From the NCBI GenBank assembly GCA_000526575.1, contig JAGI01000003.1, forward strand, positions 1 to 64,000: 64,000 bases of DNA, written 5' to 3'. Made by a program: the position numbers and the translations under genes. Positions 1-64,000 of this stretch are shown piece by piece. The first letter of the stretch is position 1. The number at the start of each line of letters is the position of its first letter. The notes beneath the pieces were generated by a model. It worked only from the letters and a program-made list of their open reading frames with translations. It did no database searches and had not been told where the DNA came from. This DNA comes from Clostridium sp. 12(A) (GTDB lineage: Bacteria; Bacillota; Clostridia; Lachnospirales; Lachnospiraceae).

Positions 1-872
<872 letters not shown>

Positions 873-876
873 AAAA

Positions 877-904
877 TTACCGCCGGTTTTTCTACCGGCG
901 GTAA
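877..904. terminator. Bidirectional intrinsic terminator
   Basis: A perfect 10-bp stem TTACCGCCGG/CCGGCGGTAA closes an 8-base loop between two convergent genes. On the minus strand it is followed by TTTTTTATTC, a good U-tract for purL. On the plus strand TCCTTTATTT follows. Confidence 0.85.
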
Positions 905-908
905 TCCT

Positions 909-3900
909 TTATTTAAAATATTTAACTCCGGATTCAAAGATCTTTAGATCCTGCTCTCCATAGATATTCATTGCCACAGCCTCTCCTCTTCTCTCGGAAT
1001 GTGCCATCTTTCCAAGAATACGGCCATCTGGGCTTGTAATTCCCTCAATTGCCATAAATGAACCATTGGGGTTCCAACTCTCGTCCATAGTAGGACAACC
1101 AGTTTCATCCACGTACTGAGTCGCCACCTGTCCATTTTTAAACAGCTTTAAAAGCCATTCATCTGTTGCTACAAAACGACCTTCCCCATGGGAAGCCGGA
1201 TTGCAGTATACCCCTCCCAATTCTGCTCCTGAAAGCCATGGAGACTTATTGCTTACGACCTTTGTATATACCATTTTAGAAATGTGGCGTCCAATGGTGT
1301 TCGTAGTCAGAGTCGGTGAATCCTCCCTTTGCTCTACAATCGTTCCTTCTGGTACCAGACCAAGCTTTATGAGTGCCTGGAATCCATTGCAGACTCCTAA
1401 CATCAAACCGTCTCTTTCATTGAGAAGCTTGTTGATTTCCTCTTTGATCAGCTCATTGCGGAATACAGCTGCGAAAAATTTAGCGGAACCATCTGGTTCG
1501 TCACCTGCGGAAAAACCGCCTGGGAACATAACAATCTGGGAGTTTTTAATTTCATTTCGATAAAGCTCCACCGATTCCCTGATATCCTCAGCACTTAAGT
1601 TTTTAAAAACTCTTGTTGTCACATTAGCACCGGCACTTACAAATGCTTTTGTACTGTCGTATTCACAATTCGTGCCAGGGAAAACAGGAATGAACACATT
1701 GGGCTTTGCCACCTTATTTTTACATACGTAAATATTGTCACCTTTAAAAAGCGTCTCCTGGACTGGAGTCTTTTTTGCTCCTGAATCAGTAGGGAATACT
1801 TCCTCTAACGTTTCTGTCCATGATTTTAAAGCTTCACTCATAGTAATAGTTACATCTCCATAAGAAAATGCTTCCTGTTCTGTAACTTCGCCCAACAGAG
1901 TATGGGAAAATCCAAGTTCAGATATTCTATCTTCCGGTACTTCACAGACGATATTTCCCCAGCCGGCTGCAAAGAAATCCTCAGGATCAATTGTTTCTTC
2001 TATGGTTACTCCAAGTCTGTTACCAAAGGCCATCTTGCTGACCGCTTCACAAATTCCGTGGCCTTCCACTGCATAAGCCGATACAACCCGTCCAGCTAAA
2101 ATGTCTGCAAAGAGCGCCTCGTATCCTTCCATGATCTGACTGTAATCTGGTAAGTCGTAGGAATCCTTCTTAATGGTAAATAATACGAGTTTATTTCCTG
2201 CCTTTTTAAGCTCTGGTGTGATGATATGCTTCTGGCTAGCAATATCCACAGCAAAGGAAACCAGAGTGGGAGGAACATCAATATCCTGGAAAGTACCAGA
2301 CATACTGTCCTTTCCCCCAATGGAAGGAAGAGAGAATCCCATCTGTGCATGGTAAGCACCGAGAAGGGCTGCAAATGGCTGGCTCCAGCGAGTGCCTTCC
2401 TCTGACATTCTTCTGAAATATTCCTGGAAGGTAAATCGGATCTTTTTATAATCTCCGCCTGCTGCCACGATCTTGGCAACAGAGGTTAACACTGCATAAA
2501 TGGCACCGTGATAAGGACTCCAGCTTGATAAATAAGGATCAAATCCATAGCTCATCATGGTAACGGTATCTGTAGTTCCCTGAAGCAGAGGAAGCTTTGC
2601 TACCATACATTGTGTTTCTGTCATCTGGTATTTGCCGCCAAAGGGCATAAATACACTTCCAGCACCAATGGAACCGTCAAACATTTCCACCAGACCTTTT
2701 TGAGAGCATACATTCAAATCAGAAAGCACTTGAAGCCAGGATTTCTTTACATCAGCTATCTCTTTCTTTTCAAATACATTTCCAGCTTTATCCGGTACTT
2801 CCAAAATCACAGATGCTTCCTGGTGGGCACCGTTCGTATCCAGGAATGCCCGGCAGATATCAACGATTGTCTTACCTCTCCAGCTCATGACCAGACGTTT
2901 TTCTTCCGTCACTTCAGCAACGACGACTGCTTCTAAATTTTCTTCCGCTGCAAAGGAAAGGAACTTATCCCGGTCCTTGGGATCAATGACAACAGCCATA
3001 CGCTCCTGAGATTCGGATATGGCTATTTCAGTTCCGTCAAGTCCTGCGTATTTCTTCGGTACCATATCAAGATTAATTCTTAATCCATCGGCCAGTTCTC
3101 CAATGGCAACGGACACTCCGCCTGCACCAAAGTCATTGCACTTCTTAATAAGCTTGCTGACCTCTTCTCTGCGGAAAAGACGCTGAATCTTTCTCTCGGT
3201 AGGCGCATTTCCCTTCTGCACCTCAGCCCCGCAGGTTTCAATGGAAGCTTCGGTATGAACCTTAGAGGAACCAGTGGCTCCACCGCAGCCATCACGACCG
3301 GTACGGCCGCCAAGTAGAATAATAATATCTCCTGGATCTGAAGTCTCACGGATCACATTGGCTCTTTTGGCAGCCCCCATAACGGCGCCGATTTCCATTC
3401 TCTTAGCCACATAATCCGGATGGTAGATTTCTTTTACATACCCGGTGGCAAGACCAATCTGATTACCATAGGAGCTATAGCCCTTAGCTGCCCCGGTTAC
3501 TATTTTTCTCTGAGGAAGCTTTCCTTTTAAGGTTTCATGAAGAGGCTTTGTAGGATCGGCCGCTCCAGTCACGCGCATGGCCTGATAAACATAGGTACGT
3601 CCGGAAAGAGGATCGCGGATGGCTCCTCCAAGGCAAGTGGCTGCACCGCCAAAAGGTTCAATTTCCGTCGGGTGGTTATGGGTTTCATTTTTAAAGTTTA
3701 CAAGCCATTCCTCTTCCACTCCGTCAACGAGAACTGGAACCACGATGCTGCAGGCGTTGATCTCTTCCGATACCTCAAGATCCTCAAGTTTACCTTCCTT
3801 ACGGAGCTTTCTCATTGCCATGAGAGCGAGATCCATCAGACATACGTATTTGTCATTTTTTCCTTTTAAGACCTCTTCCCGGTCTGCCAGATACTGATGA

Positions 3901-4658
3901 TACGTATCCTCAATCGGTTTTCTGTAATCCCCGTCTGTAAAGGATACGTCTTTTAACTCTGTCTGGAAGGTGGTATGACGGCAGTGATCAGACCAATACG
4001 TATCCAGTACACGGATTTCTGTCATAGTCGGATCTCTGTGCTCATCTTCTTTATAATAATTCTGGATATGAAGAAAATCCTGAAATGTCATGGCAAGGTT
4101 CAGGCCTTCGTACAACTCCTCTAATTCATTCTTTGTTAATTCCTTAAATCCTTCAAATACCAAAACATCCTCTGGTGTCTCAAATACAGTAACCAAAGTC
4201 TCTGGTCTTGTCTCATCTGCTTCTCTGGAATCTACTGGGTTGATGCAGAAGGATTTTATTTCTGTAATCTGATCCTGGGTAAAGGACCCGGAAATTACAT
4301 AAGTAACTGCGGACTTAATCACAGGCTCTTCGTCTTCCTTTAATAGCTTAATGCACTGCTCTGCAGAGTCTGCTCTTTGATCGAACTGGCCGGGCAAATA
4401 CTCTACGGAAAAGATCAGATCGCCTTCCTCAGCCGGAAATTCCTCCAAATAGTACTCGTCCACAGGAGGCTCGGAAAAAATGGTAGTAAGAGCCAATCCA
4501 TAGATTTCATCAGACAGATTCTCCATATCATAACGGATCAAAACCCGCACTCCCTCCACACTGGAAATGCCAAGATAGCTTTTGATCTCTTCATTCAATT
4601 CATTGGCTTTCACAGCATAGGCTGGTTTTTTCTCCACGTATACTCTTCTTACACTCAT
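909..4658 (-). CDS. purL: Phosphoribosylformylglycinamidine synthase, single chain
   Basis: Converts FGAR, glutamine and ATP to FGAM, step four of purine synthesis, in the cytoplasm. This is the large one-chain form (1249 aa) with synthase and glutaminase fused. AIR-synthase-type domains fill about residues 1-970. The C-terminal class I glutamine amidotransferase shows FPGTNCEYD, FPGGFSAGDEPDGS, the nucleophile in GVCNGFQ (Cys ~1090) and the His-x-Glu pair in AHSERR (~1220/1222). The start ATG at 4658 is chosen because AAGGAGG sits 5 bases upstream; the longer in-frame opening at 4706 has no such site. Monocistronic, with a terminator at 877-904. No purine riboswitch or clear PurR box was seen in the leader. 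Confidence 0.97.
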   Translation of the reverse strand: MSVRRVYVEKKPAYAVKANELNEEIKSYLGISSVEGVRVLIRYDMENLSDEIYGLALTTIFSEPPVDEYYLEEFPAEEGDLIFSVEYLPGQFDQRADSAEQCIKLLKEDEEPVIKSAVTYVISGSFTQDQITEIKSFCINPVDSREADETRPETLVTVFETPEDVLVFEGFKELTKNELEELYEGLNLAMTFQDFLHIQNYYKEDEHRDPTMTEIRVLDTYWSDHCRHTTFQTELKDVSFTDGDYRKPIEDTYHQYLADREEVLKGKNDKYVCLMDLALMAMRKLRKEGKLEDLEVSEEINACSIVVPVLVDGVEEEWLVNFKNETHNHPTEIEPFGGAATCLGGAIRDPLSGRTYVYQAMRVTGAADPTKPLHETLKGKLPQRKIVTGAAKGYSSYGNQIGLATGYVKEIYHPDYVAKRMEIGAVMGAAKRANVIRETSDPGDIIILLGGRTGRDGCGGATGSSKVHTEASIETCGAEVQKGNAPTERKIQRLFRREEVSKLIKKCNDFGAGGVSVAIGELADGLRINLDMVPKKYAGLDGTEIAISESQERMAVVIDPKDRDKFLSFAAEENLEAVVVAEVTEEKRLVMSWRGKTIVDICRAFLDTNGAHQEASVILEVPDKAGNVFEKKEIADVKKSWLQVLSDLNVCSQKGLVEMFDGSIGAGSVFMPFGGKYQMTETQCMVAKLPLLQGTTDTVTMMSYGFDPYLSSWSPYHGAIYAVLTSVAKIVAAGGDYKKIRFTFQEYFRRMSEEGTRWSQPFAALLGAYHAQMGFSLPSIGGKDSMSGTFQDIDVPPTLVSFAVDIASQKHIITPELKKAGNKLVLFTIKKDSYDLPDYSQIMEGYEALFADILAGRVVSAYAVEGHGICEAVSKMAFGNRLGVTIEETIDPEDFFAAGWGNIVCEVPEDRISELGFSHTLLGEVTEQEAFSYGDVTITMSEALKSWTETLEEVFPTDSGAKKTPVQETLFKGDNIYVCKNKVAKPNVFIPVFPGTNCEYDSTKAFVSAGANVTTRVFKNLSAEDIRESVELYRNEIKNSQIVMFPGGFSAGDEPDGSAKFFAAVFRNELIKEEINKLLNERDGLMLGVCNGFQALIKLGLVPEGTIVEQREDSPTLTTNTIGRHISKMVYTKVVSNKSPWLSGAELGGVYCNPASHGEGRFVATDEWLLKLFKNGQVATQYVDETGCPTMDESWNPNGSFMAIEGITSPDGRILGKMAHSERRGEAVAMNIYGEQDLKIFESGVKYFK

Positions 4659-4734
4659 AATTTCCTCCTTGTAAAAATCCATATGGTCCATTGATACCAT
4701 CATCATACCATACTACATATCAATTAGTGAAATT

Positions 4735-4763
4735 AATATATCTTATGTTATTAATCAGTACAA
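4735..4763 (-). promoter_or_regulatory. Candidate SigA promoter of purL
   Basis: On the minus strand TTGTAC (4758-4763), 17 bases, then TATATT (4735-4740), about 75 bases upstream of the chosen purL start. The surroundings are very AT-rich, so chance matches are likely. Confidence 0.4.
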
Positions 4764-4846
4764 TTAATATAAAATAATCTTCTTTTTTAATTTATATGAT
4801 TCCCGGGATTGCATTCGACATTTTTCCATATTTTTTTCGAAAATAC

Positions 4847-4875
4847 TTGAAAGTTTAATTAAAGTACAATATAGT
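4847..4875 (+). promoter_or_regulatory. Promoter of the 105-aa orphan gene
   Basis: TTGAAA (4847-4852), 17-base spacer, TATAGT (4870-4875). A ribosome binding site AAAGGAG and ATG 4913 follow, giving a 5' leader of about 30 bases. Confidence 0.65.
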
Positions 4876-4912
4876 AGTAAAGGATTTTTTTACTAAAGGA
4901 GCGCAACATAAT

Positions 4913-5230
4913 ATGGATCTTAATCAACAACTAAAAAACTTATCCCAGAAATATTTATTCGAAGACAGCCAGTTTAAAACAGATGAGCAAATACCAAACC
5001 TGGAGGTGTGCCTGACTCTGCAGGAAACTCACATTGACCGATTCATTGAGAAAGCTGGACAGCTTAACTCTATTATTGAATCCTGTGCCAATATGGTCAG
5101 TATCTTTGACACAGACGTATCAAAGGATTATCTGATGCAGACCTCTATACGCTGCGGCAAGAGCAACCATCTCTACATCCGCACCGCACCCTCCATGCTG
5201 AATATTCTGGTGGAAACACTGTTTGATTAA
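4913..5230 (+). CDS. Hypothetical protein, 105 aa
   Basis: No family is recognised. The product is a soluble, mostly helical, acidic small protein with no signal peptide, membrane segment or cysteine motif (two isolated Cys). The C-terminal part (LYIRTAPSMLNILVETLFD) is amphipathic. It is supported as a real gene by a full set of signals: a 17-spaced promoter, an AAAGGAG site 11 bases before the ATG, and a strong stem-loop 40 bases after the stop. It stands alone, divergent from purL and convergent with the phosphatase gene, so context gives no hint of its job. Confidence 0.7.
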   Translation: MDLNQQLKNLSQKYLFEDSQFKTDEQIPNLEVCLTLQETHIDRFIEKAGQLNSIIESCANMVSIFDTDVSKDYLMQTSIRCGKSNHLYIRTAPSMLNILVETLFD

Positions 5231-5270
5231 GGATCGATATTCTTCACATAACGTGATACGGGTCCCATGG

Positions 5271-5318
5271 AAACAGGGGAAGCCGACCGGTCAATGTACC
5301 GGCCTGCTTCCCCTGTTT
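5271..5318 (+). terminator. Strong stem-loop terminator after the 105-aa gene
   Basis: A 13-bp perfect stem AAACAGGGGAAGC/GCTTCCCCTGTTT holds an inner CCGGT/ACCGG stem and is followed by GTCTTATT. It lies between convergent genes and may also serve the phosphatase gene. Confidence 0.7.
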
Positions 5319-5342
5319 GTCTTATTAAGCCATGTGACCGTT

Positions 5343-5951
5343 CTATTTAAGATGCGAGCTTTCATTCCGTTCCAGCAAATGAAATTCCTCTGTCAAAGGC
5401 TCAAACGAGATGGTTGTAATGCTGGCGTTTTCTACGATTTTATGATCTTCTCCTGGCTTATTGCCCATTAGAAAGGAATAGAGATGGCCCAGTGTAGCTC
5501 CGTGAGATACAATTGCCACATCCTCATTACCACCTGTGATTTCTCTTATGGTTTTCCATGCCTCGACACAACGGTTTCTTATGGAGGTAAGCGTTTCACC
5601 GCCTGGAGGTGAGACTTCCTGGGGATTCATAGTCCAGCGCTTTAATTCCTCTGGAAACTGGTTTTCAATTTCAGCCCACGTAAGCCCTTCCCACTTTCCA
5701 AATTCCACTTCCACAAGAGGTTTTATTGAACACAGCTCTACCTTTTGCCTCTTAGCAATCATCTGTGCTGTTTCGGCTGCACGGATGAGAGGGCTTGAAA
5801 AAATTTGTGTTATTGGCCTTTGATCCATGGCTTCTGCCAGTTTCCGTGCCTGGATGCGTCCGGTTTCATTTAAAGGAATGTCATGGCTTCCCTGAATCAT
5901 TCCCGCTATATTCCAATCTGTCTGCCCATGTCGTATGAGATAAATCTTCAT
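5343..5951 (-). CDS. Histidine phosphatase family protein (phosphoglycerate mutase-like)
   Basis: A 202-aa branch-1 histidine phosphatase. The signature LIRHGQTDWN puts the phospho-acceptor His at residue 8, and the second catalytic His is in IVSHGATL (His150). Length and the WEGLTWAEIE region fit the small phosphatases annotated as alpha-ribazole phosphatase or broad-specificity phosphatase, so the substrate cannot be fixed from sequence. A cobalamin gene (cobA-like) does occur in the window, but 42 kb away. Its ATG overlaps the stop of the upstream sigma-like gene by four bases (ATGA), so the pair is very probably translationally coupled and expressed from the promoter at 6592-6620. Confidence 0.9.
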   Translation of the reverse strand: MKIYLIRHGQTDWNIAGMIQGSHDIPLNETGRIQARKLAEAMDQRPITQIFSSPLIRAAETAQMIAKRQKVELCSIKPLVEVEFGKWEGLTWAEIENQFPEELKRWTMNPQEVSPPGGETLTSIRNRCVEAWKTIREITGGNEDVAIVSHGATLGHLYSFLMGNKPGEDHKIVENASITTISFEPLTEEFHLLERNESSHLK

Positions 5952-6544
5952 TCGTAGTCCTCGTCCTCTTGTTCGATGAAATCAAACCCTTCTGCTTCTG
6001 ATAGAGCATCCAAATCCATATTTTCTGCATTCAGGCTCATGGCCTCTATGGCCATCTTCATGATTCCATGGATTTCATCCACTGTCATCTTCATCTTATC
6101 TGCCAGCTCTTCTATGGTAGCTTCCCGTCCCAGGTCCTTAGAAAGAGCTTGTGAGACTGTCTGGAGTACATTGACTCTTGCAGCCAGCTCTTCTCCTGTC
6201 TGCTCCGCGGATATTTCCTCATCAACGGCTGCCTGAAGATATTCTTTCATCATGGTAGCTGCAAAATGGTCAAATTCTTCCTTAACTGGAGTTCCGTCAT
6301 ACCGGTCCACTGCCATCATCAATGCCATGTTCGCTTCCTGTACCAGGTCTGTAAGAAGCACTCCCTTACCATCATATTCTTTGGCATAGGAAAGGGCCGT
6401 TTTTAAATTTCCTTCTACAAGCCTTTTTTTCGCCTCATCTTTGCCTTCCTTTATATCATGTAAAAGAAGCTCAGTCTCCTCTTTTGTACAGGGATTGATG
6501 TCTCCCATTTCCTCTAAATACATTTGGTAAAAATCATCATGCAT
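5948..6544 (-). CDS. Sigma-70-like protein with regions 1.2-3 but no region 4
   Basis: A 198-aa protein that lines up with primary sigma factors: region 1.2 (MYLEEMG.), region 2 (EGNLKTALSYAKEYDG, LTDLVQEANMALMMAVDRYDG) and a region-3-like segment (SKDLGREATIEELADKMKM). It then ends in an acidic tail (FDFIEQEDEDYE). Region 4, which contacts the -35 box, is absent, and the usual region 2.4 aromatic helix (YATWWIRQAI in RpoD) is replaced by FAATMMKEYLQAAVD. It may be a regulator that binds core polymerase, or a degenerate sigma; neither is shown. The start at 6544 is preferred because AAAGGAG lies 11 bases upstream; the in-frame ATG at 6571 has only a weak site. First gene of a two-gene operon with the histidine phosphatase. 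Confidence 0.75.
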   Translation of the reverse strand: MHDDFYQMYLEEMGDINPCTKEETELLLHDIKEGKDEAKKRLVEGNLKTALSYAKEYDGKGVLLTDLVQEANMALMMAVDRYDGTPVKEEFDHFAATMMKEYLQAAVDEEISAEQTGEELAARVNVLQTVSQALSKDLGREATIEELADKMKMTVDEIHGIMKMAIEAMSLNAENMDLDALSEAEGFDFIEQEDEDYE

Positions 6545-6591
6545 ATATTTTTTCGCTCCTTTTTCGTTCATTCCTGATACCTGTGCCCGTT

Positions 6592-6620
6592 ACTATACCG
6601 CACCCCAGGAAATTTGTCAA
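6592..6620 (-). promoter_or_regulatory. SigA promoter of the sigma-like/phosphatase operon
   Basis: Minus strand TTGACA (6615-6620), 17 bases, TATAGT (6592-6597). Near consensus and 48 bases from the chosen start. Confidence 0.8.
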
Positions 6621-6625
6621 ATTCC

Positions 6626-6655
6626 TTTACAAACCAATCAAATTCGTGATAGAAT
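6626..6655 (+). promoter_or_regulatory. Promoter of the LysR gene
   Basis: TTTACA (6626-6631), 18 bases, TAGAAT (6650-6655). Its -35 box is 5 bases from the -35 box of the divergent promoter, so one operator could control both. Confidence 0.6.
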
Positions 6656-6683
6656 GTCCTTATACTTATAAGGAGGACTAATG

Positions 6684-7559
6684 ATGGATATTAATTTTGA
6701 ACTTTATAAAGTCTTTTACCATGTAGCTGCCACCTTAAGCTTTTCCGAAGCCTCCAAGCAGCTATTCATCTCCCAGTCAGCAGTCAGCCAGTCCATCAAG
6801 GTTCTTGAGAAAAAGCTGAATCAGACTCTTTTTATCCGAAGTACAAAAAAAGTCCAACTTACTCCGGAAGGTGAAATTCTTTTAAAGCATATAGAACCTG
6901 CCATCAACCTGATTCAAAAGGGAGAAAACCAGCTATTGGAAGCCAATACCCTAAATGGCGGTCAGCTGCGCATCGGTGCCAGCGATACCATATGCCGTTA
7001 CTATCTGGTTCCCTATTTAAACCGGTTTCATAAGGAATTTCCAAATGTGCATATCAAGGTAACAAATCAGACATCCATTGAATGCGCTCACCTTTTGGAA
7101 AATGGACAGGTGGATTTCATTATTACCAATTATCCAAACTCAGGTCTCTCCAACGCTCAGAATGTTCGTGTCATCAATGAATTTTCCGATGTATTTGTAG
7201 CCAATGAAGAGTACTTTCCATTAAAAGGAGAAGAAGTAAGCCTACAAACGCTTCAAACTTATCCTATTTTAATGCTGGACAGAAAGAGTACCACCAGCGA
7301 ATTTCTCCATCATATGTTTCAAAAGGAGCAGCTGGACCTGGTTCCTGAAATTGAACTTAGCAGTAATGATCTTTTAATTGATCTGGCCCGCATCGGCCTT
7401 GGCATTGCCTTTGTTCCTGATTTTTGCATCCCGGAACAAGACAAGGATTTATTCCAGGTAAAGCTCACAGAAAAGCTTCCGATTCGCCAGATGATTGTTG
7501 CTTATAATGAAAGTATTCCCGTTTCTCAGGCCACCAGACAATTCATGGATATGCTTTAA
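6684..7559 (+). CDS. LysR-family transcriptional regulator
   Basis: A 291-aa LTTR. The N-terminal winged HTH (FELYKVFYHVAATLSFSEAS, SQSAVSQSIKVLEKKL, LFIRSTKKVQLTPEG) covers residues ~5-65. A periplasmic-binding-like effector domain follows (GGQLRIGASDTI ... PVSQATRQFMDML). The family binds DNA as a tetramer and usually controls a divergent gene plus itself, so the sigma-like operon across the 140-base intergenic region is a candidate target. AGGAGG at 6671-6676 lies 4 bases from ATG 6681 and 7 from ATG 6684; the second is preferred. The effector is not predictable. Confidence 0.92.
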   Translation: MDINFELYKVFYHVAATLSFSEASKQLFISQSAVSQSIKVLEKKLNQTLFIRSTKKVQLTPEGEILLKHIEPAINLIQKGENQLLEANTLNGGQLRIGASDTICRYYLVPYLNRFHKEFPNVHIKVTNQTSIECAHLLENGQVDFIITNYPNSGLSNAQNVRVINEFSDVFVANEEYFPLKGEEVSLQTLQTYPILMLDRKSTTSEFLHHMFQKEQLDLVPEIELSSNDLLIDLARIGLGIAFVPDFCIPEQDKDLFQVKLTEKLPIRQMIVAYNESIPVSQATRQFMDML

Positions 7560-7571
7560 TTTGCCCCGGAT

Positions 7572-7606
7572 AACCTGTCTTCCATGTGAATGGCAGGTTT
7601 TATTCA
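7572..7606 (+). terminator. Probable terminator after the LysR gene
   Basis: An interrupted stem AACCTG...CCAT/ATGG..CAGGTT is followed by TTTATTCATT. It overlaps the 3' end of the convergent acetyltransferase gene. Confidence 0.5.
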
Positions 7607-8118
7607 TTCTTGGCTACATAAGCCATATGATAAACCTTCCACATCTCATTTTGGAACAGGAAGCCTTCCTCCTCGGCACTTTCCACCGTAAATCCCACCT
7701 TTTCATAACAGCGTTTCGCACCAGGATTATTATCAAATACCTTAAGGGTAAGCTTTTTCATTCCAAGGATCTCTACGCCATACCGAACAGCCAGAGAGAC
7801 CATCTCATAGCCTAGCCCCTTTCCCCTTAAATTGGGATCGACCACAATATATCCCATATGGATTCTTTCCGCCTCATAGTCTGCCCTTAACATGGAAAAG
7901 CTGCCAACCGGTTTCCCTTCCTCATCAATGGCGGTAAAGCCCCAGGACAGCAGATCATGTTCAAAGCCTTCATAATACTCCTTTATCTGTTCCTCAGTCA
8001 GAGGAAAGGTAAAGCGGTCCCTGCACCAAAGCCGCATCATGTACTCATTGTCAAACCATGAAACCAGGTATCTGCCATCTTCTTTTTTACTTGGGCGAAG
8101 TCTCAATGTCCTCTTCAT
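7600..8118 (-). CDS. GNAT family N-acetyltransferase (RimJ/RimL-like)
   Basis: A 172-aa GCN5-related acetyltransferase. Motif A is seen in MGYIVVDPNLRGKGLGYEM (acetyl-CoA pyrophosphate loop R/Q-x-x-G-x-G/A) at ~90-110, and motif B in FDNNPGAKRCYEKVGF at ~130-145. The likely reaction is N-acetylation of a protein N-terminus or small amine; the substrate is unknown. The start at 8118 has GGAG 9 bases upstream; the ATG at 8124 is only 3 bases from it. The gene begins inside the 3' end of the upstream helicase gene (overlap ~32 bases), so the two are co-transcribed. Confidence 0.9.
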   Translation of the reverse strand: MKRTLRLRPSKKEDGRYLVSWFDNEYMMRLWCRDRFTFPLTEEQIKEYYEGFEHDLLSWGFTAIDEEGKPVGSFSMLRADYEAERIHMGYIVVDPNLRGKGLGYEMVSLAVRYGVEILGMKKLTLKVFDNNPGAKRCYEKVGFTVESAEEEGFLFQNEMWKVYHMAYVAKNE

Positions 8119-10495
8119 ATTCATTCTCTCCTTTTCTCTCCCGCTGGCACCAGAATTCTTTTACTACATTCCCTACATTTTTAAGACGGACCTCATAATA
8201 TCCATCCCACTCCCTTGGAAAAAGAGCCTGATAATCAGGTCTTAAAAATCTTTCATCCAACAGAGCTATGATTCCTTCATCTTCCACAGTCCGAATCACT
8301 CTTCCTGCTGCCTGCATTACTTTGTTCATGCCGGGATACTGATAGGCATAATCAAAGCCGTTTTGTTCCTTTTCATCAAAATATCCCTTTAATATTTCCT
8401 GTTCGGTACAGACCATGGGCAGGCCGGTTCCTACAATAACGGCGCCGATTAACTGGTCAGCCCTTAAATCAATTCCTTCTGAAAAAACTCCTCCCATCAC
8501 GCAGAGAGCTACAAAGGAAAGCTCCCTGTCTTTTGAAAATTCCTGAAGAAACTCTTCCCTTTCCTCTTCATTCATGCTGGAAGCCTGAGATAAAAATGTA
8601 AAACCCAGATTCTCCAAAGAAGTCTCCCAAAGAACTTCTTCCACTTCCTTCAGAAAATGATAGGAAGGCAGAAACACCATATAGTTTCCCTTTTTTTCTG
8701 AAACAATGGCCGTTAAGTAATCTACCACCTTTTGATACTCTCTTTTATTTCTTCTTGTATAGCGGCTGCTGACATCTCCTGCAACCATCAATAGCCTTTT
8801 TCCCGGATCAAATGGAGAATGGGCATATACCGCATATTCTTCCTGGTCTCCGCTTAAAAGCTCCTTATAATAGGAAACGGGAAGCAGTGTGGCTGAAAAA
8901 AACACCGTTCCATTTCCTTTATTTAAGCACTCCTTTAAGTTTTTAGAAGGATTTACGCAAAACAGACGAAGCATAAACCGGCCATCATTTAGAAGCTCTG
9001 TATAAATACGGTAGTTCTCATCCAGACGTTCATAGATATTTATAAAGTCCCTGAGAGCAAAATAAAAATCCAGGACCAGATCACGGTCTTTAAAATCCTG
9101 ATGAACCTCCATAAACTTCTCCATCTCCCCAAACAGAGATAAGATTCCGGTAACAAAAAACCGTATATCTTCCAGAATCCGAAAGCTCTCGCATTCCCGT
9201 TTCATTTCTAGAAGCTCTTTGTTGCAGCGGTCTAAAAGCCTTACAAGCTTTGGGTCCATGGTTTTAATGATTTTTTTCACAAGCAGGAAATCTTCCTTAT
9301 AGAGAATGGCACTGTACATCTCTCTCCCTCTTGGTACCAGATTGTGTGCCTCATCCACCAAAAACAGGTATTCCCCGGAAACTCCTTCAGAAAAATACCG
9401 TTTCAGCTTTACGTTGGGATCAAATACGTAATTGTAATCACAGATTATGGAATCCGTCCAGCTACTGATATCAAGACAGAATTCAAAGGGACACACCTGA
9501 TGCTTTTTAGCATAATCCAGAACAATCTCTCTGGTAATTCCGCTCTCCTGATGAAGGATATCATAAACAGCATCCCCTACCCGGTCAAAATGACCTTTTG
9601 CATAAGGACAAGCATCCGGATTGCATTCCGGTGTCTCTAAAAAACAGAGCTTATCTTTTGCAGTTATGGTTACCGTATTAAGATAGAGCCCCTGCTCTCT
9701 CAAGAGTTCAAAGGCCTCCTCTGCCACACTTCTTGTAATGGTCTTGGCAGTCAGATAAAACAGCTTGTCCCCAAGTCCCTCTCCCATGGCTCTTAGGGCT
9801 GGATAAATGGTTGAAAGGGTCTTTCCGATCCCGGTAGGTGCCTGTATAAATAAATTTCTTTTTCTTAATATACTACGGTACACAGAGACCACCAGCTCCT
9901 TTTGACCGGAGCGGTAAGGAAATGGAAACGAGAGCTCCCCGATGGATTCATCCCTTCTTATCTCATGAATGTATAGATATCTGGCCCATTTGACGTATTC
10001 GTGAATCAGCCCCTGAAACCAGGTCTCCAGTTCCTCAAATGTCTTATCCACCTGAAATCGGCGTATTTCCTCTGTCTCCAGATTGCAGTATGTCATCTGT
10101 ATGACAGCACCGGGAAGTTTGTGGTCAAAGCAGTAAAAATAGCCATAGCACATGGCCTGGGCTAAGTGAACCTGGAATGGCTCGTCCAGATAGGATAGAT
10201 CCATATACATTCCCTTAATCTCATCTATGGTAACACCGTCTGGCTTTTCTATGATTCCATCGGCCCTGCCTTCAATTAGTATCTGAAACTGATCCTGATC
10301 TACGGTATGCTTTAATGATACCTCAGGCCGGTAATCCGGTCCCATACGGCGCTGAATCTTTCTGTGAATCCTGCTGCCTTCCTGCATGGCCATCTTTTCA
10401 GCTGCCGATGTTCTGCGGTTATCAATATCACCGGACCGTAATACGTACTCGACCAGATTTCTCACTGATATTTTTATAATTTTATTCTCTGACAT
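8087..10495 (-). CDS. Rad3/DinG-type helicase with N-terminal PD-(D/E)XK nuclease domain
   Basis: An 802-aa superfamily 2 DNA helicase. Residues ~1-185 read as a Cas4/RecB-like nuclease (RIHRKIQRRM, then GRADGIIEK with IDEIKG). The helicase core has Walker A QAPTGIGKTLST, the DEAH box FLVDEAHNLV, and the C-terminal motifs GGVFSEGID and QAAGRVIRT. Between motifs I and II lies a four-Cys cluster (CFLETPECNPDAC..CPFEFC) of the XPD/DinG iron-sulfur type. Expected activity is 5'-3' ATP-dependent unwinding of repair or recombination intermediates with a linked nuclease. The catalytic residues of the nuclease look present (D and E-x-K) but activity is inferred. The start has GGAG five bases upstream. 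Confidence 0.9.
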   Translation of the reverse strand: MSENKIIKISVRNLVEYVLRSGDIDNRRTSAAEKMAMQEGSRIHRKIQRRMGPDYRPEVSLKHTVDQDQFQILIEGRADGIIEKPDGVTIDEIKGMYMDLSYLDEPFQVHLAQAMCYGYFYCFDHKLPGAVIQMTYCNLETEEIRRFQVDKTFEELETWFQGLIHEYVKWARYLYIHEIRRDESIGELSFPFPYRSGQKELVVSVYRSILRKRNLFIQAPTGIGKTLSTIYPALRAMGEGLGDKLFYLTAKTITRSVAEEAFELLREQGLYLNTVTITAKDKLCFLETPECNPDACPYAKGHFDRVGDAVYDILHQESGITREIVLDYAKKHQVCPFEFCLDISSWTDSIICDYNYVFDPNVKLKRYFSEGVSGEYLFLVDEAHNLVPRGREMYSAILYKEDFLLVKKIIKTMDPKLVRLLDRCNKELLEMKRECESFRILEDIRFFVTGILSLFGEMEKFMEVHQDFKDRDLVLDFYFALRDFINIYERLDENYRIYTELLNDGRFMLRLFCVNPSKNLKECLNKGNGTVFFSATLLPVSYYKELLSGDQEEYAVYAHSPFDPGKRLLMVAGDVSSRYTRRNKREYQKVVDYLTAIVSEKKGNYMVFLPSYHFLKEVEEVLWETSLENLGFTFLSQASSMNEEEREEFLQEFSKDRELSFVALCVMGGVFSEGIDLRADQLIGAVIVGTGLPMVCTEQEILKGYFDEKEQNGFDYAYQYPGMNKVMQAAGRVIRTVEDEGIIALLDERFLRPDYQALFPREWDGYYEVRLKNVGNVVKEFWCQRERKGENEYEEDIETSPK

Positions 10496-10545
10496 ATTTC
10501 TCCATTCCTTTTAGGGGTGAGAGTCTGGCTTCACAGACATACACA

Positions 10546-10589
10546 AAAAAAGGAAACTGTATGCCCTCTGGCTTACAATTCCCTTTTTA
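10546..10589 (-). terminator. Terminator after the HPr-like gene
   Basis: An imperfect ~19-bp stem AAAAAGG..TGTAAGCC/GGC.TACAGTTTCCTTTTT with runs of T on both strands, directly downstream of the HPr-like stop. It separates this gene from the helicase. Confidence 0.65.
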
Positions 10590-10599
10590 GATTGTTTGC

Positions 10600-10842
10600 T
10601 TATGCTGCGGAACACTTCTCCGGAGCTTTCTCCTTTAAAAATGCTTCAAAATCTGCATCTTCCCCATGGAGTTCCACGGTCAACACCTGCGTTAAATCCA
10701 GGCTTAAAACTCCTAATATAGACTTTGCGTCAATGGTCACTCTATTGTAATAAACGTCTATGTCGAATTTACATTTTGCAGCAGCGGTAACAAACTTTTT
10801 TGCCTCAGCAACGGTAGGCAGCATGATCTTATACTGTTTCAT
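10600..10842 (-). CDS. HPr-like protein lacking the phosphorylatable His15
   Basis: An 80-aa protein with the HPr length and the conserved regulatory-serine motif (DAKSILGVLSLDL, Ser41, equivalent to HPr Ser46). The active-site loop HARPA/HTRPA is missing: the corresponding region reads LPTVAEAKKFV and contains no His. It therefore cannot accept phosphate from enzyme I, but it keeps the site used by HPr kinase and CcpA, as in the Bacillus paralog Crh, where His15 is also replaced. A regulatory role in carbon control is inferred. ATG 10842 is chosen (AGGAG 8 bases upstream); the longer TTG start at 10848 is worse. It has its own promoter and terminator. Confidence 0.8.
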   Translation of the reverse strand: MKQYKIMLPTVAEAKKFVTAAAKCKFDIDVYYNRVTIDAKSILGVLSLDLTQVLTVELHGEDADFEAFLKEKAPEKCSAA

Positions 10843-10883
10843 AATCAAAACTCCTTTTAAAATAAAGAAAAAGTCACTAAATA

Positions 10884-10912
10884 CTTATATCATGATTGAC
10901 ACGTTTTGTCAA
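10884..10912 (-). promoter_or_regulatory. Promoter of the HPr-like gene
   Basis: Minus strand TTGACA (10907-10912), 17 bases, TATAAG (10884-10889), 42 bases from the start codon. Confidence 0.75.
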
Positions 10913-10913
10913 A

Positions 10914-11048
10914 TTATGCTCCGGACTTAACCCTATCTTCCTTTTTGTGCATATTTCGCAGTGGCAGCTCTTCATATGCAGGAATATCGATCCATTTTTC
11001 TGCTGAGGTTCCTTTTATATCGGGAATTATTGTCTTATTCTTATTCAT
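10914..11048 (-). CDS. Possible 44-aa small ORF of unknown function
   Basis: An uninterrupted frame from ATG 11048 to TAA 10914-10916 encodes a charged peptide (MNKNKTIIPDIKGTSAEKW... ending EDRVKSGA). There is no good ribosome binding site, and the 3' end overlaps the -35 box of the HPr-like promoter. The amino-acid composition is protein-like rather than random AT translation, so it may be the end of a decayed gene. Nothing else was seen in the remaining ~110 bases before the tRNA promoter. Confidence 0.3.
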   Translation of the reverse strand: MNKNKTIIPDIKGTSAEKWIDIPAYEELPLRNMHKKEDRVKSGA

Positions 11049-11158
11049 TTATTTCAAGCTTATAAATAAACCTTAAAGTCTTAAACTTGATATAATTTTA
11101 CCACAATCGGATTCCCTTTAACAGTAGAATAAATTTTTTATTTTATTCAAAAAAATGG

Positions 11159-11187
11159 TTGCAATTCAAAAACTTCTATGCTATACT
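11159..11187 (+). promoter_or_regulatory. Promoter of tRNA-Trp
   Basis: TTGCAA (11159-11164), 17 bases, TATACT (11182-11187), about 38 bases upstream of the mature tRNA 5' end. Confidence 0.75.
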
Positions 11188-11225
11188 TTCTAGGTGCTCG
11201 GGTGAGGGCACAAAAAGCTTACCAA

Positions 11226-11296
11226 AGGGGAATAGTTCAATGGTAGAGCAACGGTCTCCAAAACCGTAAATGGGGGTTCGAGCCCCTCTTCCCCTG
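11226..11296 (+). tRNA. tRNA-Trp (anticodon CCA)
   Basis: Acceptor stem AGGGGAA (11226-11232) pairs with TTCCCCT (11289-11295), with discriminator G and no encoded CCA tail. The anticodon arm ACGGT-CTCCAAA-ACCGT gives CCA at positions 34-36. The D arm GTTCAATGGTAGAGC and the T arm GGGGG-TTCGAGC-CCCTC are normal. Stand-alone gene with its own promoter and terminator. Confidence 0.96.
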
Positions 11297-11303
11297 CTCG
11301 TAG

Positions 11304-11351
11304 AGTCTCAGAATTCTTGATATAATCAAGATTTTGAGGCTTTTTGTTTTT
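11304..11351 (+). terminator. Terminator after tRNA-Trp
   Basis: A long stem AGTCTCA.AAT.CTTGAT/ATCAAG.TT.TGAGGC with a TATA-type loop is followed by TTTTTGTTTTT. Confidence 0.85.
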
Positions 11352-11442
11352 AGGAATCAGCCCATAATGACTCTACCTTGTCAATAGCTCTTGGGTCATC
11401 TTTTATGATTCTTTTATATAATCCTTATTTACTATCACTCAT
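11350..11442 (-). pseudogene. Short decayed reading frame after tRNA-Trp
   Basis: In one frame on the minus strand ATG 11442 reads MSDSK, an in-frame TAA, then GLYKRIIKDDPRAIDKVESL, WADS and a stop at 11350-11352. The segment after the premature stop looks like a real protein C-terminus. AAGGAG precedes the ATG by one base. It is read as a remnant; it could be chance. Part of the decay zone up to 12502. Confidence 0.35.
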
Positions 11443-11486
11443 ACTCCTTTCCAAACAAATGCTAATTTAACAATGATATAAACCAC

Positions 11487-12161
11487 TTATTTATATCCAT
11501 AAATAATAAATCCTCTTTCATCCCCATCATACTCATAAGGTATATTATACTTTCCAAAAATTTGAAGTAGTTCTTCTTCCTTGTCAATGATGGTAGTTAC
11601 CGGATCAAGCAGCCTTCCTACGAACTTACTTTCTTTTATTGTGCATGCTATTTTGAACCACTCGATGATTGCCATATTCATGTAATCAAAATGTTCATCT
11701 CCATATATTGTCCAATAGGTATTAGGAACTTCAACTTCAAAAAGTGTCTTATATTGTATCGGAATATCACACATTTGCGACTTTATTGCTTCTATTAATT
11801 TATGCCATTTTGTGTTATTCATGTAGGAAACAAGATTTCTCTTCTCAACTTCAGCAATTATTTTTTCGTTTAAAGTTTTTTTATTTTTATATTTTCCACC
11901 TTCGACTTCGTCTATCATTTTCTGCATGCCTTTAAAAAGATTACTATTAATCTCTGCAAAATGGTGAATTTCCGATATCTCCTGTTTATTGCGTACTATA
12001 TAGTACCATCCAAAATGAGTCCATCCCGAAACAATAAAATGAAAATCCCCTTTCCATACGATGTCAAAAAGTATGGAACTTTCTTTTTCATCATGAGCAG
12101 TATTGGGCTGAACAATCCCACTTCTCGGATTCAAGTTCTTGCATAAATCATCGTAAAACAT
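11487..12161 (-). CDS. Immunity-like protein with a DUF6678-like C-terminal half
   Basis: A 224-aa soluble protein, rich in aromatic residues and with no signal peptide. The C-terminal half starts with YMNNTKWHKLIEAI and contains TIYGDEHFDYMNMAIIEW. This pattern I associate from memory with DUF6678, a family often found as stand-alone immunity-like genes; the assignment is tentative. The N-terminal ~110 residues (FIVSGWTHFGWYYIV) are unassigned. The gene is more AT-rich than its neighbours. Its second ATG (12161) has GGAG 5 bases upstream and is preferred to 12164. It overlaps the stop of a frameshifted small gene and is followed by another decayed frame, so it sits in an acquired, eroding islet next to tRNA-Trp. 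Confidence 0.6.
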   Translation of the reverse strand: MFYDDLCKNLNPRSGIVQPNTAHDEKESSILFDIVWKGDFHFIVSGWTHFGWYYIVRNKQEISEIHHFAEINSNLFKGMQKMIDEVEGGKYKNKKTLNEKIIAEVEKRNLVSYMNNTKWHKLIEAIKSQMCDIPIQYKTLFEVEVPNTYWTIYGDEHFDYMNMAIIEWFKIACTIKESKFVGRLLDPVTTIIDKEEELLQIFGKYNIPYEYDGDERGFIIYGYK

Positions 12162-12321
12162 CATATCTCCTTAATTAATATCTGTTTTGTTAGATCCCAC
12201 TCATCACCAGACATTATGTATGTCTCTGAGTAGCCTTAATTACTACCATACTTTTACCATTGCAATCAAACTTACCTACTACTTCATATTCATTCACTCT
12301 AACCTTTTTATTTTCCTCCAT
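12161..12321 (-). pseudogene. Frameshifted small gene upstream of the immunity-like gene
   Basis: ATG 12321 (or GTG 12294) opens MEENKKVRVNEYEVVGKFDC and continues with NGKSMVVIKATQRH, then meets a stop. In the neighbouring frame the sequence continues as TYIMSGDEWDLTKQILIKEI and ends at TGA 12161-12163. The second part has the V/I-M-S-x-x-E-W ending common in small proteins that begin with a similar VVG-F motif, so one base has been lost or gained near 12218. The stop overlaps the ATGATG of the next gene, showing that the two were once translationally coupled. Confidence 0.55.
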
Positions 12322-12336
12322 TATACTATCTTACCA

Positions 12337-12502
12337 TTATAAAAGCCACCAGATTTTAATTGTCCAGTGGCTAATAAGTTCTCTGTTTACTCCTCTATTT
12401 TTACGATACCAATCTTCAATAGTGCTCAGCTCAGTATCAGTTAACCTGGATCTTGTAACCTATAAGCAGACTATGACCACTTTCATTTACATCATTTTTC
12501 CA
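12337..12502 (-). pseudogene. Decayed C-terminal gene fragment, possible toxin remnant
   Basis: Two overlapping frames on the minus strand read as one protein: WKNDVNESGHSLLIGYKIQV (12436-12502) and TRSRLTDTELSTIEDWYRKN followed by RGVNRELISHW to a stop at 12337. Both have stops just upstream, so this is a frameshifted 3' remnant. Its position immediately before the small gene and the immunity-like gene is where a polymorphic toxin C-terminus would sit; that role is inference only. No further coding signal was seen up to 12570. Confidence 0.4.
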
Positions 12503-12581
12503 CTATGATATAATAATTATGAACCATTCACTTTAACGATAGAATTGGTCAAATATATTATAAAGAAATGGAGTGATAACA

Positions 12582-13097
12582 ATGACTGTGATTATATTAG
12601 CAGTTGGCATACCGCTTACATTGGCATTAATTCTTTTTACGATTAAAATGGGCAAGATGGTTTTTCATTCCCCGATTGTCGCATCAAACTTGACAAAGGG
12701 CCAGATCATTCATCTTGAGCAGGGCAGCTATTCCCTTTGGGGCGAGTCTAAGGCTTACAAGACCAACCGCTTAATGGTAGAAAATCCTATTCTTATAGGA
12801 CCAGACTCCAGAAAGGTTTCCATGAGAGCCGGTATCACCGGTACCAGCTCCGTATCACTTAGCGGGGTCAGCCGTAGTATATTATATACGTTTTCCGTTC
12901 CCTCCGGGGATTATGTTTTTGATCTGGAAAACAGGCCTTATTCAACACTGCCATTACCATCTTTTAGTACGCATGTAAAAGTATCTTATTTGATCCGGGA
13001 AAAAGTACCGGTTTTGTGTTATTTCGGTTTCAGTATCGGGCTCTCCAGTTCCATTGTAAGCTTAATTTTTACAGCGGTACTTGCAGTGATTTCGTAA
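12582..13097 (+). CDS. Hypothetical membrane protein, 171 aa
   Basis: No family recognised. An N-terminal hydrophobic helix (residues ~2-22, VIILAVGIPLTLALILFTIK) and a C-terminal one (~143-168) flank a soluble domain of about 115 residues that is rich in Ser, Thr and beta-type sequence (SMRAGITGTSSVSLSGVSRS). The two-helix plan suggests an integral protein with one extracytoplasmic or cytoplasmic domain. ATG 12582 is chosen because GGAG lies 8 bases upstream; the in-frame GTG at 12573 overlaps that site. It is convergent with the esterase gene, with only 20 bases between stops and no clear terminator. Confidence 0.75.
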   Translation: MTVIILAVGIPLTLALILFTIKMGKMVFHSPIVASNLTKGQIIHLEQGSYSLWGESKAYKTNRLMVENPILIGPDSRKVSMRAGITGTSSVSLSGVSRSILYTFSVPSGDYVFDLENRPYSTLPLPSFSTHVKVSYLIREKVPVLCYFGFSIGLSSSIVSLIFTAVLAVIS

Positions 13098-13117
13098 GTG
13101 TGAATGAGCACCCGATT

Positions 13118-14242
13118 TTACTTCGCCTTCATATGGAGGTCAGCAAAATCCATATAACAATTCCAGTCATACTCATCCATATCGTGATTTCCTGTCTTAT
13201 AATGGTGTCCGATACTTCCTTCGTGTACAGGCTGTTCCGGCAAGGGCCGTTTCTTCTGCCCGATTCCCTTCTTTCCAAAAAGCTCGTAAACCGGACTGGC
13301 CTGTATACAGGATTCAAACTGCCCTTCCGGGTCAGCCCAGCTGTCAAAGGTCTTCGCTGAGGTGTAGACTAACCTTGGTGCAATGAGACCAAGAAGCATA
13401 TGCTGGTCAAACGGAAGGGTTTCTTCTTTATCTACATATTTCTGATAGTTCTTACAGAACCAATAAGGGAATCGTTTGACAATATCTCCGATTTTTTCAC
13501 CCTTTGCTCCTCTTGATAAGGCATCTCCGCTGTTTCCGGCACAGCTGCTTACTGCCATGGCGAAGCGTTCATCCTGAGCCGTCCCCCAAAGGGCTGTCTT
13601 TCCGCCTCTGGAGTGCCCAACCAAAGCTACCCGTTTCTCATCAATCAAAGGTTCCATCTCAAAATAGTCCATAATACGGCTAGCCGCCCAGGCCCAGGCA
13701 GTTATAGCTCCCCAGGCATCGTCTGGTCTTCCTTCCACATATTCCGGGAACAGCCTGGAAAAGCCTGTGGTAAAGCCCTCATCATAGTCCGGTGATACCT
13801 CCTGGGTACGGAATGCTGCACAGGCGTATCCTCTGGAAATAATCGTTTCTGCCGGATAAAAGGAGCTTAGAAAATGTCTGGCCGGATCGCTGTCTTTGAT
13901 TCCTCTATTGCAGACAGTAACAAAAGCAGGCACCGGGCCCTTTGCATCTGCTGGAATAAATGCTACAAATGTAAAGCTAAAATGAATGCCTTTTCTGATT
14001 GCTTCCACTTCCACTGTGTTTCTGATTGCACGTCCCTGCATGATTTCTTCTGATCTTCTGGAATCCGCCACCCGTATCTTAATTTCAACCTCGCTCATGT
14101 CAGGCAGGAATCCGTATTCTTCCTGGCGAAACAGATTAAGAAGCTCAGGTCTGCGTTTCTTGAGCCAGGTTTCCCAATCCCCGACCTCTGTCCCGTCAAG
14201 GCAGGTTAATATGGAGGGAATATTTCTTTTGTTTTCTATCAT
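13118..14242 (-). CDS. CE15-like glucuronoyl esterase / alpha-beta hydrolase
   Basis: A 374-aa alpha/beta hydrolase. The nucleophile elbow is VALVGHSRGGKTA (Ser211), with the arrangement and downstream SSCAGNSGDA of carbohydrate esterase family 15, and a candidate catalytic His in GSIGHHYKTG (His346/347). Family enzymes cleave the ester between glucuronic acid of xylan and lignin or related 4-O-methylglucuronoyl esters. No signal peptide is visible, so it probably works in the cytoplasm on imported oligosaccharides. GGGGAAG precedes the ATG. It is the last gene of the sensor kinase/response regulator/esterase unit and follows a sugar ABC transporter, which supports a role in hemicellulose fragments. 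Confidence 0.75.
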   Translation of the reverse strand: MIENKRNIPSILTCLDGTEVGDWETWLKKRRPELLNLFRQEEYGFLPDMSEVEIKIRVADSRRSEEIMQGRAIRNTVEVEAIRKGIHFSFTFVAFIPADAKGPVPAFVTVCNRGIKDSDPARHFLSSFYPAETIISRGYACAAFRTQEVSPDYDEGFTTGFSRLFPEYVEGRPDDAWGAITAWAWAASRIMDYFEMEPLIDEKRVALVGHSRGGKTALWGTAQDERFAMAVSSCAGNSGDALSRGAKGEKIGDIVKRFPYWFCKNYQKYVDKEETLPFDQHMLLGLIAPRLVYTSAKTFDSWADPEGQFESCIQASPVYELFGKKGIGQKKRPLPEQPVHEGSIGHHYKTGNHDMDEYDWNCYMDFADLHMKAK

Positions 14243-14257
14243 GACTCTTCCCCTCTC

Positions 14258-15031
14258 TTATTTGCTGTATTGCTTAATATCGCTTGGTGCAAAACCAAAA
14301 CATTTCTTAAATACCTGAAAGAAGTAAGAGTAATCACTGTAGCCCAGCATACGTGATACTTCGTTAACTCTGTTCTGTGGATTTTTAAGCAGTATTTTGG
14401 CATTGATCATTTTTACCATAGTAACATAATTGGAGAACCCTACGCCGGTTTCTTTTTTAAAGCACTTGCTGAAGTAAGATGTAGATATCAACAATTCTTC
14501 GCAGATGTCTGATAATGAAATATTGCGCTGAATGTTCCTTTCCACATAATCGATTGCATTAAAAACCAGTTTGGAGTATTCCTCTCTGTTAGAACGAATA
14601 GATTGTACTTTACCTTCCAAGGAATCCGTCTCCTCCTCTTCTTCTCTTTCTTTATTTCTGGAAAGCGTGTCTACCGCCTTCTTTAAAGCCTGCTCCAGTT
14701 CATCTGTCATAATCGGTTTTAAGAGAAAATCACTGACACCATACCGGATGGCCTTTTGAGCATACTCAAAATGGCTGTAACCGGAAATTATGATGAACTG
14801 GGTATCCTGCTTTTGCTGATTTAATTTTTCAATAATATCAAGGCCGTTAAATCCCGGCATCTGGATATCAATGATCACGATATCCGGACATTCTTTGTGA
14901 ATCAGTTCCAGGCCGGCAATTCCATCGTATGCCACTCCGGTAACTTCACATTGGAAGTTTTCCCAGTGAGTAGAACGCGCAATTGCTGTCACTGCTATCT
15001 TATTGTCATCTACGATTACTACTGAATACAT
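14258..15031 (-). CDS. AraC-type response regulator (YesN family)
   Basis: A 257-aa regulator. The receiver domain covers 1-120 (VVIVDDNKIA acidic pocket, phospho-acceptor Asp55 in IIDIQMPG, conserved Lys in FLLKPI), then an acidic linker (EREEEEE) and a C-terminal double HTH AraC domain (ISTSYFSKCFKKETG; RMLGYSDYSYFFQVFKKCFG). Start 15031 is chosen: AGGAG lies 7 bases upstream. The kinase stop (15054-15056) lies 22 bases before it. It should be phosphorylated by the neighbouring YesM-type kinase and most probably activates the solute-binding protein/permease operon next door. Confidence 0.95.
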   Translation of the reverse strand: MYSVVIVDDNKIAVTAIARSTHWENFQCEVTGVAYDGIAGLELIHKECPDIVIIDIQMPGFNGLDIIEKLNQQKQDTQFIIISGYSHFEYAQKAIRYGVSDFLLKPIMTDELEQALKKAVDTLSRNKEREEEEETDSLEGKVQSIRSNREEYSKLVFNAIDYVERNIQRNISLSDICEELLISTSYFSKCFKKETGVGFSNYVTMVKMINAKILLKNPQNRVNEVSRMLGYSDYSYFFQVFKKCFGFAPSDIKQYSK

Positions 15032-15053
15032 AATGTCACTCCTTTTCGGACAA

Positions 15054-16784
15054 TCAGGGCAGAGGAAATTCAAGCCTTACCTCTGTGTAATGAAGATATT
15101 CCGATTCTATATACACGCCGTACTCCGGACCATACATAAGCTGGATCCGGTCATGAACATTTTTAATACCAATCCGCTTTCTTTCTCCGTCCGCATGAAT
15201 GGTGGTTAAGAGCTTATCAGGCGGTATGCCCTCTCCATCATCCCATATTTTTATGATCAGACGATCCTTTTCCTGATAAACAGAAATGCGAATGGTACAA
15301 ATACCTATCTTCGGTTCCATGCCATGAACCAGAGAGTTTTCAATGATAGGCTGTAAAATACAGCTTGGTATCATAATATCCAGCAGACTTTCATCCACAT
15401 CCCACTGAATATTCAGCCTGTCAGGATAAATATTGCTGTAAAGCTCCAGATAATTTTCTGCGTATTCAATTTCCATGCTTACGCTGCAGGTAGGCTGTGT
15501 GCGGTTAATGTTACCCCTGAAAAATTTGGATAAATAACAAATCAACCGGCTGACCTCTTCATCTCCATTGATTTGAGCAATGCCATTGATGGATTGGAGG
15601 ACATTGAACAGGAAATGCGGATTGACCTGAGCCTGGAGTTCATGGTATTTGAATTCCAACAGCATGTATTCATTCTGCTGCTGAATTTCCTTTGCTTTAA
15701 CCACCTCTGCCATGAGAGTTTCGATTCTGCCCGCCATTTCATGAATATGATCGGAGAGAACATCCATTTGATCACCGCTGGAAAAAGAGGTGGCTTCCAT
15801 ATCAAATTTTCCCTTTGATATCTGACTGATGTTACGGAGCAGTATCTCCAGATTCCTTGCCATATTTCCAAACATGAGCCAGAGAAATATTATAATAAGA
15901 ACAAATAAAAGAAGTCCCACTGCAGATATAAAGTAAAGAAGATCAGAAAATGTTCTGTATTTTTCCGTCAAATCAACCTCATGAGAGATCCGCAGCCGGC
16001 TCCTGTTAATAAAGTACTCTGCATACAGGTAGTCATGCTTGTTATTCTTTTTCTGGTTTTCCTGACTGGTGCCTTCATTGGTAGAGAATAGAAGGGCTTC
16101 GTTTCTATCATATAATGTGAAGTTCCCTATTCGATTGCTGTCTATGTTAGAAAATATTTCTTTCAAGGAACCATTCTGTACCTCTGCAATGACACAGCCG
16201 CAGAATTTCATACTACCCTGATCAAACAAATATCGCATGAGAATGATTCCGTTCTCATTGGGACTGCTTGTCCATACCGTATTTCCGGGCTGGTCAGCCA
16301 GATTTCCCAGATTCTTAAAATAAAGATTTCTCACGTCCTCATCTTTTGGTCTTTCTTTCCGAATTCTGGAATCCCGGTAAACCATATGAATGTTGTTAGC
16401 AGGATCTACGATGGCGACCCAGTTAATGTCATAATTGGCGCTGAGCATTTCTTCTAATTGCTTTCGGATCCTCTGGGTGAGAAATGGAACCTCTGTCTTT
16501 TCAGAACCAACCATCTGATATAAAAGCGGACCAAACCGTTCGTTTGTGGCTGACAATGGGATGGTATCCTCCACCAATTCCTTTAACGATATATCAATGT
16601 TTCGGCATATCTGCTCGGTTAAGGTATCCGACTGATTGGTCAGCTCTGTCTTAAACCAGTTGCTGCTGACCTTATAAATGCAGACCAGGGCTCCCAGAAA
16701 TGTCACGCCTAACAGCATGGTGACCGCGATCATTTTAAAATACAGAGTTTTTCTGAAATGAATTTTTTTATCGGCGGGTCTCAT
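15054..16784 (-). CDS. Sensor histidine kinase, YesM family
   Basis: A 576-aa membrane kinase. TM1 is at ~17-38, an extracellular dCache-like sensor at ~40-280 and TM2 at ~284-306. A HAMP segment follows, then the His_kinase domain with QAQVNPHFLFNVLQS (phospho-His390) and an ATPase domain with IIENSLVHGM, DDGEGIPPDK and GIGIKNV. Kinases of this type sit with AraC-type regulators beside sugar ABC transporters in Firmicutes and sense an extracellular glycan, often through the binding protein. It has a near-perfect promoter of its own (16807-16835), so the TCS can be expressed separately from the transporter. GGAGG is 6 bases before the ATG. Confidence 0.95.
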   Translation of the reverse strand: MRPADKKIHFRKTLYFKMIAVTMLLGVTFLGALVCIYKVSSNWFKTELTNQSDTLTEQICRNIDISLKELVEDTIPLSATNERFGPLLYQMVGSEKTEVPFLTQRIRKQLEEMLSANYDINWVAIVDPANNIHMVYRDSRIRKERPKDEDVRNLYFKNLGNLADQPGNTVWTSSPNENGIILMRYLFDQGSMKFCGCVIAEVQNGSLKEIFSNIDSNRIGNFTLYDRNEALLFSTNEGTSQENQKKNNKHDYLYAEYFINRSRLRISHEVDLTEKYRTFSDLLYFISAVGLLLFVLIIIFLWLMFGNMARNLEILLRNISQISKGKFDMEATSFSSGDQMDVLSDHIHEMAGRIETLMAEVVKAKEIQQQNEYMLLEFKYHELQAQVNPHFLFNVLQSINGIAQINGDEEVSRLICYLSKFFRGNINRTQPTCSVSMEIEYAENYLELYSNIYPDRLNIQWDVDESLLDIMIPSCILQPIIENSLVHGMEPKIGICTIRISVYQEKDRLIIKIWDDGEGIPPDKLLTTIHADGERKRIGIKNVHDRIQLMYGPEYGVYIESEYLHYTEVRLEFPLP

Positions 16785-16806
16785 CAGCCACCTCCTGTTT
16801 TTTCCA

Positions 16807-16835
16807 ACTATATCAACTCATAATGAGAATGTCAA
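16807..16835 (-). promoter_or_regulatory. Promoter of the kinase-regulator-esterase unit with a palindrome in the spacer
   Basis: Minus strand TTGACA (16830-16835), 17 bases, TATAGT (16807-16812), 22 bases from the kinase ATG. The spacer contains the palindrome CTCATAATGAG (16817-16827), a candidate operator. Confidence 0.8.
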
Positions 16836-16863
16836 CGACAGAAAGCGACTGATTATGGCAATA

Positions 16864-17688
16864 TCAGCCCTTAACCGCACCGGAGGTAATTCCTCCGATA
16901 ATGTACTTCTGAAGCATAAGGTAAAGAAGTAAGATAGGTATGATGGAGAGAATGAATAATGCAAAGGCAAGACCCAGCTCTATGCTGTTCTCTCCAAAGA
17001 AGAAATACTGGGTCAGTGGGATGTTCCGGACCTGTTTTTGCTGAAGCAGTGTTAAAGACATCTGGAAATCATTCCATACATTCAGTGAATTTAAAATAAC
17101 AGATGTCAGTATGATTGGCTTCATCAGCGGAAATACAATGCGGAAAAATGTGGAATAGATGCCGGCTCCATCTATGGAAGCCGCCTCTTCCAGTTCCTTG
17201 GGGATGCTTTTAACAAAACCTGATACTAAAAGTACGGTAAATGCAATTTGAAAACCGACCTTTGCCATGATAAACCCATGAAGGGTATTTAACAGCTTCC
17301 ATTTTGTCATGTCGATATAGAGTGGGGTCATGATCGACTGAAATGGAATAATCATAGCTCCTATAAACAGATAATAGATTCCGTTATAGAACTTGTTGTT
17401 TTTTCTGGCAATGATATAAGCTGCCATGGTACAGAACAGGGTAATAAGCACAACCGATACGACTGTGGTCACAAGGCTGTTCTTAAGAGCCAGGCCGAAA
17501 TTGGAGGTTTCTATAGCCCGTGTAAAGTTATCCCAGTGAATGATTTTGGGGAATGCCAGGCGGTTTATAACCATCTCTGGTTTTGATTTGACGGAATAAA
17601 TAATTGCAATGTAAAAGGGACTGACAACCAAAAGAGTGATTGCAATTTTTATAATAAGAGTCAAGCTTTTCTTTAATGTCCGGTTCAT
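16864..17688 (-). CDS. Carbohydrate ABC transporter permease, MalG type
   Basis: A 274-aa inner-membrane permease with six predicted helices. The EAA loop that docks on the ATPase reads KSIPKELEEAASIDGAGIYS, followed by FFRIVFPLMKP (residues ~155-185). The C-terminal YIIGGITSGAVKG is typical of the CUT1 subfamily. It forms the channel with the MalF-type partner; the ATPase (MsmX-like) is not encoded here, as is usual for CUT1 systems that share one ATPase. Its ATG overlaps the stop of the upstream permease by one base (TAATG). Confidence 0.95.
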   Translation of the reverse strand: MNRTLKKSLTLIIKIAITLLVVSPFYIAIIYSVKSKPEMVINRLAFPKIIHWDNFTRAIETSNFGLALKNSLVTTVVSVVLITLFCTMAAYIIARKNNKFYNGIYYLFIGAMIIPFQSIMTPLYIDMTKWKLLNTLHGFIMAKVGFQIAFTVLLVSGFVKSIPKELEEAASIDGAGIYSTFFRIVFPLMKPIILTSVILNSLNVWNDFQMSLTLLQQKQVRNIPLTQYFFFGENSIELGLAFALFILSIIPILLLYLMLQKYIIGGITSGAVKG

Positions 17689-18542
17689 TAGATCTCCACC
17701 TCCCTGGCTCTTAAATTCTTTGATACCAGTGTGCTGACAATGAAAATAGCTATGGTAAATACCACTGCAATTGCCTGTCCGTAGCCAGCTTTAAAATAAG
17801 TAAATAAGTTGTTGTAAATTAACATTGCCACAGTTTCAGAAGCTCTTCCCGGTCCTCCGCCTGTCGCTGCCATTGGATAATCAAACACCTTCATACCCCA
17901 GGCCAGAAGCAGGGTGAAGTTTGCGGTAATTGCCGGTGCGATCATGGGGAATGTGATCGCTTTGAACTTCTGCCATGACGTGGCGCCTTCCAGCTCTGCT
18001 GCCTCATAATAATCTTTGGATACTCCCTGAATCGCCGCAATATAAACGACCATACAGTAACCCGCATCTCTCCAGATAGAGATCACAGAGAGTCCGATCA
18101 TGACCCAGACCCTGCTTCCAAGGGGACTTGGAATTCCAAACACATTAAAAAACACATCACTGTATACATATCTCCAGATATAGGAAGATAATACAAGGCT
18201 AAGACAATAAGGTACAAAAATACAAGTCCTGAGTAAGTTATTTACTTTTGATTTTTTCGATATCATCAGGGCAAAAAGCAAACCAAAAAGGTTAGAAAAT
18301 ACCATTGTAACTGCTGTAAAGATCAGTGTATTTTTTATGGCATTTAATACATTGGCATCCTGAAAAATACGGATATAATTGCTTAGGCCCACATATTTTT
18401 TAACCGGACTCATTCCATCCCATTTCGTAAAGGAGATCGGAAACCCCTGCAGAAACGGATAGACCACGAATATTGAGAATATAATCAGTGCCGGCAGTAC
18501 AAAGGTAAATTCCTGCAGCCGTTTTTTCGTTTTCTGGTTCAT
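17688..18542 (-). CDS. Carbohydrate ABC transporter permease, MalF/UgpA type
   Basis: A 284-aa inner-membrane permease. The EAA loop reads GVSKDYYEAAELEGATSWQK with FKAITFPMIAPA at ~185-215, and there are six helices. The short N-terminus, without the large periplasmic loop of enteric MalF, is typical of Gram-positive CUT1 systems. GGAGG is 5 bases from the ATG. It lies 98 bases downstream of the binding-protein gene, with a stem-loop between them. Confidence 0.95.
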   Translation of the reverse strand: MNQKTKKRLQEFTFVLPALIIFSIFVVYPFLQGFPISFTKWDGMSPVKKYVGLSNYIRIFQDANVLNAIKNTLIFTAVTMVFSNLFGLLFALMISKKSKVNNLLRTCIFVPYCLSLVLSSYIWRYVYSDVFFNVFGIPSPLGSRVWVMIGLSVISIWRDAGYCMVVYIAAIQGVSKDYYEAAELEGATSWQKFKAITFPMIAPAITANFTLLLAWGMKVFDYPMAATGGGPGRASETVAMLIYNNLFTYFKAGYGQAIAVVFTIAIFIVSTLVSKNLRAREVEI

Positions 18543-18565
18543 TCATGCCTCCAATATGTTGAAAA

Positions 18566-18613
18566 AATAAAGTCAGGGTTTTATATAGCTTTAGCTACCT
18601 GCCACCCTGACTT
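18566..18613 (-). terminator. Intercistronic stem-loop (attenuator) between binding protein and permeases
   Basis: On the minus strand AAGTCAGGGT/ACCCTGACTT (10 bp) with an inner TAGCT/AGCTA stem is followed by TTATTTTTTC. Such partial terminators leave the binding protein more abundant than the permeases. Confidence 0.75.
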
Positions 18614-18640
18614 CGTGAGTTATTTCATTACTTCATAAAA

Positions 18641-19993
18641 TTACTGTCTGATGGATGCGATTTCATAATCAATGTCCTGAAGTAATTTTGCTACGTCACG
18701 CTGGCTGTCGTCCAAAGTGACAAATTCCTGAAGTTTGGTGCGGAATGCAGTGGAATACTCAGAGGTATAATCTGGCACCAGACTCTTGGAAACGATCATA
18801 TCGTTATCGATATATGATTTGATTTCCTTAATAAAGTCATCTGCATCATCAGTTGAAACTGTTACATTGCTGGTCATTAATTTAGCAGTAGACATCCAGG
18901 TCTTTGAGCTTTCTTCATTGGCAAAATAATTTAATAATGCCATAACCGCTTCCTTTTGCTTTGTCTGGGAAGATACTACGAATACATCATCAATACCAAC
19001 CCATAATTTATTGTCCTGGGCATTGTTTGACCATGGAGTCGGGAACATACCGAATTCACCATCCGGGCTTGCTGCAATAACGTCTCCCATGAGCCAGCCG
19101 CCGTTCATGTACATCGGTCTCTGACCTGCTGCAAAGTTCTGAATACCCTGTGTCTGATCTACAGCTGCATCACCTGCATCTTTGTAGGAAGCGAATTTAG
19201 AGAACATTTCCATTGCTTCTTTCACAGTTGCATTGTCAGACAGCTCTTTCTTGCCTTCCTGAGAATCTCTCCATACACTTTCATTTCCGGTGGAAGCTGC
19301 CATGCTTGTAAAGAAAGAATCAAGCTCATGGAATACTCCGTGAATGAAGTTGTAAGGATGTACAAATGGTTTAATACCTTTATCATTAAATGCGTCAGCT
19401 ACTTTAAAGAACTCGTCCTTTGTCTTTGGAGCCTCTAATCCGGCTTCTTTAAACATCTTCTTGTTGTAGAAGGTTGCCTTTACCTGAGCATCGATAGGGA
19501 ATCCGTAAACTCCGCCGTCAATGGTACATTCATCGGCTAACATTGGAAGTACATTTTTCATGCAGTCTTCGTCTTTTAAGTCCATAAAGTAACCGCCATC
19601 AACGAATTCTTTCATTGTCTGAGGCTTACCAAACATAATGTCCGGTGCTTCGCCTGCAGCGATATAGTTTTTATACGTTGCGATATAAGAGGAAGATGCT
19701 ACGACCTCTACATCAACTTTAACTCCTGGGTTTGCTGCTTCAAATGCTGCTATCATAGCATCCAGAGCATCTCTTTTTGACTGTTCGCCCATGTAGTGAA
19801 CCAGACGGATCGTAACCTCGTCCCCACTGGCTGCTTTTGTTGTCTCGCCTTTGTTATCTGCTCCTTTTGTCTCCTGACTTGTAGTCTCCCCTACGGTTTC
19901 TGTCTTACTTCCTGAGGAGCAGCCTGTTGCTGTTGCTGCCAAAAGACCGGCTAGCAAGAGGGCCGAAGCACGCTTAAAATACCTTTTTTTCAT
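18641..19993 (-). CDS. Extracellular solute-binding lipoprotein (family 1, sugar)
   Basis: A 450-aa binding protein of a CUT1 ABC importer. The signal peptide ends in a lipobox (LLAATATGC, Cys25), then a Ser/Thr/Gly-rich tether (~26-58) and the family 1 SBP fold (VTIRLVHYMGEQSKRDALDAM ...). Sequence features such as the GQRPMYMNGGW segment fit oligosaccharide binders. The ligand is not identifiable; the neighbouring esterase suggests a glucuronoxylan-type oligosaccharide. AAGGAGG precedes the ATG. It is the first and probably most expressed gene of the transporter operon. I could not find a convincing consensus promoter in the 280 bases upstream, which would fit activation by the AraC-type regulator. 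Confidence 0.95.
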   Translation of the reverse strand: MKKRYFKRASALLLAGLLAATATGCSSGSKTETVGETTSQETKGADNKGETTKAASGDEVTIRLVHYMGEQSKRDALDAMIAAFEAANPGVKVDVEVVASSSYIATYKNYIAAGEAPDIMFGKPQTMKEFVDGGYFMDLKDEDCMKNVLPMLADECTIDGGVYGFPIDAQVKATFYNKKMFKEAGLEAPKTKDEFFKVADAFNDKGIKPFVHPYNFIHGVFHELDSFFTSMAASTGNESVWRDSQEGKKELSDNATVKEAMEMFSKFASYKDAGDAAVDQTQGIQNFAAGQRPMYMNGGWLMGDVIAASPDGEFGMFPTPWSNNAQDNKLWVGIDDVFVVSSQTKQKEAVMALLNYFANEESSKTWMSTAKLMTSNVTVSTDDADDFIKEIKSYIDNDMIVSKSLVPDYTSEYSTAFRTKLQEFVTLDDSQRDVAKLLQDIDYEIASIRQ

Positions 19994-20196
19994 TTTACTT
20001 CCTCCTTAAATTTAGGTTCGTAATACTACCTCCTAAACATTTTAGCAAACGAAAGCGCATGGTCATATATTATTTTTTTGCTGTATTATTATTTTTCTTG
20101 TCTTTTTTGCGCAGTCAAGGCATAATACCACAATATATTCTCATTATTGTCTATTAATTATTCCTTTTATCGGTTTATATTGTTAAGAAACGTTAA

Positions 20197-20272
20197 AAAA
20201 CCTGAAACGATTCAGGCTATGTTCCTTTCACTATCAAAGGTCATAAACATAGTCTCAACCATTTCAGGTTTT
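20197..20272 (-). terminator. Long 76-base hairpin after radA
   Basis: Three nested arms pair in register: AAAACCTGAAA/TTTCAGGTTTT, CTATGTT/AACATAG and CCTTT/AAAGG. A T-run follows on the minus strand (GGTTTTTTAA), 10 bases past the radA stop. It acts as a terminator but is much longer than its neighbours. The rest of the 288 bases to 19993 is the AT-rich leader of the binding-protein gene. Confidence 0.7.
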
Positions 20273-20281
20273 CTTAACCTG

Positions 20282-21673
20282 TCAGTCAGACAATCCTATA
20301 ATTGCATCTCTTACGTTACGAGCACCAACCAGGCGGATTCCAGGAACGGGTCCCATCTTTCCCATGCATATTTCAGGAAGGATGCAGGTCTTAAATCCCA
20401 GCTTCTTTGCCTCGTTCACTCTTTGCTGGGCCATGGAAACAGCACGAACCTCTCCAGATAACCCAACTTCGCCAAAGATAATAGTTTTTGAATCCACCGC
20501 CCGGTCCTTCATACTGGAAACGATAGCCATGAGAATGGCAAGGTCAAGGGCCGGTTCGTTCATCCGGAGTCCACCGGTAATATTCACGTAAGCGTCAAAA
20601 TGAGAAAGGTCATAGTGGCATCTTTTCTCAAGGACTGCCATCAATAAGTTTACCCGGTTATAATCCGTACCAGCCGCCGTACGCCTTGGCATACCAAAAG
20701 CCGTTGGCGTAATCAGTGCCTGAACCTCCAAAAGCATAGGCCTTGTCCCCTCCATGGAACAGGCTACCACAGCACCAGAAGCCTCCTCCGGCCTTCCGCT
20801 CAACATATATTCAGAGGGATTTGCCACCTCAGCCAGGCCGCTTTCTACCATTTCAAATACTCCGATTTCATTGGTAGAACCAAATCTGTTTTTAACACCA
20901 CGGATAATCCGGTAGGAAGCACTTCTTTCTCCCTCGAAATAAAGCACCGTATCCACCATATGCTCCAGCACTCTGGGACCGGCCACGACTCCTTCTTTTG
21001 TTACATGTCCTACAATGAAAACAGCGATTCCTGAACCCTTTGCGATCTGCAAAAGGATATTGGTGGATTCTCTTACCTGGCTGACACTTCCTGGTGCGGA
21101 AGAAACCTCTTCCCGGAACATGGTCTGGATGGAATCAATGATCACTACATCCGGCTTTTCCTCCCGAATGACTCCTTCAATCAGTTCCAGGCTCGTCTCA
21201 CAGAGGAATAAAAGATCACCGGTTATTTCCCCGATACGATTCCCCCTTAGCTTAATCTGCTTTAAGGATTCCTCTCCCGATATGTAAAGCACCTTTTGTC
21301 CGGAAGCGGCAAGGTTACGGCAGACCTGGAGCAAAAGGGTGGATTTCCCGATTCCCGGGTCTCCTCCTACCAGAACCAGAGAGCCTTTTACAACACCGCC
21401 CCCAAGAACCCGGTCCAGTTCCTCATAACCAGTCTTCATACGGTCCTGCTCATCAAGATGAATGTCCGAGAGCCTGCTGGGCTTCGCCTTTGCTCCCAGG
21501 ATACCGCCATCGCCTCCAGAACCAATTCCTCGTTTGGACACAGGCTCTTTTTTTCCCACCAGCTCCTCTACAAATGTATTCCACTCCTTACAGCCAGGGC
21601 ACTGTCCCAGCCACTTTGCGGATTCATATCCACATTCCTTACAAAAGAATGCAGTTGCCTTAGCTTTTGCCAT
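20282..21673 (-). CDS. radA: DNA repair protein RadA
   Basis: A 463-aa RecA-like ATPase that aids branch migration and processing of recombination intermediates. It has an N-terminal zinc finger C-x2-C-x10-C-x2-C (Cys11, 14, 25, 28), Walker A GGDPGIGKST (103-112), the RadA-specific GVKNRFGSTNEIG motif (~258), and a C-terminal Lon-like domain. Length is standard. AAGGAGG precedes ATG 21673, and this site directly touches the U-tract of the upstream terminator, so expression depends on read-through or on the terminator being bypassed. Confidence 0.97.
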   Translation of the reverse strand: MAKAKATAFFCKECGYESAKWLGQCPGCKEWNTFVEELVGKKEPVSKRGIGSGGDGGILGAKAKPSRLSDIHLDEQDRMKTGYEELDRVLGGGVVKGSLVLVGGDPGIGKSTLLLQVCRNLAASGQKVLYISGEESLKQIKLRGNRIGEITGDLLFLCETSLELIEGVIREEKPDVVIIDSIQTMFREEVSSAPGSVSQVRESTNILLQIAKGSGIAVFIVGHVTKEGVVAGPRVLEHMVDTVLYFEGERSASYRIIRGVKNRFGSTNEIGVFEMVESGLAEVANPSEYMLSGRPEEASGAVVACSMEGTRPMLLEVQALITPTAFGMPRRTAAGTDYNRVNLLMAVLEKRCHYDLSHFDAYVNITGGLRMNEPALDLAILMAIVSSMKDRAVDSKTIIFGEVGLSGEVRAVSMAQQRVNEAKKLGFKTCILPEICMGKMGPVPGIRLVGARNVRDAIIGLSD

Positions 21674-21686
21674 CTGCTTCCTCCTT

Positions 21687-21724
21687 AAAAAATGGGGCCC
21701 GGCTCTTCATAAGAACCGAACCCC
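21687..21724 (-). terminator. Terminator immediately before the radA ribosome binding site
   Basis: Minus strand GGGG.TCGGTTCTT-ATG-AAGAGCCGG.CCCC stem followed by ATTTTTTAAGGAGG. The T-run merges with the radA Shine-Dalgarno sequence. Confidence 0.75.
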
Positions 21725-21737
21725 TTCCTTATTCCTG

Positions 21738-22151
21738 TTATTTGCGTTTGATCTTCACAGATACCGGAGTACCCTCATTTAATTCAACGCTTGCAGAAAG
21801 CTTACCGCTCATATTGGTTCTCACGCTTCCGGCTGCTTCACCTTCCACATAAACCTCATATTCTGTATCCTCTGCCAGCTGAATGGTTAACTGAGCATCC
21901 TTGTCACCCTCGACCAAAAATTCTACACCATCGTTGGAAACGGTAAAATTTTCTACCGCAGTCCCGGGTACAGACTCGTATACAAACATGCCGTTTCGTT
22001 CCAGCTTGGTTATCTCATAAAAAGTCTTTACTTTATATAAATCACCTGCGTGTTCAAAATCCTGTAATTTTGACTTTGCTCCTAATTTGTAATTACCAAA
22101 ACTGATTGTTCCGTCTTGTTCAGTGCGGATTAATTCTTCAATTACCGGCAT
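21738..22151 (-). CDS. Conserved hypothetical protein, 137 aa
   Basis: No function recognised. A soluble, acidic, beta-rich protein without signal peptide. It opens with MPVIEELIRTEQDGTISFGN, and the C-terminal half (VEGDKDAQLTIQLAEDTEYE ... SASVELNEGTPVSVKIKRK) looks like a small beta sandwich. I recall similar small proteins beside clpC-radA in Lachnospiraceae, but this was not checked. AGGAGGG lies upstream of the ATG. It lies between clpC (99 bases) and radA (64 bases) on the same strand and ends with its own terminator. Confidence 0.75.
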   Translation of the reverse strand: MPVIEELIRTEQDGTISFGNYKLGAKSKLQDFEHAGDLYKVKTFYEITKLERNGMFVYESVPGTAVENFTVSNDGVEFLVEGDKDAQLTIQLAEDTEYEVYVEGEAAGSVRTNMSGKLSASVELNEGTPVSVKIKRK

Positions 22152-22250
22152 CGGTTTGCCCTCCTAGTATTTTGTTTACTTATCCCTGATTGCGAAGAAC
22201 AGATCCTTTCGCTTGTAGCTATTATACACGAATGAGCGGAAAATGGCTAG

Positions 22251-24698
22251 CTATTTTACAAGCTCTCTGACAGAAAATTTAAGTCCTTCTGTATCTGCTG
22301 ATACAACCACTTCATCCCCGTTTTTCACGGTTCCGCTTAAGATCTCCTCCGCCAGCTTATCTTCCAGACTATTTTGTATGGTCCTTCTAAGAGGTCTTGC
22401 ACCGTACTTTTCATCATAGCCTTTCTGAATCAGATATTCCTTTGCATCTTCTTCAACAATAATAGAAATATTCATCTGTTCTTTGGTACGCTTCATAATA
22501 TCCTTCAGCATAATGGATACGATATCCTTCATATGCTCTTTGTTCAGTGGGTGGAATACTATGATCTCATCAATACGGTTAATGAATTCCGGCTTAAAGA
22601 GACGTTTCACTTCTTCCATAACCCGGTCCTTCATCAGCTTGTAATCTGCCTTTTCATCGGCGACTGCACCAAATCCCAGACGTTTCGGAGAAATGATGGT
22701 TTCAGCTCCCGCATTGGATGTCATTATTATAATTGTATTCTTAAAATCAATCTTTCGCCCCTGGGCATCGGTGATGTGACCATCGTCAAGCACCTGTAAA
22801 AGGATATTGAATACATCGGGGTGAGCCTTTTCAATCTCATCAAACAAGATGACGGAATAGGGGTTTCTTCTCACCTTTTCACTTAGCTGGCCGCCCTCAT
22901 CATATCCAACGTATCCAGGAGGAGAACCGATCAGCTTTGAGACACTGTGTTTTTCCATGTATTCCGACATATCTACCCGGATCAGGGCATTTTCCGTACC
23001 GAACATGGCCTCTGAAAGAGCCTTTGAAAGCTCTGTTTTACCCACACCAGTAGGTCCTAAGAACAGGAAGGAGCCGATTGGACGTTTCGGGTCTTTTAAG
23101 CCGACTCTTCCGCGGCGGATGGCTTTTGCAACAGCAGTCACAGCTTCTTCCTGGCCAATGACTCTTTCGTGAAGGATATTCTCCAAGTTTCTAAGGCGTT
23201 CGCTTTCCCCTTCCTCCAGCTTTCTAACAGGAATCTTGGTCCAGCTTGAGATTACATCGGCAATCTCTCCCTCATCTACCGTAAGGCTCTTGGTGGTTTT
23301 CTCCTTCTGCCACTTTTCACGGATCTTATCAATCTTTTCCCGCTTTTTCTCCTGTTTCTTCTTAACGGCACCGGCTTTTTCATAAGCCTCTGCCTTAATA
23401 AAACCTTCCTTCTGATCTTCCATCTGTTCGATCTCAAGCTCCAGTTCTTTAATCTCTGTAGGCTCGGTAAACATGGTCAGACGAACCTTTGAGGAGGCTT
23501 CATCAATTACATCAATTGCTTTATCCGGAAGGAAACGGTCATTGATATAACGGGAGGACAGCTTCACAGCGGCTTTGACAGCATCATCGGTAATGGTTAC
23601 TCTATGATGATCTTCATAACGTCCTTTTAAGCCTCTTAAGATACCGATGGCTGCCTCTTCGGAAGGTTCCTCTACCGTAACCGGCTGGAACCTGCGTTCA
23701 AGAGCTGAGTCCTTTTCAATGTACTTGCGGTACTCTTCTATGGTGGTGGCTCCGATTAACTGAAGCTCGCCTCTTGCTAGTGAAGGCTTTAATATATTGG
23801 AGGCATCAATGGCGCCTTCCGCTCCGCCGGCACCGATAATGGTATGGATCTCATCTATAAATAAAAGAACTTCTCCATCCTCGATGACCTCTGCAATTAC
23901 TTTTTTAATTCTTTCCTCAAACTCGCCACGGTATTTGGAGCCGGCTACCATACCAGATAAATCAAGGGTCAGAAGGCGTTTTCCAGCTATGGTCTCAGGG
24001 ACATCTCCATCCGTGATCATCTGTGCCAGACCTTCTACAACCGCTGTTTTACCAACTCCAGGTTCTCCGATGAGGCAAGGATTATTCTTGGTTCTGCGGC
24101 TTAATATCTGAATGAGGCGCTTGATCTCAGATTCTCTTCCAATGACCGGATCAAGCTTTCCCTTTAATGCAAGCTCTGTCAAATCTCTGCTATAGCTGTC
24201 CAGTGTCGGTGTGTTGCCTTTTTTTTGTGTTTTCATAAGCTCTTCCTTATTGGCTGGAGCATCTTCTCCCATGGCGGCCAGCACATCAATATAGAGCTTT
24301 TGAACGCTGACACCAATGGTATTTAACAATCTGGATGCAACACAGTCATTGTCCCGGATAATAGAAATGAGAACGTGTTCCGTACCAATTAAATTAGCCT
24401 TAAAACGAACTGCTTCCCGGTAACTGTTCTCCAATACTCTTCTTGCGCCGGGAGTATAACCGCCATCTTCCTGGAGACGGACAGCCTGATCCGGTGCAAT
24501 TAACTGGCTGATTAAATTTAAAACTTTATCTTCTTTTACACCATTTTCTTCTAATACCCTGGAAGCGACTCCGCTCCCTTCTTCCAGAAGGCCGATCAGT
24601 AAATGCTCGGTTCCTACATAGCCGTGCCCAAGACGTTCTGCTGCCTGTACGGCCAGATTTATGGCCGTCCTGGCCTTTGTCGTAAATCTGTCTATCAT
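22251..24698 (-). CDS. clpC: ATP-dependent Clp protease ATP-binding subunit ClpC
   Basis: An 815-aa AAA+ unfoldase that feeds ClpP and reads phospho-arginine tags made by McsB. Two N-terminal Clp repeats fill ~1-145. The first ATPase has GEPGVGKTAV (~207), then comes a coiled middle domain with a UVR-like segment (~420-470), and the second ATPase has GPTGVGKTEL (~545). The GYDEKYGARPLRRTIQ C-domain is diagnostic for ClpC. The M-domain is of ClpC (short) rather than ClpB type. AGGAGG lies before the ATG. The gene follows mcsB by 15 bases, in the standard mcsA-mcsB-clpC order. Confidence 0.97.
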   Translation of the reverse strand: MIDRFTTKARTAINLAVQAAERLGHGYVGTEHLLIGLLEEGSGVASRVLEENGVKEDKVLNLISQLIAPDQAVRLQEDGGYTPGARRVLENSYREAVRFKANLIGTEHVLISIIRDNDCVASRLLNTIGVSVQKLYIDVLAAMGEDAPANKEELMKTQKKGNTPTLDSYSRDLTELALKGKLDPVIGRESEIKRLIQILSRRTKNNPCLIGEPGVGKTAVVEGLAQMITDGDVPETIAGKRLLTLDLSGMVAGSKYRGEFEERIKKVIAEVIEDGEVLLFIDEIHTIIGAGGAEGAIDASNILKPSLARGELQLIGATTIEEYRKYIEKDSALERRFQPVTVEEPSEEAAIGILRGLKGRYEDHHRVTITDDAVKAAVKLSSRYINDRFLPDKAIDVIDEASSKVRLTMFTEPTEIKELELEIEQMEDQKEGFIKAEAYEKAGAVKKKQEKKREKIDKIREKWQKEKTTKSLTVDEGEIADVISSWTKIPVRKLEEGESERLRNLENILHERVIGQEEAVTAVAKAIRRGRVGLKDPKRPIGSFLFLGPTGVGKTELSKALSEAMFGTENALIRVDMSEYMEKHSVSKLIGSPPGYVGYDEGGQLSEKVRRNPYSVILFDEIEKAHPDVFNILLQVLDDGHITDAQGRKIDFKNTIIIMTSNAGAETIISPKRLGFGAVADEKADYKLMKDRVMEEVKRLFKPEFINRIDEIIVFHPLNKEHMKDIVSIMLKDIMKRTKEQMNISIIVEEDAKEYLIQKGYDEKYGARPLRRTIQNSLEDKLAEEILSGTVKNGDEVVVSADTEGLKFSVRELVK

Positions 24699-24713
24699 AA
24701 TTGCATCCTCCTG

Positions 24714-25748
24714 TTATTTTAATTCCGGTAATTCCCTGCGGATAAATTCTGCTCTCGCGATATCCAGTTCCTCCTTACTAAGGGGACGGTCAGAAATTTT
24801 CTGCAGATTGGCCGGCTGTATTCCAAGCATTAAGCGGTAAACCGAAACATCTTCCTTTGCCTTTACTAGTTCATCAGACAAGGCAGCCATCAACTGGGAC
24901 AGGAAAATCATAGAATCCCGAAATGTCAGCCTTCTGGCATATTTCAGCACTCCGTATGATTTATACACTTCATCTTCTCTTTCAATCTTTCGTTTCTGTA
25001 TGGACAATTTTCTTACCTGCATCTCCTGATTGGTCAGCTGGATGGCGGCTTTCGTTACCGTATCGATAATCTCCCGTTCCGTCTGACCAAGAGTTTTTAA
25101 ATTGGAGATTTCATAGAGAGATCCGAAGTTTTCTTCCACATCTCCATAAACGCCCCGAACGCAGGCTCCAAAACGGCTCATATCTCCAATCAGACTGGAA
25201 AATTTTCTTCCCTGGGAAAGCATGGGAAGATGAACCACAACAGATGCCCGAAGACCAGTGCCTACATTGGTAGGAAAGGATGTTAAATATCCAAAACGAT
25301 CATCAAAAGCATATTCAAATCTTTCGTTAATGTAATCATCAAGCTTATCCGCCTTTTCCCAAAGCTCTTCCAGATAAAGTCCGGCTCCAAGCATCTGAAT
25401 TCTGATATGATCGTCACAGTTTAAGACGATTCCCGTATCTTCCTCTTGGGAAAGAAGAATTCCGGAAGGCCTTTTCTTTGTTAGAGCTGAAGAATTTAAT
25501 ACTCTTCTTTCTTTTAAGGCCAATCTGTCAAGCTCTTCCATCTCATTTAACAAGGCGAATTTAAACTTTTTCTCTTCCATTTCACCAACATCTTTTAAAC
25601 CGAATTCCAGTCGGTGAACCAGTTCCGTGCTCACTTTGTCATCAAGCTTTGCAGGAAACGGATATTCCTGTAAATTTCTTGCAAGACGGATCCGGCTGCT
25701 TATAATTCCAGGGCGTCCGGCAGGATTTTGCTCATACCATCTATGCAT
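24714..25748 (-). CDS. mcsB: Protein arginine kinase McsB
   Basis: A 344-aa phosphagen-kinase-fold enzyme that phosphorylates arginines on proteins to mark them for ClpCP. It shows IISSRIRLARN (~14-24, nucleotide binding), LNCDDHIRIQ (~110) and TSFPTNVGTGLRASV (~155). Start 25748 (MHRWYEQN) is chosen: AAAGGAA lies 9 bases upstream and the N-terminus matches the family length; ATG 25757 is also possible. It overlaps the 3' end of mcsA by 8 bases, so the activator and kinase are translationally coupled. Confidence 0.95.
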   Translation of the reverse strand: MHRWYEQNPAGRPGIISSRIRLARNLQEYPFPAKLDDKVSTELVHRLEFGLKDVGEMEEKKFKFALLNEMEELDRLALKERRVLNSSALTKKRPSGILLSQEEDTGIVLNCDDHIRIQMLGAGLYLEELWEKADKLDDYINERFEYAFDDRFGYLTSFPTNVGTGLRASVVVHLPMLSQGRKFSSLIGDMSRFGACVRGVYGDVEENFGSLYEISNLKTLGQTEREIIDTVTKAAIQLTNQEMQVRKLSIQKRKIEREDEVYKSYGVLKYARRLTFRDSMIFLSQLMAALSDELVKAKEDVSVYRLMLGIQPANLQKISDRPLSKEELDIARAEFIRRELPELK

Positions 25749-26316
25749 TCGTCTCATTTCCTTTCCTAAGTTCTCTGATTCGATCACGGCAGACCGCTGC
25801 GGTTTCGTAATCTTCAAAACGTAATGCTTCTTTTAGTCTGGAATCCAGCTCTGATAATTCTTTTTCCTCTTCAGTTACTCCTTTGGCCAATACTTTACCG
25901 CTTGTCTTTCCGCCCTTTTCGCCTTCATCCTCTGTATTTTGGTAAACAGGAGATTTACCAGTATGGTGCAGGCTTCCCTGAAGCTGCTTGATGCTGTCCT
26001 CCATAAGAGGACCGAAAACACTGTAACAGTCCGCACACCCAAATCTGCTGTCCCTGACAAAGGTATCATAAGTAGTGCTGCAGGTGGGACAGGAAATCTG
26101 ATGAAGCTTATCAGGTCCCTGATTATCATCTTCGATTCCTAAAAGGCCGGAAAGTAGCTTTCCAATCGGGAATTCTCCGTCAAATATAGCTGCGTATACT
26201 CCAAAATCCATCTCTTTCGCACACTGGGCACAAAAATGATGTTCCTTCTTCACTCCATTCACTACTTCCGTATATTGAATATTTGCTTCGCGAATCTTAC
26301 ATCTCTCGCATAACAT
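25741..26316 (-). CDS. mcsA: McsA, zinc-finger activator of McsB
   Basis: A 191-aa partner protein. Two zinc-binding pairs are visible: MLCERCKIR with HFCAQCAKEM (~3-39), and CPTCSTTYD with CADCYSVF (~75-102). A C-terminal UVR motif (LKEALRFEDYETAAVCRDRI, ~160-185) also occurs in UvrB and ClpC. McsA activates McsB and links it to ClpC. It is the second gene of the operon, 22 bases after the GntR gene. Confidence 0.93.
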   Translation of the reverse strand: MLCERCKIREANIQYTEVVNGVKKEHHFCAQCAKEMDFGVYAAIFDGEFPIGKLLSGLLGIEDDNQGPDKLHQISCPTCSTTYDTFVRDSRFGCADCYSVFGPLMEDSIKQLQGSLHHTGKSPVYQNTEDEGEKGGKTSGKVLAKGVTEEEKELSELDSRLKEALRFEDYETAAVCRDRIRELRKGNETNA

Positions 26317-26338
26317 AATGAACCTCCAATCCAGTGAA

Positions 26339-26725
26339 TTACTCTTCCCTCTGGTCTTTTATAAATGACTGGAATATCTCATCTACCAGCTGGTGCATTT
26401 CTTCACATGACACATTCTTACAGATGCCCCGAGCCAATACTACGCTCAAGTCTCTGCGCATCTCGTCAAGAACCTGGATCTTATCCACATCCAGAGATAC
26501 AACGGCACCTTTGCGGCGGTCAAGCTTTACAAAGCCTTCCTGTTTCAGCACAGTATACGCCTTATTTACCGTATGCATATTAATTCCTATGTTGTCGGCC
26601 ATCTGGCGTACGGAAGGCAGGGGATCCCCTTCTCTGATACTTTCTGTGGCGATTCCTATGATTATCTGGTTTCGAAGCTGGATGTAGATCGCTTCGTCAC
26701 TGTTAAAATCAATTTGCAAAAACAT
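26339..26725 (-). CDS. GntR-family regulator (YtrA type) heading the clp operon
   Basis: A 128-aa short GntR regulator. A winged HTH fills ~8-75 (IYIQLRNQIIIGIATESIRE, LPSVRQMADNIGINMHTVNK, GFVKLDRRKGAVV), then a short helical tail of about 50 residues, the YtrA-type layout without an effector domain. In Bacillus this operon starts with ctsR; here no CtsR (its zinc-independent HTH and arginine sensor) is present and this gene takes its place. It may be the heat or stress repressor of the operon; inferred. Start 26725 (MFLQIDFN) fits family N-termini; the site (GATGGTGA) is weak. Confidence 0.85.
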   Translation of the reverse strand: MFLQIDFNSDEAIYIQLRNQIIIGIATESIREGDPLPSVRQMADNIGINMHTVNKAYTVLKQEGFVKLDRRKGAVVSLDVDKIQVLDEMRRDLSVVLARGICKNVSCEEMHQLVDEIFQSFIKDQREE

Positions 26726-26741
26726 AATTTCACCATCTTTC

Positions 26742-26788
26742 GTTATATCTGTTATATGAATATTAGCACACATCACTTATTTTTTCAA
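26742..26788 (-). promoter_or_regulatory. Promoter of the GntR-mcsA-mcsB-clpC operon with a direct repeat
   Basis: Minus strand TTGAAA (26783-26788), 17 bases, TAATAT (26760-26765). Downstream of the -10 box the heptamer GTTATAT occurs twice in tandem (26742-26748 and 26751-26757), a candidate operator for autoregulation. No CtsR heptad or CIRCE element was seen. Confidence 0.6.
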
Positions 26789-26939
26789 TAGTCTTATCCT
26801 CTCCAGTTTTCATGGTTTTTTCATGATTAAAATTATCCTTTTTTGATTATTTCCATTTTATTCTGCATCACTTCCATATTTTCCTTTTGTATCTGTAAAT
26901 GCAAAATTTTTTTATTAGAAAGTTGTTTTATCATAAATA

Positions 26940-26985
26940 TAAGCTGCTGCATGCCCGGATTATTCCGTTCCCATGCAGCAGCTTA
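26940..26985 (-). terminator. Terminator after the cohesin gene
   Basis: A perfect 14-bp stem TAAGCTGCTGCATG/CATGCAGCAGCTTA with an 18-base loop, 20 bases past the stop codon. The minus-strand tail TATTTATGATAAAA is only moderately T-rich. Between 26789 and 26939 nothing clear is seen. Confidence 0.65.
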
Positions 26986-27004
26986 TTTATTTAACTATCT
27001 ATTA

Positions 27005-28807
27005 TCAATCATCAAGATCCATAAATTCAAAATCGTCTTCTTCGTCCTGATCATCCTTTTTTACCGGTTCAGATGACTGCCCGTTATCTGTCCTCCTGGG
27101 CTGTGTCGGTCTTTTACGTGACTGGCCATGAGACACATGGGAGGACAGATTTCTCTCCACATCTTCAAGGCTGGATTCCACAATAAAATCATCATCCTCT
27201 TCCAGTTCCTGTACCGGATTTTGTATCGGCTTGTCCATGTTTCTTTCAGGCCGCTTAACCTCTGGTATGGTTTCAAAGGATTCCCGGTCAAATTCTTCCC
27301 GGCTGTACCGTTTAATTCTGCTTTCCGGAGCCTCCTCCGGATCTTTATAAAAACGGTTACTGCCTTCCGGATCTCCTTTTACGGAACGATCCCTTCCTGA
27401 GCCGTTATTTCCTTTTCTTAATAGTAAAATAACGATTACCAGAAGAACCAAGGCCATTACGCTGACAGCAATAAGAATATAAAACTGCATGCTGTAATCT
27501 TTTCGAAGTGCTTCATAGGTCTTTGCCAGCTTTGTATACTCGTCACCTGATACTCCTGATGCAAAATACCTTTGAATCGTCTTTTCTTTTAAATCGTAAC
27601 GGTAGAATTCTTTTTCTCCATTCCAGTTCATGGCGTAGAATACACAATATTCCGGTTCTGCCTCAGTTTTTGCCACCCAGCCTGTCACACGGACGCCATC
27701 AATATCCACGCTTCGTTCTGTAAAGCCTTCCGGTACTTTGGTATCTGTATCAAGAGGAATAATTACAATAGCCTTAGAGCTTGTCTCCACCTGTACAAAC
27801 TGAGACCAGGAATCGGATTTCTCATTGTAAACAAAGAAGCCACCATTGCCGCCTGCATCCTTTAAATAAAGGAGAAGAAGATCCTTTTCCAGTCCTTTAC
27901 CCGACATTACATCAGTGCCCTTATAGGAATAAGTTGCTGCTTCAAATCCTTCTGGAAGAGATGCTTCATCAAAGGAGGTTGCAATGTTATAATCCGTTCC
28001 ATTAACCGTTACCTTTGTGTCAGCAAATTCCGCTTCTTTCGTCTCCCCATTTTCATTGGTTTCACGAACGGATTCTCCGCCTTCTGGTTTTTTCACGGTT
28101 ATGGTATAGTTCTTTATGGTCTGGCCGTCTTCGGCTGTTACTTTGACAACAACCTTGTTTTCTCCCGCTTTTAACCCTTTATCACCCTCAAGCGCTACGT
28201 TTGCCCCAGCATTGGCTGCCACAGCATTGACTACTAAATCAGAGGTGTTGGCATCTACTTCGGTTGTATATTGATCCACAGCAGCCGAAAATGCCGGTGA
28301 CAGGGTTCCAGGTGAGATTTTTAAGGATTTTAAAGTGGCATCCTTGGAAACCGTTGCCGGTGAAGTGACCTTTACGGTTGCACTCCCCTGTTTGCTAAGA
28401 GACAGTGCCTGGGAATTTACATCGTAAATTTCCTGAGAGGTTACCTTGATCTGGGCATTGCCCGCCTGTAAGGTTTTAAACTTAAGGCTAAAATTAAATG
28501 TTTTCTGGTCTGCAGAATCCATGGTACCTAAAATTTTAATGGCTCCTGCGCCGCCGTTGGCACTGGTCCCGCTTACAAATTCTAAAATCCCCGGATCATA
28601 CGACAGCATGACCTCTGCTGTCCCCAGTGCAGTATCACTGGTCACCTTCATATTAACAGTCACATCATTTCCCACCATGACCGATGGGTCTGAAAATGAG
28701 ATCTTTGTGTTGGAGGCCCAGGATATCATCTGACCGAAAGGTCCTACGACAGCTATCATGAAGGCGGTCATCACACTGATTAAAAGTTTTTTCAGTTTCC
28801 TATTCAT
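27005..28807 (-). CDS. Membrane-anchored cohesin-domain protein
   Basis: A 600-aa secreted and membrane-anchored protein. Signal peptide ~1-31, then a cohesin-like domain ~33-150 (ISFSDPSVMVGNDVTVNMKV, AEVMLSYDPGILEFVSG, FKTLQAGNAQIKV). A cadherin-like beta-sandwich (~160-240, LKSLKISPGTLSPAFSAAVD ... NYTITVKK) follows, then a region ~245-430 without known motif, and a single TM helix (~443-465, LIAVSVMALVLLVIVILLLR). The cytoplasmic tail is ~130 residues, acidic and Ser/Arg-rich, ending EEDDFEFMDLDD. Cohesins bind dockerins; the gene directly upstream encodes a dockerin protein. The predicted role is to hold that hydrolase at the cell surface. AGGAG precedes the ATG; the gap to the dockerin gene is 24 bases. 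Confidence 0.85.
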   Translation of the reverse strand: MNRKLKKLLISVMTAFMIAVVGPFGQMISWASNTKISFSDPSVMVGNDVTVNMKVTSDTALGTAEVMLSYDPGILEFVSGTSANGGAGAIKILGTMDSADQKTFNFSLKFKTLQAGNAQIKVTSQEIYDVNSQALSLSKQGSATVKVTSPATVSKDATLKSLKISPGTLSPAFSAAVDQYTTEVDANTSDLVVNAVAANAGANVALEGDKGLKAGENKVVVKVTAEDGQTIKNYTITVKKPEGGESVRETNENGETKEAEFADTKVTVNGTDYNIATSFDEASLPEGFEAATYSYKGTDVMSGKGLEKDLLLLYLKDAGGNGGFFVYNEKSDSWSQFVQVETSSKAIVIIPLDTDTKVPEGFTERSVDIDGVRVTGWVAKTEAEPEYCVFYAMNWNGEKEFYRYDLKEKTIQRYFASGVSGDEYTKLAKTYEALRKDYSMQFYILIAVSVMALVLLVIVILLLRKGNNGSGRDRSVKGDPEGSNRFYKDPEEAPESRIKRYSREEFDRESFETIPEVKRPERNMDKPIQNPVQELEEDDDFIVESSLEDVERNLSSHVSHGQSRKRPTQPRRTDNGQSSEPVKKDDQDEEDDFEFMDLDD

Positions 28808-28831
28808 ATTGTCTCCTATTTCTGCAGGGCA

Positions 28832-31189
28832 TTAAAGTCCCAGAACCTTCTTTTTTAATACCAGAAGATCCTTTGAATCAATCTTGCCGTCGCCATTTAA
28901 GTCAGCGGCCTTTTTTTCTGTTTCAGACAACTTTTCCAGTCCAAGGAGGTAACGCTGAAGCTTTAGCACATCCTTGCTTGATACTTTTCCATCCCCATCA
29001 ATATCTCCTGTGGTCCCGGAAGCAGCATGCGCGGCGGCAACTTCCTGGGCCTGTGTCTGTGCTGCAGTCTCTGTTACCTGCGTTGTCACCGGTTTACTTC
29101 CTCCCGGTCCCTGTGTGATGACACCGGTGGAAGTCTGCACGGAGATACTGGTACTGCCTACGGGAGCAATGGTTACATTGCTTCCTCCTGGCGTTCCCTT
29201 GTTACCAGACTCATTGGTACTTGTTTTGCCAGGTCCGCTGCTTCCAGGTCCACCGCTGTTTCCGGATCCGCTGCTGCCACTGGATCCGCTGCTCCCTGAA
29301 CTACTGCTTCCCGGGTTACTGGGCGTGCTGCCTGAACTGCTGCCTCCCACACCAGAAGAATAGGTCGGACCATTATTCTGACGTACTACATGAAGGATAT
29401 ATTCCCTTACCGTTCCATTTTGAGCTGTTACGGATATTTTAATATCATTATTACCATTTTGAAGTGCTACGGTTCCGGTTCCGCTCACAGAGGAGGCAGA
29501 ATTTAACGCTGAAGCAGATATCTTAATGTTAGATACCGTAGGGTCAACAATTAAATTGTATTCCAGGGTATCTCTGTGGAAGGTAGGTGTCATTACAAAG
29601 CCGTCCACACTTAAGCCTGCAAGCATATTGTTGGGATTTCCATCACCTGTTGGCTGACTGCAGGGAGTTTCCGGCATATTATTGTAGACCGGAATCTTAA
29701 ACTCAAGAGCCGTTTTTTTCATATCGCTGTTATATGCTTTTGAAAATACAGCACCCTCTGAAGCTGCGCCCTGTACATTGGTCATGTACTGATGCTTATA
29801 TAAGTTTGCACCCTGTACATTAAACTTCTTCAGATAAAATGTATCCTGCCCAACTTTTACATAGTTATTACCATAATATAAAGCTCCGCCCAAAATTGAT
29901 TTTTCAGGGGAATTCCATGGTCTTCCGTAATTACCTGTTTGGGAGGCCCACCATAAACCTCTTTGAACCGCTGACATACTTCCTGACTGATAGGCTTCAA
30001 TGTTAAAGAAATTATAAAATCCCTCATATCCGGACTCTGTTCCGGATACGCTTTTTCCATTTCCTGCGGATCCCTGTTCCTGTATAATCATAGCAGCAAG
30101 AACGTAAGGGTTAACCCCGGACTGGGTGGCGGCATTCATGATCATGTTTGCATAAGAGGAACTGCCGGTACCGGTGGTATTGTTGGAAGGAGCTGTTGAG
30201 GACGGACCCGTAAGGCTGGCTCCTGGTCCGTATTCCATAAGAACCTGAGGATTCTTAGGTGTTATGGAAGCGTGAGGTGCCTCTAAGCTTACATTCCCGG
30301 ATCCGGAGCTTTGGGGAGCTCCTCCGGTAGCAGGACTTACAGCTGCGCCAGGTCCTACATTTTGAGAACCTCCGGTGGGATTTGAAGTACCGGTGGAATC
30401 ATTGGAACCTCCGCCGCTTTGGGAGCTGCCGGATAAAAAGGTTCCTTTCGTCATGGTCTGCAGCCCATCCATGGTCTGTTTATTGCTGTCATAGGAATGG
30501 CTTAAGAACTGAAATACATTTGTTTCGTCCAGAAAATTTCTGGGATCCATATAGTATTTTACAATATCTTCTGATGCTGTTACCCAGCTACTGCCGTCAA
30601 AGCCTACCCAGGTGCTGGTATCGAAGTTATAGGCACCGCTTAGCATGGACTTCCAGGAGGACATGCTGCTGGTATGTACCAGGGTCTTTCCTACCTGACT
30701 TTCTTCTCTTACCGCTGTATTCCAGTCAAGATTGGTCTTTTGGGCACGAAAAACCCACTGAGGGTGCTGTGCATGGAGCTCACGAAGGCGCACCTTATAG
30801 CTCTCCGGAAATCCTTCCGCGGAAAGCTGGGATTCAAAGTTCCCATCCTGGGTGTAGGAAGCAGGAAACTTTAAATAACTCTTTGTTACATAGCCGGTAA
30901 CCTTTTGACCACTTGCATTGGAAAAACGAATTTGATACCATAACGCGCCGTCCGTTGCATTCTTTTCATCGATTACGGTTACGGATGCGCCGTTGGTCAG
31001 TTTTGTAACGATAGAATAGGTCGTACCGGGCCCGCTCCTCACATTAAGTGAAGTAGCATTCACCGTGGCCGACCTCTCTGTGTAAGCATACGCATTTATG
31101 TATGGCGTAATAACTCCAACGCTGGAATCCAACACCAGAACACTGGCTAATATAATAGCCAGCTTACGAGCTTTTTTGTACTTTTTCAT
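28832..31189 (-). CDS. Secreted dockerin-bearing glucosaminidase with SH3b domain
   Basis: A 785-aa cell-wall hydrolase. Signal peptide ~1-35 (KKARKLAIILASVLVLDSSV), bacterial SH3 domain ~40-105 (LNVRSGPGTTYSIVTKL), a low-complexity insert (~255-335), and a glucosaminidase domain ~345-505 (GVNPYVLAAMIIQEQG, FYNFFNIEAY). A cadherin-like domain lies at ~525-610 and a Ser/Gly/Pro/Thr linker at ~615-720. The C-terminal type I dockerin has two EF-hand-like repeats (DIDGDGKVSSKDVLKLQRYL and DLNGDGKIDSKDLLVLKKKV). It should cut the GlcNAc-MurNAc backbone of peptidoglycan. Start 31189 (MKKYKK) is preferred, with GGAG 6 bases upstream. It is first in the operon with the cohesin protein. Confidence 0.9.
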   Translation of the reverse strand: MKKYKKARKLAIILASVLVLDSSVGVITPYINAYAYTERSATVNATSLNVRSGPGTTYSIVTKLTNGASVTVIDEKNATDGALWYQIRFSNASGQKVTGYVTKSYLKFPASYTQDGNFESQLSAEGFPESYKVRLRELHAQHPQWVFRAQKTNLDWNTAVREESQVGKTLVHTSSMSSWKSMLSGAYNFDTSTWVGFDGSSWVTASEDIVKYYMDPRNFLDETNVFQFLSHSYDSNKQTMDGLQTMTKGTFLSGSSQSGGGSNDSTGTSNPTGGSQNVGPGAAVSPATGGAPQSSGSGNVSLEAPHASITPKNPQVLMEYGPGASLTGPSSTAPSNNTTGTGSSSYANMIMNAATQSGVNPYVLAAMIIQEQGSAGNGKSVSGTESGYEGFYNFFNIEAYQSGSMSAVQRGLWWASQTGNYGRPWNSPEKSILGGALYYGNNYVKVGQDTFYLKKFNVQGANLYKHQYMTNVQGAASEGAVFSKAYNSDMKKTALEFKIPVYNNMPETPCSQPTGDGNPNNMLAGLSVDGFVMTPTFHRDTLEYNLIVDPTVSNIKISASALNSASSVSGTGTVALQNGNNDIKISVTAQNGTVREYILHVVRQNNGPTYSSGVGGSSSGSTPSNPGSSSSGSSGSSGSSGSGNSGGPGSSGPGKTSTNESGNKGTPGGSNVTIAPVGSTSISVQTSTGVITQGPGGSKPVTTQVTETAAQTQAQEVAAAHAASGTTGDIDGDGKVSSKDVLKLQRYLLGLEKLSETEKKAADLNGDGKIDSKDLLVLKKKVLGL

Positions 31190-31256
31190 CTGTTTCTCCC
31201 AATATGACCTTATGTATTTTAAACTTAACAATTATATGTAAATCATCCATTTATTT

Positions 31257-31286
31257 ATTATAATGACAAATCATACCATGTGTCAA
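31257..31286 (-). promoter_or_regulatory. Promoter of the dockerin-cohesin operon
   Basis: Minus strand TTGACA (31281-31286), 18 bases, TATAAT (31257-31262). Consensus hexamers, about 65 bases from the start. Confidence 0.75.
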
Positions 31287-31373
31287 CCAAATCGTCCAAA
31301 GTTCAGACAATTGGAATTATTTGTAAGAAAATCTTTATAGTTTTAAGAATCACTTAAGCATCATAGCGATACC

Positions 31374-31402
31374 TTGAAAACAAGGATATGGTGTGATAGA
31401 CT
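31374..31402 (+). promoter_or_regulatory. Promoter of the DUF985 gene
   Basis: TTGAAA (31374-31379), 17 bases, TAGACT (31397-31402), followed by AGGAAAGGAG. Confidence 0.55.
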
Positions 31403-31432
31403 AAGTTAAAACAAAAGGGAAGGAAAGGAGAT

Positions 31433-31462
31433 ATGATGCAGGAGCCATCATATGACGATTAA
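31433..31462 (+). CDS. Nine-codon leader peptide coupled to the DUF985 gene
   Basis: ATGATG at 31433 is the start best placed for the strong AAAGGAG site (2 or 5 bases). It encodes MMQEPSYDD and stops at TAA 31460-31462, whose last base is the A of the DUF985 ATG (TAATG). The DUF985 start has no well-spaced site of its own, so re-initiation after this peptide is likely. Confidence 0.45.
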   Translation: MMQEPSYDD

Positions 31463-31968
31463 TGAATACAGCAGATTATTTTATTGAAAAACTGGATATG
31501 ATCCCTCATCAGGAGGGCGGCTTCTTTAAAGAAATAGAAGCTTCTGATGATTATATTCCGGTAAACGCGACCGAAGCCGATACCAGAAAAACACGAAAAT
31601 TATGGACAAGCATCTATTTTCTTTTAAGGGACGGTGAAGTTTCCAATTTCCACCGGTTAAAATCCGATGAAATGTGGTATTATCATGCAGGTTCCTCATT
31701 GACCATATATATGATAACTCCAGAAGGTGAATTAATCACCAGGGATCTTGGCTTAGATTTAGATCGGGGAGAATGCCCTCAGGTTCTGGTTCCAAGGGGA
31801 TATATATTTGGCTCTGCCATGAATAAAGAAGGATTTGCTCTGGTGGGCTGTATGGTTTCCCCTGGCTTTGACTTTGAAGACTTTGAATTATTAAATAGAG
31901 AGGAGCTTTTAAAAAGCTATCCTCACCACACAGAGATCATAAGAAAGCTGTCTATGGAAAACAGTTAA
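31462..31968 (+). CDS. DUF985 / cupin_5 family protein
   Basis: A 168-aa cytoplasmic cupin. The metal-site motifs are typical of the DUF985 family: PHQEGGFFKEI (~15-25), SIYFLLRDGEVSNFHRLKSD (~50-70), WYYHAGSSL, and CPQVLVPRGYIFGS (~105-120). A stop codon lies directly upstream in frame, so ATG 31462 must be the start. Function is unknown; some relatives are annotated as sugar epimerase-like. Monocistronic between its promoter and the terminator at 31989. Confidence 0.9.
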   Translation: MNTADYFIEKLDMIPHQEGGFFKEIEASDDYIPVNATEADTRKTRKLWTSIYFLLRDGEVSNFHRLKSDEMWYYHAGSSLTIYMITPEGELITRDLGLDLDRGECPQVLVPRGYIFGSAMNKEGFALVGCMVSPGFDFEDFELLNREELLKSYPHHTEIIRKLSMENS

Positions 31969-31988
31969 CCATATAAGAAAGCAAAAAT

Positions 31989-32013
31989 AAGGCTCCCCTT
32001 GCCGGGGAGCCTT
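31989..32013. terminator. Bidirectional terminator
   Basis: AAGGCTCCCC/GGGGAGCCTT, a perfect 10-bp stem with a 5-base loop between convergent genes. AAACTTATTT follows on plus, ATTTTTGC on minus. Confidence 0.85.
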
Positions 32014-32024
32014 AAACTTATTTA

Positions 32025-33437
32025 TTATACCGGATATGCCTTGCTTTCCTTGTCGGCTACTGTTACATCAACACCAGTCTGCTGAGCTGCACGGTATTCA
32101 AAGAATTCTTTTGCTACTGTTGGGAACAGAGCGTAGGATAACACATCCTCATCCTGCTGTTTCCACTGTGCACATTCCTTCTCAAACTTCGGAAGCTGTG
32201 GCTCAATGTTATCTGCCGGACGACAGGTAATCGGAGTCTCGTTTCCAATAACTTTTTTCTGAATTTCAGCATTGAACGGTTTTACTGTCTGGCCGAATTC
32301 ACCTAAGAACATCTTTCTTGTCTCTTTTGTAACCATCTTATAACGCTCGCCGCCGATAACATTTAATACTGCCTGTGTACCAACGATCTGAGAAGAAGGA
32401 GTAACAAGAGGAGCTTCTCCTAAGTCCTGTCTTACTCTTGGAATTTCCTGAAGAACTTCCATATATTTATCTTCCTGGCCTGCTTCTTTTAACTGGCTAA
32501 CCAGGTTAGAAAGCATACCGCCAGGTACCTGATACTGTAATGTCTTAATATCTACGCCAAGAACCTTTGGATTTAATAATCCGCTCTTTAATGCTTCCTC
32601 ACGGATTGGCTGTAAATAAGAGCAGATTTCAGCCAGAAGATTCTGGTCAAAGCCTGTATCATATGGTGTGCCACGGAATGTCTCAACCATAACCTCAGTT
32701 GCTGGCTGGCTGGTTCCAAGTGCAAGTGGTGACATTGCGGTATCGATGATATCGCATCCAGCTTCCACTGCCTTTAAGTATGTCATGGAAGCAACACCAG
32801 AGGTGTAGTGGGTATGAACATCGATAGGAAGCTTAGTTGATTCCTTAAGAGCACTGATCAGCTCTTCTGCTTTGTAAGGAGTTAACAGACCTGCCATATC
32901 CTTTACACAGATGGAAGAAGCTCCCATGTCTTCGATTCTCTTTGCGATATCTTTCCAGTAATCCAGAGTGTATGCATCACCCAGAGTATAGCTTAACGCT
33001 ACCTGAGCGTGACCATTCTCTTTATTACATGCGCTTACAGCTGTCTGTAAGTTGCGGATATCATTTAAACAGTCAAAGATACGGATGATATCAATACCAT
33101 TAGCCAGAGATTTCTGTACAAAGTATTCTACAACATCATCAGCATAGTGATTGTAACCTAAAATATTCTGTCCACGGAAAAGCATCTGTAACTTTGTATT
33201 CTTAAAGCCATCTCTTAACTTTCTAAGTCTGATCCAGGGATCTTCCTTTAAAAAGCGAAGGCACGCATCAAAGGTTGCGCCGCCCCAGCACTCTACTGCA
33301 TGATATCCAACCTGATCCATCTTCTCTACGATCGGAAGCATCTGATCGGTTGTCATTCTTGTAGCAATCAAAGACTGATGAGCATCACGAAGGGCTGTCT
33401 CTACAATCTTGACCGGCTTTTTCTCTATTTCTGCCAT
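32025..33437 (-). CDS. Oxaloacetate decarboxylase alpha / transcarboxylase 5S-like subunit
   Basis: A 470-aa carboxyltransferase of the OadA/PycB type that moves CO2 between oxaloacetate or pyruvate and carboxybiotin. It shows VETALRDAHQSLIATRM (catalytic Asp18), ECWGGATFDACLRFL, and the metal site DVHTHYTSG (~205-213). It stops after the conserved PYC_OADA region and has no C-terminal biotin domain, so the separate carrier encoded upstream must supply biotin, as in the 5S subunit of transcarboxylase. Last gene of a four-gene operon with carboxyltransferase, OadG-like protein and biotin carrier; 80 bases with a stem-loop separate it from the carrier. Confidence 0.92.
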   Translation of the reverse strand: MAEIEKKPVKIVETALRDAHQSLIATRMTTDQMLPIVEKMDQVGYHAVECWGGATFDACLRFLKEDPWIRLRKLRDGFKNTKLQMLFRGQNILGYNHYADDVVEYFVQKSLANGIDIIRIFDCLNDIRNLQTAVSACNKENGHAQVALSYTLGDAYTLDYWKDIAKRIEDMGASSICVKDMAGLLTPYKAEELISALKESTKLPIDVHTHYTSGVASMTYLKAVEAGCDIIDTAMSPLALGTSQPATEVMVETFRGTPYDTGFDQNLLAEICSYLQPIREEALKSGLLNPKVLGVDIKTLQYQVPGGMLSNLVSQLKEAGQEDKYMEVLQEIPRVRQDLGEAPLVTPSSQIVGTQAVLNVIGGERYKMVTKETRKMFLGEFGQTVKPFNAEIQKKVIGNETPITCRPADNIEPQLPKFEKECAQWKQQDEDVLSYALFPTVAKEFFEYRAAQQTGVDVTVADKESKAYPV

Positions 33438-33489
33438 TGTCTTACCTCCTGGTCAATGTTAATTCTGCTCTGATCTGAGCCATACATAT

Positions 33490-33508
33490 GCCGGCAGTAA
33501 CTGCCGGC
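33490..33508 (-). other. Intercistronic stem-loop
   Basis: GCCGGCAG-TTA-CTGCCGGC, a perfect 8-bp GC-rich hairpin between the biotin-carrier and OadA-like genes. There is no T-tract, so mRNA stabilisation or processing is more likely than termination. Confidence 0.55.
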
Positions 33509-33517
33509 CTTATCGTC

Positions 33518-33925
33518 TTAGTTCAGTGTCGCTAATGTCGCGCCAGATTCTACTGCATCACCATTTGATACATTGATGCTTGCAACAGTACCATCAGAAG
33601 GTGCTACGATTTCATTTTCCATCTTCATAGCTTCAAGAATAACAAGTACATCTCCTTTTTTCACTGCCTGACCTACGCTCACTTTAACACCAAGGATCTT
33701 ACCTGGCATTGGAGCTGGGACTGTGACAGAACCCTGAGAACCTGCTGGTGCTGCTGGAGCTGGAGCTGCGGCAACCGGTGCTGGTGCTGGAGCTGCTGCT
33801 ACTGGAGCCGGTGCTGCTGCCACTGGTGCTGGAGCCGCTGTTCTAGCTACTGCTGCCTGTGTAATTCCCTCTTCTACTGTTACGGCATAAACATTACCAT
33901 TCACTGTAATTGTATAATTTTTCAT
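33518..33925 (-). CDS. Biotin carboxyl carrier protein (1.3S / OadC-like)
   Basis: A 135-aa biotin carrier. The N-terminal beta segment (MKNYTITVNGNVYAVTVEEG), a flexible Ala-Pro-Val hinge (~28-62, repeated AAPAPV units) and the biotinyl domain (~67-135) with the EAMKMEN acceptor (Lys101) are all clear. It carries the carboxyl group between the 12S-like and 5S-like subunits. A biotin ligase from elsewhere must modify it. AGGAGG lies before the start. Confidence 0.95.
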   Translation of the reverse strand: MKNYTITVNGNVYAVTVEEGITQAAVARTAAPAPVAAAPAPVAAAPAPAPVAAAPAPAAPAGSQGSVTVPAPMPGKILGVKVSVGQAVKKGDVLVILEAMKMENEIVAPSDGTVASINVSNGDAVESGATLATLN

Positions 33926-33946
33926 GATGAAAATCCTCCTGATTAT

Positions 33947-34696
33947 TTAAGCTTTTTTCCAATTATTAACTGGTGAGCGTCTGATTGAACGAACAACCAG
34001 GCTGCTTGGTGAGCTGCCTGTGCTTGCTGCTATTGCAGCAGTAATAACAGCTACCAGTTCCAGATCATCGACTAAATTTACTTCTGCAGGAATTGCTGCA
34101 TTTACCGGTGCTGGAGATGCTGCTGGTGCAACAGCTGCTGGCGCACTCGTTCCTTCGGAGGAATCACCTTCGGATCCGCCACTGTACTTACGCACACCGA
34201 TAATTGCCAGTACAAGTACGATAGCTCCAACTGCCAGCCATCCGTATAAATCTTCCTGACTGTTACTACTCTTTTCTGGAGTAAAGGTCACAGAAAGTAC
34301 CTTTGTTAAAGAGGAGTCCATAGCCACTGTGAATTCCATACTTTTCTTTTCAAAAACAGCATTCACGGTTGCATTGTATCCTTCTGGAGTGGTCGTAATA
34401 GCAACATCATCTCCGATGGATACCAGTGCACCCAGCTCTGGCTTTAAGCTCTGCCAGGACTCTGCTGCCTGAGACAGAACAGCCGCCTGCTCTGCCTGAG
34501 ACTTAAACTTTTCCACTTCTTCTTCTTTTAAATCTACAAACATCTGCAGAAGTGGTTCCGGAATCTGCTCAAGCTGTGACTGAGCGTTAGCATCAACCTG
34601 CTTTGGTTCCGTATCAGCCTTACTGCTTATAGAGAATGAAAAGAGGCAGACAGCCAAACTAAGTCCCATTGCTACTCGTTTCAAATTCAGTTTCAT
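33947..34696 (-). CDS. OadG-family membrane subunit with an extracytoplasmic domain
   Basis: A 249-aa membrane protein. Signal-like helix ~8-27, an extracytoplasmic domain ~30-145, and one TM helix (~151-167, LYGWLAVGAIVLVLAIIGV). An Ala/Pro/Ser linker follows and then the C-terminal OadG signature (LVDDLELVAVITAAIAASTG ... VVRSIRRSPVNNWKKA). OadG (gamma/delta) subunits assemble and anchor sodium-pumping decarboxylases. The extracytoplasmic domain makes it longer than the usual ~80-120 aa gamma chain. Its presence argues for a membrane complex, although the pump subunit is not in this operon. Confidence 0.85.
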   Translation of the reverse strand: MKLNLKRVAMGLSLAVCLFSFSISSKADTEPKQVDANAQSQLEQIPEPLLQMFVDLKEEEVEKFKSQAEQAAVLSQAAESWQSLKPELGALVSIGDDVAITTTPEGYNATVNAVFEKKSMEFTVAMDSSLTKVLSVTFTPEKSSNSQEDLYGWLAVGAIVLVLAIIGVRKYSGGSEGDSSEGTSAPAAVAPAASPAPVNAAIPAEVNLVDDLELVAVITAAIAASTGSSPSSLVVRSIRRSPVNNWKKA

Positions 34697-34713
34697 ATTC
34701 CTGTCACCTCATT

Positions 34714-36168
34714 CTAAATCGTGCCATGTTTTTTCGCGGGACGATCCTCATTTTTTGTAAATAACATCTCAAATGCAGCTGCAACTCTTGCTCTTGTTTC
34801 GCTGGCATCGATGATATCATCAACATAACCTCTTTTTGCTGCTGCTACAGCGCTTGATTGAGCCTGCTTATAACTCTCAGCCTTTTCTGTAATAAGAGCT
34901 TTTCCATTGTCAGCCTTTGCAATTTCATCCGCATACATGATCTTAGCCGCTGATTCTGCATCCATCATGCCAATAGAGGCATTCTCCCAAGCGTATACAA
35001 CGTCAGAACCGATGGATTTGCTGTTCATGGTCAGATATGCAGTACCAAATGCGTTGCCGATTACAACGGTTACTTTCGGAACAGTTGCATTAGCAAATGC
35101 ATAGGTCAGTTTTGCAGAAGCTTTGGCAATTGCCTTCTCTGCACACTTCGTTGCTTCATATCCCTTTACATTAACAAGGGTAAGAAGAGGAATGTTAAAT
35201 GCATCGCAGAAATCAACAAATTCTGCTGCCTTAGTACAGCCCTCAGCCGTTAAAACAGCATCATACTGAGCAGTTTTCACGCCGCTTTCATCATAAGCTT
35301 CTGTCTTGTTTGCAACACAGCCAATGGTCTCACCGTTTAAACGGATAAAACCAGTTACCATGGAAGGAGCATAATCCTTCTTTGTTTCCATAAAGAAATG
35401 TTCATCGGAAATCTGGGTAAGCGCGATGGTTGTATCACCTACATAATTTGACAGATCGGAGCAGACGCGGTTTAAATCATCATTGCATTCGCTGTAAGAA
35501 AGGTCATCTTTGTTATTAGCCGGAAGAATGGAAACAAGGATTCTGATTCCTGTCAGGATCTCATCACCTTCAGCAGTAAAGTCTACCAAACCAGTTTCTT
35601 TGCTCTGGAAGTCTGCAGATGCTGTGTTGCACTTCTCAGCATAATTTTCAGAAATGGCGTTAGGAGCGTTAACAAACAGCTTTCCACCCTTAGTTTCCAT
35701 GAATGTAAAGTCTGCCATAGCCGCTGAAACAGCCATACCGCCGCCGCAAGCGCCAAATACTGCTGTAATCTGCGGAATTACGCCAGATGCCAGTGTCTGG
35801 CTCATATACAATTCACCAAATCCGTTTAATGCATCAGTTGCTTCCTGAAGTCTTAAGCCTGCACAATCAACCAGACCAATGACTGGAGCGCCTGTCTTCA
35901 TAGCCATATTGTAAAGTTTTGTGATTTTTTTTGCATGCATCTCTCCAACTGATCCGCCGAGAACGGATGCATCCTGGCTGTACACATAAACAAGACAGCC
36001 ATCAATTGTACCGTAGCCAGTAACAACACCGTCAGCCGGAGTTTCCTTTGCTGACATGTTAAAGTCAGTGCTCCTAGCTGTTACATAGCTGCCAACTTCA
36101 ACAAAACTGTTCTCATCAAGCAAAGCATGAATTCGATTACTTGCTGATGTTTGTGTTGAATTACTCAT
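34714..36168 (-). CDS. Acyl-CoA carboxyltransferase (MmdA / 12S-like)
   Basis: A 484-aa carboxyltransferase of the AccD/AccA-fused crotonase fold. It has ADGVVTGYGTIDG (~45), GACGGGMAVSAAMADFTFM (~150) and the second-half MNSKSIGSDVVYAWENASIG (~390). Relatives decarboxylate methylmalonyl-CoA or transfer CO2 from it to biotin. It is more divergent than typical MmdA (for example, FNMSAKETPADGV in place of the usual FGM-x-GDGV region), so the acyl-CoA substrate is open. ATG 36168 is chosen because GGAGG is 8 bases upstream; the frame extends to 36183. First gene of the operon. Confidence 0.85.
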   Translation of the reverse strand: MSNSTQTSASNRIHALLDENSFVEVGSYVTARSTDFNMSAKETPADGVVTGYGTIDGCLVYVYSQDASVLGGSVGEMHAKKITKLYNMAMKTGAPVIGLVDCAGLRLQEATDALNGFGELYMSQTLASGVIPQITAVFGACGGGMAVSAAMADFTFMETKGGKLFVNAPNAISENYAEKCNTASADFQSKETGLVDFTAEGDEILTGIRILVSILPANNKDDLSYSECNDDLNRVCSDLSNYVGDTTIALTQISDEHFFMETKKDYAPSMVTGFIRLNGETIGCVANKTEAYDESGVKTAQYDAVLTAEGCTKAAEFVDFCDAFNIPLLTLVNVKGYEATKCAEKAIAKASAKLTYAFANATVPKVTVVIGNAFGTAYLTMNSKSIGSDVVYAWENASIGMMDAESAAKIMYADEIAKADNGKALITEKAESYKQAQSSAVAAAKRGYVDDIIDASETRARVAAAFEMLFTKNEDRPAKKHGTI

Positions 36169-36257
36169 TTTGCAATCCTCCATTTTGTAATAAATATATA
36201 ATTCTATCCGATAGGAAACCGAAGAATTATAATTAACACTAATTTCTGCCGATTATA

Positions 36258-36286
36258 ATTGTATAATGTAACCTGATGATTTACAA
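36258..36286 (-). promoter_or_regulatory. Promoter of the carboxyltransferase operon
   Basis: Minus strand TTGTAA (36281-36286), 17 bases, TACAAT (36258-36263), with a ~90-base AT-rich leader. Confidence 0.55.
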
Positions 36287-36296
36287 GCTATTTTTA

Positions 36297-36350
36297 ACAA
36301 AAAAAGAACAGGAAACTATGTGGTTTTCACAATTAATAGTTCCCTGTTCT
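36297..36350 (-). terminator. Terminator after the lipoprotein gene
   Basis: A 15-base arm AGAACAGGAAACTAT pairs with ATAGTTCCCTGTTCT (one mismatch) and on the minus strand is followed by TTTTTTTG. It lies 90 bases past the stop; the gap between holds no other signal. Confidence 0.85.
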
Positions 36351-36439
36351 CGTGGTTGCTAATCATTTTGACGTAATATGTCGAGATATCCGGCGTTTTG
36401 TATATTTTCGACAATAAATTTTGTTAAAATTTAACATAG

Positions 36440-36994
36440 CTATTCTTTGATTTCTATTATTCCTATGCTTCCATCCTGGCTTGTCTGAAATGTGATTCTG
36501 GATTCGCCTTCCCCAAGAACGATTTTCTCATCTTTGGTATTAAGGGAACCTGTATCCACGTTAGCTACCGCCACCATTAAATCATCTCCAAATATCATAT
36601 CAGGATTCAGCTTTAATAAATCTTCTTTTTTTTCAAATACAATGGTTTCTTTATCCATGCTAATAAATTTACATGGATATAATAATAAGTCTGCCAGCGC
36701 CTCCAGATCCCGGTCAGCAATTGCTTCCTGAACCTTCTCTGCAAATGCCTCTGACTTTTTATCCGTTCCCGGACTTTCGCTGCTTTCCATTGCTCCCGGC
36801 CCTTCCTGGCCTTCGTCTGCTGAAACATCTTCCTGTATCATGGCTTTATCCATTTCGTTGGCCGCAGTTTCTGATTCCGTTGTTATCCCTGGGGTCCCGA
36901 CGGAATCTACAGCTTTCCTGCTGCCGCAGCCAGTTATTAACACTGCCGCCATACAAATGGCAAAACAGATACAACTGGTTTTATTCCTGATCAT
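36440..36994 (-). CDS. Hypothetical lipoprotein, 184 aa
   Basis: Signal peptide with lipobox (MAAVLITGCGS, Cys23), an acidic Ser/Glu/Gly-rich tether to ~85, then a small domain (~90-184) with AFAEKVQEAIADRDLEALAD and LLLYPCKFI. This domain resembles the NTF2-like DUF of other Lachnospiraceae surface lipoproteins; function unknown. Start 36994 (MIRNKTSC) is chosen because GGAGG lies 9 bases upstream; the 17-residue longer form would destroy the signal peptide. Monocistronic. Confidence 0.8.
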   Translation of the reverse strand: MIRNKTSCICFAICMAAVLITGCGSRKAVDSVGTPGITTESETAANEMDKAMIQEDVSADEGQEGPGAMESSESPGTDKKSEAFAEKVQEAIADRDLEALADLLLYPCKFISMDKETIVFEKKEDLLKLNPDMIFGDDLMVAVANVDTGSLNTKDEKIVLGEGESRITFQTSQDGSIGIIEIKE

Positions 36995-37123
36995 TTCCTG
37001 GTTCCTCCCTGCGTCCTGTCTTTTTCTTCGGCCACAGTATAGCACCTGAAAAGAATGTAAGTCAATAGAGTTTTCAAAACTGTAAACCTTAGACTGTATT
37101 CTGTAAGAATCCGTAATTTCTTC

Positions 37124-37975
37124 TTATCTTCGTCTGTATTCTTTATGAAGAGTAAAGCCTCTTCCCCTTACTTCATTTACCTGATTTATAATCATAAAGG
37201 CCTGGGGATCAATACTCATCACCAGATCATTGAGCTTTGAAAGCTGCCTTCCTGAAATCACGGTAAGCACGGTAAAGGACGCCTGCCTCATATAACCGCC
37301 TTCACTCCCTAAAAGAGTGGTTCCCCGGTCCATTTTCTCCTGGATCATCTGATTGATTTCTTCATATTTTTCGCTGACAATCTTGACCTGCATCTGATTC
37401 CTTCCAATTAAAAGCACCTTATCAAGAACCATGGTATAAATAAGTACCAGCAAAATTCCATAAAGAATTTGTTCCTTATTAGAAAAGATCATCTGGGAAA
37501 AGAGGATCAAACAGTCAAACACGGACATGGTTACGGAAACAGACAAATGCCTTTTTTTATTAAGTATCAGGGGCGGGATATCCATGCCTCCGGTAGACGC
37601 TCCGGCCCGAATAACCATACCGATTCCTGCTCCTATTAAAAGCCCTGCAAATACGGTCCCCAGCATACGGTCATCGGTCACCCTTCCACTGCCCAGGATT
37701 CGCTCAAAGATTCCGAGAATAAATGGATAATAAAAGGTACTGATCAATGTAGTAAATGCAAATGCTTTCCCAAGTACCATGACTCCGGCTGCAAACATGA
37801 TTATATTAAAGACCGCCACAAAAGCAGCTACCGGTATATGAAACTGATGGTAAGCCACCAGCGCAAGTCCGGTCGTACCACCAGTAATCAAACCGCCCGG
37901 AAGAATAAACAGAGAAACTGCCAGGGCATATATGGTATTACCCGCCATAACTGTCGCTATTTTTTTAATATCCAT
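37124..37975 (-). CDS. YitT family membrane protein (paralog 1)
   Basis: A 283-aa integral membrane protein with five or six helices in the first ~190 residues (YitT_membrane: GGLITGGTTGLALVAY, RAGASTGGMDIPPLIL) and a cytoplasmic C-terminal DUF2179 domain (~205-275, MIQEKMDRGTTLLGSEGGYM ... MSIDPQAFMIINQVNEVRGRG). Transport function is suspected but not established for the family. Start 37975 (MDIKKI) is taken: GGAAAGGAAG lies upstream and the 13 extra residues of the longer frame are not conserved in style. A second paralog is at 43408-44286. Confidence 0.9.
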   Translation of the reverse strand: MDIKKIATVMAGNTIYALAVSLFILPGGLITGGTTGLALVAYHQFHIPVAAFVAVFNIIMFAAGVMVLGKAFAFTTLISTFYYPFILGIFERILGSGRVTDDRMLGTVFAGLLIGAGIGMVIRAGASTGGMDIPPLILNKKRHLSVSVTMSVFDCLILFSQMIFSNKEQILYGILLVLIYTMVLDKVLLIGRNQMQVKIVSEKYEEINQMIQEKMDRGTTLLGSEGGYMRQASFTVLTVISGRQLSKLNDLVMSIDPQAFMIINQVNEVRGRGFTLHKEYRRR

Positions 37976-38118
37976 ACCATAATACTTCCTTTCCCTTATG
38001 TAAGAAACATACATACTATATCACGTGTTTTTATTTTCTACAATTTATTTTCTTCTTTTCTTATCCTGGAATTTTATGTTATACTTGTTTACAGACATCG
38101 AAATCAAGGAGGGAATTC

Positions 38119-39708
38119 ATGGAAATATACCTAATCGTAGCCGCCATCATCTGCATTCTCTGCATTCTGGCAAGTAACTTATCGTACCGCATCGGCGTTC
38201 CGTCACTGCTTCTTTTTATCCTGTTGGGCATGATGTTTGGTACCGACGGCATCTTTCGAATCAACTTTTCTGACTATGCACTTTCTGAAACCATCTGCTC
38301 CATCGCACTGATTTTCATCATGTTCTACGGCGGATTCTGTACCAACTGGCACGAAGCAAAGCCGGTAGCCGCCAAGTCTATTATACTTTCCAGCTTAGGC
38401 GTGATTCTCACGGCTGTTCTGACCGCGTTCTTCTGTTATTTCGTTTTAAAAACCACCCTGCTTGAAGGATTTTTAATTGGCTCCATTTTAAGCTCAACGG
38501 ACGCCGCAAGCGTATTTTCCATATTACGAGTTAAAAAGTTGAATTTAGTCAATGGCATGGCATCTGTTCTTGAAGTAGAAAGCGGAAGCAATGACCCGGT
38601 TTCCTATATGCTTACCATTATTGTTCTTGGAATCATGAATGGGAAAAGTTCTCCTGCTTCTGTAGGCATTATCTTTGGAGAAGAGGTTTTATTCGGACTT
38701 CTTTTCGGAGCGATTGCAGGCTGTGCAGGATATTTTATTTTCCGCATGGAACATTTCAGGTCCAGGGAGATGCTTCCTATCTTTGGCCTTTCCGTGGCTC
38801 TTTTGACCTATGGCTTGTCCAATTCCGTGGGCGGAAATGGATTTTTAAGCGTATACATTGCCGGTATTATAATAGGAAACAGCAAGATACATTACAAAGC
38901 GGAAATGGTTCATTTCTTTGACGGGATCACCGGAATGATGCAGATCGTATTGTTTTTCCTTCTCGGTCTATTATGCTTCCCTTCCAGAATCACTCCTGTT
39001 ATCCTGCCCTCTCTGGGTATCTGGGCATTCATGCTTTTTATCGCCAGACCTCTGGTGGTCTTTTGTATTCTGACACCTTTTAAAGTGCCAATCCGCCAGC
39101 AGCTCCTTATCTCTTGGGCTGGTCTTAGAGGTGCAGTCTCCATCGTATTTGCCATACTTGCCGTACTGAGCCCATCTGCCTTAGAGCTTGATATTTTTCA
39201 TATTGTTTTTTGCGTCTGTCTCCTCTCTGTTTCCATTCAGGGTTCTCTGCTTCCATGGATGGCAAAAAAACTAAACGTAATCGGAGCTACCGACAATATC
39301 TTTCGTACCTTTAACGATTACAGCGAGGATCCGGCTGTTAATCTGACCGAGATCCGGCTGCCCGAGGGGCATCCCTGGATCAATCAGACCTTAAAGGATA
39401 TTGTCATTCCAAACGGGATGATGGCGGTGATGATCATAAGAGATGGTAAAACTCTGATACCAAGGGGCGACACCATGGTTCTTGCAGATGATTCCATTAT
39501 CTTAAACACCCCTGCATATACAGATAACAACATGAAGCTTCGAGAAGTACAGATTGGACCGTATCACCCTTGGGTGGACCAAAAGATCAGCGAGCTGACC
39601 TTGCCTGGAGATACCTTAATCTTTCTTGTTCGGAGGGCTGGTAAGACACTGATACCAGACGGGCAGACTTTTTTGCAGGATGGGGATTGTCTTATTTTAA
39701 ATGCTTAA
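38119..39708 (+). CDS. Potassium/proton antiporter (CPA1, CvrA/NhaP2 type) with two RCK_C domains
   Basis: A 529-aa cation/H+ antiporter. About 12-13 helices fill ~1-400, with the ion-site motif LSSTDAASVFSIL (~127), VLEVESGSNDP (~153) and WAGLRGAVSIVFA (~333). Two TrkA_C/RCK_C-like regulatory repeats follow (~415-470 and ~475-529), each with a TLIPRGDT/TLIPDGQT turn. It exports K+ or Na+ for protons at the cytoplasmic membrane, and the C-domains bind nucleotides or ions. AAGGAGG precedes ATG. Stand-alone gene, divergent from YitT paralog 1. Confidence 0.92.
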   Translation: MEIYLIVAAIICILCILASNLSYRIGVPSLLLFILLGMMFGTDGIFRINFSDYALSETICSIALIFIMFYGGFCTNWHEAKPVAAKSIILSSLGVILTAVLTAFFCYFVLKTTLLEGFLIGSILSSTDAASVFSILRVKKLNLVNGMASVLEVESGSNDPVSYMLTIIVLGIMNGKSSPASVGIIFGEEVLFGLLFGAIAGCAGYFIFRMEHFRSREMLPIFGLSVALLTYGLSNSVGGNGFLSVYIAGIIIGNSKIHYKAEMVHFFDGITGMMQIVLFFLLGLLCFPSRITPVILPSLGIWAFMLFIARPLVVFCILTPFKVPIRQQLLISWAGLRGAVSIVFAILAVLSPSALELDIFHIVFCVCLLSVSIQGSLLPWMAKKLNVIGATDNIFRTFNDYSEDPAVNLTEIRLPEGHPWINQTLKDIVIPNGMMAVMIIRDGKTLIPRGDTMVLADDSIILNTPAYTDNNMKLREVQIGPYHPWVDQKISELTLPGDTLIFLVRRAGKTLIPDGQTFLQDGDCLILNA

Positions 39709-39768
39709 GATAAATCATTGGAAACCATTCGAGGATATCAGCCGCAATCTTTAAGCCGCATACAAAAA

Positions 39769-39818
39769 TGCCCTGACCGCAAGACATTAAAATGGCTTGT
39801 AATCAGGGTAATTTTTAT
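39769..39818. terminator. Bidirectional terminator
   Basis: GCCCTGA..GCAAG.CATT/AATG.CTTGT..TCAGGGT forms a long interrupted stem between convergent genes. ATTTTTATTTT follows on plus and ATTTTTGT on minus. Confidence 0.75.
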
Positions 39819-39832
39819 TTTATAGGAATCTT

Positions 39833-40681
39833 TTATTCCGCCAAACCGGCAGTTAGAAACTTTTGTCTTAACAGATTCTTTTTTTCCTTAGACAGACCAA
39901 GCCGTTTTGTAAGATAGGAATCTATGGTACCGTAACAGGAATCAATGGCATGGAATGCCTGATTGATATACTCTTCCGATACCGTTAAGAGAACACGGAC
40001 ACAGTCAGCCAGCACATGGTCTCCGGTACTCTTTCTGACCATGGTGGCTACCGCTTCTGCCCCATCCATCACATAAGCATTTGTCAGCACAAAATCCTTT
40101 ACAATGGTCTCACGGTCCACGGACAGTGCCGATAATAAGAGTGCTGTTCCAATTCCAACCCGGTCTTTTCCTGCACTACAGTGCCAGAGCACAGCCCGGT
40201 CATCCGCTTCTAATAACAAATCAAAGAAACGGCCGTACTGCTTTGCCGCAGAATCGCTGAGTACAAGATCCTCATAAAGCTTTGTAATATATGATTCCGG
40301 TTTCCCTCCAAGGGATGCCGCATGATCAATAATTCCTGAAAATAATTCTTTTTTCTCTTTTGCTTCCTCTTCTTCCATGGTAATGCCTACTGTTTTTTCA
40401 TCAAGAATGGGATTGAATATATTTAATATTCCCGGAATCTCCGGATCAGGCTTTTGCTTACGTTCTGTCTCTGTTCTAAAATCAATGACAGTACCAACTC
40501 TACATTCCTCAGACAGAATCTGAATATCACCAGTCGTGGCTTCAAATAAGGTGCCGCTTCGTATCAGCCTTCTGGGAAGAATGCTCCTTTTGTCTATGGT
40601 CCTAATTCCACCCAAATCTCTTGTATTGGGAAGCTTCTCAAGACGGATTCGTCCGTAGCTGTTAATTTCTGATTCTTTCAT
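39833..40681 (-). CDS. Tyrosine/dual-specificity phosphatase family protein
   Basis: A 282-aa Tyr_phosphatase3-type enzyme. The N-terminal LPNTRDLGGIRT and the catalytic P-loop WHCSAGKDRVGIG (Cys and Arg of C-x5-R; ~168-180) are clear. Relatives (e.g. Listeria LipA, mycobacterial PtpB) dephosphorylate phosphotyrosine or phosphoinositides; here no signal peptide is seen, so the substrate is cytoplasmic and unknown. ATG 40681 (MKESEI) is chosen with GGAGG 11 bases upstream, as the longer start is a TTG. Monocistronic. Confidence 0.9.
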   Translation of the reverse strand: MKESEINSYGRIRLEKLPNTRDLGGIRTIDKRSILPRRLIRSGTLFEATTGDIQILSEECRVGTVIDFRTETERKQKPDPEIPGILNIFNPILDEKTVGITMEEEEAKEKKELFSGIIDHAASLGGKPESYITKLYEDLVLSDSAAKQYGRFFDLLLEADDRAVLWHCSAGKDRVGIGTALLLSALSVDRETIVKDFVLTNAYVMDGAEAVATMVRKSTGDHVLADCVRVLLTVSEEYINQAFHAIDSCYGTIDSYLTKRLGLSKEKKNLLRQKFLTAGLAE

Positions 40682-40747
40682 CTTTATGTCATCCTCCAAT
40701 CGCAATCACACTGACAGTAACTCTCTCCAGTATAACATAAGGATTTT

Positions 40748-42061
40748 CTAATAGAAAGGAAATATTGATTTAACACCTGGCATGGACAGATAATCTTTTA
40801 TAATGGTCTTTGCATACCAAAGAGGGGTCAATCGGTCTGCACCCTCCTTCAAACAAACTGGATAGCTTTTTAATACTTCTCCATTTAATCGGTATACCAC
40901 GGACCCAACGGTCTGACCTTTTGTGACAGGTGCCTTTAATTCCTTTGGAATTTCTGCCTCCACCGTTATTTTCTCATCATCAGCCAAAAGCATTTTTAAG
41001 CTTTTCTCCTCAGAATCACTGATTCCACAGGAGATCATGACCGGGTCTTCCAGCCGTCCGGATGTGGGGACTCCATTTTTTACATATATATCATCAAATC
41101 GGGTCTCCTGAAATACATCTTTATAACGGTAACGATCCAGTCCGTACTGGAACAGCTTTCTGGCATCGGACCACTTGTAGGTTTTGTGGGGCGGCCAGCC
41201 GCAGCCTAATAGTGCGATGGTAAATACTCTTCCATCGTCTTTTAAGGCCCCCACATAGGAATATCCGGCTCCTCCAGTGAAACCGGTTTTTCCGGAAAAG
41301 GCGCCGTTCATAGAGTTTAAAAGTGCATTGTGATTGATGCAGCTGAAATTTCGTTTTCGGTCCAGATCCTGAAAGGAATAATTCTGGGTTCCTGTGATCT
41401 CTAAGAATTCCTCTTTTTTCGGCGACTGTCCGATACAGTAATTCATGATTCTGGCAAGGTCTGCCGCTGTGGTGGAATGCTCCTTCACCTGTCCATCTTT
41501 TTCTTCCTTGGCGTCCAGTCCATTTGGCGTAATAAAATATGTATTGCTGCATCCCAAATCTCTTGCCTTTTGATTCATCATCTGGGCAAAGCCCTCCATA
41601 CTGCCGCCCACATGCTCTGCAATCATCATTGCAGCATCGTTGTGGGATTCCAGCATCAGACTGTAAAGAAGGTCTTTTAAAAGGAATTTTTCTCCTTTGT
41701 AAACTCCAAGATGAACCTTTGGCTGAGATGCTGCATTCTGACTTGCAATTACCTCATCGGAAAGATTTCCATACTCCAGGGCGATGATACAGGTCATAAT
41801 CTTTGTTGTACTTGCCATGGGACGGATAATGTCCTCATTCTTCCCATATAAAACGCGGCCCGTCGAGGCATCCATTAATACCGCAGACTGAGCATAAAGG
41901 TTTAATTCATCCTTTGTCTGGACGGACTGTTGTACTTTATCTTCTTCTACTGTTACTTTTCCATTGACAGTCCTTGTTTCTTTCAGCTGAAACACCACAG
42001 TTCCTATTACCAGAAGCAGAACAAAGGCGGCCGCCAGAAATGCTCTTATGACATGCCTCAT
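40748..42061 (-). CDS. D-alanyl-D-alanine carboxypeptidase (S11, DacF/PBP5 type)
   Basis: A 437-aa low-molecular-weight penicillin-binding protein that trims the terminal D-Ala of peptidoglycan stems. N-terminal signal/anchor helix ~5-25; active site STTK (Ser84-Lys87), SHN (139-141), KTG (258-260); a C-terminal PBP5_C beta domain ~300-400 and a hydrophobic end. No extra membrane anchor is obvious beyond the C-terminal YLSMPGVKSIFPFY. Whether it acts in vegetative cells (DacA) or spores (DacF/DacB) cannot be told. Divergent from dinB. Confidence 0.93.
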   Translation of the reverse strand: MRHVIRAFLAAAFVLLLVIGTVVFQLKETRTVNGKVTVEEDKVQQSVQTKDELNLYAQSAVLMDASTGRVLYGKNEDIIRPMASTTKIMTCIIALEYGNLSDEVIASQNAASQPKVHLGVYKGEKFLLKDLLYSLMLESHNDAAMMIAEHVGGSMEGFAQMMNQKARDLGCSNTYFITPNGLDAKEEKDGQVKEHSTTAADLARIMNYCIGQSPKKEEFLEITGTQNYSFQDLDRKRNFSCINHNALLNSMNGAFSGKTGFTGGAGYSYVGALKDDGRVFTIALLGCGWPPHKTYKWSDARKLFQYGLDRYRYKDVFQETRFDDIYVKNGVPTSGRLEDPVMISCGISDSEEKSLKMLLADDEKITVEAEIPKELKAPVTKGQTVGSVVYRLNGEVLKSYPVCLKEGADRLTPLWYAKTIIKDYLSMPGVKSIFPFY

Positions 42062-42129
42062 GAAAGAGCCTCCCGCTTGACTTTATTTTATCCTATTCAA
42101 TAGTTTTTTTAAATATTCCCTTTACTTTT

Positions 42130-42150
42130 CGAACGTATTTTCGGTATAAT
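42130..42150 (+). promoter_or_regulatory. SOS-box-like operator overlapping the dinB promoter
   Basis: CGAACGTATTTTCG (42130-42143) matches the Firmicute LexA consensus CGAACATATGTTCG at 12 of 14 positions. It ends 1 base before a perfect -10 box TATAAT (42145-42150), where LexA would block polymerase. Confidence 0.65.
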
Positions 42151-42175
42151 AAGAATCATAAGAAAGGAGTCTGTC

Positions 42176-43417
42176 ATGGAACAAAACCGACTGATTTTTC
42201 ACATTGATGTTAATTCTGCATTTTTAAGCTGGGAATCTGTAGACCGACTGGAAAAAGACCCGGAAGCTCTTGACTTACGCACCATTCCCTCCGCAGTAGG
42301 AGGCGATGAAAAAGCAAGACATGGAATCGTTCTGGCTAAATCCATACCAGCAAAAAAATATGGGATCACCACTGGAGAACCTCTCGTTCATGCCTTAAAA
42401 AAATGTCCTGATCTTAAGATCGTACCGCCTCACTTTGATACTTATATCAGAAAATCCCGGCAGCTCATGGACATTTTGTCCGATTACACACCTGATATCG
42501 AAAAATTCAGCATTGACGAGGCCTTCCTTGATATGACTTCCACCATTCACTTATTCGGACCTCCTCTTACCGTAGCCAATCAGATACGGGAACGAGTGGC
42601 TAAGGAGCTTGGCTTTACCGTAAATATAGGAATTGCACCGAATAAGCTTCTGGCTAAGATGGCTTCAGACTTTAAAAAGCCAGACATGTGCCATACTCTG
42701 TTCTCCCATGAAATCGAGAAAAAGATGTGGCCCCTTCCCATTGGAGAGTTATTTTTTGTAGGGCATTCCGCCAGAAAAAAAATGAAAAGCATTGGCATTC
42801 ACACCATCGGGGAGCTGGCTGCCTGTAATGTCAGTTACTTAAAGCACCTTCTTGGAGAGAAATATGCCATTCTCATTCATAATTACGCTTGTGGGATTGA
42901 TCATGAGCCTGTAGAGGAACGGGAACCCTTGAATAAAGGATACGGAAACAGCACCACCCTTTCCAGGGATATTGACGATTTAGAGGCTGCCTGCCAGGTT
43001 TTACTGTCTTTATGTGAAACCGTAGGGGCCAGACTCCGTCAGGACCGCGTGCTGTGTGACTGTGTTTGTGTGGAGATAAAAGACTGGGATTTTCACAGCC
43101 AGTCTCATCAGATGACATTAAACAATCCTACGGATTCTACGTCCATCATTTATGAGACCGCCTGTAAACTGATAAAGGATTTCTGGGACAAGACTCCTCT
43201 GCGCCTGATCGGTGTCCGTACCACTAAAATTACGGACGAAGGATACTGCCAGCTGAATTTATTTGAATCGGAGCAGTCCAGAAAGAGAAAAGAGATGGAA
43301 AAGGCAGTTGACACCATACGTAATAAATTTGGAACGGACAGTGTAAAAAGAGCCAGCTTTTTAAAAGAAGACAGCATCGTTGACCATGTATCCGGTAAAG
43401 AGAAGCATTACCACTGA
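42176..43417 (+). CDS. dinB: DNA polymerase IV-like Y-family polymerase
   Basis: A 413-aa translesion polymerase. The palm has HIDVNSAFLSWE (~10-21, catalytic Asp) and KFSIDEAFLDMT (~104-115, catalytic Asp-Glu), followed by a helix-hairpin-helix (IGIHTIGELAACN ~207) and the little-finger domain. Size and insertions (DLRTIPSAVGGDEKARHG) fit the DinB/UmuC group common in Clostridia. It copies past lesions in the SOS response; the LexA-like box in its promoter supports this. AAAGGAG lies before the ATG. The last 10 bases overlap the convergent YitT gene. Confidence 0.92.
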   Translation: MEQNRLIFHIDVNSAFLSWESVDRLEKDPEALDLRTIPSAVGGDEKARHGIVLAKSIPAKKYGITTGEPLVHALKKCPDLKIVPPHFDTYIRKSRQLMDILSDYTPDIEKFSIDEAFLDMTSTIHLFGPPLTVANQIRERVAKELGFTVNIGIAPNKLLAKMASDFKKPDMCHTLFSHEIEKKMWPLPIGELFFVGHSARKKMKSIGIHTIGELAACNVSYLKHLLGEKYAILIHNYACGIDHEPVEEREPLNKGYGNSTTLSRDIDDLEAACQVLLSLCETVGARLRQDRVLCDCVCVEIKDWDFHSQSHQMTLNNPTDSTSIIYETACKLIKDFWDKTPLRLIGVRTTKITDEGYCQLNLFESEQSRKRKEMEKAVDTIRNKFGTDSVKRASFLKEDSIVDHVSGKEKHYH

Positions 43418-44286
43418 CCGCCAATTTCCTTAAAGCCTTCCCCGTACACTTCATTGGAATCCGTTATGATTAGAAACGCACCTGAATCCACTTCATGAAT
43501 GGCTCTACGTATTGGAACCACCTGGCTGTTGTTGCAGGCGCACATCACGATTTTCTTGTCATCCAAGGAGAAGGAGCCTTGTCCATGAAGAAAGGTACAG
43601 CCTCTTCCGGTGGCTTCTTCGATGCGAAGGGCCACCTCACGTTCATGATCCGTCACGACAAAGACCAGTTTTCCTGCACCCAGTCCATACATGATTTTAT
43701 CAATGGCCATGGTGGTCACGATGGAGGAAAGGAGGCCAAGAATGACCGCATCAACATTACGGAACACAAGACCGCCTAAAAGTATGACAATGGCATCAAT
43801 GACAAGTGAGATCTGACCGATGGTAAAATGAGGAAATATCTTACGTATGGCCATGACCAGGAAATCGGTTCCTCCAGTGGAGCAGTTCCTCAAATAGACG
43901 ATCGTAAGGCCTAAACCGGTGAAGATACCGGTACAGGCTGAGGCATAAAGTGGATTTCCATTATACACTGGTAGATAAGGAACGATGTAGTCCAGCACCA
44001 GAGCAAAGATGACCATGCTTTTCATGGAGCGGAGCAAAAAGCGTCTGCCAAGAAGCTTATAGCTTACAAGCACAATGGGAATGTTTAAGATAATGGTCAT
44101 GATTCCCATAGGCAGACCGAATAAGTGGCGAAGTATCAATGCAATACCGGAAACACCTACCGGTGCGAACTCTGCATTTAAGGCAAAGTTATAGATACCA
44201 ATATTAAATAAAAATGCTCCCGCTATGTCGCACAACAAGTCAATTCCTAATTCTTTTGGCGAGTATTCCTGCCGAAATACCTTCAT
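43408..44286 (-). CDS. YitT family membrane protein (paralog 2)
   Basis: A 292-aa homolog of the protein at 37124-37975, with the same five-helix YitT_membrane part (FAPVGVSGIALILRHLFGLP, NCSTGGTDFLVMAI) and C-terminal DUF2179 (RIEEATGRGCTFLHGQGSF ... EVDSGAFLIITDSNEVYGEG). The two differ clearly in sequence, so they are not a recent duplication. Its ATG is 37 bases after the stop of the 89-aa gene, sharing the promoter at 44625-44652. The 3' end overlaps dinB by 10 bases with no visible terminator. Confidence 0.9.
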   Translation of the reverse strand: MKVFRQEYSPKELGIDLLCDIAGAFLFNIGIYNFALNAEFAPVGVSGIALILRHLFGLPMGIMTIILNIPIVLVSYKLLGRRFLLRSMKSMVIFALVLDYIVPYLPVYNGNPLYASACTGIFTGLGLTIVYLRNCSTGGTDFLVMAIRKIFPHFTIGQISLVIDAIVILLGGLVFRNVDAVILGLLSSIVTTMAIDKIMYGLGAGKLVFVVTDHEREVALRIEEATGRGCTFLHGQGSFSLDDKKIVMCACNNSQVVPIRRAIHEVDSGAFLIITDSNEVYGEGFKEIGGQW

Positions 44287-44323
44287 AAGTAAGCCGCCTC
44301 CATTTCCTCTGGCTGATTATGGA

Positions 44324-44593
44324 TTATAGAAAATAATCCTCAATTTCAAATTCTTTATTGCCTATCTTTACCCGCTTGATCAATACGGTAACTTCATCCT
44401 CTTCCTCTGAGCAGATTCCTACCGCTTCAATAGCCGTCTTACCATAGGATTCCTTTAAAGTGATTTGTTTATCCATAATTCCTTTGTCTGCCAAAGCCTC
44501 CGATAAATCCAGCAACACTTCCTCCACGTCTTCTTCGATGTGGTTCTTTTCGAATTCTGCTTCCAGCAAATCGTAAATATCCTGATTGAACAT
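44324..44593 (-). CDS. Hypothetical acidic protein, 89 aa
   Basis: No family recognised. A small soluble, strongly acidic protein (FEKNHIEEDVEEVLLDLSEA ... EEEDEVTVLIKRVKIGNKEF) with a helical N-half and a beta C-half ending EIEDYFL. AAGGAGG lies before the ATG, and a consensus promoter lies at 44625-44652. It is co-transcribed with YitT paralog 2, which is the only functional hint. Confidence 0.75.
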   Translation of the reverse strand: MFNQDIYDLLEAEFEKNHIEEDVEEVLLDLSEALADKGIMDKQITLKESYGKTAIEAVGICSEEEDEVTVLIKRVKIGNKEFEIEDYFL

Positions 44594-44624
44594 AAAAATG
44601 TCCTCCTTTGTTTTCTACACCCTA

Positions 44625-44652
44625 ATTATAACCTTTCGTTTTTTCTTGTCAA
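44625..44652 (-). promoter_or_regulatory. Promoter of the 89-aa/YitT operon
   Basis: Minus strand TTGACA (44647-44652), 16 bases, TATAAT (44625-44630); both boxes are perfect consensus. The -35 box occupies the same bases as the -35 of the divergent rluA promoter. Confidence 0.8.
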
Positions 44653-44674
44653 TCCCATTGCACCATGGTAAAAT
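44646..44674 (+). promoter_or_regulatory. Promoter of the RluA gene, placed for a leaderless transcript
   Basis: TTGTCA (44646-44651), 17 bases, TAAAAT (44669-44674). Normal spacing puts transcription start at about 44681, the A of the ATG itself. Confidence 0.6.
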
Positions 44675-44680
44675 CCCTTT

Positions 44681-45601
44681 ATGAAAATGACGATGACTTA
44701 TCCTATGAGTAATACCCAAACTGATAAAACGGTGGAGCGGTTTCTTCTGGAACAGGGCTACTCTCAGAAGCTCATCCGCCACCTGCGGAATACAGAAAAC
44801 GGATTGACCATTGACAAAACCCTTGTCTATACCACCCATAAACTAAAAGAAGGAGAAATACTTTCCGTCTTTATCTCAGAAGAAGATAGTTCTGAAAACA
44901 TTGTTCCCACAAAAATGCCTCTTCATATCGTATTTGAGGATGAACACCTTTTGGTTGTGAATAAAGATGCCGGCGTCCCAATTCACCCTTCACAGGGAAA
45001 TTTTGATAATACTCTAGCCAACGGCATTGCCTGTTACTTTAAAGAAAAGGGGGAGAACTTTATATACCGGGCCATAAACCGGCTGGACCGGGATACCACA
45101 GGACTTTTGATCCTGGCAAAAAATCCGTTAAGCGCATGCATTCTGTCTGATATGGTTAAAAAACGTGAGATCAGCCGCAGATACCTTGCAGTTGTCTGCG
45201 GGAAACTCCCGGAACAGGGAATCATAGATGCCCCTATAAGCCGGGTTGATGGTTCCACCATTGAACGCTGTACCGGTCAGGGAGGCGAGGAAGCCCGTAC
45301 CCACTATCGGCGGCTCTATTACGACTCTGCATCGGATCACTCCCTGGCAGGGCTTAAGCTTGAGACTGGACGGACTCATCAGATCCGGGTTCACTTAAAG
45401 TCCATTGGATTTCCTCTTCCAGGTGATTTTTTATATCACCCCGATTACCGGTATATCAAACGCCAGGCACTCCACTCCTTTCGTCTAAGCTTTCTTCATC
45501 CAATCAAAAAGGTGCCCCTGTTCTTTGAGGCACCCATTCCGGAAGATATGAAGTTTTTAGGTTTTACATCCACCGAAGGCCTTTGGGATAATGATTTTTA
45601 A
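44681..45601 (+). CDS. RluA-family pseudouridine synthase
   Basis: A 306-aa RNA pseudouridine synthase (RluA/RluC/RluD group) that isomerises uridines in 23S rRNA or tRNA. An S4 RNA-binding segment lies at ~12-70 (VERFLLEQGYSQKLIRHL). The catalytic motif INRLDRDTTGLLILAK has its Asp at ~131, and LETGRTHQIRVHLKSIGFPL is the second family motif. The target site cannot be named. No Shine-Dalgarno sequence precedes ATG 44681 or the next in-frame ATGs (44687, 44693), and the promoter ends 6 bases before it. It overlaps the convergent methyltransferase gene by 38 bases. Confidence 0.92.
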   Translation: MKMTMTYPMSNTQTDKTVERFLLEQGYSQKLIRHLRNTENGLTIDKTLVYTTHKLKEGEILSVFISEEDSSENIVPTKMPLHIVFEDEHLLVVNKDAGVPIHPSQGNFDNTLANGIACYFKEKGENFIYRAINRLDRDTTGLLILAKNPLSACILSDMVKKREISRRYLAVVCGKLPEQGIIDAPISRVDGSTIERCTGQGGEEARTHYRRLYYDSASDHSLAGLKLETGRTHQIRVHLKSIGFPLPGDFLYHPDYRYIKRQALHSFRLSFLHPIKKVPLFFEAPIPEDMKFLGFTSTEGLWDNDF

Positions 45602-46967
45602 GAATTCCACCCGCCAGCTTAGCAAATCCAATGGAATATCCATCTACATTCATAAGAACCCAGCCCTTTTTCTCAAGCTGGGCTCCTGACAGCCCATCTT
45701 CTGAGAGAGTTTCTCCTTTTAGATACCGTATGATTTCACCGCCAGCCGCCGGCAGATCTACCCATTGCCTGATCTCTTCCTTTTTTAAAGCGAGAGCCAA
45801 TGCATGGGAAGGCTCCAGGCGGTTCTTTTTTATCGTTCCGATATGAAGACCTGGCCGCAGGATTTTCATGCCTTTAAACTGAATCATCTCCGGAGAAATG
45901 AGATATAACTGGTCTCCAAAGAGAATGTATTCCTTGCGAATGAGATAGGAAGCCGGATCAACGAGAATATCCTGAAAGAACTTTTCCGCCTCCTTTATGA
46001 TCAACGCATCTTTACAGTACTCCGGTTCTGTTCTCTTGATCTTACCACTATCCCGGTCTGCTTTTTTTAATACAGCCAGATAATGGCCTTCTCCTTCTGT
46101 CTTATGAGGCCAGATGCGGAAGGTCTTCTTTAAATCCTTCCGGCCAGTCTTACTCCACTCCGGGCGGCCCTCAGAAAGCCCCTGACGTTCTCCCTTATCC
46201 TCAATGGAAAAATCATCATTGGATAAAAGAAATTCTTCGATGACTTGCTCATTCTCTTCTGGAGAGAAGGTACAGGTGGAATAAACCAGTACACCGCCAG
46301 GCTTCAGCATCGCTGCGGCATTTAAAAGAATCTCCCCCTGACGTTTTGCACAGAGATTCACATGATCTGGAGACCACTGAAGTCTTGCTGTTTCATCCTT
46401 TCGGAACATTCCTTCTCCAGAACAAGGGGCATCTACCACAATCCGGTCAAAAAATTCAGGAAAGTATTGAGACAGGCTATGAGAATCTTCGTTGGTTACC
46501 ACAGCATTTTTAACGCCAAGGCGCTCCACATTCTGAGAAAGAATCTTAGCTCTGGCAGGATGAATCTCATTGCTGACCAGGAATCCTTCTCCTTTCAGTC
46601 TGCCGGCGATATGGGTTGTCTTTCCCCCAGGCGCTGCACATAAATCAAGTATGGTCTCTCCTGGTCTTGGATCTAAAAGCTCCACCACTGCCATGGCGCT
46701 GGGCTCCTGAATATAATAAAGGCCTGCCTCATGATATGGATGCTTTCCCGGTCGTTCCTGGCCGCTGTAGTAATATCCTTCTTTGACCCAGGGAATCTTT
46801 TTTAAGTGAAAGGGGGACAGGCGTTCAAACTCCTCCTGGGTGATCTTTATGGGATTCCTTCTTAGTCCCTGAACCCGTTCCATCTCATAGCTATCGATAA
46901 AAGAATCGTATTCTTCTTTCAGTAGTCGTTTCATTTTTTCCCTGAATGCCTCGGGTAATTGAATCAT
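45564..46967 (-). CDS. rRNA cytosine-C5 methyltransferase (RsmF/NOP2/Sun family)
   Basis: A 467-aa SAM-dependent m5C methyltransferase. An N-terminal domain is followed by the Rossmann core: LDLCAAPGGKTTHIAGRL (~108-125), VVDAPCSGEGMFRKDE (~172-187, catalytic PC motif) and YSTCTFSPEENE (~232, second Cys). A C-terminal RsmF-type RNA-binding extension (PUA-like, ~290-467) makes it the longer YebU/RsmF form. It should methylate 16S rRNA. GAGGAAAAACG precedes the ATG. Confidence 0.9.
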   Translation of the reverse strand: MIQLPEAFREKMKRLLKEEYDSFIDSYEMERVQGLRRNPIKITQEEFERLSPFHLKKIPWVKEGYYYSGQERPGKHPYHEAGLYYIQEPSAMAVVELLDPRPGETILDLCAAPGGKTTHIAGRLKGEGFLVSNEIHPARAKILSQNVERLGVKNAVVTNEDSHSLSQYFPEFFDRIVVDAPCSGEGMFRKDETARLQWSPDHVNLCAKRQGEILLNAAAMLKPGGVLVYSTCTFSPEENEQVIEEFLLSNDDFSIEDKGERQGLSEGRPEWSKTGRKDLKKTFRIWPHKTEGEGHYLAVLKKADRDSGKIKRTEPEYCKDALIIKEAEKFFQDILVDPASYLIRKEYILFGDQLYLISPEMIQFKGMKILRPGLHIGTIKKNRLEPSHALALALKKEEIRQWVDLPAAGGEIIRYLKGETLSEDGLSGAQLEKKGWVLMNVDGYSIGFAKLAGGILKNHYPKGLRWM

Positions 46968-47070
46968 CGTTTTTCCTCTAACTTGTATATTTTATAAAAT
47001 ATTTTGTATTTGCTGTTATTTTCATCAGTTTTTGACACAATATTAGGAGATAAACTTTAGGAGGTTTCGC

Positions 47071-47649
47071 ATGCTCTTAATATCTTTAACCGCTTACGTC
47101 ATTATCCCCTTATATACCCTGCTTTTTGCATGGGGAACCGATTGGTTCACCATGAATTTTTCTGTTCTCGGAAATATATCTGGCCGGAAAAATCTGTTCC
47201 TGCTTTGGGGCATTATTGTAGGGACTTATTTTTACTGCGTATTAAAAAGAATCATCTTAAACCTTCCACGGAACGAAAAGGAAAAAGCCTTTAGCATGGC
47301 AGCCCTGCTATTTCTGGCTCTTGGAGTTTTGACCCCTTATCTGCCGGAATCACAGCCGCTTCAGTCCGTGCTTCACGTGGTCTTATCCTTTATGGCTTCC
47401 TTTTCTCTGCTTATCTGTCTTTATATGGTTATCTGGAAGCTTTATTGTATGAATCAGGAGGACTATCGCCCTTATCTGATCTGCATGATAGGTATTACCA
47501 TGATGTCCGCTGTTCTACTCATAATCTCAGGCATTGTAAGCACAGCACTTGAAATCTTTTTTATTCTTTCCTGCTCTGCTCTGCTTCAAAGACTCTACAG
47601 CAAAATAAAATCTCCCAGAATATATATCAGGTGGCCAGAAGGCCTATAA
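47071..47649 (+). CDS. Hypothetical multi-pass membrane protein, 192 aa
   Basis: About six predicted helices fill the protein (e.g. LTAYVIIPLYTLLFAWG, LFLLWGIIVGTYFYCVL, AALLFLALGVLTPYLP, HVVLSFMASFSLLICLYMVI). The early TDWFTMNFSVLGN motif resembles DUF998-type membrane proteins, but this is only a resemblance. TAGGAGG lies 7 bases before the ATG. Single gene, divergent from the methyltransferase; a GC-rich imperfect hairpin at 47655-47680 may end it and the convergent DUF1292 gene. Confidence 0.75.
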   Translation: MLLISLTAYVIIPLYTLLFAWGTDWFTMNFSVLGNISGRKNLFLLWGIIVGTYFYCVLKRIILNLPRNEKEKAFSMAALLFLALGVLTPYLPESQPLQSVLHVVLSFMASFSLLICLYMVIWKLYCMNQEDYRPYLICMIGITMMSAVLLIISGIVSTALEIFFILSCSALLQRLYSKIKSPRIYIRWPEGL

Positions 47650-47698
47650 TCCAAAACCGGGACCTGCCCAAAAAGGACATGCCCCGGCTTTCATACGA

Positions 47699-48031
47699 TT
47701 ATTCCTCGTCTTCGCCTACCAGCTCATCATATTCTGCTTCGTCCAGTAATTGGTCAAAGGCATCTGCAACGATCTCATATTCATCATCATCTTCAATATT
47801 CTGAAGATCTGGCTGTCCGTCTTCACTTTCAGAATAACGATATAGATATACTTCTCCTTCTTCTGCCTCAGGGCCATCCATTGGTAGAAGTGCGATGTAG
47901 TCTCTTTCCCCTGCTGTAAAAATGGTAAGTACTACGCACTCCAGCTCTGATCCGTCATCCAAGGTAAGTGTTACAGTCATCTCCTCCTGGGATTCCATCT
48001 CGTCGTGCTCTAAATTAGCATCCTGTGCCAT
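47699..48031 (-). CDS. DUF1292 family protein
   Basis: A 110-aa very acidic cytoplasmic protein. The family core MTVTLTLDDGSELECVVLTI, FTAGERDYIALLPMDG and VYLYRYSES is clear at ~20-75, followed by a Glu/Asp-rich tail (EAEYDELVGEDEE). Function unknown (relatives include the YrzB group). ATG 48031 (MAQDAN) is chosen with GAGAGG 7 bases upstream; the frame opens at 48052. Confidence 0.88.
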   Translation of the reverse strand: MAQDANLEHDEMESQEEMTVTLTLDDGSELECVVLTIFTAGERDYIALLPMDGPEAEEGEVYLYRYSESEDGQPDLQNIEDDDEYEIVADAFDQLLDEAEYDELVGEDEE

Positions 48032-48132
48032 CTTGATACCTCTCTTTTTCAATTAATCTAGTTGTGGAGACATACGTGTATGTCTGCCTCCACTCTAACA
48101 GACAATTTAGGAAAAATCAAGGTATTTTGATT

Positions 48133-48660
48133 TTAATATTCAATTCCTTTTCTCGCATTTAAGCCTTGATCATAAGGATGTTTGATTTTATGAATTTCCG
48201 ATACATAATCAGCCAGATCCGTAAGCTCTTTTGATGGATTTCTTCCCGTAAGGACAACCTCCAGTCCTTTCGGACGATCCAGCAGAAACTTTCGGACCAC
48301 TTCCTCATCTACCAATCCATAGTTACATACTGCCATGATCTCATCCATGACCAAAAGATCATATTCTTCATTTACAGCCTTTTCTAAGGTAGAAGCAAGG
48401 AGCTGGGAATAATAGACTGCTGCTTCCTTTTTTTGTTCCTCTGTCATTCTGGTAAAGAAGCCAAAGCTTCGTTCACAGGGTGTAACGGTAATACCAGGTA
48501 TGGCATCTAAAACCTTCACTTCACCAGAATGATCCGTCTTCAAAAAGCGGGTGACAAGTACTTTCTTCCCACACCCTGAGGCCCGCACAGAAAGGCCTAT
48601 GGCTGCCGTTGTCTTCCCTTTTCCATCACCGCAATAAATGTGTATACAGGACTTCATCAT
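48133..48660 (-). CDS. Corrinoid adenosyltransferase (CobA/BtuR/CobO type)
   Basis: A 175-aa ATP:co(I)rrinoid adenosyltransferase that makes the adenosyl ligand of coenzyme B12 from ATP. P-loop YCGDGKGKTTAAIG (~9-22), DLLVMDEIMAVCNYGLV (~97-113) and the VVLTGRNPS motif (~133) are typical. No other cobalamin synthesis gene lies nearby, which suggests salvage. AGGAG precedes the ATG; 13 bases separate it from the helicase gene upstream, so the two are co-transcribed. Confidence 0.92.
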   Translation of the reverse strand: MMKSCIHIYCGDGKGKTTAAIGLSVRASGCGKKVLVTRFLKTDHSGEVKVLDAIPGITVTPCERSFGFFTRMTEEQKKEAAVYYSQLLASTLEKAVNEEYDLLVMDEIMAVCNYGLVDEEVVRKFLLDRPKGLEVVLTGRNPSKELTDLADYVSEIHKIKHPYDQGLNARKGIEY

Positions 48661-48673
48661 TCATTCTCCTCTC

Positions 48674-50518
48674 TTACTCCTGTTTTAAGTATTCTCTTAC
48701 AAAGCGGGATACCTCCTGCTTTTTGCTGTATCGTTCCCGGACATAGTTGACGTGAAGCCGTTCTTTTGCTCTTGTCATAGCCACATAAAACATCCGCCGC
48801 TCCTCCTCTAGATCCGCCGGAAGTACAGCCTTTTGATGAGGAGTCACTCCTTCGTTGGCATCCAGGATGTATACGATCCGATATTCCAGCCCTTTAGAGC
48901 TGTGCATCGTCATTAGGGCAACCCCGTCGATGCTCTGTTCCCGTTTCATTGCCTGAGCCTTTAACTCCTCTCCATATTCTTTCATATGAAGAAACCAGCT
49001 CTCATAGGTAGAAAAATTAGCTGCACTTTCCTTTAGCTGATCCAGAACCTCAAAAAGCTCCTCTGGCTTCATTCTCCGGTACTGGGCATAGTCTCTGATA
49101 TAATCATCATATCCGATCACCTTCCGGATATAGTTTATGGCAGCGACCGGGTCCATGGTCTTAAGCATTCTAAGATCATATTCCATCTGTTCCACCCGTT
49201 CCACCATAAAGCCTTTGTCCTGGTAAAAGGATTTAATGGATTCCCAGTTTATAACTGGTCCTTCCAAAGCATCCCGGCTGATATACCGGTTTGGCCGGTT
49301 TAAGAACTGAAACACATTGGCCCGGCTTAAGTCACCAAGCCCCCCTTTTATATAGGCCATAATGTTCTTACAGATCCAGTGGTCGTAAAGATTGGGAACG
49401 GAATCCCTCATGGAAAATGGTATATTGTATTCCATCAGCTTTTCTATCAGAAGTCCAGGTCCCATGTTGGTGCGGTAAAGGACAGCGATGTCAGACCAGG
49501 AAAAGCCTGCTTTTTTATAAGCCATGATTTCCTGGACAATTTCAGAGGTTTCCTCTTTTGGATCCTGCCACATTCTAGTGATGACTGGCTTTCCTGTCCC
49601 TTTTTTTGTCACAATATTCTTTGGAAACCGCATTTCGTTGTTGGAGATCAGTTTCCCTGCCGTGGTTACAATATCTTTGGTACTTCTGAAATTTATATTT
49701 AACAATACCTTTTTGGCATCCTTATAATCCTTCTCAAAGCCCAGCATAATTTCAGGCTTTGCTCCCCGAAACCGGTATATGGACTGGTCATCATCTCCTA
49801 CGATAAAGAGATTATTTTCAGGAGCTGCTAACATCCGGATTATTTCATACTGTACCCGGTTGATATCCTGAAACTCATCGACTAATATGTACTGATATTT
49901 TTTCTGCCATGCCTCCAAAATATCCTTTCTCTGGGTAAACAATTCATAGCACATCACAAGCATATCATCAAAATCTATGAGTCCTGCCTTACGCAGCCGG
50001 TTCTCATACCCCAGATAGAGCTGCTTAAAATTTTCTTCCGAGCAGTTTTTGGAATAGTAATGATCAAGCCCGATCATCTCTCCCTTTACAGAGCTGATCT
50101 CTGTTAGGATGGAGGAGACAAATTCAGCTTCATCTTCTACCTCCATGCTGCACTGATCCATTTCCTCTTTTATGTACTGAATTCTCTGCTCTTCCCTTAC
50201 AATGCTTCTGGCATCGTAGCGGTAGGCGAATTTTAGAATCCGGAAGAAAATAGCATGAAAGGTTCCAAAGCTTACTGAGGTGGTTTCCCCTCCCATAAGG
50301 CTTTCAAAGCGGTCCTTCATCTCTCCTGCTGCTGACTTGGTAAATGTGATTACCAGTATATTGGCTGGATTCACCCCCCGCTCTTTAATCAAATGGCAGA
50401 TGCGGTGAGTGATGGTAAATGTTTTCCCTGACCCAGGCCCGGCAAGGACCAGCATAGGGCCGTTATAATGAAGGATGGCTTCTTTTTGTGCTCCTTCGTA
50501 AATCACCTGTTCCTCCAT
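48674..50518 (-). CDS. UvrD/Rep-family ATP-dependent helicase
   Basis: A 614-aa superfamily 1A helicase, 3'-5' unwinding in repair or replication restart. Motif I LAGPGSGKTFTITHRI (~26-41), Ia VITFTKSAA, II ILVDEFQDINRVQYE (~212), III VGDDDQSIYRFRGA (~238), IV VLLNINFRST, V MTMHSSKGLEYRIVYI (~533), VI RRMFYVAMTRAKERL (~575). At 614 aa it is shorter than PcrA/UvrD (~720-750) and lacks the C-terminal extension, so it belongs to the shorter UvrD-like helicases of Clostridia. AGGGAGG lies before the ATG; gltX is 69 bases upstream. Confidence 0.92.
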   Translation of the reverse strand: MEEQVIYEGAQKEAILHYNGPMLVLAGPGSGKTFTITHRICHLIKERGVNPANILVITFTKSAAGEMKDRFESLMGGETTSVSFGTFHAIFFRILKFAYRYDARSIVREEQRIQYIKEEMDQCSMEVEDEAEFVSSILTEISSVKGEMIGLDHYYSKNCSEENFKQLYLGYENRLRKAGLIDFDDMLVMCYELFTQRKDILEAWQKKYQYILVDEFQDINRVQYEIIRMLAAPENNLFIVGDDDQSIYRFRGAKPEIMLGFEKDYKDAKKVLLNINFRSTKDIVTTAGKLISNNEMRFPKNIVTKKGTGKPVITRMWQDPKEETSEIVQEIMAYKKAGFSWSDIAVLYRTNMGPGLLIEKLMEYNIPFSMRDSVPNLYDHWICKNIMAYIKGGLGDLSRANVFQFLNRPNRYISRDALEGPVINWESIKSFYQDKGFMVERVEQMEYDLRMLKTMDPVAAINYIRKVIGYDDYIRDYAQYRRMKPEELFEVLDQLKESAANFSTYESWFLHMKEYGEELKAQAMKREQSIDGVALMTMHSSKGLEYRIVYILDANEGVTPHQKAVLPADLEEERRMFYVAMTRAKERLHVNYVRERYSKKQEVSRFVREYLKQE

Positions 50519-50587
50519 GATATCCTCCCTTGTGATAAAAAAAGCAGGGGTCCGGACTTAACCGGAACCTCTGCTTCCCTTTATTTT

Positions 50588-52048
50588 TTATAAAGCCTGA
50601 TTGCTTAAAAGCTCTATTCCTTTGCGGATTCGGTTTAAGGATTCCTCTTTGCCAAGAACCTCCATAATCTCCGTCGCACCAGCAGGAGTCATCTGTTTTC
50701 CTGATACTGCGGTACGAATAGGCCACATAACAAAGCCGGTCTTATATTCCTTTTCTGCCACATGCTTAGAGAGAGCAGCATAAAGAGCGTCATTGCTGTA
50801 ATCCTCCTGTGCTTCCAGGATTGGGAGCACCTCTTTCAGTAATGCAAGAGAATTTTCGCTGTTTGTCTTCATCTTTTTGTTGGTGTACATGGAAAGGTCA
50901 TATTCCGGTAAGGCTTCAAAGAAATCAATATGATCTGCAATGTCAGGGAATACTTCAATTCTTGTTTTCACCATAGAAGCAATCTTTTTTTTATTTAAAT
51001 CCTTTTTAATCACTGCCTTTACATATGGCTCTGCCAGCTGATAAAACGCATCAAATTCCATGGATTTCATATATTCGCTGTTCATCCACTTAAGCTTTGT
51101 CATGTCGAACACAGCCGGAGATTTGCTTAAGTTATGGTAGTTGAATTCCTTAACAAGCTCTTCCAGAGAAAAGATCTCCTGATTGCTTTCCGGGGACCAG
51201 CCTAACAATGCCACGTAATTGACCACAGCCTCAGAGATAAAGCCCTGCTCGATTAAATCTTCGTAGGAAGCATGTCCGCTTCTCTTACTTAGCTTTTTAT
51301 GCTCCTCATTGGTAATGAGAGGACAGTGAACGTATACTGGAACCTCCCAGCCAAAGGCTTCATAAAGGCGGTTATATTTCGGAGAAGAGGATAAGTATTC
51401 ATTGCCTCTCACCACATGAGTGATACCCATCAAATGGTCATCTACTACATTCGCGAAATTATAAGTCGGATACCCATCAGATTTAATCAGTACCATATCG
51501 TCAAGCTCTGAGTTGTCTACGGAAATATCTCCGTAAATCTCATCGTGGAAGGTTGTTTTTCCTTCTGTTGGGTTATTCTGACGGATTACATAAGGAATTC
51601 CTGATGCAAGCTTTTCTTCTACCTCTTCCTTTGTGAGGTGTAGGCAGTGCTTGTCATAAGTCATGATTTCCTGTCCATCTACGGTTCGTTTTAAAGTCTC
51701 CAGTCTTTCCTGGTTACAGAAGCAGTAATACGCTTCCCCTTTTTCAATTAATTTTTTCGCATATTCCAGATAGATACCGGTTTCATGGCGTTCACTCTGG
51801 ACATAGGGGCCCACGCCTCCGTCTTTATCCGGACCTTCATCATGAATCAAACCGGTCTCTTCCAGGGTTCTGTAAATGATCTCGACCGCGCCTTCTACAA
51901 AACGCTCCTGATCCGTATCTTCAATGCGGAGAAGGAAATCGCCGCCTTCGTGTTTTGCAATCAGGTAAGCATACATTGCAGTTCTTAAATTTCCTACGTG
52001 CATGCGGCCTGTAGGACTCGGTGCGTATCTTGTTCTTATTTTACTCAT
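50588..52048 (-). CDS. gltX: Glutamyl-tRNA synthetase
   Basis: A 486-aa class I synthetase that charges tRNA-Glu (and possibly tRNA-Gln, the usual non-discriminating role in Firmicutes with GatCAB). The HIGH motif is [13 protein letters not shown] (~9-21), followed by [10 protein letters not shown] (~43) and KMSKS as [12 protein letters not shown] (~247-258); the C-terminal anticodon-binding domain ends [18 protein letters not shown] 52048 is chosen with AGGAG 10 bases upstream; the ORF extends to a GTG at 52057. A promoter and a structured leader lie upstream. Confidence 0.97.
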
Positions 52049-52083
52049 TGTGAACACACTCCTATATCTTCTTTCTTATGATG

Positions 52084-52129
52084 GCCGGTCCTGTTGACCG
52101 GCTATGAGGCAAACCTGGTTGCCGCATAG
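52084..52129 (-). promoter_or_regulatory. Structured 5' leader of gltX
   Basis: Minus strand: stem 1 CTATGCGGCAA/TTGCCTCATAG (one mismatch) lies at the predicted 5' end and abuts stem 2 GCCGGTC-AACAG-GACCGGC. No T-tract follows, so this is not a simple terminator, and no T-box motif was recognised. Confidence 0.5.
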
Positions 52130-52132
52130 CCC

Positions 52133-52161
52133 ATTATATACCCAACAACAGGAAAAAACAA
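52133..52161 (-). promoter_or_regulatory. Promoter of gltX
   Basis: Minus strand TTGTTT (52156-52161), 17 bases, TATAAT (52133-52138). Transcription would start at the first hairpin of the leader. Confidence 0.55.
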
Positions 52162-52184
52162 TGTTTTGAACCAATTATATTCGA

Positions 52185-54734
52185 TTACATTCCAGGCTCC
52201 ACCTGGATGGGGCCGTAATCAGAGCCATCTGGCCCCTGATCAGGTCCATCTCCTCCTCCCGGCTCCATATCTCCAGGAAATACAGGAGTTGTGGTTTCAG
52301 AAGGCCTTGTGACTCCAGGACCCACCTCCTGTGGCTTTGTCCCTGACTCTTCTTTTTTTGGCAGAGACATGACACGGTTAATGGCAGCCTCGAGCTGCGG
52401 GCTTAAACTATCGTAGTATTCTGTTCCAGCTAACTGGTCAAGGAGGCTGTGAGCCGTATTTATCTTTTCATCTGTTGTGCTGTCACGGTACTGGAGCCCA
52501 TTAAATTCGTTAATAATGGTCTGAATGGCAGCCGCGGCCTGATCTGCAGCCATTTGTGATTGCTGAGCAGCTTCTGCGTTCTTTTGAGACTGAGATTCCA
52601 GCTTCTTACGTTCTTCTTCCTGCTGCCACCTTCCGGCATCCGCTCTTGCGGCTGCTTCTGCTACCGATGAAAACAGATCTTTTCTTCCTGTTTCTTTATC
52701 CGTTTTTTCTCCAATGGAGTCAACGTTTGAAAGTGAGACCGTTGCCGGCATATCCCAGTCAAGCGCAGGAAGGTCTTTGTTTATTTCAGCCATAAAATCA
52801 TGCCAGATCCTTCCGGAATAAGTTTTTCCATAGACCCCAGGCATTGCTTTTGGAGTGTCATAGCCTACCCAAATGGCAGTGGTGTAATACTTGGTATATC
52901 CGCAGAACCAGGTATCTTTGTTGCTGTTGGTGGTTCCCGTCTTACCTGCGGCAGGAACAGTAAGGCCAAGGCCATATCCTGTTCCATAAGGCTTATCAAG
53001 AGTTCCCTTTAAAACATCGGTGATCATATATGCCGTATCTTCTGTAAAAATCCGTTCATCGGCCTGACTCTGGTTATAAATCTCACCATCATACTGGCTT
53101 TGAATGCTGGTGATACAGGATTTGCTGCTATACATTCCTTTGTTCGCTAAAACCGCGTAGCCTTTTGCCATATCAACGACTCTTGCGCCCTCTGTAAAAC
53201 CACCGATACTCATACTGGTGTTGCCGTTATCCAGATAGCTTAAACCGTTAAAATGCATCTTTCCAAGATATCCGATTCCCTTATCCACACCGATGTCAGC
53301 AAGCACCTGCCAGGCTACCGTGTTTAAGCTTCGGTTCAGGGCTTCTCTTACAGAGATGGGACCAAAATACTTGCCCCCGCTGTTTTTAGGGCCTTTATCG
53401 AAAAGATTGTCATTGACCAGTCTGGAAGGGTAATAAAATCCGCTTTCAAAAGCCGGAGCATAATCAATTAACGGCTTAATGGTGGAACCAGGCTGGCGTC
53501 TGCTTAGAAAACCGCGGTTATATTCATCATCTGTTCCCCGGCCACCTACAATGGCTACCACGTAACCGGTTCTGTTATCCACACAAACAGCCGCGCCCTG
53601 AAGAGCAAGCTTCCCATTCTCCTGAACCTCTTTAAACTTCTTAAGCCTGTCATCAATCATGCCTTGAAGTAAATTCTGAATGTCCGTATTAAGGCTGGTA
53701 TGTATTTCAAATCCGCCGTTTCTGATCATATCACTTTTCGTCTGGTAAACTTCCTGATATTGTTCCTTATAGGCATCATAGGATGCCTTATTATTAAATA
53801 CGTACTTAAATACAAACCCATCATTCTTCATCAGCTCTAAGGTCGCCGCATGAATGGCGTAGCTGGTCTGATAATTCTCTTTCATTCCAGGTTCGTAGAT
53901 CTTAGCAACAGTGATTGGCTGGGCCTTGGCATTTTCACTTTCCTCTTCTGTAATGAACTTACAGATAGCCATACTGTTGATAATCTGATTTCTCTTCTTC
54001 TGAGAAGCTTCAGGGTGAGCAACCGGATCATATTTTGACGGATTGTTGCTGATTCCTGCTAAGGTGGCTGCTTCCCAAATGGTTAAGTCTTTGGCTTCCT
54101 TATCAAAATAATAACGGCTTGCCTCTGATACACCGTAACACCGGTTGGCATAGAAGTTGGTGTTACAATAAAACTCCAGAATCTCCGGCTTTGTATACTT
54201 CTTCTCCATTTGAGGTGCCGCAAAGAACTCCGTAAGCTTTCTCTGGAAGGTCCTCTCCTGTGACAGGTATGTATTCTTAATTACCTGCTGGGTAATGGTA
54301 CTGCCTCCCTGGGTAAAAACTCCCTTATTCTTTATAAACACCAGACCAGCTCTTAAAAGACCCTGGTAATCAATTCCGTGATGCTTATAGAACCGCCTGT
54401 CCTCCTGAGCGACATAAGCATTTTGAAGGTTCTCACTAATACCCGTAATCGGTACATACTCATAATGACCAGAGTTAATCGTTCCTATAAGAGTACCGGA
54501 AGAATCGTATACTCTCGTATCCGTTGGCTGAGAAAAATCCGTCTTGCTTGTCTTACTCATGATGGAATCTGCCTTCTCTTTGCAAGCCAGAATCTCATCC
54601 TGATATTTTAAAAATACGGCACCGCCGGCCAGGCACCCTAAGACCATAACCGCCAGAAACGTAAAAAGAATCACTTTTATGGGCTTTAAAAAGACGGACC
54701 ATCTTGTTTTTTTCTTCTTTCTTTGTTTCTTCAT
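52185..54734 (-). CDS. Class A penicillin-binding protein (PBP1A type)
   Basis: An 849-aa bifunctional peptidoglycan synthase. Basic cytoplasmic N-terminus (KKQRKKKKTR), TM helix ~22-43, glycosyltransferase domain ~70-260 with YVAQEDRRFYKHHG (catalytic Glu111) and GGSTITQQ. The transpeptidase domain has SRRQPGSTIKPL (Ser417, Lys420) and AAGKTGTTNSNKDTW (~610). A Gln/Ala-rich helical stretch (~690-740) and a Pro/Gly/Thr-rich tail follow, as in many clostridial PBP1 proteins. AAGGAGG lies 8 bases before the ATG. Only ~30 bases separate the tRNA-Thr terminator from this site. Confidence 0.95.
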   Translation of the reverse strand: MKKQRKKKKTRWSVFLKPIKVILFTFLAVMVLGCLAGGAVFLKYQDEILACKEKADSIMSKTSKTDFSQPTDTRVYDSSGTLIGTINSGHYEYVPITGISENLQNAYVAQEDRRFYKHHGIDYQGLLRAGLVFIKNKGVFTQGGSTITQQVIKNTYLSQERTFQRKLTEFFAAPQMEKKYTKPEILEFYCNTNFYANRCYGVSEASRYYFDKEAKDLTIWEAATLAGISNNPSKYDPVAHPEASQKKRNQIINSMAICKFITEEESENAKAQPITVAKIYEPGMKENYQTSYAIHAATLELMKNDGFVFKYVFNNKASYDAYKEQYQEVYQTKSDMIRNGGFEIHTSLNTDIQNLLQGMIDDRLKKFKEVQENGKLALQGAAVCVDNRTGYVVAIVGGRGTDDEYNRGFLSRRQPGSTIKPLIDYAPAFESGFYYPSRLVNDNLFDKGPKNSGGKYFGPISVREALNRSLNTVAWQVLADIGVDKGIGYLGKMHFNGLSYLDNGNTSMSIGGFTEGARVVDMAKGYAVLANKGMYSSKSCITSIQSQYDGEIYNQSQADERIFTEDTAYMITDVLKGTLDKPYGTGYGLGLTVPAAGKTGTTNSNKDTWFCGYTKYYTTAIWVGYDTPKAMPGVYGKTYSGRIWHDFMAEINKDLPALDWDMPATVSLSNVDSIGEKTDKETGRKDLFSSVAEAAARADAGRWQQEEERKKLESQSQKNAEAAQQSQMAADQAAAAIQTIINEFNGLQYRDSTTDEKINTAHSLLDQLAGTEYYDSLSPQLEAAINRVMSLPKKEESGTKPQEVGPGVTRPSETTTPVFPGDMEPGGGDGPDQGPDGSDYGPIQVEPGM

Positions 54735-54765
54735 ATCATGTGCCTCCTTCTTTTACTTTTTATAT

Positions 54766-54804
54766 GACAAAAACGGGAAGTCTCTTAACTAAGACTTCCC
54801 GTTT
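54766..54804 (-). terminator. Terminator after tRNA-Thr
   Basis: AAACGGGAAGTCT/AGACTTCCCGTTT, 13 bp perfect, followed on the minus strand by TTGTCATATA. Confidence 0.85.
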
Positions 54805-54812
54805 GTTTTCAG

Positions 54813-54885
54813 AGCTGATGACGGGACTCGGACCCGTGACCTCCTCACTACCAATGAGGTGCGCTACCACCTGTGCCACATCAGC
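54813..54885 (-). tRNA. tRNA-Thr (anticodon GGT)
   Basis: Acceptor GCTGATG pairs with CATCAGC, discriminator T, no encoded CCA. The anticodon arm CCTCA-TTGGTAG-TGAGG gives GGT at 34-36 (reads ACC and ACU). The T arm is ACGGG-TCCGAGT-CCCGT; its loop begins T-C-C, so position 55 is C instead of the near-universal T. Confidence 0.95.
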
Positions 54886-54916
54886 ATCTTTATGGTTCTT
54901 ACCTCGAACCTCGTAT

Positions 54917-54945
54917 ATCATAGCATGGGATAATATCTTTGTCAA
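54917..54945 (-). promoter_or_regulatory. Promoter of tRNA-Thr
   Basis: Minus strand TTGACA (54940-54945), 17 bases, TATGAT (54917-54922). Confidence 0.8.
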
Positions 54946-55008
54946 TAATATTTTTAATTTTTTACTTAAATACAAAAATATACAAAATTTTACATAGATA
55001 GGCAAGTG

Positions 55009-55048
55009 GAAAGAGGAGGGGAAAGGTAAGCCACTCCCTCCCTCTTTC
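55009..55048 (-). terminator. Purine-rich stem-loop after ldh
   Basis: GAAAGAGGGAGGG/CCCTCCTCTTTC pairs with one bulge, 15 bases past the ldh stop. No T-run follows, so termination is uncertain. Confidence 0.4.
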
Positions 55049-55063
55049 TAAAAATGTCCCTAT

Positions 55064-56020
55064 TTAAAAGATACCTTCAAAGCTTTCCCGAAGGGTATTA
55101 CAGGAATTATCAAGCCGTTCCTTCTCATCCTCTGTAAGAGATAGAGTAAGAACCCGCTGAATTCCATTTTTATTGATGATACAGGGAACGCCTGCATATA
55201 CCTCAGATTGTCCATATTCTCCGCGAAGCATGGCGGATACGGTAAACACGCTGTTCTCATCTCCTAAAATGGCTCTTGTGATTCTGGTAAGAGACATACC
55301 GATTCCATAATAGGTGGCCTGCTTTGCTTCTATAATCTTATATGCCGCTGTACGCACCTCTTCTTCAATACGCTTTAATTCCTCTCGGTTTACCATATCT
55401 TCTTCTCCACCAGATCCGCAAAGAGATAAAATAGGTTTTGTAGCAATCATAGCCTGGCTCCAGGGAACAAACTCACTGTCTCCATGCTCTCCGATTACAT
55501 AAGCGTGTACATTTCGTGGGTCTACCCTTAAGGACTCCCCAAGAAGATACCGAAGTCTTGCGGTATCAAGCGTGGTTCCGCTTCCGATGACCCGCTTAGG
55601 ATTAAAGCCGGATAAGGAATAGGTAATCCTCGTCATAATGTCCACTGGATTTGTGGCCACAAGGAAGATACCATTGAAGCCAGATTCTGTCACAGGCTCC
55701 ACAATGGAACGGAATACCGCAGCATTGCGCTTTAAAAGATCAAGCCTTGTCTCTCCCGGCTTCTGAGCTACTCCCGCACAGATTACAACAATATCTGCAT
55801 CGGAGCAGTCCCTGTATTCCCCTGCATAAATTTTCATATGAGAGGCAGAAAAAGCAAGTCCATGATTTAAATCCATGGCTTCACCCTCTGCACGTTTACG
55901 GTTAATATCAATTAATACCAATTCATCACAGACACCCTGGTTCAACATGGAATAAGCATAGCTCATTCCCACCATACCTGTGCCGACTAATGCAACTTTT
56001 CTTTTATCTGTTCTCATCAT
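55064..56020 (-). CDS. ldh: L-lactate dehydrogenase
   Basis: A 318-aa NAD-dependent LDH that reduces pyruvate to L-lactate in fermentation. NAD fold VALVGTGMVGMSYAYSML (~9-26), ATNPVDIMT (~137), substrate Arg in LDTARLRYLLGE (~167) and the catalytic His loop VIGEHGDSEFVPWS (~190-203). The active-site mobile loop AGVAQKPGETRLDL (Gln rather than Arg-rich malate loop) supports lactate over malate. GGAG is 8 bases before ATG 56020 (a second ATG follows). It lies 59 bases after pilT on the same strand; no clear promoter of its own was found. Confidence 0.95.
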   Translation of the reverse strand: MMRTDKRKVALVGTGMVGMSYAYSMLNQGVCDELVLIDINRKRAEGEAMDLNHGLAFSASHMKIYAGEYRDCSDADIVVICAGVAQKPGETRLDLLKRNAAVFRSIVEPVTESGFNGIFLVATNPVDIMTRITYSLSGFNPKRVIGSGTTLDTARLRYLLGESLRVDPRNVHAYVIGEHGDSEFVPWSQAMIATKPILSLCGSGGEEDMVNREELKRIEEEVRTAAYKIIEAKQATYYGIGMSLTRITRAILGDENSVFTVSAMLRGEYGQSEVYAGVPCIINKNGIQRVLTLSLTEDEKERLDNSCNTLRESFEGIF

Positions 56021-56079
56021 CTAACACGCTCCTGTCATTGTTATAGTTATTTTGTCGCTTGAACAGGAAAGTATACTCC

Positions 56080-57147
56080 TTACATTCCCCGATCAATCTT
56101 TTTCGCCATTAATTCACTGTTGCTGCTGTAAATAACTGCATGTTCCCTGGTGATCTTTCCTTCCCGGTACAAGTTTAAGAGACTGGCATCCATGGATACC
56201 ATCCCTTCTGTCTGCCCGGTTGCTATGACAGAATCGATCTGATGGGTCTTTGACTCACGGATCATATTGCGAATTGCATTATTAAAAAACATGATTTCAA
56301 ACGCCGGCTCAACACCTCCGTCTACAGTTGGAATTAGCTGCTGTGAGATAACGGCCTGAACCACCATGGAAAGCTGCATACGAATCTGCTGCTGCTGATT
56401 GGGCGGAAAGCTATCGATGATACGGTCAATGGTATTGGCGGCTCCCACCGTATGAAGGGTAGAAATCACCAAATGGCCCGTTTCCGCTGCCGTCATGGCA
56501 ATTCGAATGGTCTCGTAATCTCTCATCTCTCCAACTAAAATGACGTCCGGTGCCTGCCTCAGTGCTGCCCGCAGGCCTGTCACATAACTGTCTGTATCCG
56601 TAGTGATTTCTCTCTGGGTCACCACACTCTGCTTATGACGGTGCAGATATTCAAGAGGATCTTCCAGGGTGATTACATGAGCGTTCCTGGTGTTGTTGAT
56701 CTTATCAATGATACAGGCCAGAGTCGTGGTCTTACCACTTCCAGCCGGACCTGTCACCAGCACAAACCCCTTCGTCATTCTGGCAACATCCATAATGGTT
56801 TCAGGAATATGGAGTTCCTTATAATCCGGCAGATCAAAGGTGACAACACGGATTACAGCTGCCAGAGAACCCCTCTGGCGAAATACACTGGAGCGGAATC
56901 TGCAAATACCTGGCAGGGCAAAGGAAAAGTCATCATCTCCATGCTCCTTTACTTTATCCATGTTCCTGTTTCCAGCCAGCTGATACAGTTCCTCAATTAA
57001 AGTCTCCATCTGGGCCGGAAACAGTTTTTCTTCATTCTGATATACGATTCTGCTTCCTATCTTATAGGAAAAAGGCATACCTGGCACAAGAAAGATATCC
57101 GATGCATTCTTAGCCACAGCAGCATTCAATAAATCCACTACCTTCAT
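56080..57147 (-). CDS. pilT: PilT-type pilus retraction ATPase
   Basis: A 355-aa hexameric secretion ATPase of the PilT group. N-terminal PAS-like domain ~1-100; Walker A VTGPAGSGKTTTL (Lys139); Asp box TLEDPLEYLH (~163); Walker B APDVILVGEMRDYETI (~195); His box STLHTVGAANTIDRII (~228); and the PilT-specific AIRNMIRES motif (~290). It powers pilus depolymerisation in type IV pili. It ends the pilus-like cluster, its ATG overlapping the stop of the preceding gene (ATGA). No PilB extension ATPase is in the cluster. Confidence 0.93.
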   Translation of the reverse strand: MKVVDLLNAAVAKNASDIFLVPGMPFSYKIGSRIVYQNEEKLFPAQMETLIEELYQLAGNRNMDKVKEHGDDDFSFALPGICRFRSSVFRQRGSLAAVIRVVTFDLPDYKELHIPETIMDVARMTKGFVLVTGPAGSGKTTTLACIIDKINNTRNAHVITLEDPLEYLHRHKQSVVTQREITTDTDSYVTGLRAALRQAPDVILVGEMRDYETIRIAMTAAETGHLVISTLHTVGAANTIDRIIDSFPPNQQQQIRMQLSMVVQAVISQQLIPTVDGGVEPAFEIMFFNNAIRNMIRESKTHQIDSVIATGQTEGMVSMDASLLNLYREGKITREHAVIYSSNSELMAKKIDRGM

Positions 57148-57638
57148 TTTCCAGTCTCCTGATTATCTGATTCTCCCCCATGATAAACGGGCATGGATGT
57201 ATCAACCGTATAATCCTCGGTCTGAATCACCTTCCATTTACGCACCCAAACCTGGCCTTCTCCCAAAAAGCTGGGTGAGAGTTCTATGGAGAGAGCCTGG
57301 GAATGAGCCATTGGAATCTGGGTCGTTACAATCCCTTCTTCCGGCAGATAATAATCTCCAAGCTCTTGTGCCAAAAGTTCCTCATAGTCCCCAGGCTCTG
57401 GAGCGCTTCGTTTTATCTCTTTCACTTCTTCCAAGACCATCTGGTAGAACTCTTCTCCCTCACTGTCTGTCAAATAATACTCTTTTACTGCTGAAGCATT
57501 ACGCTCTGCAAGCTCACGTTGACTTTTGGCTGCACTTAAGGAGAGCATTCCAAACGTCACAAGGCACATCACAATAAAAATTAATATAAGGGAAGGGCCT
57601 CCGATGTTAGCTCTGTATCTGATTTCCTGTTTTGCCAT
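57144..57638 (-). CDS. Pilus-cluster protein with N-terminal TM helix, 164 aa
   Basis: No named family. One TM helix at ~14-34 (PSLILIFIVMCLVTFGMLSL) follows a short basic N-terminus, then a mostly helical, acidic extracellular part (REL-AERNASAVKEYYLTDS, EGEEFYQMVLEEVKEIK) and a beta end. The lack of a G-F-T-L-x-E prepilin site suggests a bitopic assembly protein rather than a pilin; position between the pilins and pilT supports a role in pilus assembly. GGAGG precedes the ATG. Confidence 0.75.
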   Translation of the reverse strand: MAKQEIRYRANIGGPSLILIFIVMCLVTFGMLSLSAAKSQRELAERNASAVKEYYLTDSEGEEFYQMVLEEVKEIKRSAPEPGDYEELLAQELGDYYLPEEGIVTTQIPMAHSQALSIELSPSFLGEGQVWVRKWKVIQTEDYTVDTSMPVYHGGESDNQETGK

Positions 57639-57650
57639 GGTTCACCTCCA

Positions 57651-58061
57651 TCAGCTGCCGTTTTCATGGCGATTCACAGTAAGGGTATATAGGATTTTCT
57701 CACCTTTTTTTATCGTCAGGACCATCTCATCTGTTTCCTGAAAATCTGCCTCAGCAGAAAATACAGCCTGACCACTGGTCATGGATTCTCCATTTTTATC
57801 AAATTCCATTCGGCTTGGTTCTTCATTGGAACCGCTTTCTTTCAGGGCAAATACTTCCTTTAGTCCCTCTTTCCCCTTTTCCTTAAACACCTCACAAGAG
57901 CTTTGGGCTATGATAACTGCCCGGTTTAAGTCAGAGGCTTCCCGGCTTATAAGATCAGCCTTTGTAAAGATCCGGGTACATATTCCGGCACAAAGGAGGA
58001 AGAAAAAAACGACGCCTATCATTTCCATAAGGAATACGCCAGAATGACTTTTTCTATTCAT
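57651..58061 (-). CDS. Pilin-like protein, 136 aa
   Basis: The N-terminus MNRKSHSGVFLMEMIGVVFF has the short basic leader, a hydrophobic helix with Glu (position 13) and the general look of a type IV prepilin (G-V-F-L-M-E at the cleavage-like site instead of G-F-T-L-x-E). The rest (TKADLISREASDLNRAVIIA, beta-rich C-half ending VNRHENGS) fits a minor pilin. Start has AAAGGAG. It overlaps the stop of the DUF4860-like gene by 8 bases. Confidence 0.7.
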   Translation of the reverse strand: MNRKSHSGVFLMEMIGVVFFFLLCAGICTRIFTKADLISREASDLNRAVIIAQSSCEVFKEKGKEGLKEVFALKESGSNEEPSRMEFDKNGESMTSGQAVFSAEADFQETDEMVLTIKKGEKILYTLTVNRHENGS

Positions 58062-58545
58062 CTTGTGCTCCTTTGCTTCTTAAGGTAAACCAGAGGGAGC
58101 CGCCCTCTGTTCCCTCTGTTTTTATATGAAGAAGCCCGTCGTTCATCTCCATGGTGACCGGACTGCATGATAATATCTCGTTGCCGTCTCCAATGGAAAG
58201 GCCGCTTCCTTCCTGGGAAAACAGCTCCCACAGTTTTCCATCCTGATAGTAAATATCCGTCACATAGACAGAATCCTCAATGACCTGCTTGATTTCCAGA
58301 ACTGTGGTGCCTGAAACCTCTTTCACAGACACACCGCCGGCTTCATCGCCTTGTCTTACCTTATTGGCAATGTAGCTTAACGCCACATCTTCCCGGTAAG
58401 CAGCTTCCATTCTGTGATTGATATTCTCATACACTTTTCCGCCCATAAGAACCAGAAACAGGGCGCTTAATACAAACACCAGAAACAGTATCAGAGTGAA
58501 AAGAGCGCCGGTCATCCGGCTTCTTTTATCCATGCTCCCGCTCAT
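58054..58545 (-). CDS. DUF4860-like pilus-cluster protein, 163 aa
   Basis: TM helix at ~11-32 (ALFTLILFLVFVLSALFLVL) after a basic N-terminus, then a long helix (YREDVALSYIANKVRQGDEA) and an extracellular beta domain. I associate this layout with DUF4860, seen in clostridial pilus-like clusters; the name is from memory. Probably a minor pilin-like subunit. GGAGG lies before the ATG, which overlaps the preceding stop by four bases. Confidence 0.75.
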   Translation of the reverse strand: MSGSMDKRSRMTGALFTLILFLVFVLSALFLVLMGGKVYENINHRMEAAYREDVALSYIANKVRQGDEAGGVSVKEVSGTTVLEIKQVIEDSVYVTDIYYQDGKLWELFSQEGSGLSIGDGNEILSCSPVTMEMNDGLLHIKTEGTEGGSLWFTLRSKGAQDE

Positions 58546-58880
58546 TTGCCACCTCCTGGTGCTGATTCATGAAGATTGACTGTAATATCTGGCATGAAGT
58601 TTGAGGCAAAGCCACTGTAAAAAACATCATATCTTTCTCTGTCAATCTGTATTCCGTAATGTTCTTCTAAATATTCCACACTAGGGGGGTATCTTCCTTC
58701 AATGGCATAGCATTGTACCGAGGCCCTCCGAATCGCGTCCCGGAGAGTATCTGCTCCCTCTGCATCTGCCCGTTTGGAGAAAAATAAAATCCCTATTATG
58801 AAGGCCCCGATCATACAAGGGAAAATCGCCAGGGTAAGAAGGCTGCCTGAAATTTCTTTCAGGGAATTTTTAAGCTTCAA
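58542..58880 (-). CDS. Pilin-like protein with TTG start, 112 aa
   Basis: TM helix at ~11-34 (GSLLTLAIFPCMIGAFIIGI), then DTLRDAIRRASVQCYAIEGR and YPPSVEYLEEHYGIQID, the pattern of GspG/pilin-like subunits (helix, then A-x-x-G-x-Y-P). No canonical cleavage site is seen. The start is TTG at 58880, placed 6 bases after GGAGGAG; no in-frame ATG is near. It lies 12 bases after pilC. Confidence 0.75.
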   Translation of the reverse strand: MKLKNSLKEISGSLLTLAIFPCMIGAFIIGILFFSKRADAEGADTLRDAIRRASVQCYAIEGRYPPSVEYLEEHYGIQIDRERYDVFYSGFASNFMPDITVNLHESAPGGGK

Positions 58881-58892
58881 TAATCTCTCCTC

Positions 58893-59945
58893 CTAACCAA
58901 TGGCAGATAATACACCCATAAGCGGCAGCATGACTGAAAGTAAAATGAGTCCCACGGATATGGCAAGCACAGCTACCACCGTTGGTTCAAAACGGTTAAT
59001 CATCTGTTCCATGGCAGTATCTGCTTCTTCCTCGTACTTATCCGAAATCTCCGCCATCACACTGTCAAGACGACCGCTTTTCGTTCCCACTTTAATCATC
59101 TGTACATAAAATCCTGTGAACAAACCTGTATTTTTCATGGCTGTATAGTATGTCGCCCCTGATTCCAGTTCAAAGGAACACTGATTGATTTTTTCTTCCA
59201 CAATCTTATGATCCACCAATTGACCAGCCAGCTCCATGCCTTTTTCCAGATCCAGACCGCTTTTTAAGGTAAGGGATAACACAGAGGTAAAACGGCGCTT
59301 TGCCGTAGACAGAGCAATTTTATTATTCTTCTTGATCCACCAAATGAACTTTTCTGCTGCTGGGACTTTTTTTCCTTTTTTCCCAAGAAGCCATACGATG
59401 AAAACAGCCATTGCCAGCACACCGCCTAATAAAAGAGCCGCTCCGCTGAAGATTCCACCAAGCCTTGCAGCAGCAAGAGAAGCCGGCGGCATCTCTGCCC
59501 CCAGCTGCCGGTATACGCCTTCAAATATAGGCATGACCTTGGTAAATAAAACCAGCAATACAACAAGAAGCATGGTAATCATGATGATGGGATATGTAAG
59601 GGCATGTTTTATGTTTTTGTAGAGCACATCTTCTTTATCGTAATACTCGGCAAGGGATTCCATAATCTTATCCAGATTACCGGTTTCTTCGCCAACCCTG
59701 ACCATACGGATTACATAAGGCGGATAGACTCCTGCCTGTTCCAGCACTTTTGAAAATGGAATGCCAAGCTCCGCTTCCTCTGCCATGGAAAGCAGGATCT
59801 TTCTCTCTTCTCCCCATACCGCATCCTCCGCCATAACAGACAATCCCTCGTCAAGAGGGATTGCAGCATGAAGAAGAAGGGATATTTGAAGGCAGAAAGC
59901 GGATATTTCTCTGGAAGAATAAATGTTTCTCGCACTCTTTGCCAT
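58893..59945 (-). CDS. Type IV pilus / type II secretion platform protein (PilC/GspF)
   Basis: A 350-aa inner-membrane platform protein. Two T2SSF domains: ~10-135 (LLLHAAIPLDEGLSVMAEDA, MVRVGEETGNLDKIMESLAE) and ~215-335 (LTLKSGLDLEKGMELAGQLV, MIKVGTKSGRLDSVMAEISD), with helices at ~115-140, 170-190 and 325-348. It couples the cytoplasmic ATPase to the growing pilus. AAAGGAG precedes ATG 59945. First gene of the pilus-like cluster, 31 bases after the transglutaminase gene. Confidence 0.9.
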   Translation of the reverse strand: MAKSARNIYSSREISAFCLQISLLLHAAIPLDEGLSVMAEDAVWGEERKILLSMAEEAELGIPFSKVLEQAGVYPPYVIRMVRVGEETGNLDKIMESLAEYYDKEDVLYKNIKHALTYPIIMITMLLVVLLVLFTKVMPIFEGVYRQLGAEMPPASLAAARLGGIFSGAALLLGGVLAMAVFIVWLLGKKGKKVPAAEKFIWWIKKNNKIALSTAKRRFTSVLSLTLKSGLDLEKGMELAGQLVDHKIVEEKINQCSFELESGATYYTAMKNTGLFTGFYVQMIKVGTKSGRLDSVMAEISDKYEEEADTAMEQMINRFEPTVVAVLAISVGLILLSVMLPLMGVLSAIG

Positions 59946-59976
59946 ATACCGTTTCTCCTTTTTCTATATGGTTTCT

Positions 59977-60960
59977 TTAGTAAGTGTATTTTCCTTTATA
60001 ATTGGAGCTATTGGTTATATATTGCTTTATCGCAGGATCGTTACCGCCAGAGGAGGCAAAGGTAGGATCCATGAGTTTCCAGTCGTAACCGTCAAAGTAA
60101 ATGACATTGTCCACCCAGCCCTGTCCCTCGATATAGACATTCACCCATGCATGGTAAAGACTTCCGGTATACCCTACGACTAGCTTGGTAGGAATATTCT
60201 GAGAGCGCAGCATGGAAGTCATAACAGCCGCATAATCAAAACAGATTCCCTTTTTCTTAGCCAAAGCCTGGTCAACATCAGGAAGGTATCCGGTCTGAAC
60301 GGAATTAGCCAAGGCTGTATCGTAGGTAAAGCTTTTCACCACGTAGTTATAGACATTGGTCACAACTCCCAGAGAATCCGGTGCTGATGCTGCAAGTTCA
60401 GCTCCTTTTGATACCACTGCACTTCCAGCTGTAAAATTCACATACTGGTTTGGATATAGAAATGGTTCAAATTCATTGGAAAGACTGACCTGTAGCTGAT
60501 TGCTGTATTTAATAGCGTACTGAGTCCCCTGTACCTGCTCCAGAACCCGCAGGGTATAGGTTCCATTACCCTCGGTTAAAGGAAATACCTCATAGGCGGA
60601 TCTGGCATTTAGGTCATAGGTATAAGTCTCACCACCGCTTTTAATGACCTGTACCTTAATCTTTGCTGCACTGCCCGTATACTGGACCATAACATATCCA
60701 TGGCTTGTATTGGATGCATCAACCGTTACCGAATTGCCGCTAAACGTAACCGTTCCAGATGCTGTAGGAACCTTCACGTTGCCACCAGCAGGCTTGGAAG
60801 CCAAAGGAACTGCTTCATCTTTAATACTGACAACTGTTTTCCATTCAATGCTTTCCTTTGTATTTTCTGATGCAGAGATAGACCCTTCCGGCCCAAAGCC
60901 AGCAATGTAGACCATAACGGCTGCAAATGCCGCTGCAAATACCGCACCACTTTTTTTCAT
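59977..60960 (-). CDS. Secreted transglutaminase-like cysteine protease
   Basis: A 327-aa exported protein. Signal peptide ~1-30 (KKSGAVFAAAFAAVMVYIAG). An N-terminal beta-rich part (~40-165) is followed by a transglutaminase core: KKGICFDYAAVMTSMLRSQN (catalytic Cys ~238), YHAWVNVYIEGQGW (His ~268) and WKLMDPTFASSGG (Asp ~300). Family members cleave or cross-link peptides at the cell surface. ATG 60960 has GGAG 9 bases upstream; the frame opens at 60969. It lies 19 bases after rlmB, in the same transcription unit. Confidence 0.88.
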   Translation of the reverse strand: MKKSGAVFAAAFAAVMVYIAGFGPEGSISASENTKESIEWKTVVSIKDEAVPLASKPAGGNVKVPTASGTVTFSGNSVTVDASNTSHGYVMVQYTGSAAKIKVQVIKSGGETYTYDLNARSAYEVFPLTEGNGTYTLRVLEQVQGTQYAIKYSNQLQVSLSNEFEPFLYPNQYVNFTAGSAVVSKGAELAASAPDSLGVVTNVYNYVVKSFTYDTALANSVQTGYLPDVDQALAKKKGICFDYAAVMTSMLRSQNIPTKLVVGYTGSLYHAWVNVYIEGQGWVDNVIYFDGYDWKLMDPTFASSGGNDPAIKQYITNSSNYKGKYTY

Positions 60961-60979
60961 CTTTATCATCTCCCCAGTG

Positions 60980-61717
60980 TTATCCCAGACGTTGTCTCAC
61001 GATTTCATAGGCAAGGACCCCAGCCGCAACTGAGGCATTTAAAGAGTCAATATCCCCTTTCATGGGGATAGAAGCTATCATATCGCAGTTCTCTTTAACC
61101 AGCCTGCTGACACCGCTTCCTTCACTTCCTATCACAAGTCCGATCGGACCCTTTAAGTTCATACGGTACATGGTCTCTCCCTCCATATCGGCACAGACAA
61201 ACCACATACCCTTTTCTTTTAATTCTTCCATGGTGGCTGTTAAGTTTGTAACCTTTGCCACTGGTGTATAGTTAAGTGCACCTGCTGAGGTCTTTGCAAC
61301 CGTTGCTGTCAGACCTACCGCCCGGCGCTTTGGAATGATAACACCATGAGCTCCGGCTAAATTAGCAGTACGGATAATGGCACCCAGATTATGAGGATCT
61401 TCAATTCCGTCCAATAAGAATAAGAACGGCGGTTCTCCCTTTTCCTCTGCTGCCTTTAACATATCCTCCACTTCTGCATATTCATAAGCTGCTGCATGAG
61501 CGATTACGCCCTGGTGATGCCCTTCTTCTGACATCTGGTCCAGCCGTTCCCGCTCTACGAAATTAATGATGGTATCTTTCTTTTTTGCTTCCCGGATAAT
61601 GGACTGGATGGGGCCATCCTGAACTCCCTTTTGCACGTACAGCTTATCAATTGTCTTCCCGGAGCGAAACGCCTCCAATACTGCGTTTCTTCCCTCTATG
61701 GTAAATTCCTCTATCAT
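60980..61717 (-). CDS. rlmB: 23S rRNA 2'-O-methyltransferase RlmB (TrmH/SpoU family)
   Basis: A 245-aa SPOUT methyltransferase. N-terminal substrate-binding domain (IEGRNAVLEAFRSGKTIDKL), then the trefoil-knot motifs: LDGIEDPHNLGAIIRTANLA (motif 1, ~100-120), LVIGSEGSGVSRLV (motif 2, ~195) and IPMKGDIDSLNASVAAGVLA (motif 3, ~215-235). It methylates G2251 (E. coli numbering) in 23S rRNA. ATG overlaps the mrnC stop by four bases. Confidence 0.95.
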   Translation of the reverse strand: MIEEFTIEGRNAVLEAFRSGKTIDKLYVQKGVQDGPIQSIIREAKKKDTIINFVERERLDQMSEEGHHQGVIAHAAAYEYAEVEDMLKAAEEKGEPPFLFLLDGIEDPHNLGAIIRTANLAGAHGVIIPKRRAVGLTATVAKTSAGALNYTPVAKVTNLTATMEELKEKGMWFVCADMEGETMYRMNLKGPIGLVIGSEGSGVSRLVKENCDMIASIPMKGDIDSLNASVAAGVLAYEIVRQRLG

Positions 61718-62157
61718 TCCAGTTCTCCTATTCGTTCAAGTCCTTTGCCCACTACGGCAATGAGCCGTTCTAAATCGCCGTTTAAATACAGATAGCCGCA
61801 TAGCGCTTCAAATCCAGTCGCTGTCCGGTAGTCTGCCATGGTGGCATGCTTGGCCGTTGTGACTGACTTGGCATTACGCCCTCTTTTATAAACAGCAATC
61901 TCATCTTGTGTTAAATCTTCCGCCTCTATCAGCCGTCTTATGATCTCTGCCTGGGTCCCGGCATTGACCAGCTTGGCACTCTTTTTATGCATATTGTTAA
62001 CCTGTGTGCTTCCATGATTCATTACCTTTGTTCGGATCATGACCTCATAGACAGCATCACCGATATATGCGAGAGCCAGAGGGGAATAGCTTTTGATATC
62101 TACTTTCTTTAGATGCAGTGATTCTTTAAAGAAATCAGAAAATCCGTTCAGGGTCAT
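61714..62157 (-). CDS. mrnC: Mini-ribonuclease III
   Basis: A 147-aa RNase III-like domain without a dsRNA-binding domain, which trims 23S rRNA termini in Firmicutes. LALAYIGDAVYEVMIRTKVM carries the catalytic acidic signature (GDAVYE), and ATGFEALCGYLYLNGD is the second active-site segment. ATG 62157 overlaps the cysS stop by one base (TAATG) and is preferred to the frame opening at 62172, which lies inside cysS. It is in the usual cysS-mrnC-rlmB order. Confidence 0.95.
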   Translation of the reverse strand: MTLNGFSDFFKESLHLKKVDIKSYSPLALAYIGDAVYEVMIRTKVMNHGSTQVNNMHKKSAKLVNAGTQAEIIRRLIEAEDLTQDEIAVYKRGRNAKSVTTAKHATMADYRTATGFEALCGYLYLNGDLERLIAVVGKGLERIGELE

Positions 62158-63560
62158 TATACTCTCTTCCATTTTACACCTTCCCTGGTGTCCTCCAGAA
62201 CAATGCCCTGCTCCAGTAATTTTCCACGAATCTCATCTGCAAGAGCGAAGTCCTTGTCTTTTCTTGCCTGCTGCCTTGCTTCTATCATGGCTTCAATTTC
62301 TTCGTCAAGAATTTCTTCTTTCTTCTCTGCAATAATGCCGAGAACACCGCACAGCTTATCAATGGTTTCCTTTAAGTAGGTCACATATTCTCTTGAGCTG
62401 TTTTCATCGGTAGTGGAATTGCTTAGTTTCACCAGTTCGAAAATGGCTGAAATCGCATCTGCCGTGTTGAAATCATCATCCATGGCAGCTTCATATTTGA
62501 CGATCAGCTCTTCTACCGGCTTTTTCTCTTCTCCCTCACGAAGGGAATCTGTCTTTGCTACAGCTTCCAGATCCTTAAGCTTATCTACAGCTGTCAGAAT
62601 GCGGTCCAAACCGTTTTTGGATGATTCCATTAAATCAGCGCTGAAATTAAGAGGACTTCTGTAGTGAGCACTGAGCATAAAGAAACGAAGTACCTGTAAA
62701 TCATACTTTTCACCAATTTCTCTTACGGTAAAGAAGTTTCCAAGAGACTTTGACATCTTCTTGTTATCAACATTTAAAAAGGCATTGTGCATCCAGTATT
62801 TTGCAAATTCTTTTCCGTTAGCCGCTTCACTCTGCGCAATCTCGTTCTCATGATGAGGGAAAATCAAATCTTCCCCACCTGCATGAATATCGATCTGGTC
62901 TCCAAGATACTTTTTAGACATCACAGAGCATTCAATATGCCAGCCAGGTCTTCCCTCGCTCCAGGGTGACTCCCAATAAGGCTCCCCTTCTTTTTTCGGC
63001 TTCCAGAGAACAAAGTCAGAGGATTCTTCTTTTCCGTCTTCTCCGGTCACTTTAATTTCACGGAATCCTGACTGTAAATCTTCCAGGTTCTTATGGGACA
63101 GCTTTCCGTACTCCTTAAAAGACTTTGTACGGAAATAAACAGTACCGTCTGCCGCCTGATATGCATGGCCTTTTTCAACCAGACCTTTTATCATGTCAAG
63201 CATTCCACAGATTTCTTCTGTTGCCAGAGGATTTTTAGTCGCCGGCTTCACATTCAAAGCTTCCATATCTTTTTTGCACTCTTCAATGTAACGCTTGGAT
63301 ATGACATCTGAATCCACACCTTCCTCGATTGCCTTTTTGATGATTTTATCATCTACATCGGTAAAGTTGGATACATAATTAACCTCATAACCTTTATATT
63401 CAAAATATCTTCGTACGGTGTCAAAGACTATGATAGGCCTTGCGTTACCAATGTGTATAAAATTGTATACGGTAGGACCGCACACATACATCTTGACCTT
63501 TAACGGCTCCAATGGTACGAATTCTTCTTTTTGTCTGGATAATGTATTAAAAACCTTCAT
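62157..63560 (-). CDS. cysS: Cysteinyl-tRNA synthetase
   Basis: A 467-aa class I synthetase. The HIGH motif is CGPTVYNFIHIGNARP (zinc-ligand Cys28), the zinc site IECSVMSKKYLG / HAGGEDLIFPHHENEIAQSE (~205-240) and KKMSKSLGNFFTV (~265). Length is normal. GGAGG lies before ATG 63560; ispF is 27 bases upstream, so they form one operon. Confidence 0.97.
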   Translation of the reverse strand: MKVFNTLSRQKEEFVPLEPLKVKMYVCGPTVYNFIHIGNARPIIVFDTVRRYFEYKGYEVNYVSNFTDVDDKIIKKAIEEGVDSDVISKRYIEECKKDMEALNVKPATKNPLATEEICGMLDMIKGLVEKGHAYQAADGTVYFRTKSFKEYGKLSHKNLEDLQSGFREIKVTGEDGKEESSDFVLWKPKKEGEPYWESPWSEGRPGWHIECSVMSKKYLGDQIDIHAGGEDLIFPHHENEIAQSEAANGKEFAKYWMHNAFLNVDNKKMSKSLGNFFTVREIGEKYDLQVLRFFMLSAHYRSPLNFSADLMESSKNGLDRILTAVDKLKDLEAVAKTDSLREGEEKKPVEELIVKYEAAMDDDFNTADAISAIFELVKLSNSTTDENSSREYVTYLKETIDKLCGVLGIIAEKKEEILDEEIEAMIEARQQARKDKDFALADEIRGKLLEQGIVLEDTREGVKWKRV

Positions 63561-63587
63561 AAATATCTCCCTCCTGTTAATTGGTCT

Positions 63588-64000
63588 CTATCTTCCGCAG
63601 CAGCCTCCGGAACAGCCTCCGCAGCCGGAACCCATGATTTTATCATCATAACAGTAATCTTCCACAGAAGTAAGAAGGGTAATGGCCTGAGCTGAAATTC
63701 CCTCGCCGTTTCCGGTAAATCCAAGTCCTTCTTCCGTAGTGGCTTTTACATTCACCTTTCCTACCGGCAGATTCAGCGCATCTGCAATGTTCTCCATCAT
63801 CTGAGGGCGATAGGTAAGAAGCTTCGGTTTCTGTGCGATAATGGTGGCATCAATATTTTCAATAATATAGCCTCCCTCTTCCAAAAGCTTACCTGCCTGT
63901 TTTAAAAGCTCAATACTGGATACACCCTTATATGCAGGATCCTGATCCGGGAAATGCTCACCGATATCTCCCATGGCTGCCGCTCCAAAAAGAGCATCAA
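63588..64000 (-). CDS. ispF: 2-C-methyl-D-erythritol 2,4-cyclodiphosphate synthase, C-terminal part, with Cys-rich tail
   Basis: Partial: the frame is open at the window edge and the N-terminus with the metal-binding Asp-x-His is outside. Visible are [33 protein letters not shown] and [20 protein letters not shown], the core signatures of IspF, which cyclises CDP-ME-2-phosphate in the MEP isoprenoid pathway. The normal protein ends shortly after the AQAI..L helix; here about 25 more residues follow, ending [14 protein letters not shown], with four Cys in the last 11 residues. First visible gene of the operon with cysS-mrnC-rlmB. Confidence 0.93.

Follow-up and report, generated by a model that had tools for sequence, protein, structure and literature searches.

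The window analysed here, meaning the whole stretch of 64,000 nucleotides from contig JAGI01000003.1 of Clostridium sp. 12(A), contains two neighbouring genes whose open reading frames, coordinates included, agree with a preliminary description of this DNA. All features named below lie on the minus strand. The first gene (28832..31189; ATG at 31189, stop at 28832) encodes a secreted peptidoglycan hydrolase of 785 aa, and the second (27005..28807), which follows after 24 nt and whose ATG is preceded by AGGAG, encodes a bitopic cohesin membrane protein of 600 aa. The best promoter-like site of the operon lies upstream of it at 31257..31286 (TTGACA-18-TATAAT), agreeing with the sigma-70-type consensus at 12 of 12 positions, a consensus match that is not proof of a promoter. 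A TTG at 31231, upstream of the hydrolase ATG, would lengthen the product to 799 aa; this start was set aside because the promoter site lies just upstream of the TTG and the product from the ATG has a normal signal peptide. Neither minus-strand terminator-like sites nor Rfam matches above gathering scores were detected in 26300-31700. At E<=0.001, dockerin and cohesin are each matched exactly once in the genome of 4,605,255 bases (4.6 Mb), and the two matches fall in these two genes; their adjacency is therefore not regarded as chance.

The hydrolase is composed of an SH3_3 domain (PF08239, 30869..31051, 51.4 bits), a SagB-like glucosaminidase region (29630..30877), a Cadherin-like beta sandwich (PF12733, 29378..29605, 40.4 bits), a linker containing the motif GGSNVTI (29168..29188), and a C-terminal type I dockerin (PF00404, 28841..29008). 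The Cadherin-like domain of the hydrolase was absent from the preliminary description, while the SH3b and glucosaminidase domains given there were both recovered. Of the four Pfam families that had been suggested for these proteins, PF00963, PF00404, and PF12733 were matched; membership of the hydrolase in the fourth, PF01832, was rejected, since no match was obtained at E<=1. The glucosaminidase assignment comes from the NCBIfam SagB model (NF052642; E 6.2e-13), for which the 48.6 bits obtained are far below the curated cut-off of 425 and place the protein outside that family, and from a profile match of the catalytic region to PDB chain 6u0o_B (2.3e-24), from an entry that we take to be SagB-SpdC. 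Glu371 (785-aa numbering; codon 30077-30079) is invariant and aligns with a Glu in 6u0o_B that presumably has the catalytic role. Judged from these matches, the protein is a putative peptidoglycan-type glucosaminidase and a distant relative of SagB, not SagB itself. The dockerin scores 61.6 bits against a curated cut-off of 22.9, which places it in PF00404, and both of its repeats fit the calcium-loop ligand pattern, as they do at 20 of 20 loci of the genus, confirming the two-repeat type I dockerin recognised earlier.

The membrane protein comprises a signal peptide, a cohesin domain (PF00963, 28325..28702), a Cadherin-like domain (PF12733, 28091..28333, 45.3 bits), an unnamed two-repeat domain (PEGF...FYxYD; 27563..28024) with no recurrent family match, a transmembrane helix (27422..27478, residues 444-462), and an acidic cytoplasmic tail (27008..27421; 38 D/E and 24 K/R), in line with the cohesin-like, cadherin-like, transmembrane, and tail features described previously. 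The cohesin match of 25.8 bits exceeds the curated cut-off of 24.1, a margin that is slight for a single sequence, and comparison of this sequence with solved structures returned no confident cohesin (best E 0.18). The assignment is firmer at the family level: PF00963 was matched at E<=0.01 in 62 of 67 homologues, a set picked for strong matches, and by 23 of the 31 members of the less selected set A1. The family profile also matched solved cohesins, with E 3.8e-11 for a two-cohesin chain and 6e-7 for single cohesins, all being matches of sequence only, with antibody light chains appearing as background from about 0.1. The tail is variable apart from its end, where the conserved motif DEEDDFEFMDLDD is located (27008..27046; dN/dS of the tail end 0.099). 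This motif is present in 54 of 97 tails, where shuffling gives 3.6 on average, and across the genome it is matched exactly only at the studied locus, with one further site at two mismatches; the reversed pattern, used as a control, gives one match per strand.

Within the genus (Lacrimispora, by named relatives), the dockerin and the membrane protein were each found in 24/25 genomes, both occurring together in 24/25, and the two genes are adjacent in all 20 of the loci fetched. Median dN/dS values in the genus were 0.111 for the dockerin and 0.055 for the cohesin, against 0.25 for the hydrolase linker and 0.284 for the tail, so that dockerin and cohesin are under more constraint than the linkers. 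A second copy of the pair in one genome (G218, locus L198) may be an assembly artefact; it was not counted as a duplication because of its runs of N, and its 1384-aa ORF was left out of the genus alignment.

For the family, taken as Lachnospiraceae, 100 loci from 100 of 200 genomes were selected by matches to the Pfam cohesin, the dockerin, or profile A1, and not at random; matches occurred in 169 of the 200 genomes, a count that takes in matches to the Cadherin-like part alone. Three of the 100 loci (L077, L090, and L101) had no recognised membrane-protein gene, and the tallies leave out three loci near a contig edge. Among the 50 family genomes with a single dockerin, in at least 31 it belongs to a glucosaminidase whose gene immediately precedes that of the membrane protein (in five of these, the sole dockerin of the genome is taken to be the one found at the locus), whereas in the other 19 the pair is not adjacent or the genome lies outside those examined. 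The cohesin was recognised in 29 of these 31 genomes. A further sample of 40 stretches around hydrolase matches from a longer list, chosen regardless of cohesin, yielded 41 hydrolases, six of which were excluded because the contig ended no more than 500 nt downstream. Hydrolases with a good dockerin (>45 bits, contig end not near) are followed by the membrane-protein family at 31 family loci and at 3/3 loci of the further sample, with the cohesin recognised in one of these three; in the family dockerins, both calcium loops fit the pattern in 16/31 and at least one in 27/31. At locus L070, a different glucosaminidase, one that matches PF01832 and bears a dockerin, adjoins the same membrane-protein family. 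Conservation of the pair, which the preliminary description had proposed to look for in related genomes, thus extends across the genus and to many further genera.

These observations suggest, with a probability of roughly 60%, that the products of the two genes form a glucosaminidase complex tethered to the membrane, built on a non-cellulosomal docking pair and working like SagB-SpdC of Staphylococcus aureus. The C-terminal calcium-binding dockerin of the secreted SagB-like enzyme would plug into the single cohesin of the membrane protein, and the enzyme would thereby be held, on a flexible linker, near the outer membrane surface of the cell's envelope-facing side, in a position to shorten or set free nascent glycan strands in the manner of SagB-SpdC. 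The short acidic-aromatic motif at the end of the tail probably binds a partner in the cytosol and so places the complex. A non-cellulosomal pair that would place a wall hydrolase on a transmembrane protein had already been proposed for this locus, and the uniqueness and adjacency of the modules, the conservation of the pair, and the constraint on its domains are consistent with that proposal. In S. aureus, according to PMC12272431, the glucosaminidase is held and regulated by its partner SpdC (LyrA), which is integral to the membrane and belongs to the CAAX protease family, and SagB sets glycan length. A SagB-like role in glycan length is preferred here because the catalytic region resembles SagB most closely. 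Both systems combine related glucosaminidases (related here by the match of the catalytic region) with a partner membrane protein; however, the partner in the present case is single-pass and the link would be cohesin-dockerin, whereas SpdC belongs to the CAAX protease family. No CAAX-protease-type Pfam match was obtained on the membrane protein at E<=1, which has a signal peptide and one transmembrane helix instead.

The docking account is incomplete, as in other lineages the cohesin-membrane gene adjoins a dockerin-less hydrolase or a LytR-CpsA-Psr gene. A dockerin-less hydrolase was found at 29 family loci, and the cohesin is present in 29/29, a count that is partly built in by the selection of loci largely through cohesin or membrane-protein-profile matches; in 21 of these 29 genomes no dockerin was matched at E<=1e-3, and the cohesin therefore has another use in those lineages. 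Of the 32 hydrolases in the further sample that lack a good dockerin, six have the membrane gene next, all six with a cohesin, and the other 26 include four whose dockerin matches are weaker, at 29-43 bits, and whose genomes contain between 18 and 29 dockerins. The resulting total of 35 loci pairing a dockerin-less hydrolase with a cohesin membrane gene favours the idea that cohesin and hydrolase cooperate without the dockerin, for instance if the cohesin-like sandwich bound the GGSNVTI strand at the linker end or the Cadherin-like domain, the dockerin being extra or bound elsewhere. The pattern GGSN[VI]T[IV] occurs at or near the end of 7/29 dockerin-less hydrolases and in the linker at 15/20 genus loci and at the studied locus. 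However, it is missing from the other 22 dockerin-less hydrolases (three of which have loose variants), and none of the 31 dockerin-bearing hydrolases of the family has it. In addition, all genus members with the pair keep an intact dockerin under constraint, the genome has no other cohesin match, and the 26 of 32 copies noted above lack both a good dockerin and the neighbouring membrane gene. We regard such dockerin-independent cooperation as unlikely.

Evolutionary tests were also applied to these proteins. On the tree of the catalytic domain, dockerin presence needs seven changes, and the genus is nested among dockerin-less rows, which counts against the docking account. Over 29 pairs, the partial correlation between dockerin and cohesin distances was 0.13 (p 0.08) with the catalytic domain as control and 0.27 (p 0.002) with the unnamed domain as control, and dockerin distances couple more strongly with their own catalytic domain (partial r 0.38). 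Cohesin loss goes with hydrolase loss in the family loci (Fisher p 1.2e-4), an association that was given no weight because it was not significant by independent pairs on the tree (two usable pairs, median p 1).

It is rather doubtful that sporulation or the separation of daughter cells is governed by this pair through a signalling function of the tail. The conserved end of the tail would suit such a role, and glucosaminidases often act in cell separation; however, the perfect sigma-70-type consensus speaks against a sporulation-only gene, with no bearing on separation, and the nearest solved relative of the enzyme is taken to be SagB. The sporulation role offered in the preliminary description is accordingly not supported by the promoter-like site, even if such a match falls short of proof. 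A remnant or mini-cellulosome displaying a polysaccharide-degrading enzyme is very improbable: most of the solved dockerins and cohesins that come closest are from cellulosomes, and single-cohesin proteins "of unknown function" and anchoring scaffoldins with a transmembrane helix are listed in a 2024 cellulosome survey (PMC11557425), but a cellulosome, which has a multi-cohesin scaffoldin and more than one dockerin enzyme, was rejected because this genome has one match to each module, and the enzyme is by its matches of the peptidoglycan type.

The locus shares with cellulosomal type I pairs a two-repeat dockerin (DxDGDGK/DxNGDGK), a cohesin domain, and a secreted enzyme with a C-terminal tethering module, and differs from them in having one cohesin, one dockerin, a bitopic receptor with a cytoplasmic tail, and probably the cell's own wall as substrate. 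A cohesin outside a cellulosome is known from Clostridium perfringens NagJ, where it is located on the enzyme, whereas here it is on the membrane protein; the NagJ cohesin matches the family profile at positions 3-118 of 122 (E 1.3e-4). The proteins in the available part of PMC11557425 likewise combine a single cohesin with a C-terminal transmembrane helix, but no peptidoglycan hydrolase partner is given for them there. Such a hydrolase-receptor pair did not appear among the matches listed in the open-licence PMC literature, at the level of titles and the starts of abstracts, nor in the available portions of PMC2914790, PMC5817068, PMC5814915, and PMC11557425, and an earlier description may exist elsewhere.

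A wider and more tentative reading, possible rather than probable, is that the membrane protein represents an unnamed Clostridia family that provides an exchangeable platform at the membrane for enzymes acting on the nascent wall, which by lineage would be a SagB-like glucosaminidase or a LytR-CpsA-Psr wall-polymer ligase. Its cohesin-like domain could take a dockerin in lineages that have one and some other attachment, perhaps the GGSNVTI strand at the C terminus, in those that do not, and all versions could reach a single partner in the cytosol through their shared end motif DDxFEF[I/M/L]DLD.

Most of what is known about cohesin-dockerin pairing concerns machinery for the digestion of plant or host polymers. 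In the present case, which extends to at least 31 genera of one family, the pairing seems to be used on the cell's own wall, and the occurrence of a single cohesin with a single dockerin is no sure sign of a cellulosome. With one cohesin, one dockerin, and one operon, the locus offers a small system for examining the retention of a glucosaminidase at the membrane, and it may provide a counterpart of SagB-SpdC outside the staphylococci.

Both genes of the adjacent pair in the window are encoded on the minus strand. The hydrolase gene (31189 to 28832) comes first, and the membrane-protein gene (28807 to 27005), with AGGAG ahead of its start, begins 24 nt further on. The hydrolase comprises, in order, SH3_3, a SagB-like catalytic region, a Cadherin-like domain, a Gly/Ser-rich linker and a dockerin, while the membrane protein consists of a signal peptide, a cohesin, a Cadherin-like domain, an unnamed region, a TM helix and an acidic tail. 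The dockerin scored 61.6 bits and matched many solved dockerins. The window cohesin scored 25.8 bits (cut-off 24.1) and, as a single query against the PDB, gave one weak match (E 0.18). The cohesin family profile, in turn, retrieved solved scaffoldin cohesins at 3.8e-11 (a two-cohesin chain) and 6e-7 (single), against a background of antibody chains from E about 0.1, and PF00963 was matched by 62 of 67 homologues picked by a strong match to our own profile. Lack of a cohesin fold, which the preliminary description named as a refutation, is thus answered at the level of sequence profiles only, the assignment being firmer for the family than for the window sequence alone. At E<=0.001 the genome yields a single dockerin match and a single cohesin match, both within this pair, and the preliminary description was right in observing a cohesin membrane protein adjacent to a dockerin hydrolase. 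The catalytic profile likewise has one match at E<=1e-20.

The unnamed extracellular domain (27563-28024), with two PEGF...FYxYD repeats, is common to the membrane-protein family; no database family was found for it, and the window's copy matched no PDB sequence at E<=5. In a Pfam scan of the 31 members of the family set, Cadherin-like (29) and Cohesin (23) alone were recurrent, the rest matching at most 3 members among the 25 of 49 families listed, and the commonest NCBIfam family weakly matched 5 of the 31. A promoter-like site (TTGACA-18-TATAAT, 31286-31257, minus strand) precedes the pair, the sole 12/12 match among 21 such sites on both strands of the scanned region (shuffled mean 9.5); six terminator-like sites lie within 26300-31700, none on the minus strand, all of these being consensus matches only. 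Downstream lie a regulator-like gene and genes we take to be mcsA, mcsB and clpC.

Among named relatives, the hydrolase is closest to that of [Clostridium] aerotolerans (97%), with several Lacrimispora species next. Within the genus, membrane protein and dockerin each occur in 24/25 genomes, both being missing from G216 (completeness 82%). In all 20 fetched loci of the genus, the membrane-protein gene comes immediately after the dockerin hydrolase, and by coordinates the pair is adjacent in two further genomes, G203 and G223; in G214 the two lie on separate contigs. An apparent second copy at locus L198 contains runs of N and is possibly an assembly artefact. Simple pairwise dN/dS (21 sequences per gene, window included; pairs were dropped if their synonymous change was saturated or very low) gave medians of 0.045 for the membrane protein's Cadherin-like domain (mean identity 87%), 0.055 for the cohesin (86%), 0.111 for the dockerin (80%), 0.25 for the hydrolase linker (60%) and 0.284 for the acidic tail (42%), the tail's last 12 residues reaching 0.099 (82%).

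Across the family, surveyed as 200 genomes with one per genus, Pfam cohesin occurs in 83 and Pfam dockerin in 78. We read 100 loci selected by cohesin, dockerin or membrane-protein matches and tallied the gene just upstream, excluding three loci lacking the membrane-protein gene and three near a contig edge. This was a dockerin hydrolase at 31 loci (cohesin recognised in 30), a dockerin-less hydrolase at 29 (cohesin in 29), a LytR-CpsA-Psr-like gene at 14 (cohesin in 14), another dockerin enzyme at one with cohesin (L070:3393-5372, a PF01832 glucosaminidase), and none of these at 19 (cohesin in 12), including L143, where a PF01832 glucosaminidase with ChW repeats (5922-8804) is upstream. LytR_cpsA_psr matched 7/10 scanned neighbour genes, and such a gene replaces the glucosaminidase in other genera at L091, L094, L128, L129, L135, L152 and L158; the remaining three scanned genes are the PF01832 enzymes of L070 and L143 and a subtilase at L108. 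At L077 (3354-7901), the dockerin belongs to a large papain-like protease that adjoins a Cadherin-like protein. The tail end motif DDxFEFxDLD (window 27008-27046) is shared by members with different neighbours, occurring alike beside hydrolase, LytR-CpsA-Psr and other genes; the pattern, drawn up after the sequences were viewed, is present in 54/97 membrane proteins (shuffled mean 3.6, maximum 10) and has no other exact match in the genome, and some members lack it, ending shortly beyond the TM helix. At class level, 34/293 genomes matched the membrane-protein profile with E<=1e-30. Of these, 28 lie outside the taxonomic family, and many of the matches span part of the profile.

Since those 100 loci had been selected by cohesin, dockerin or membrane-protein matches, 40 more stretches were chosen by catalytic profile alone, yielding 35 hydrolases with room downstream. 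A dockerin above 45 bits was carried by three, each followed by the membrane-protein family, with cohesin recognised in one; at L335 and L340 a dockerin hydrolase precedes a member with no recognised cohesin. Among the other 32, the family came next in six, all with cohesin, and was absent in 26, four of which matched dockerin more weakly (29-43 bits), their genomes holding 18 to 29 dockerins. A well-scoring dockerin thus accompanies the membrane gene, and a dockerin-less hydrolase often lacks it. Where a genome is rich in dockerins, other cohesins may be the partners of the hydrolase's dockerin, and many of the copies chosen by catalytic profile, which score lower than the type found in the window, may be paralogues.

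Against simple docking, 21 of the 29 genomes with dockerin-less hydrolases beside the membrane gene had no dockerin match and still kept the cohesin; the association of cohesin loss with loss of the hydrolase was not upheld under phylogenetic control. A tree of 65 catalytic-domain rows places the genus among dockerin-less rows, and 7 changes are required to explain the dockerin label, against a shuffled mean of 21.6. Repeated dockerin loss may account for this history. Nevertheless, the dockerin looks like an addition behind an older hydrolase end, as GGSN[VI]T[IV], found at the C terminus or close to it in 7/29 dockerin-less relatives, is kept in the linker of 15/20 genus hydrolases and of the window's (GGSNVTI, 29168-29188).

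Cohesin-dockerin docking, as first proposed, is the best, if unproven, reading for the window genome: the dockerin would plug into the cohesin outside the membrane, thereby tethering the glucosaminidase. The suggested sporulation role was not supported. The Staphylococcus aureus SagB-SpdC complex is described as a peptidoglycan-releasing factor setting glycan length (PMC12272431), and a similar role is inferred for the hydrolase, because its catalytic region is closest to SagB. The LytR-CpsA-Psr pairing elsewhere agrees with a family that acts in wall assembly close to the membrane, and the most interesting part is this wider pattern, in which one membrane family would exchange its wall-enzyme partners.
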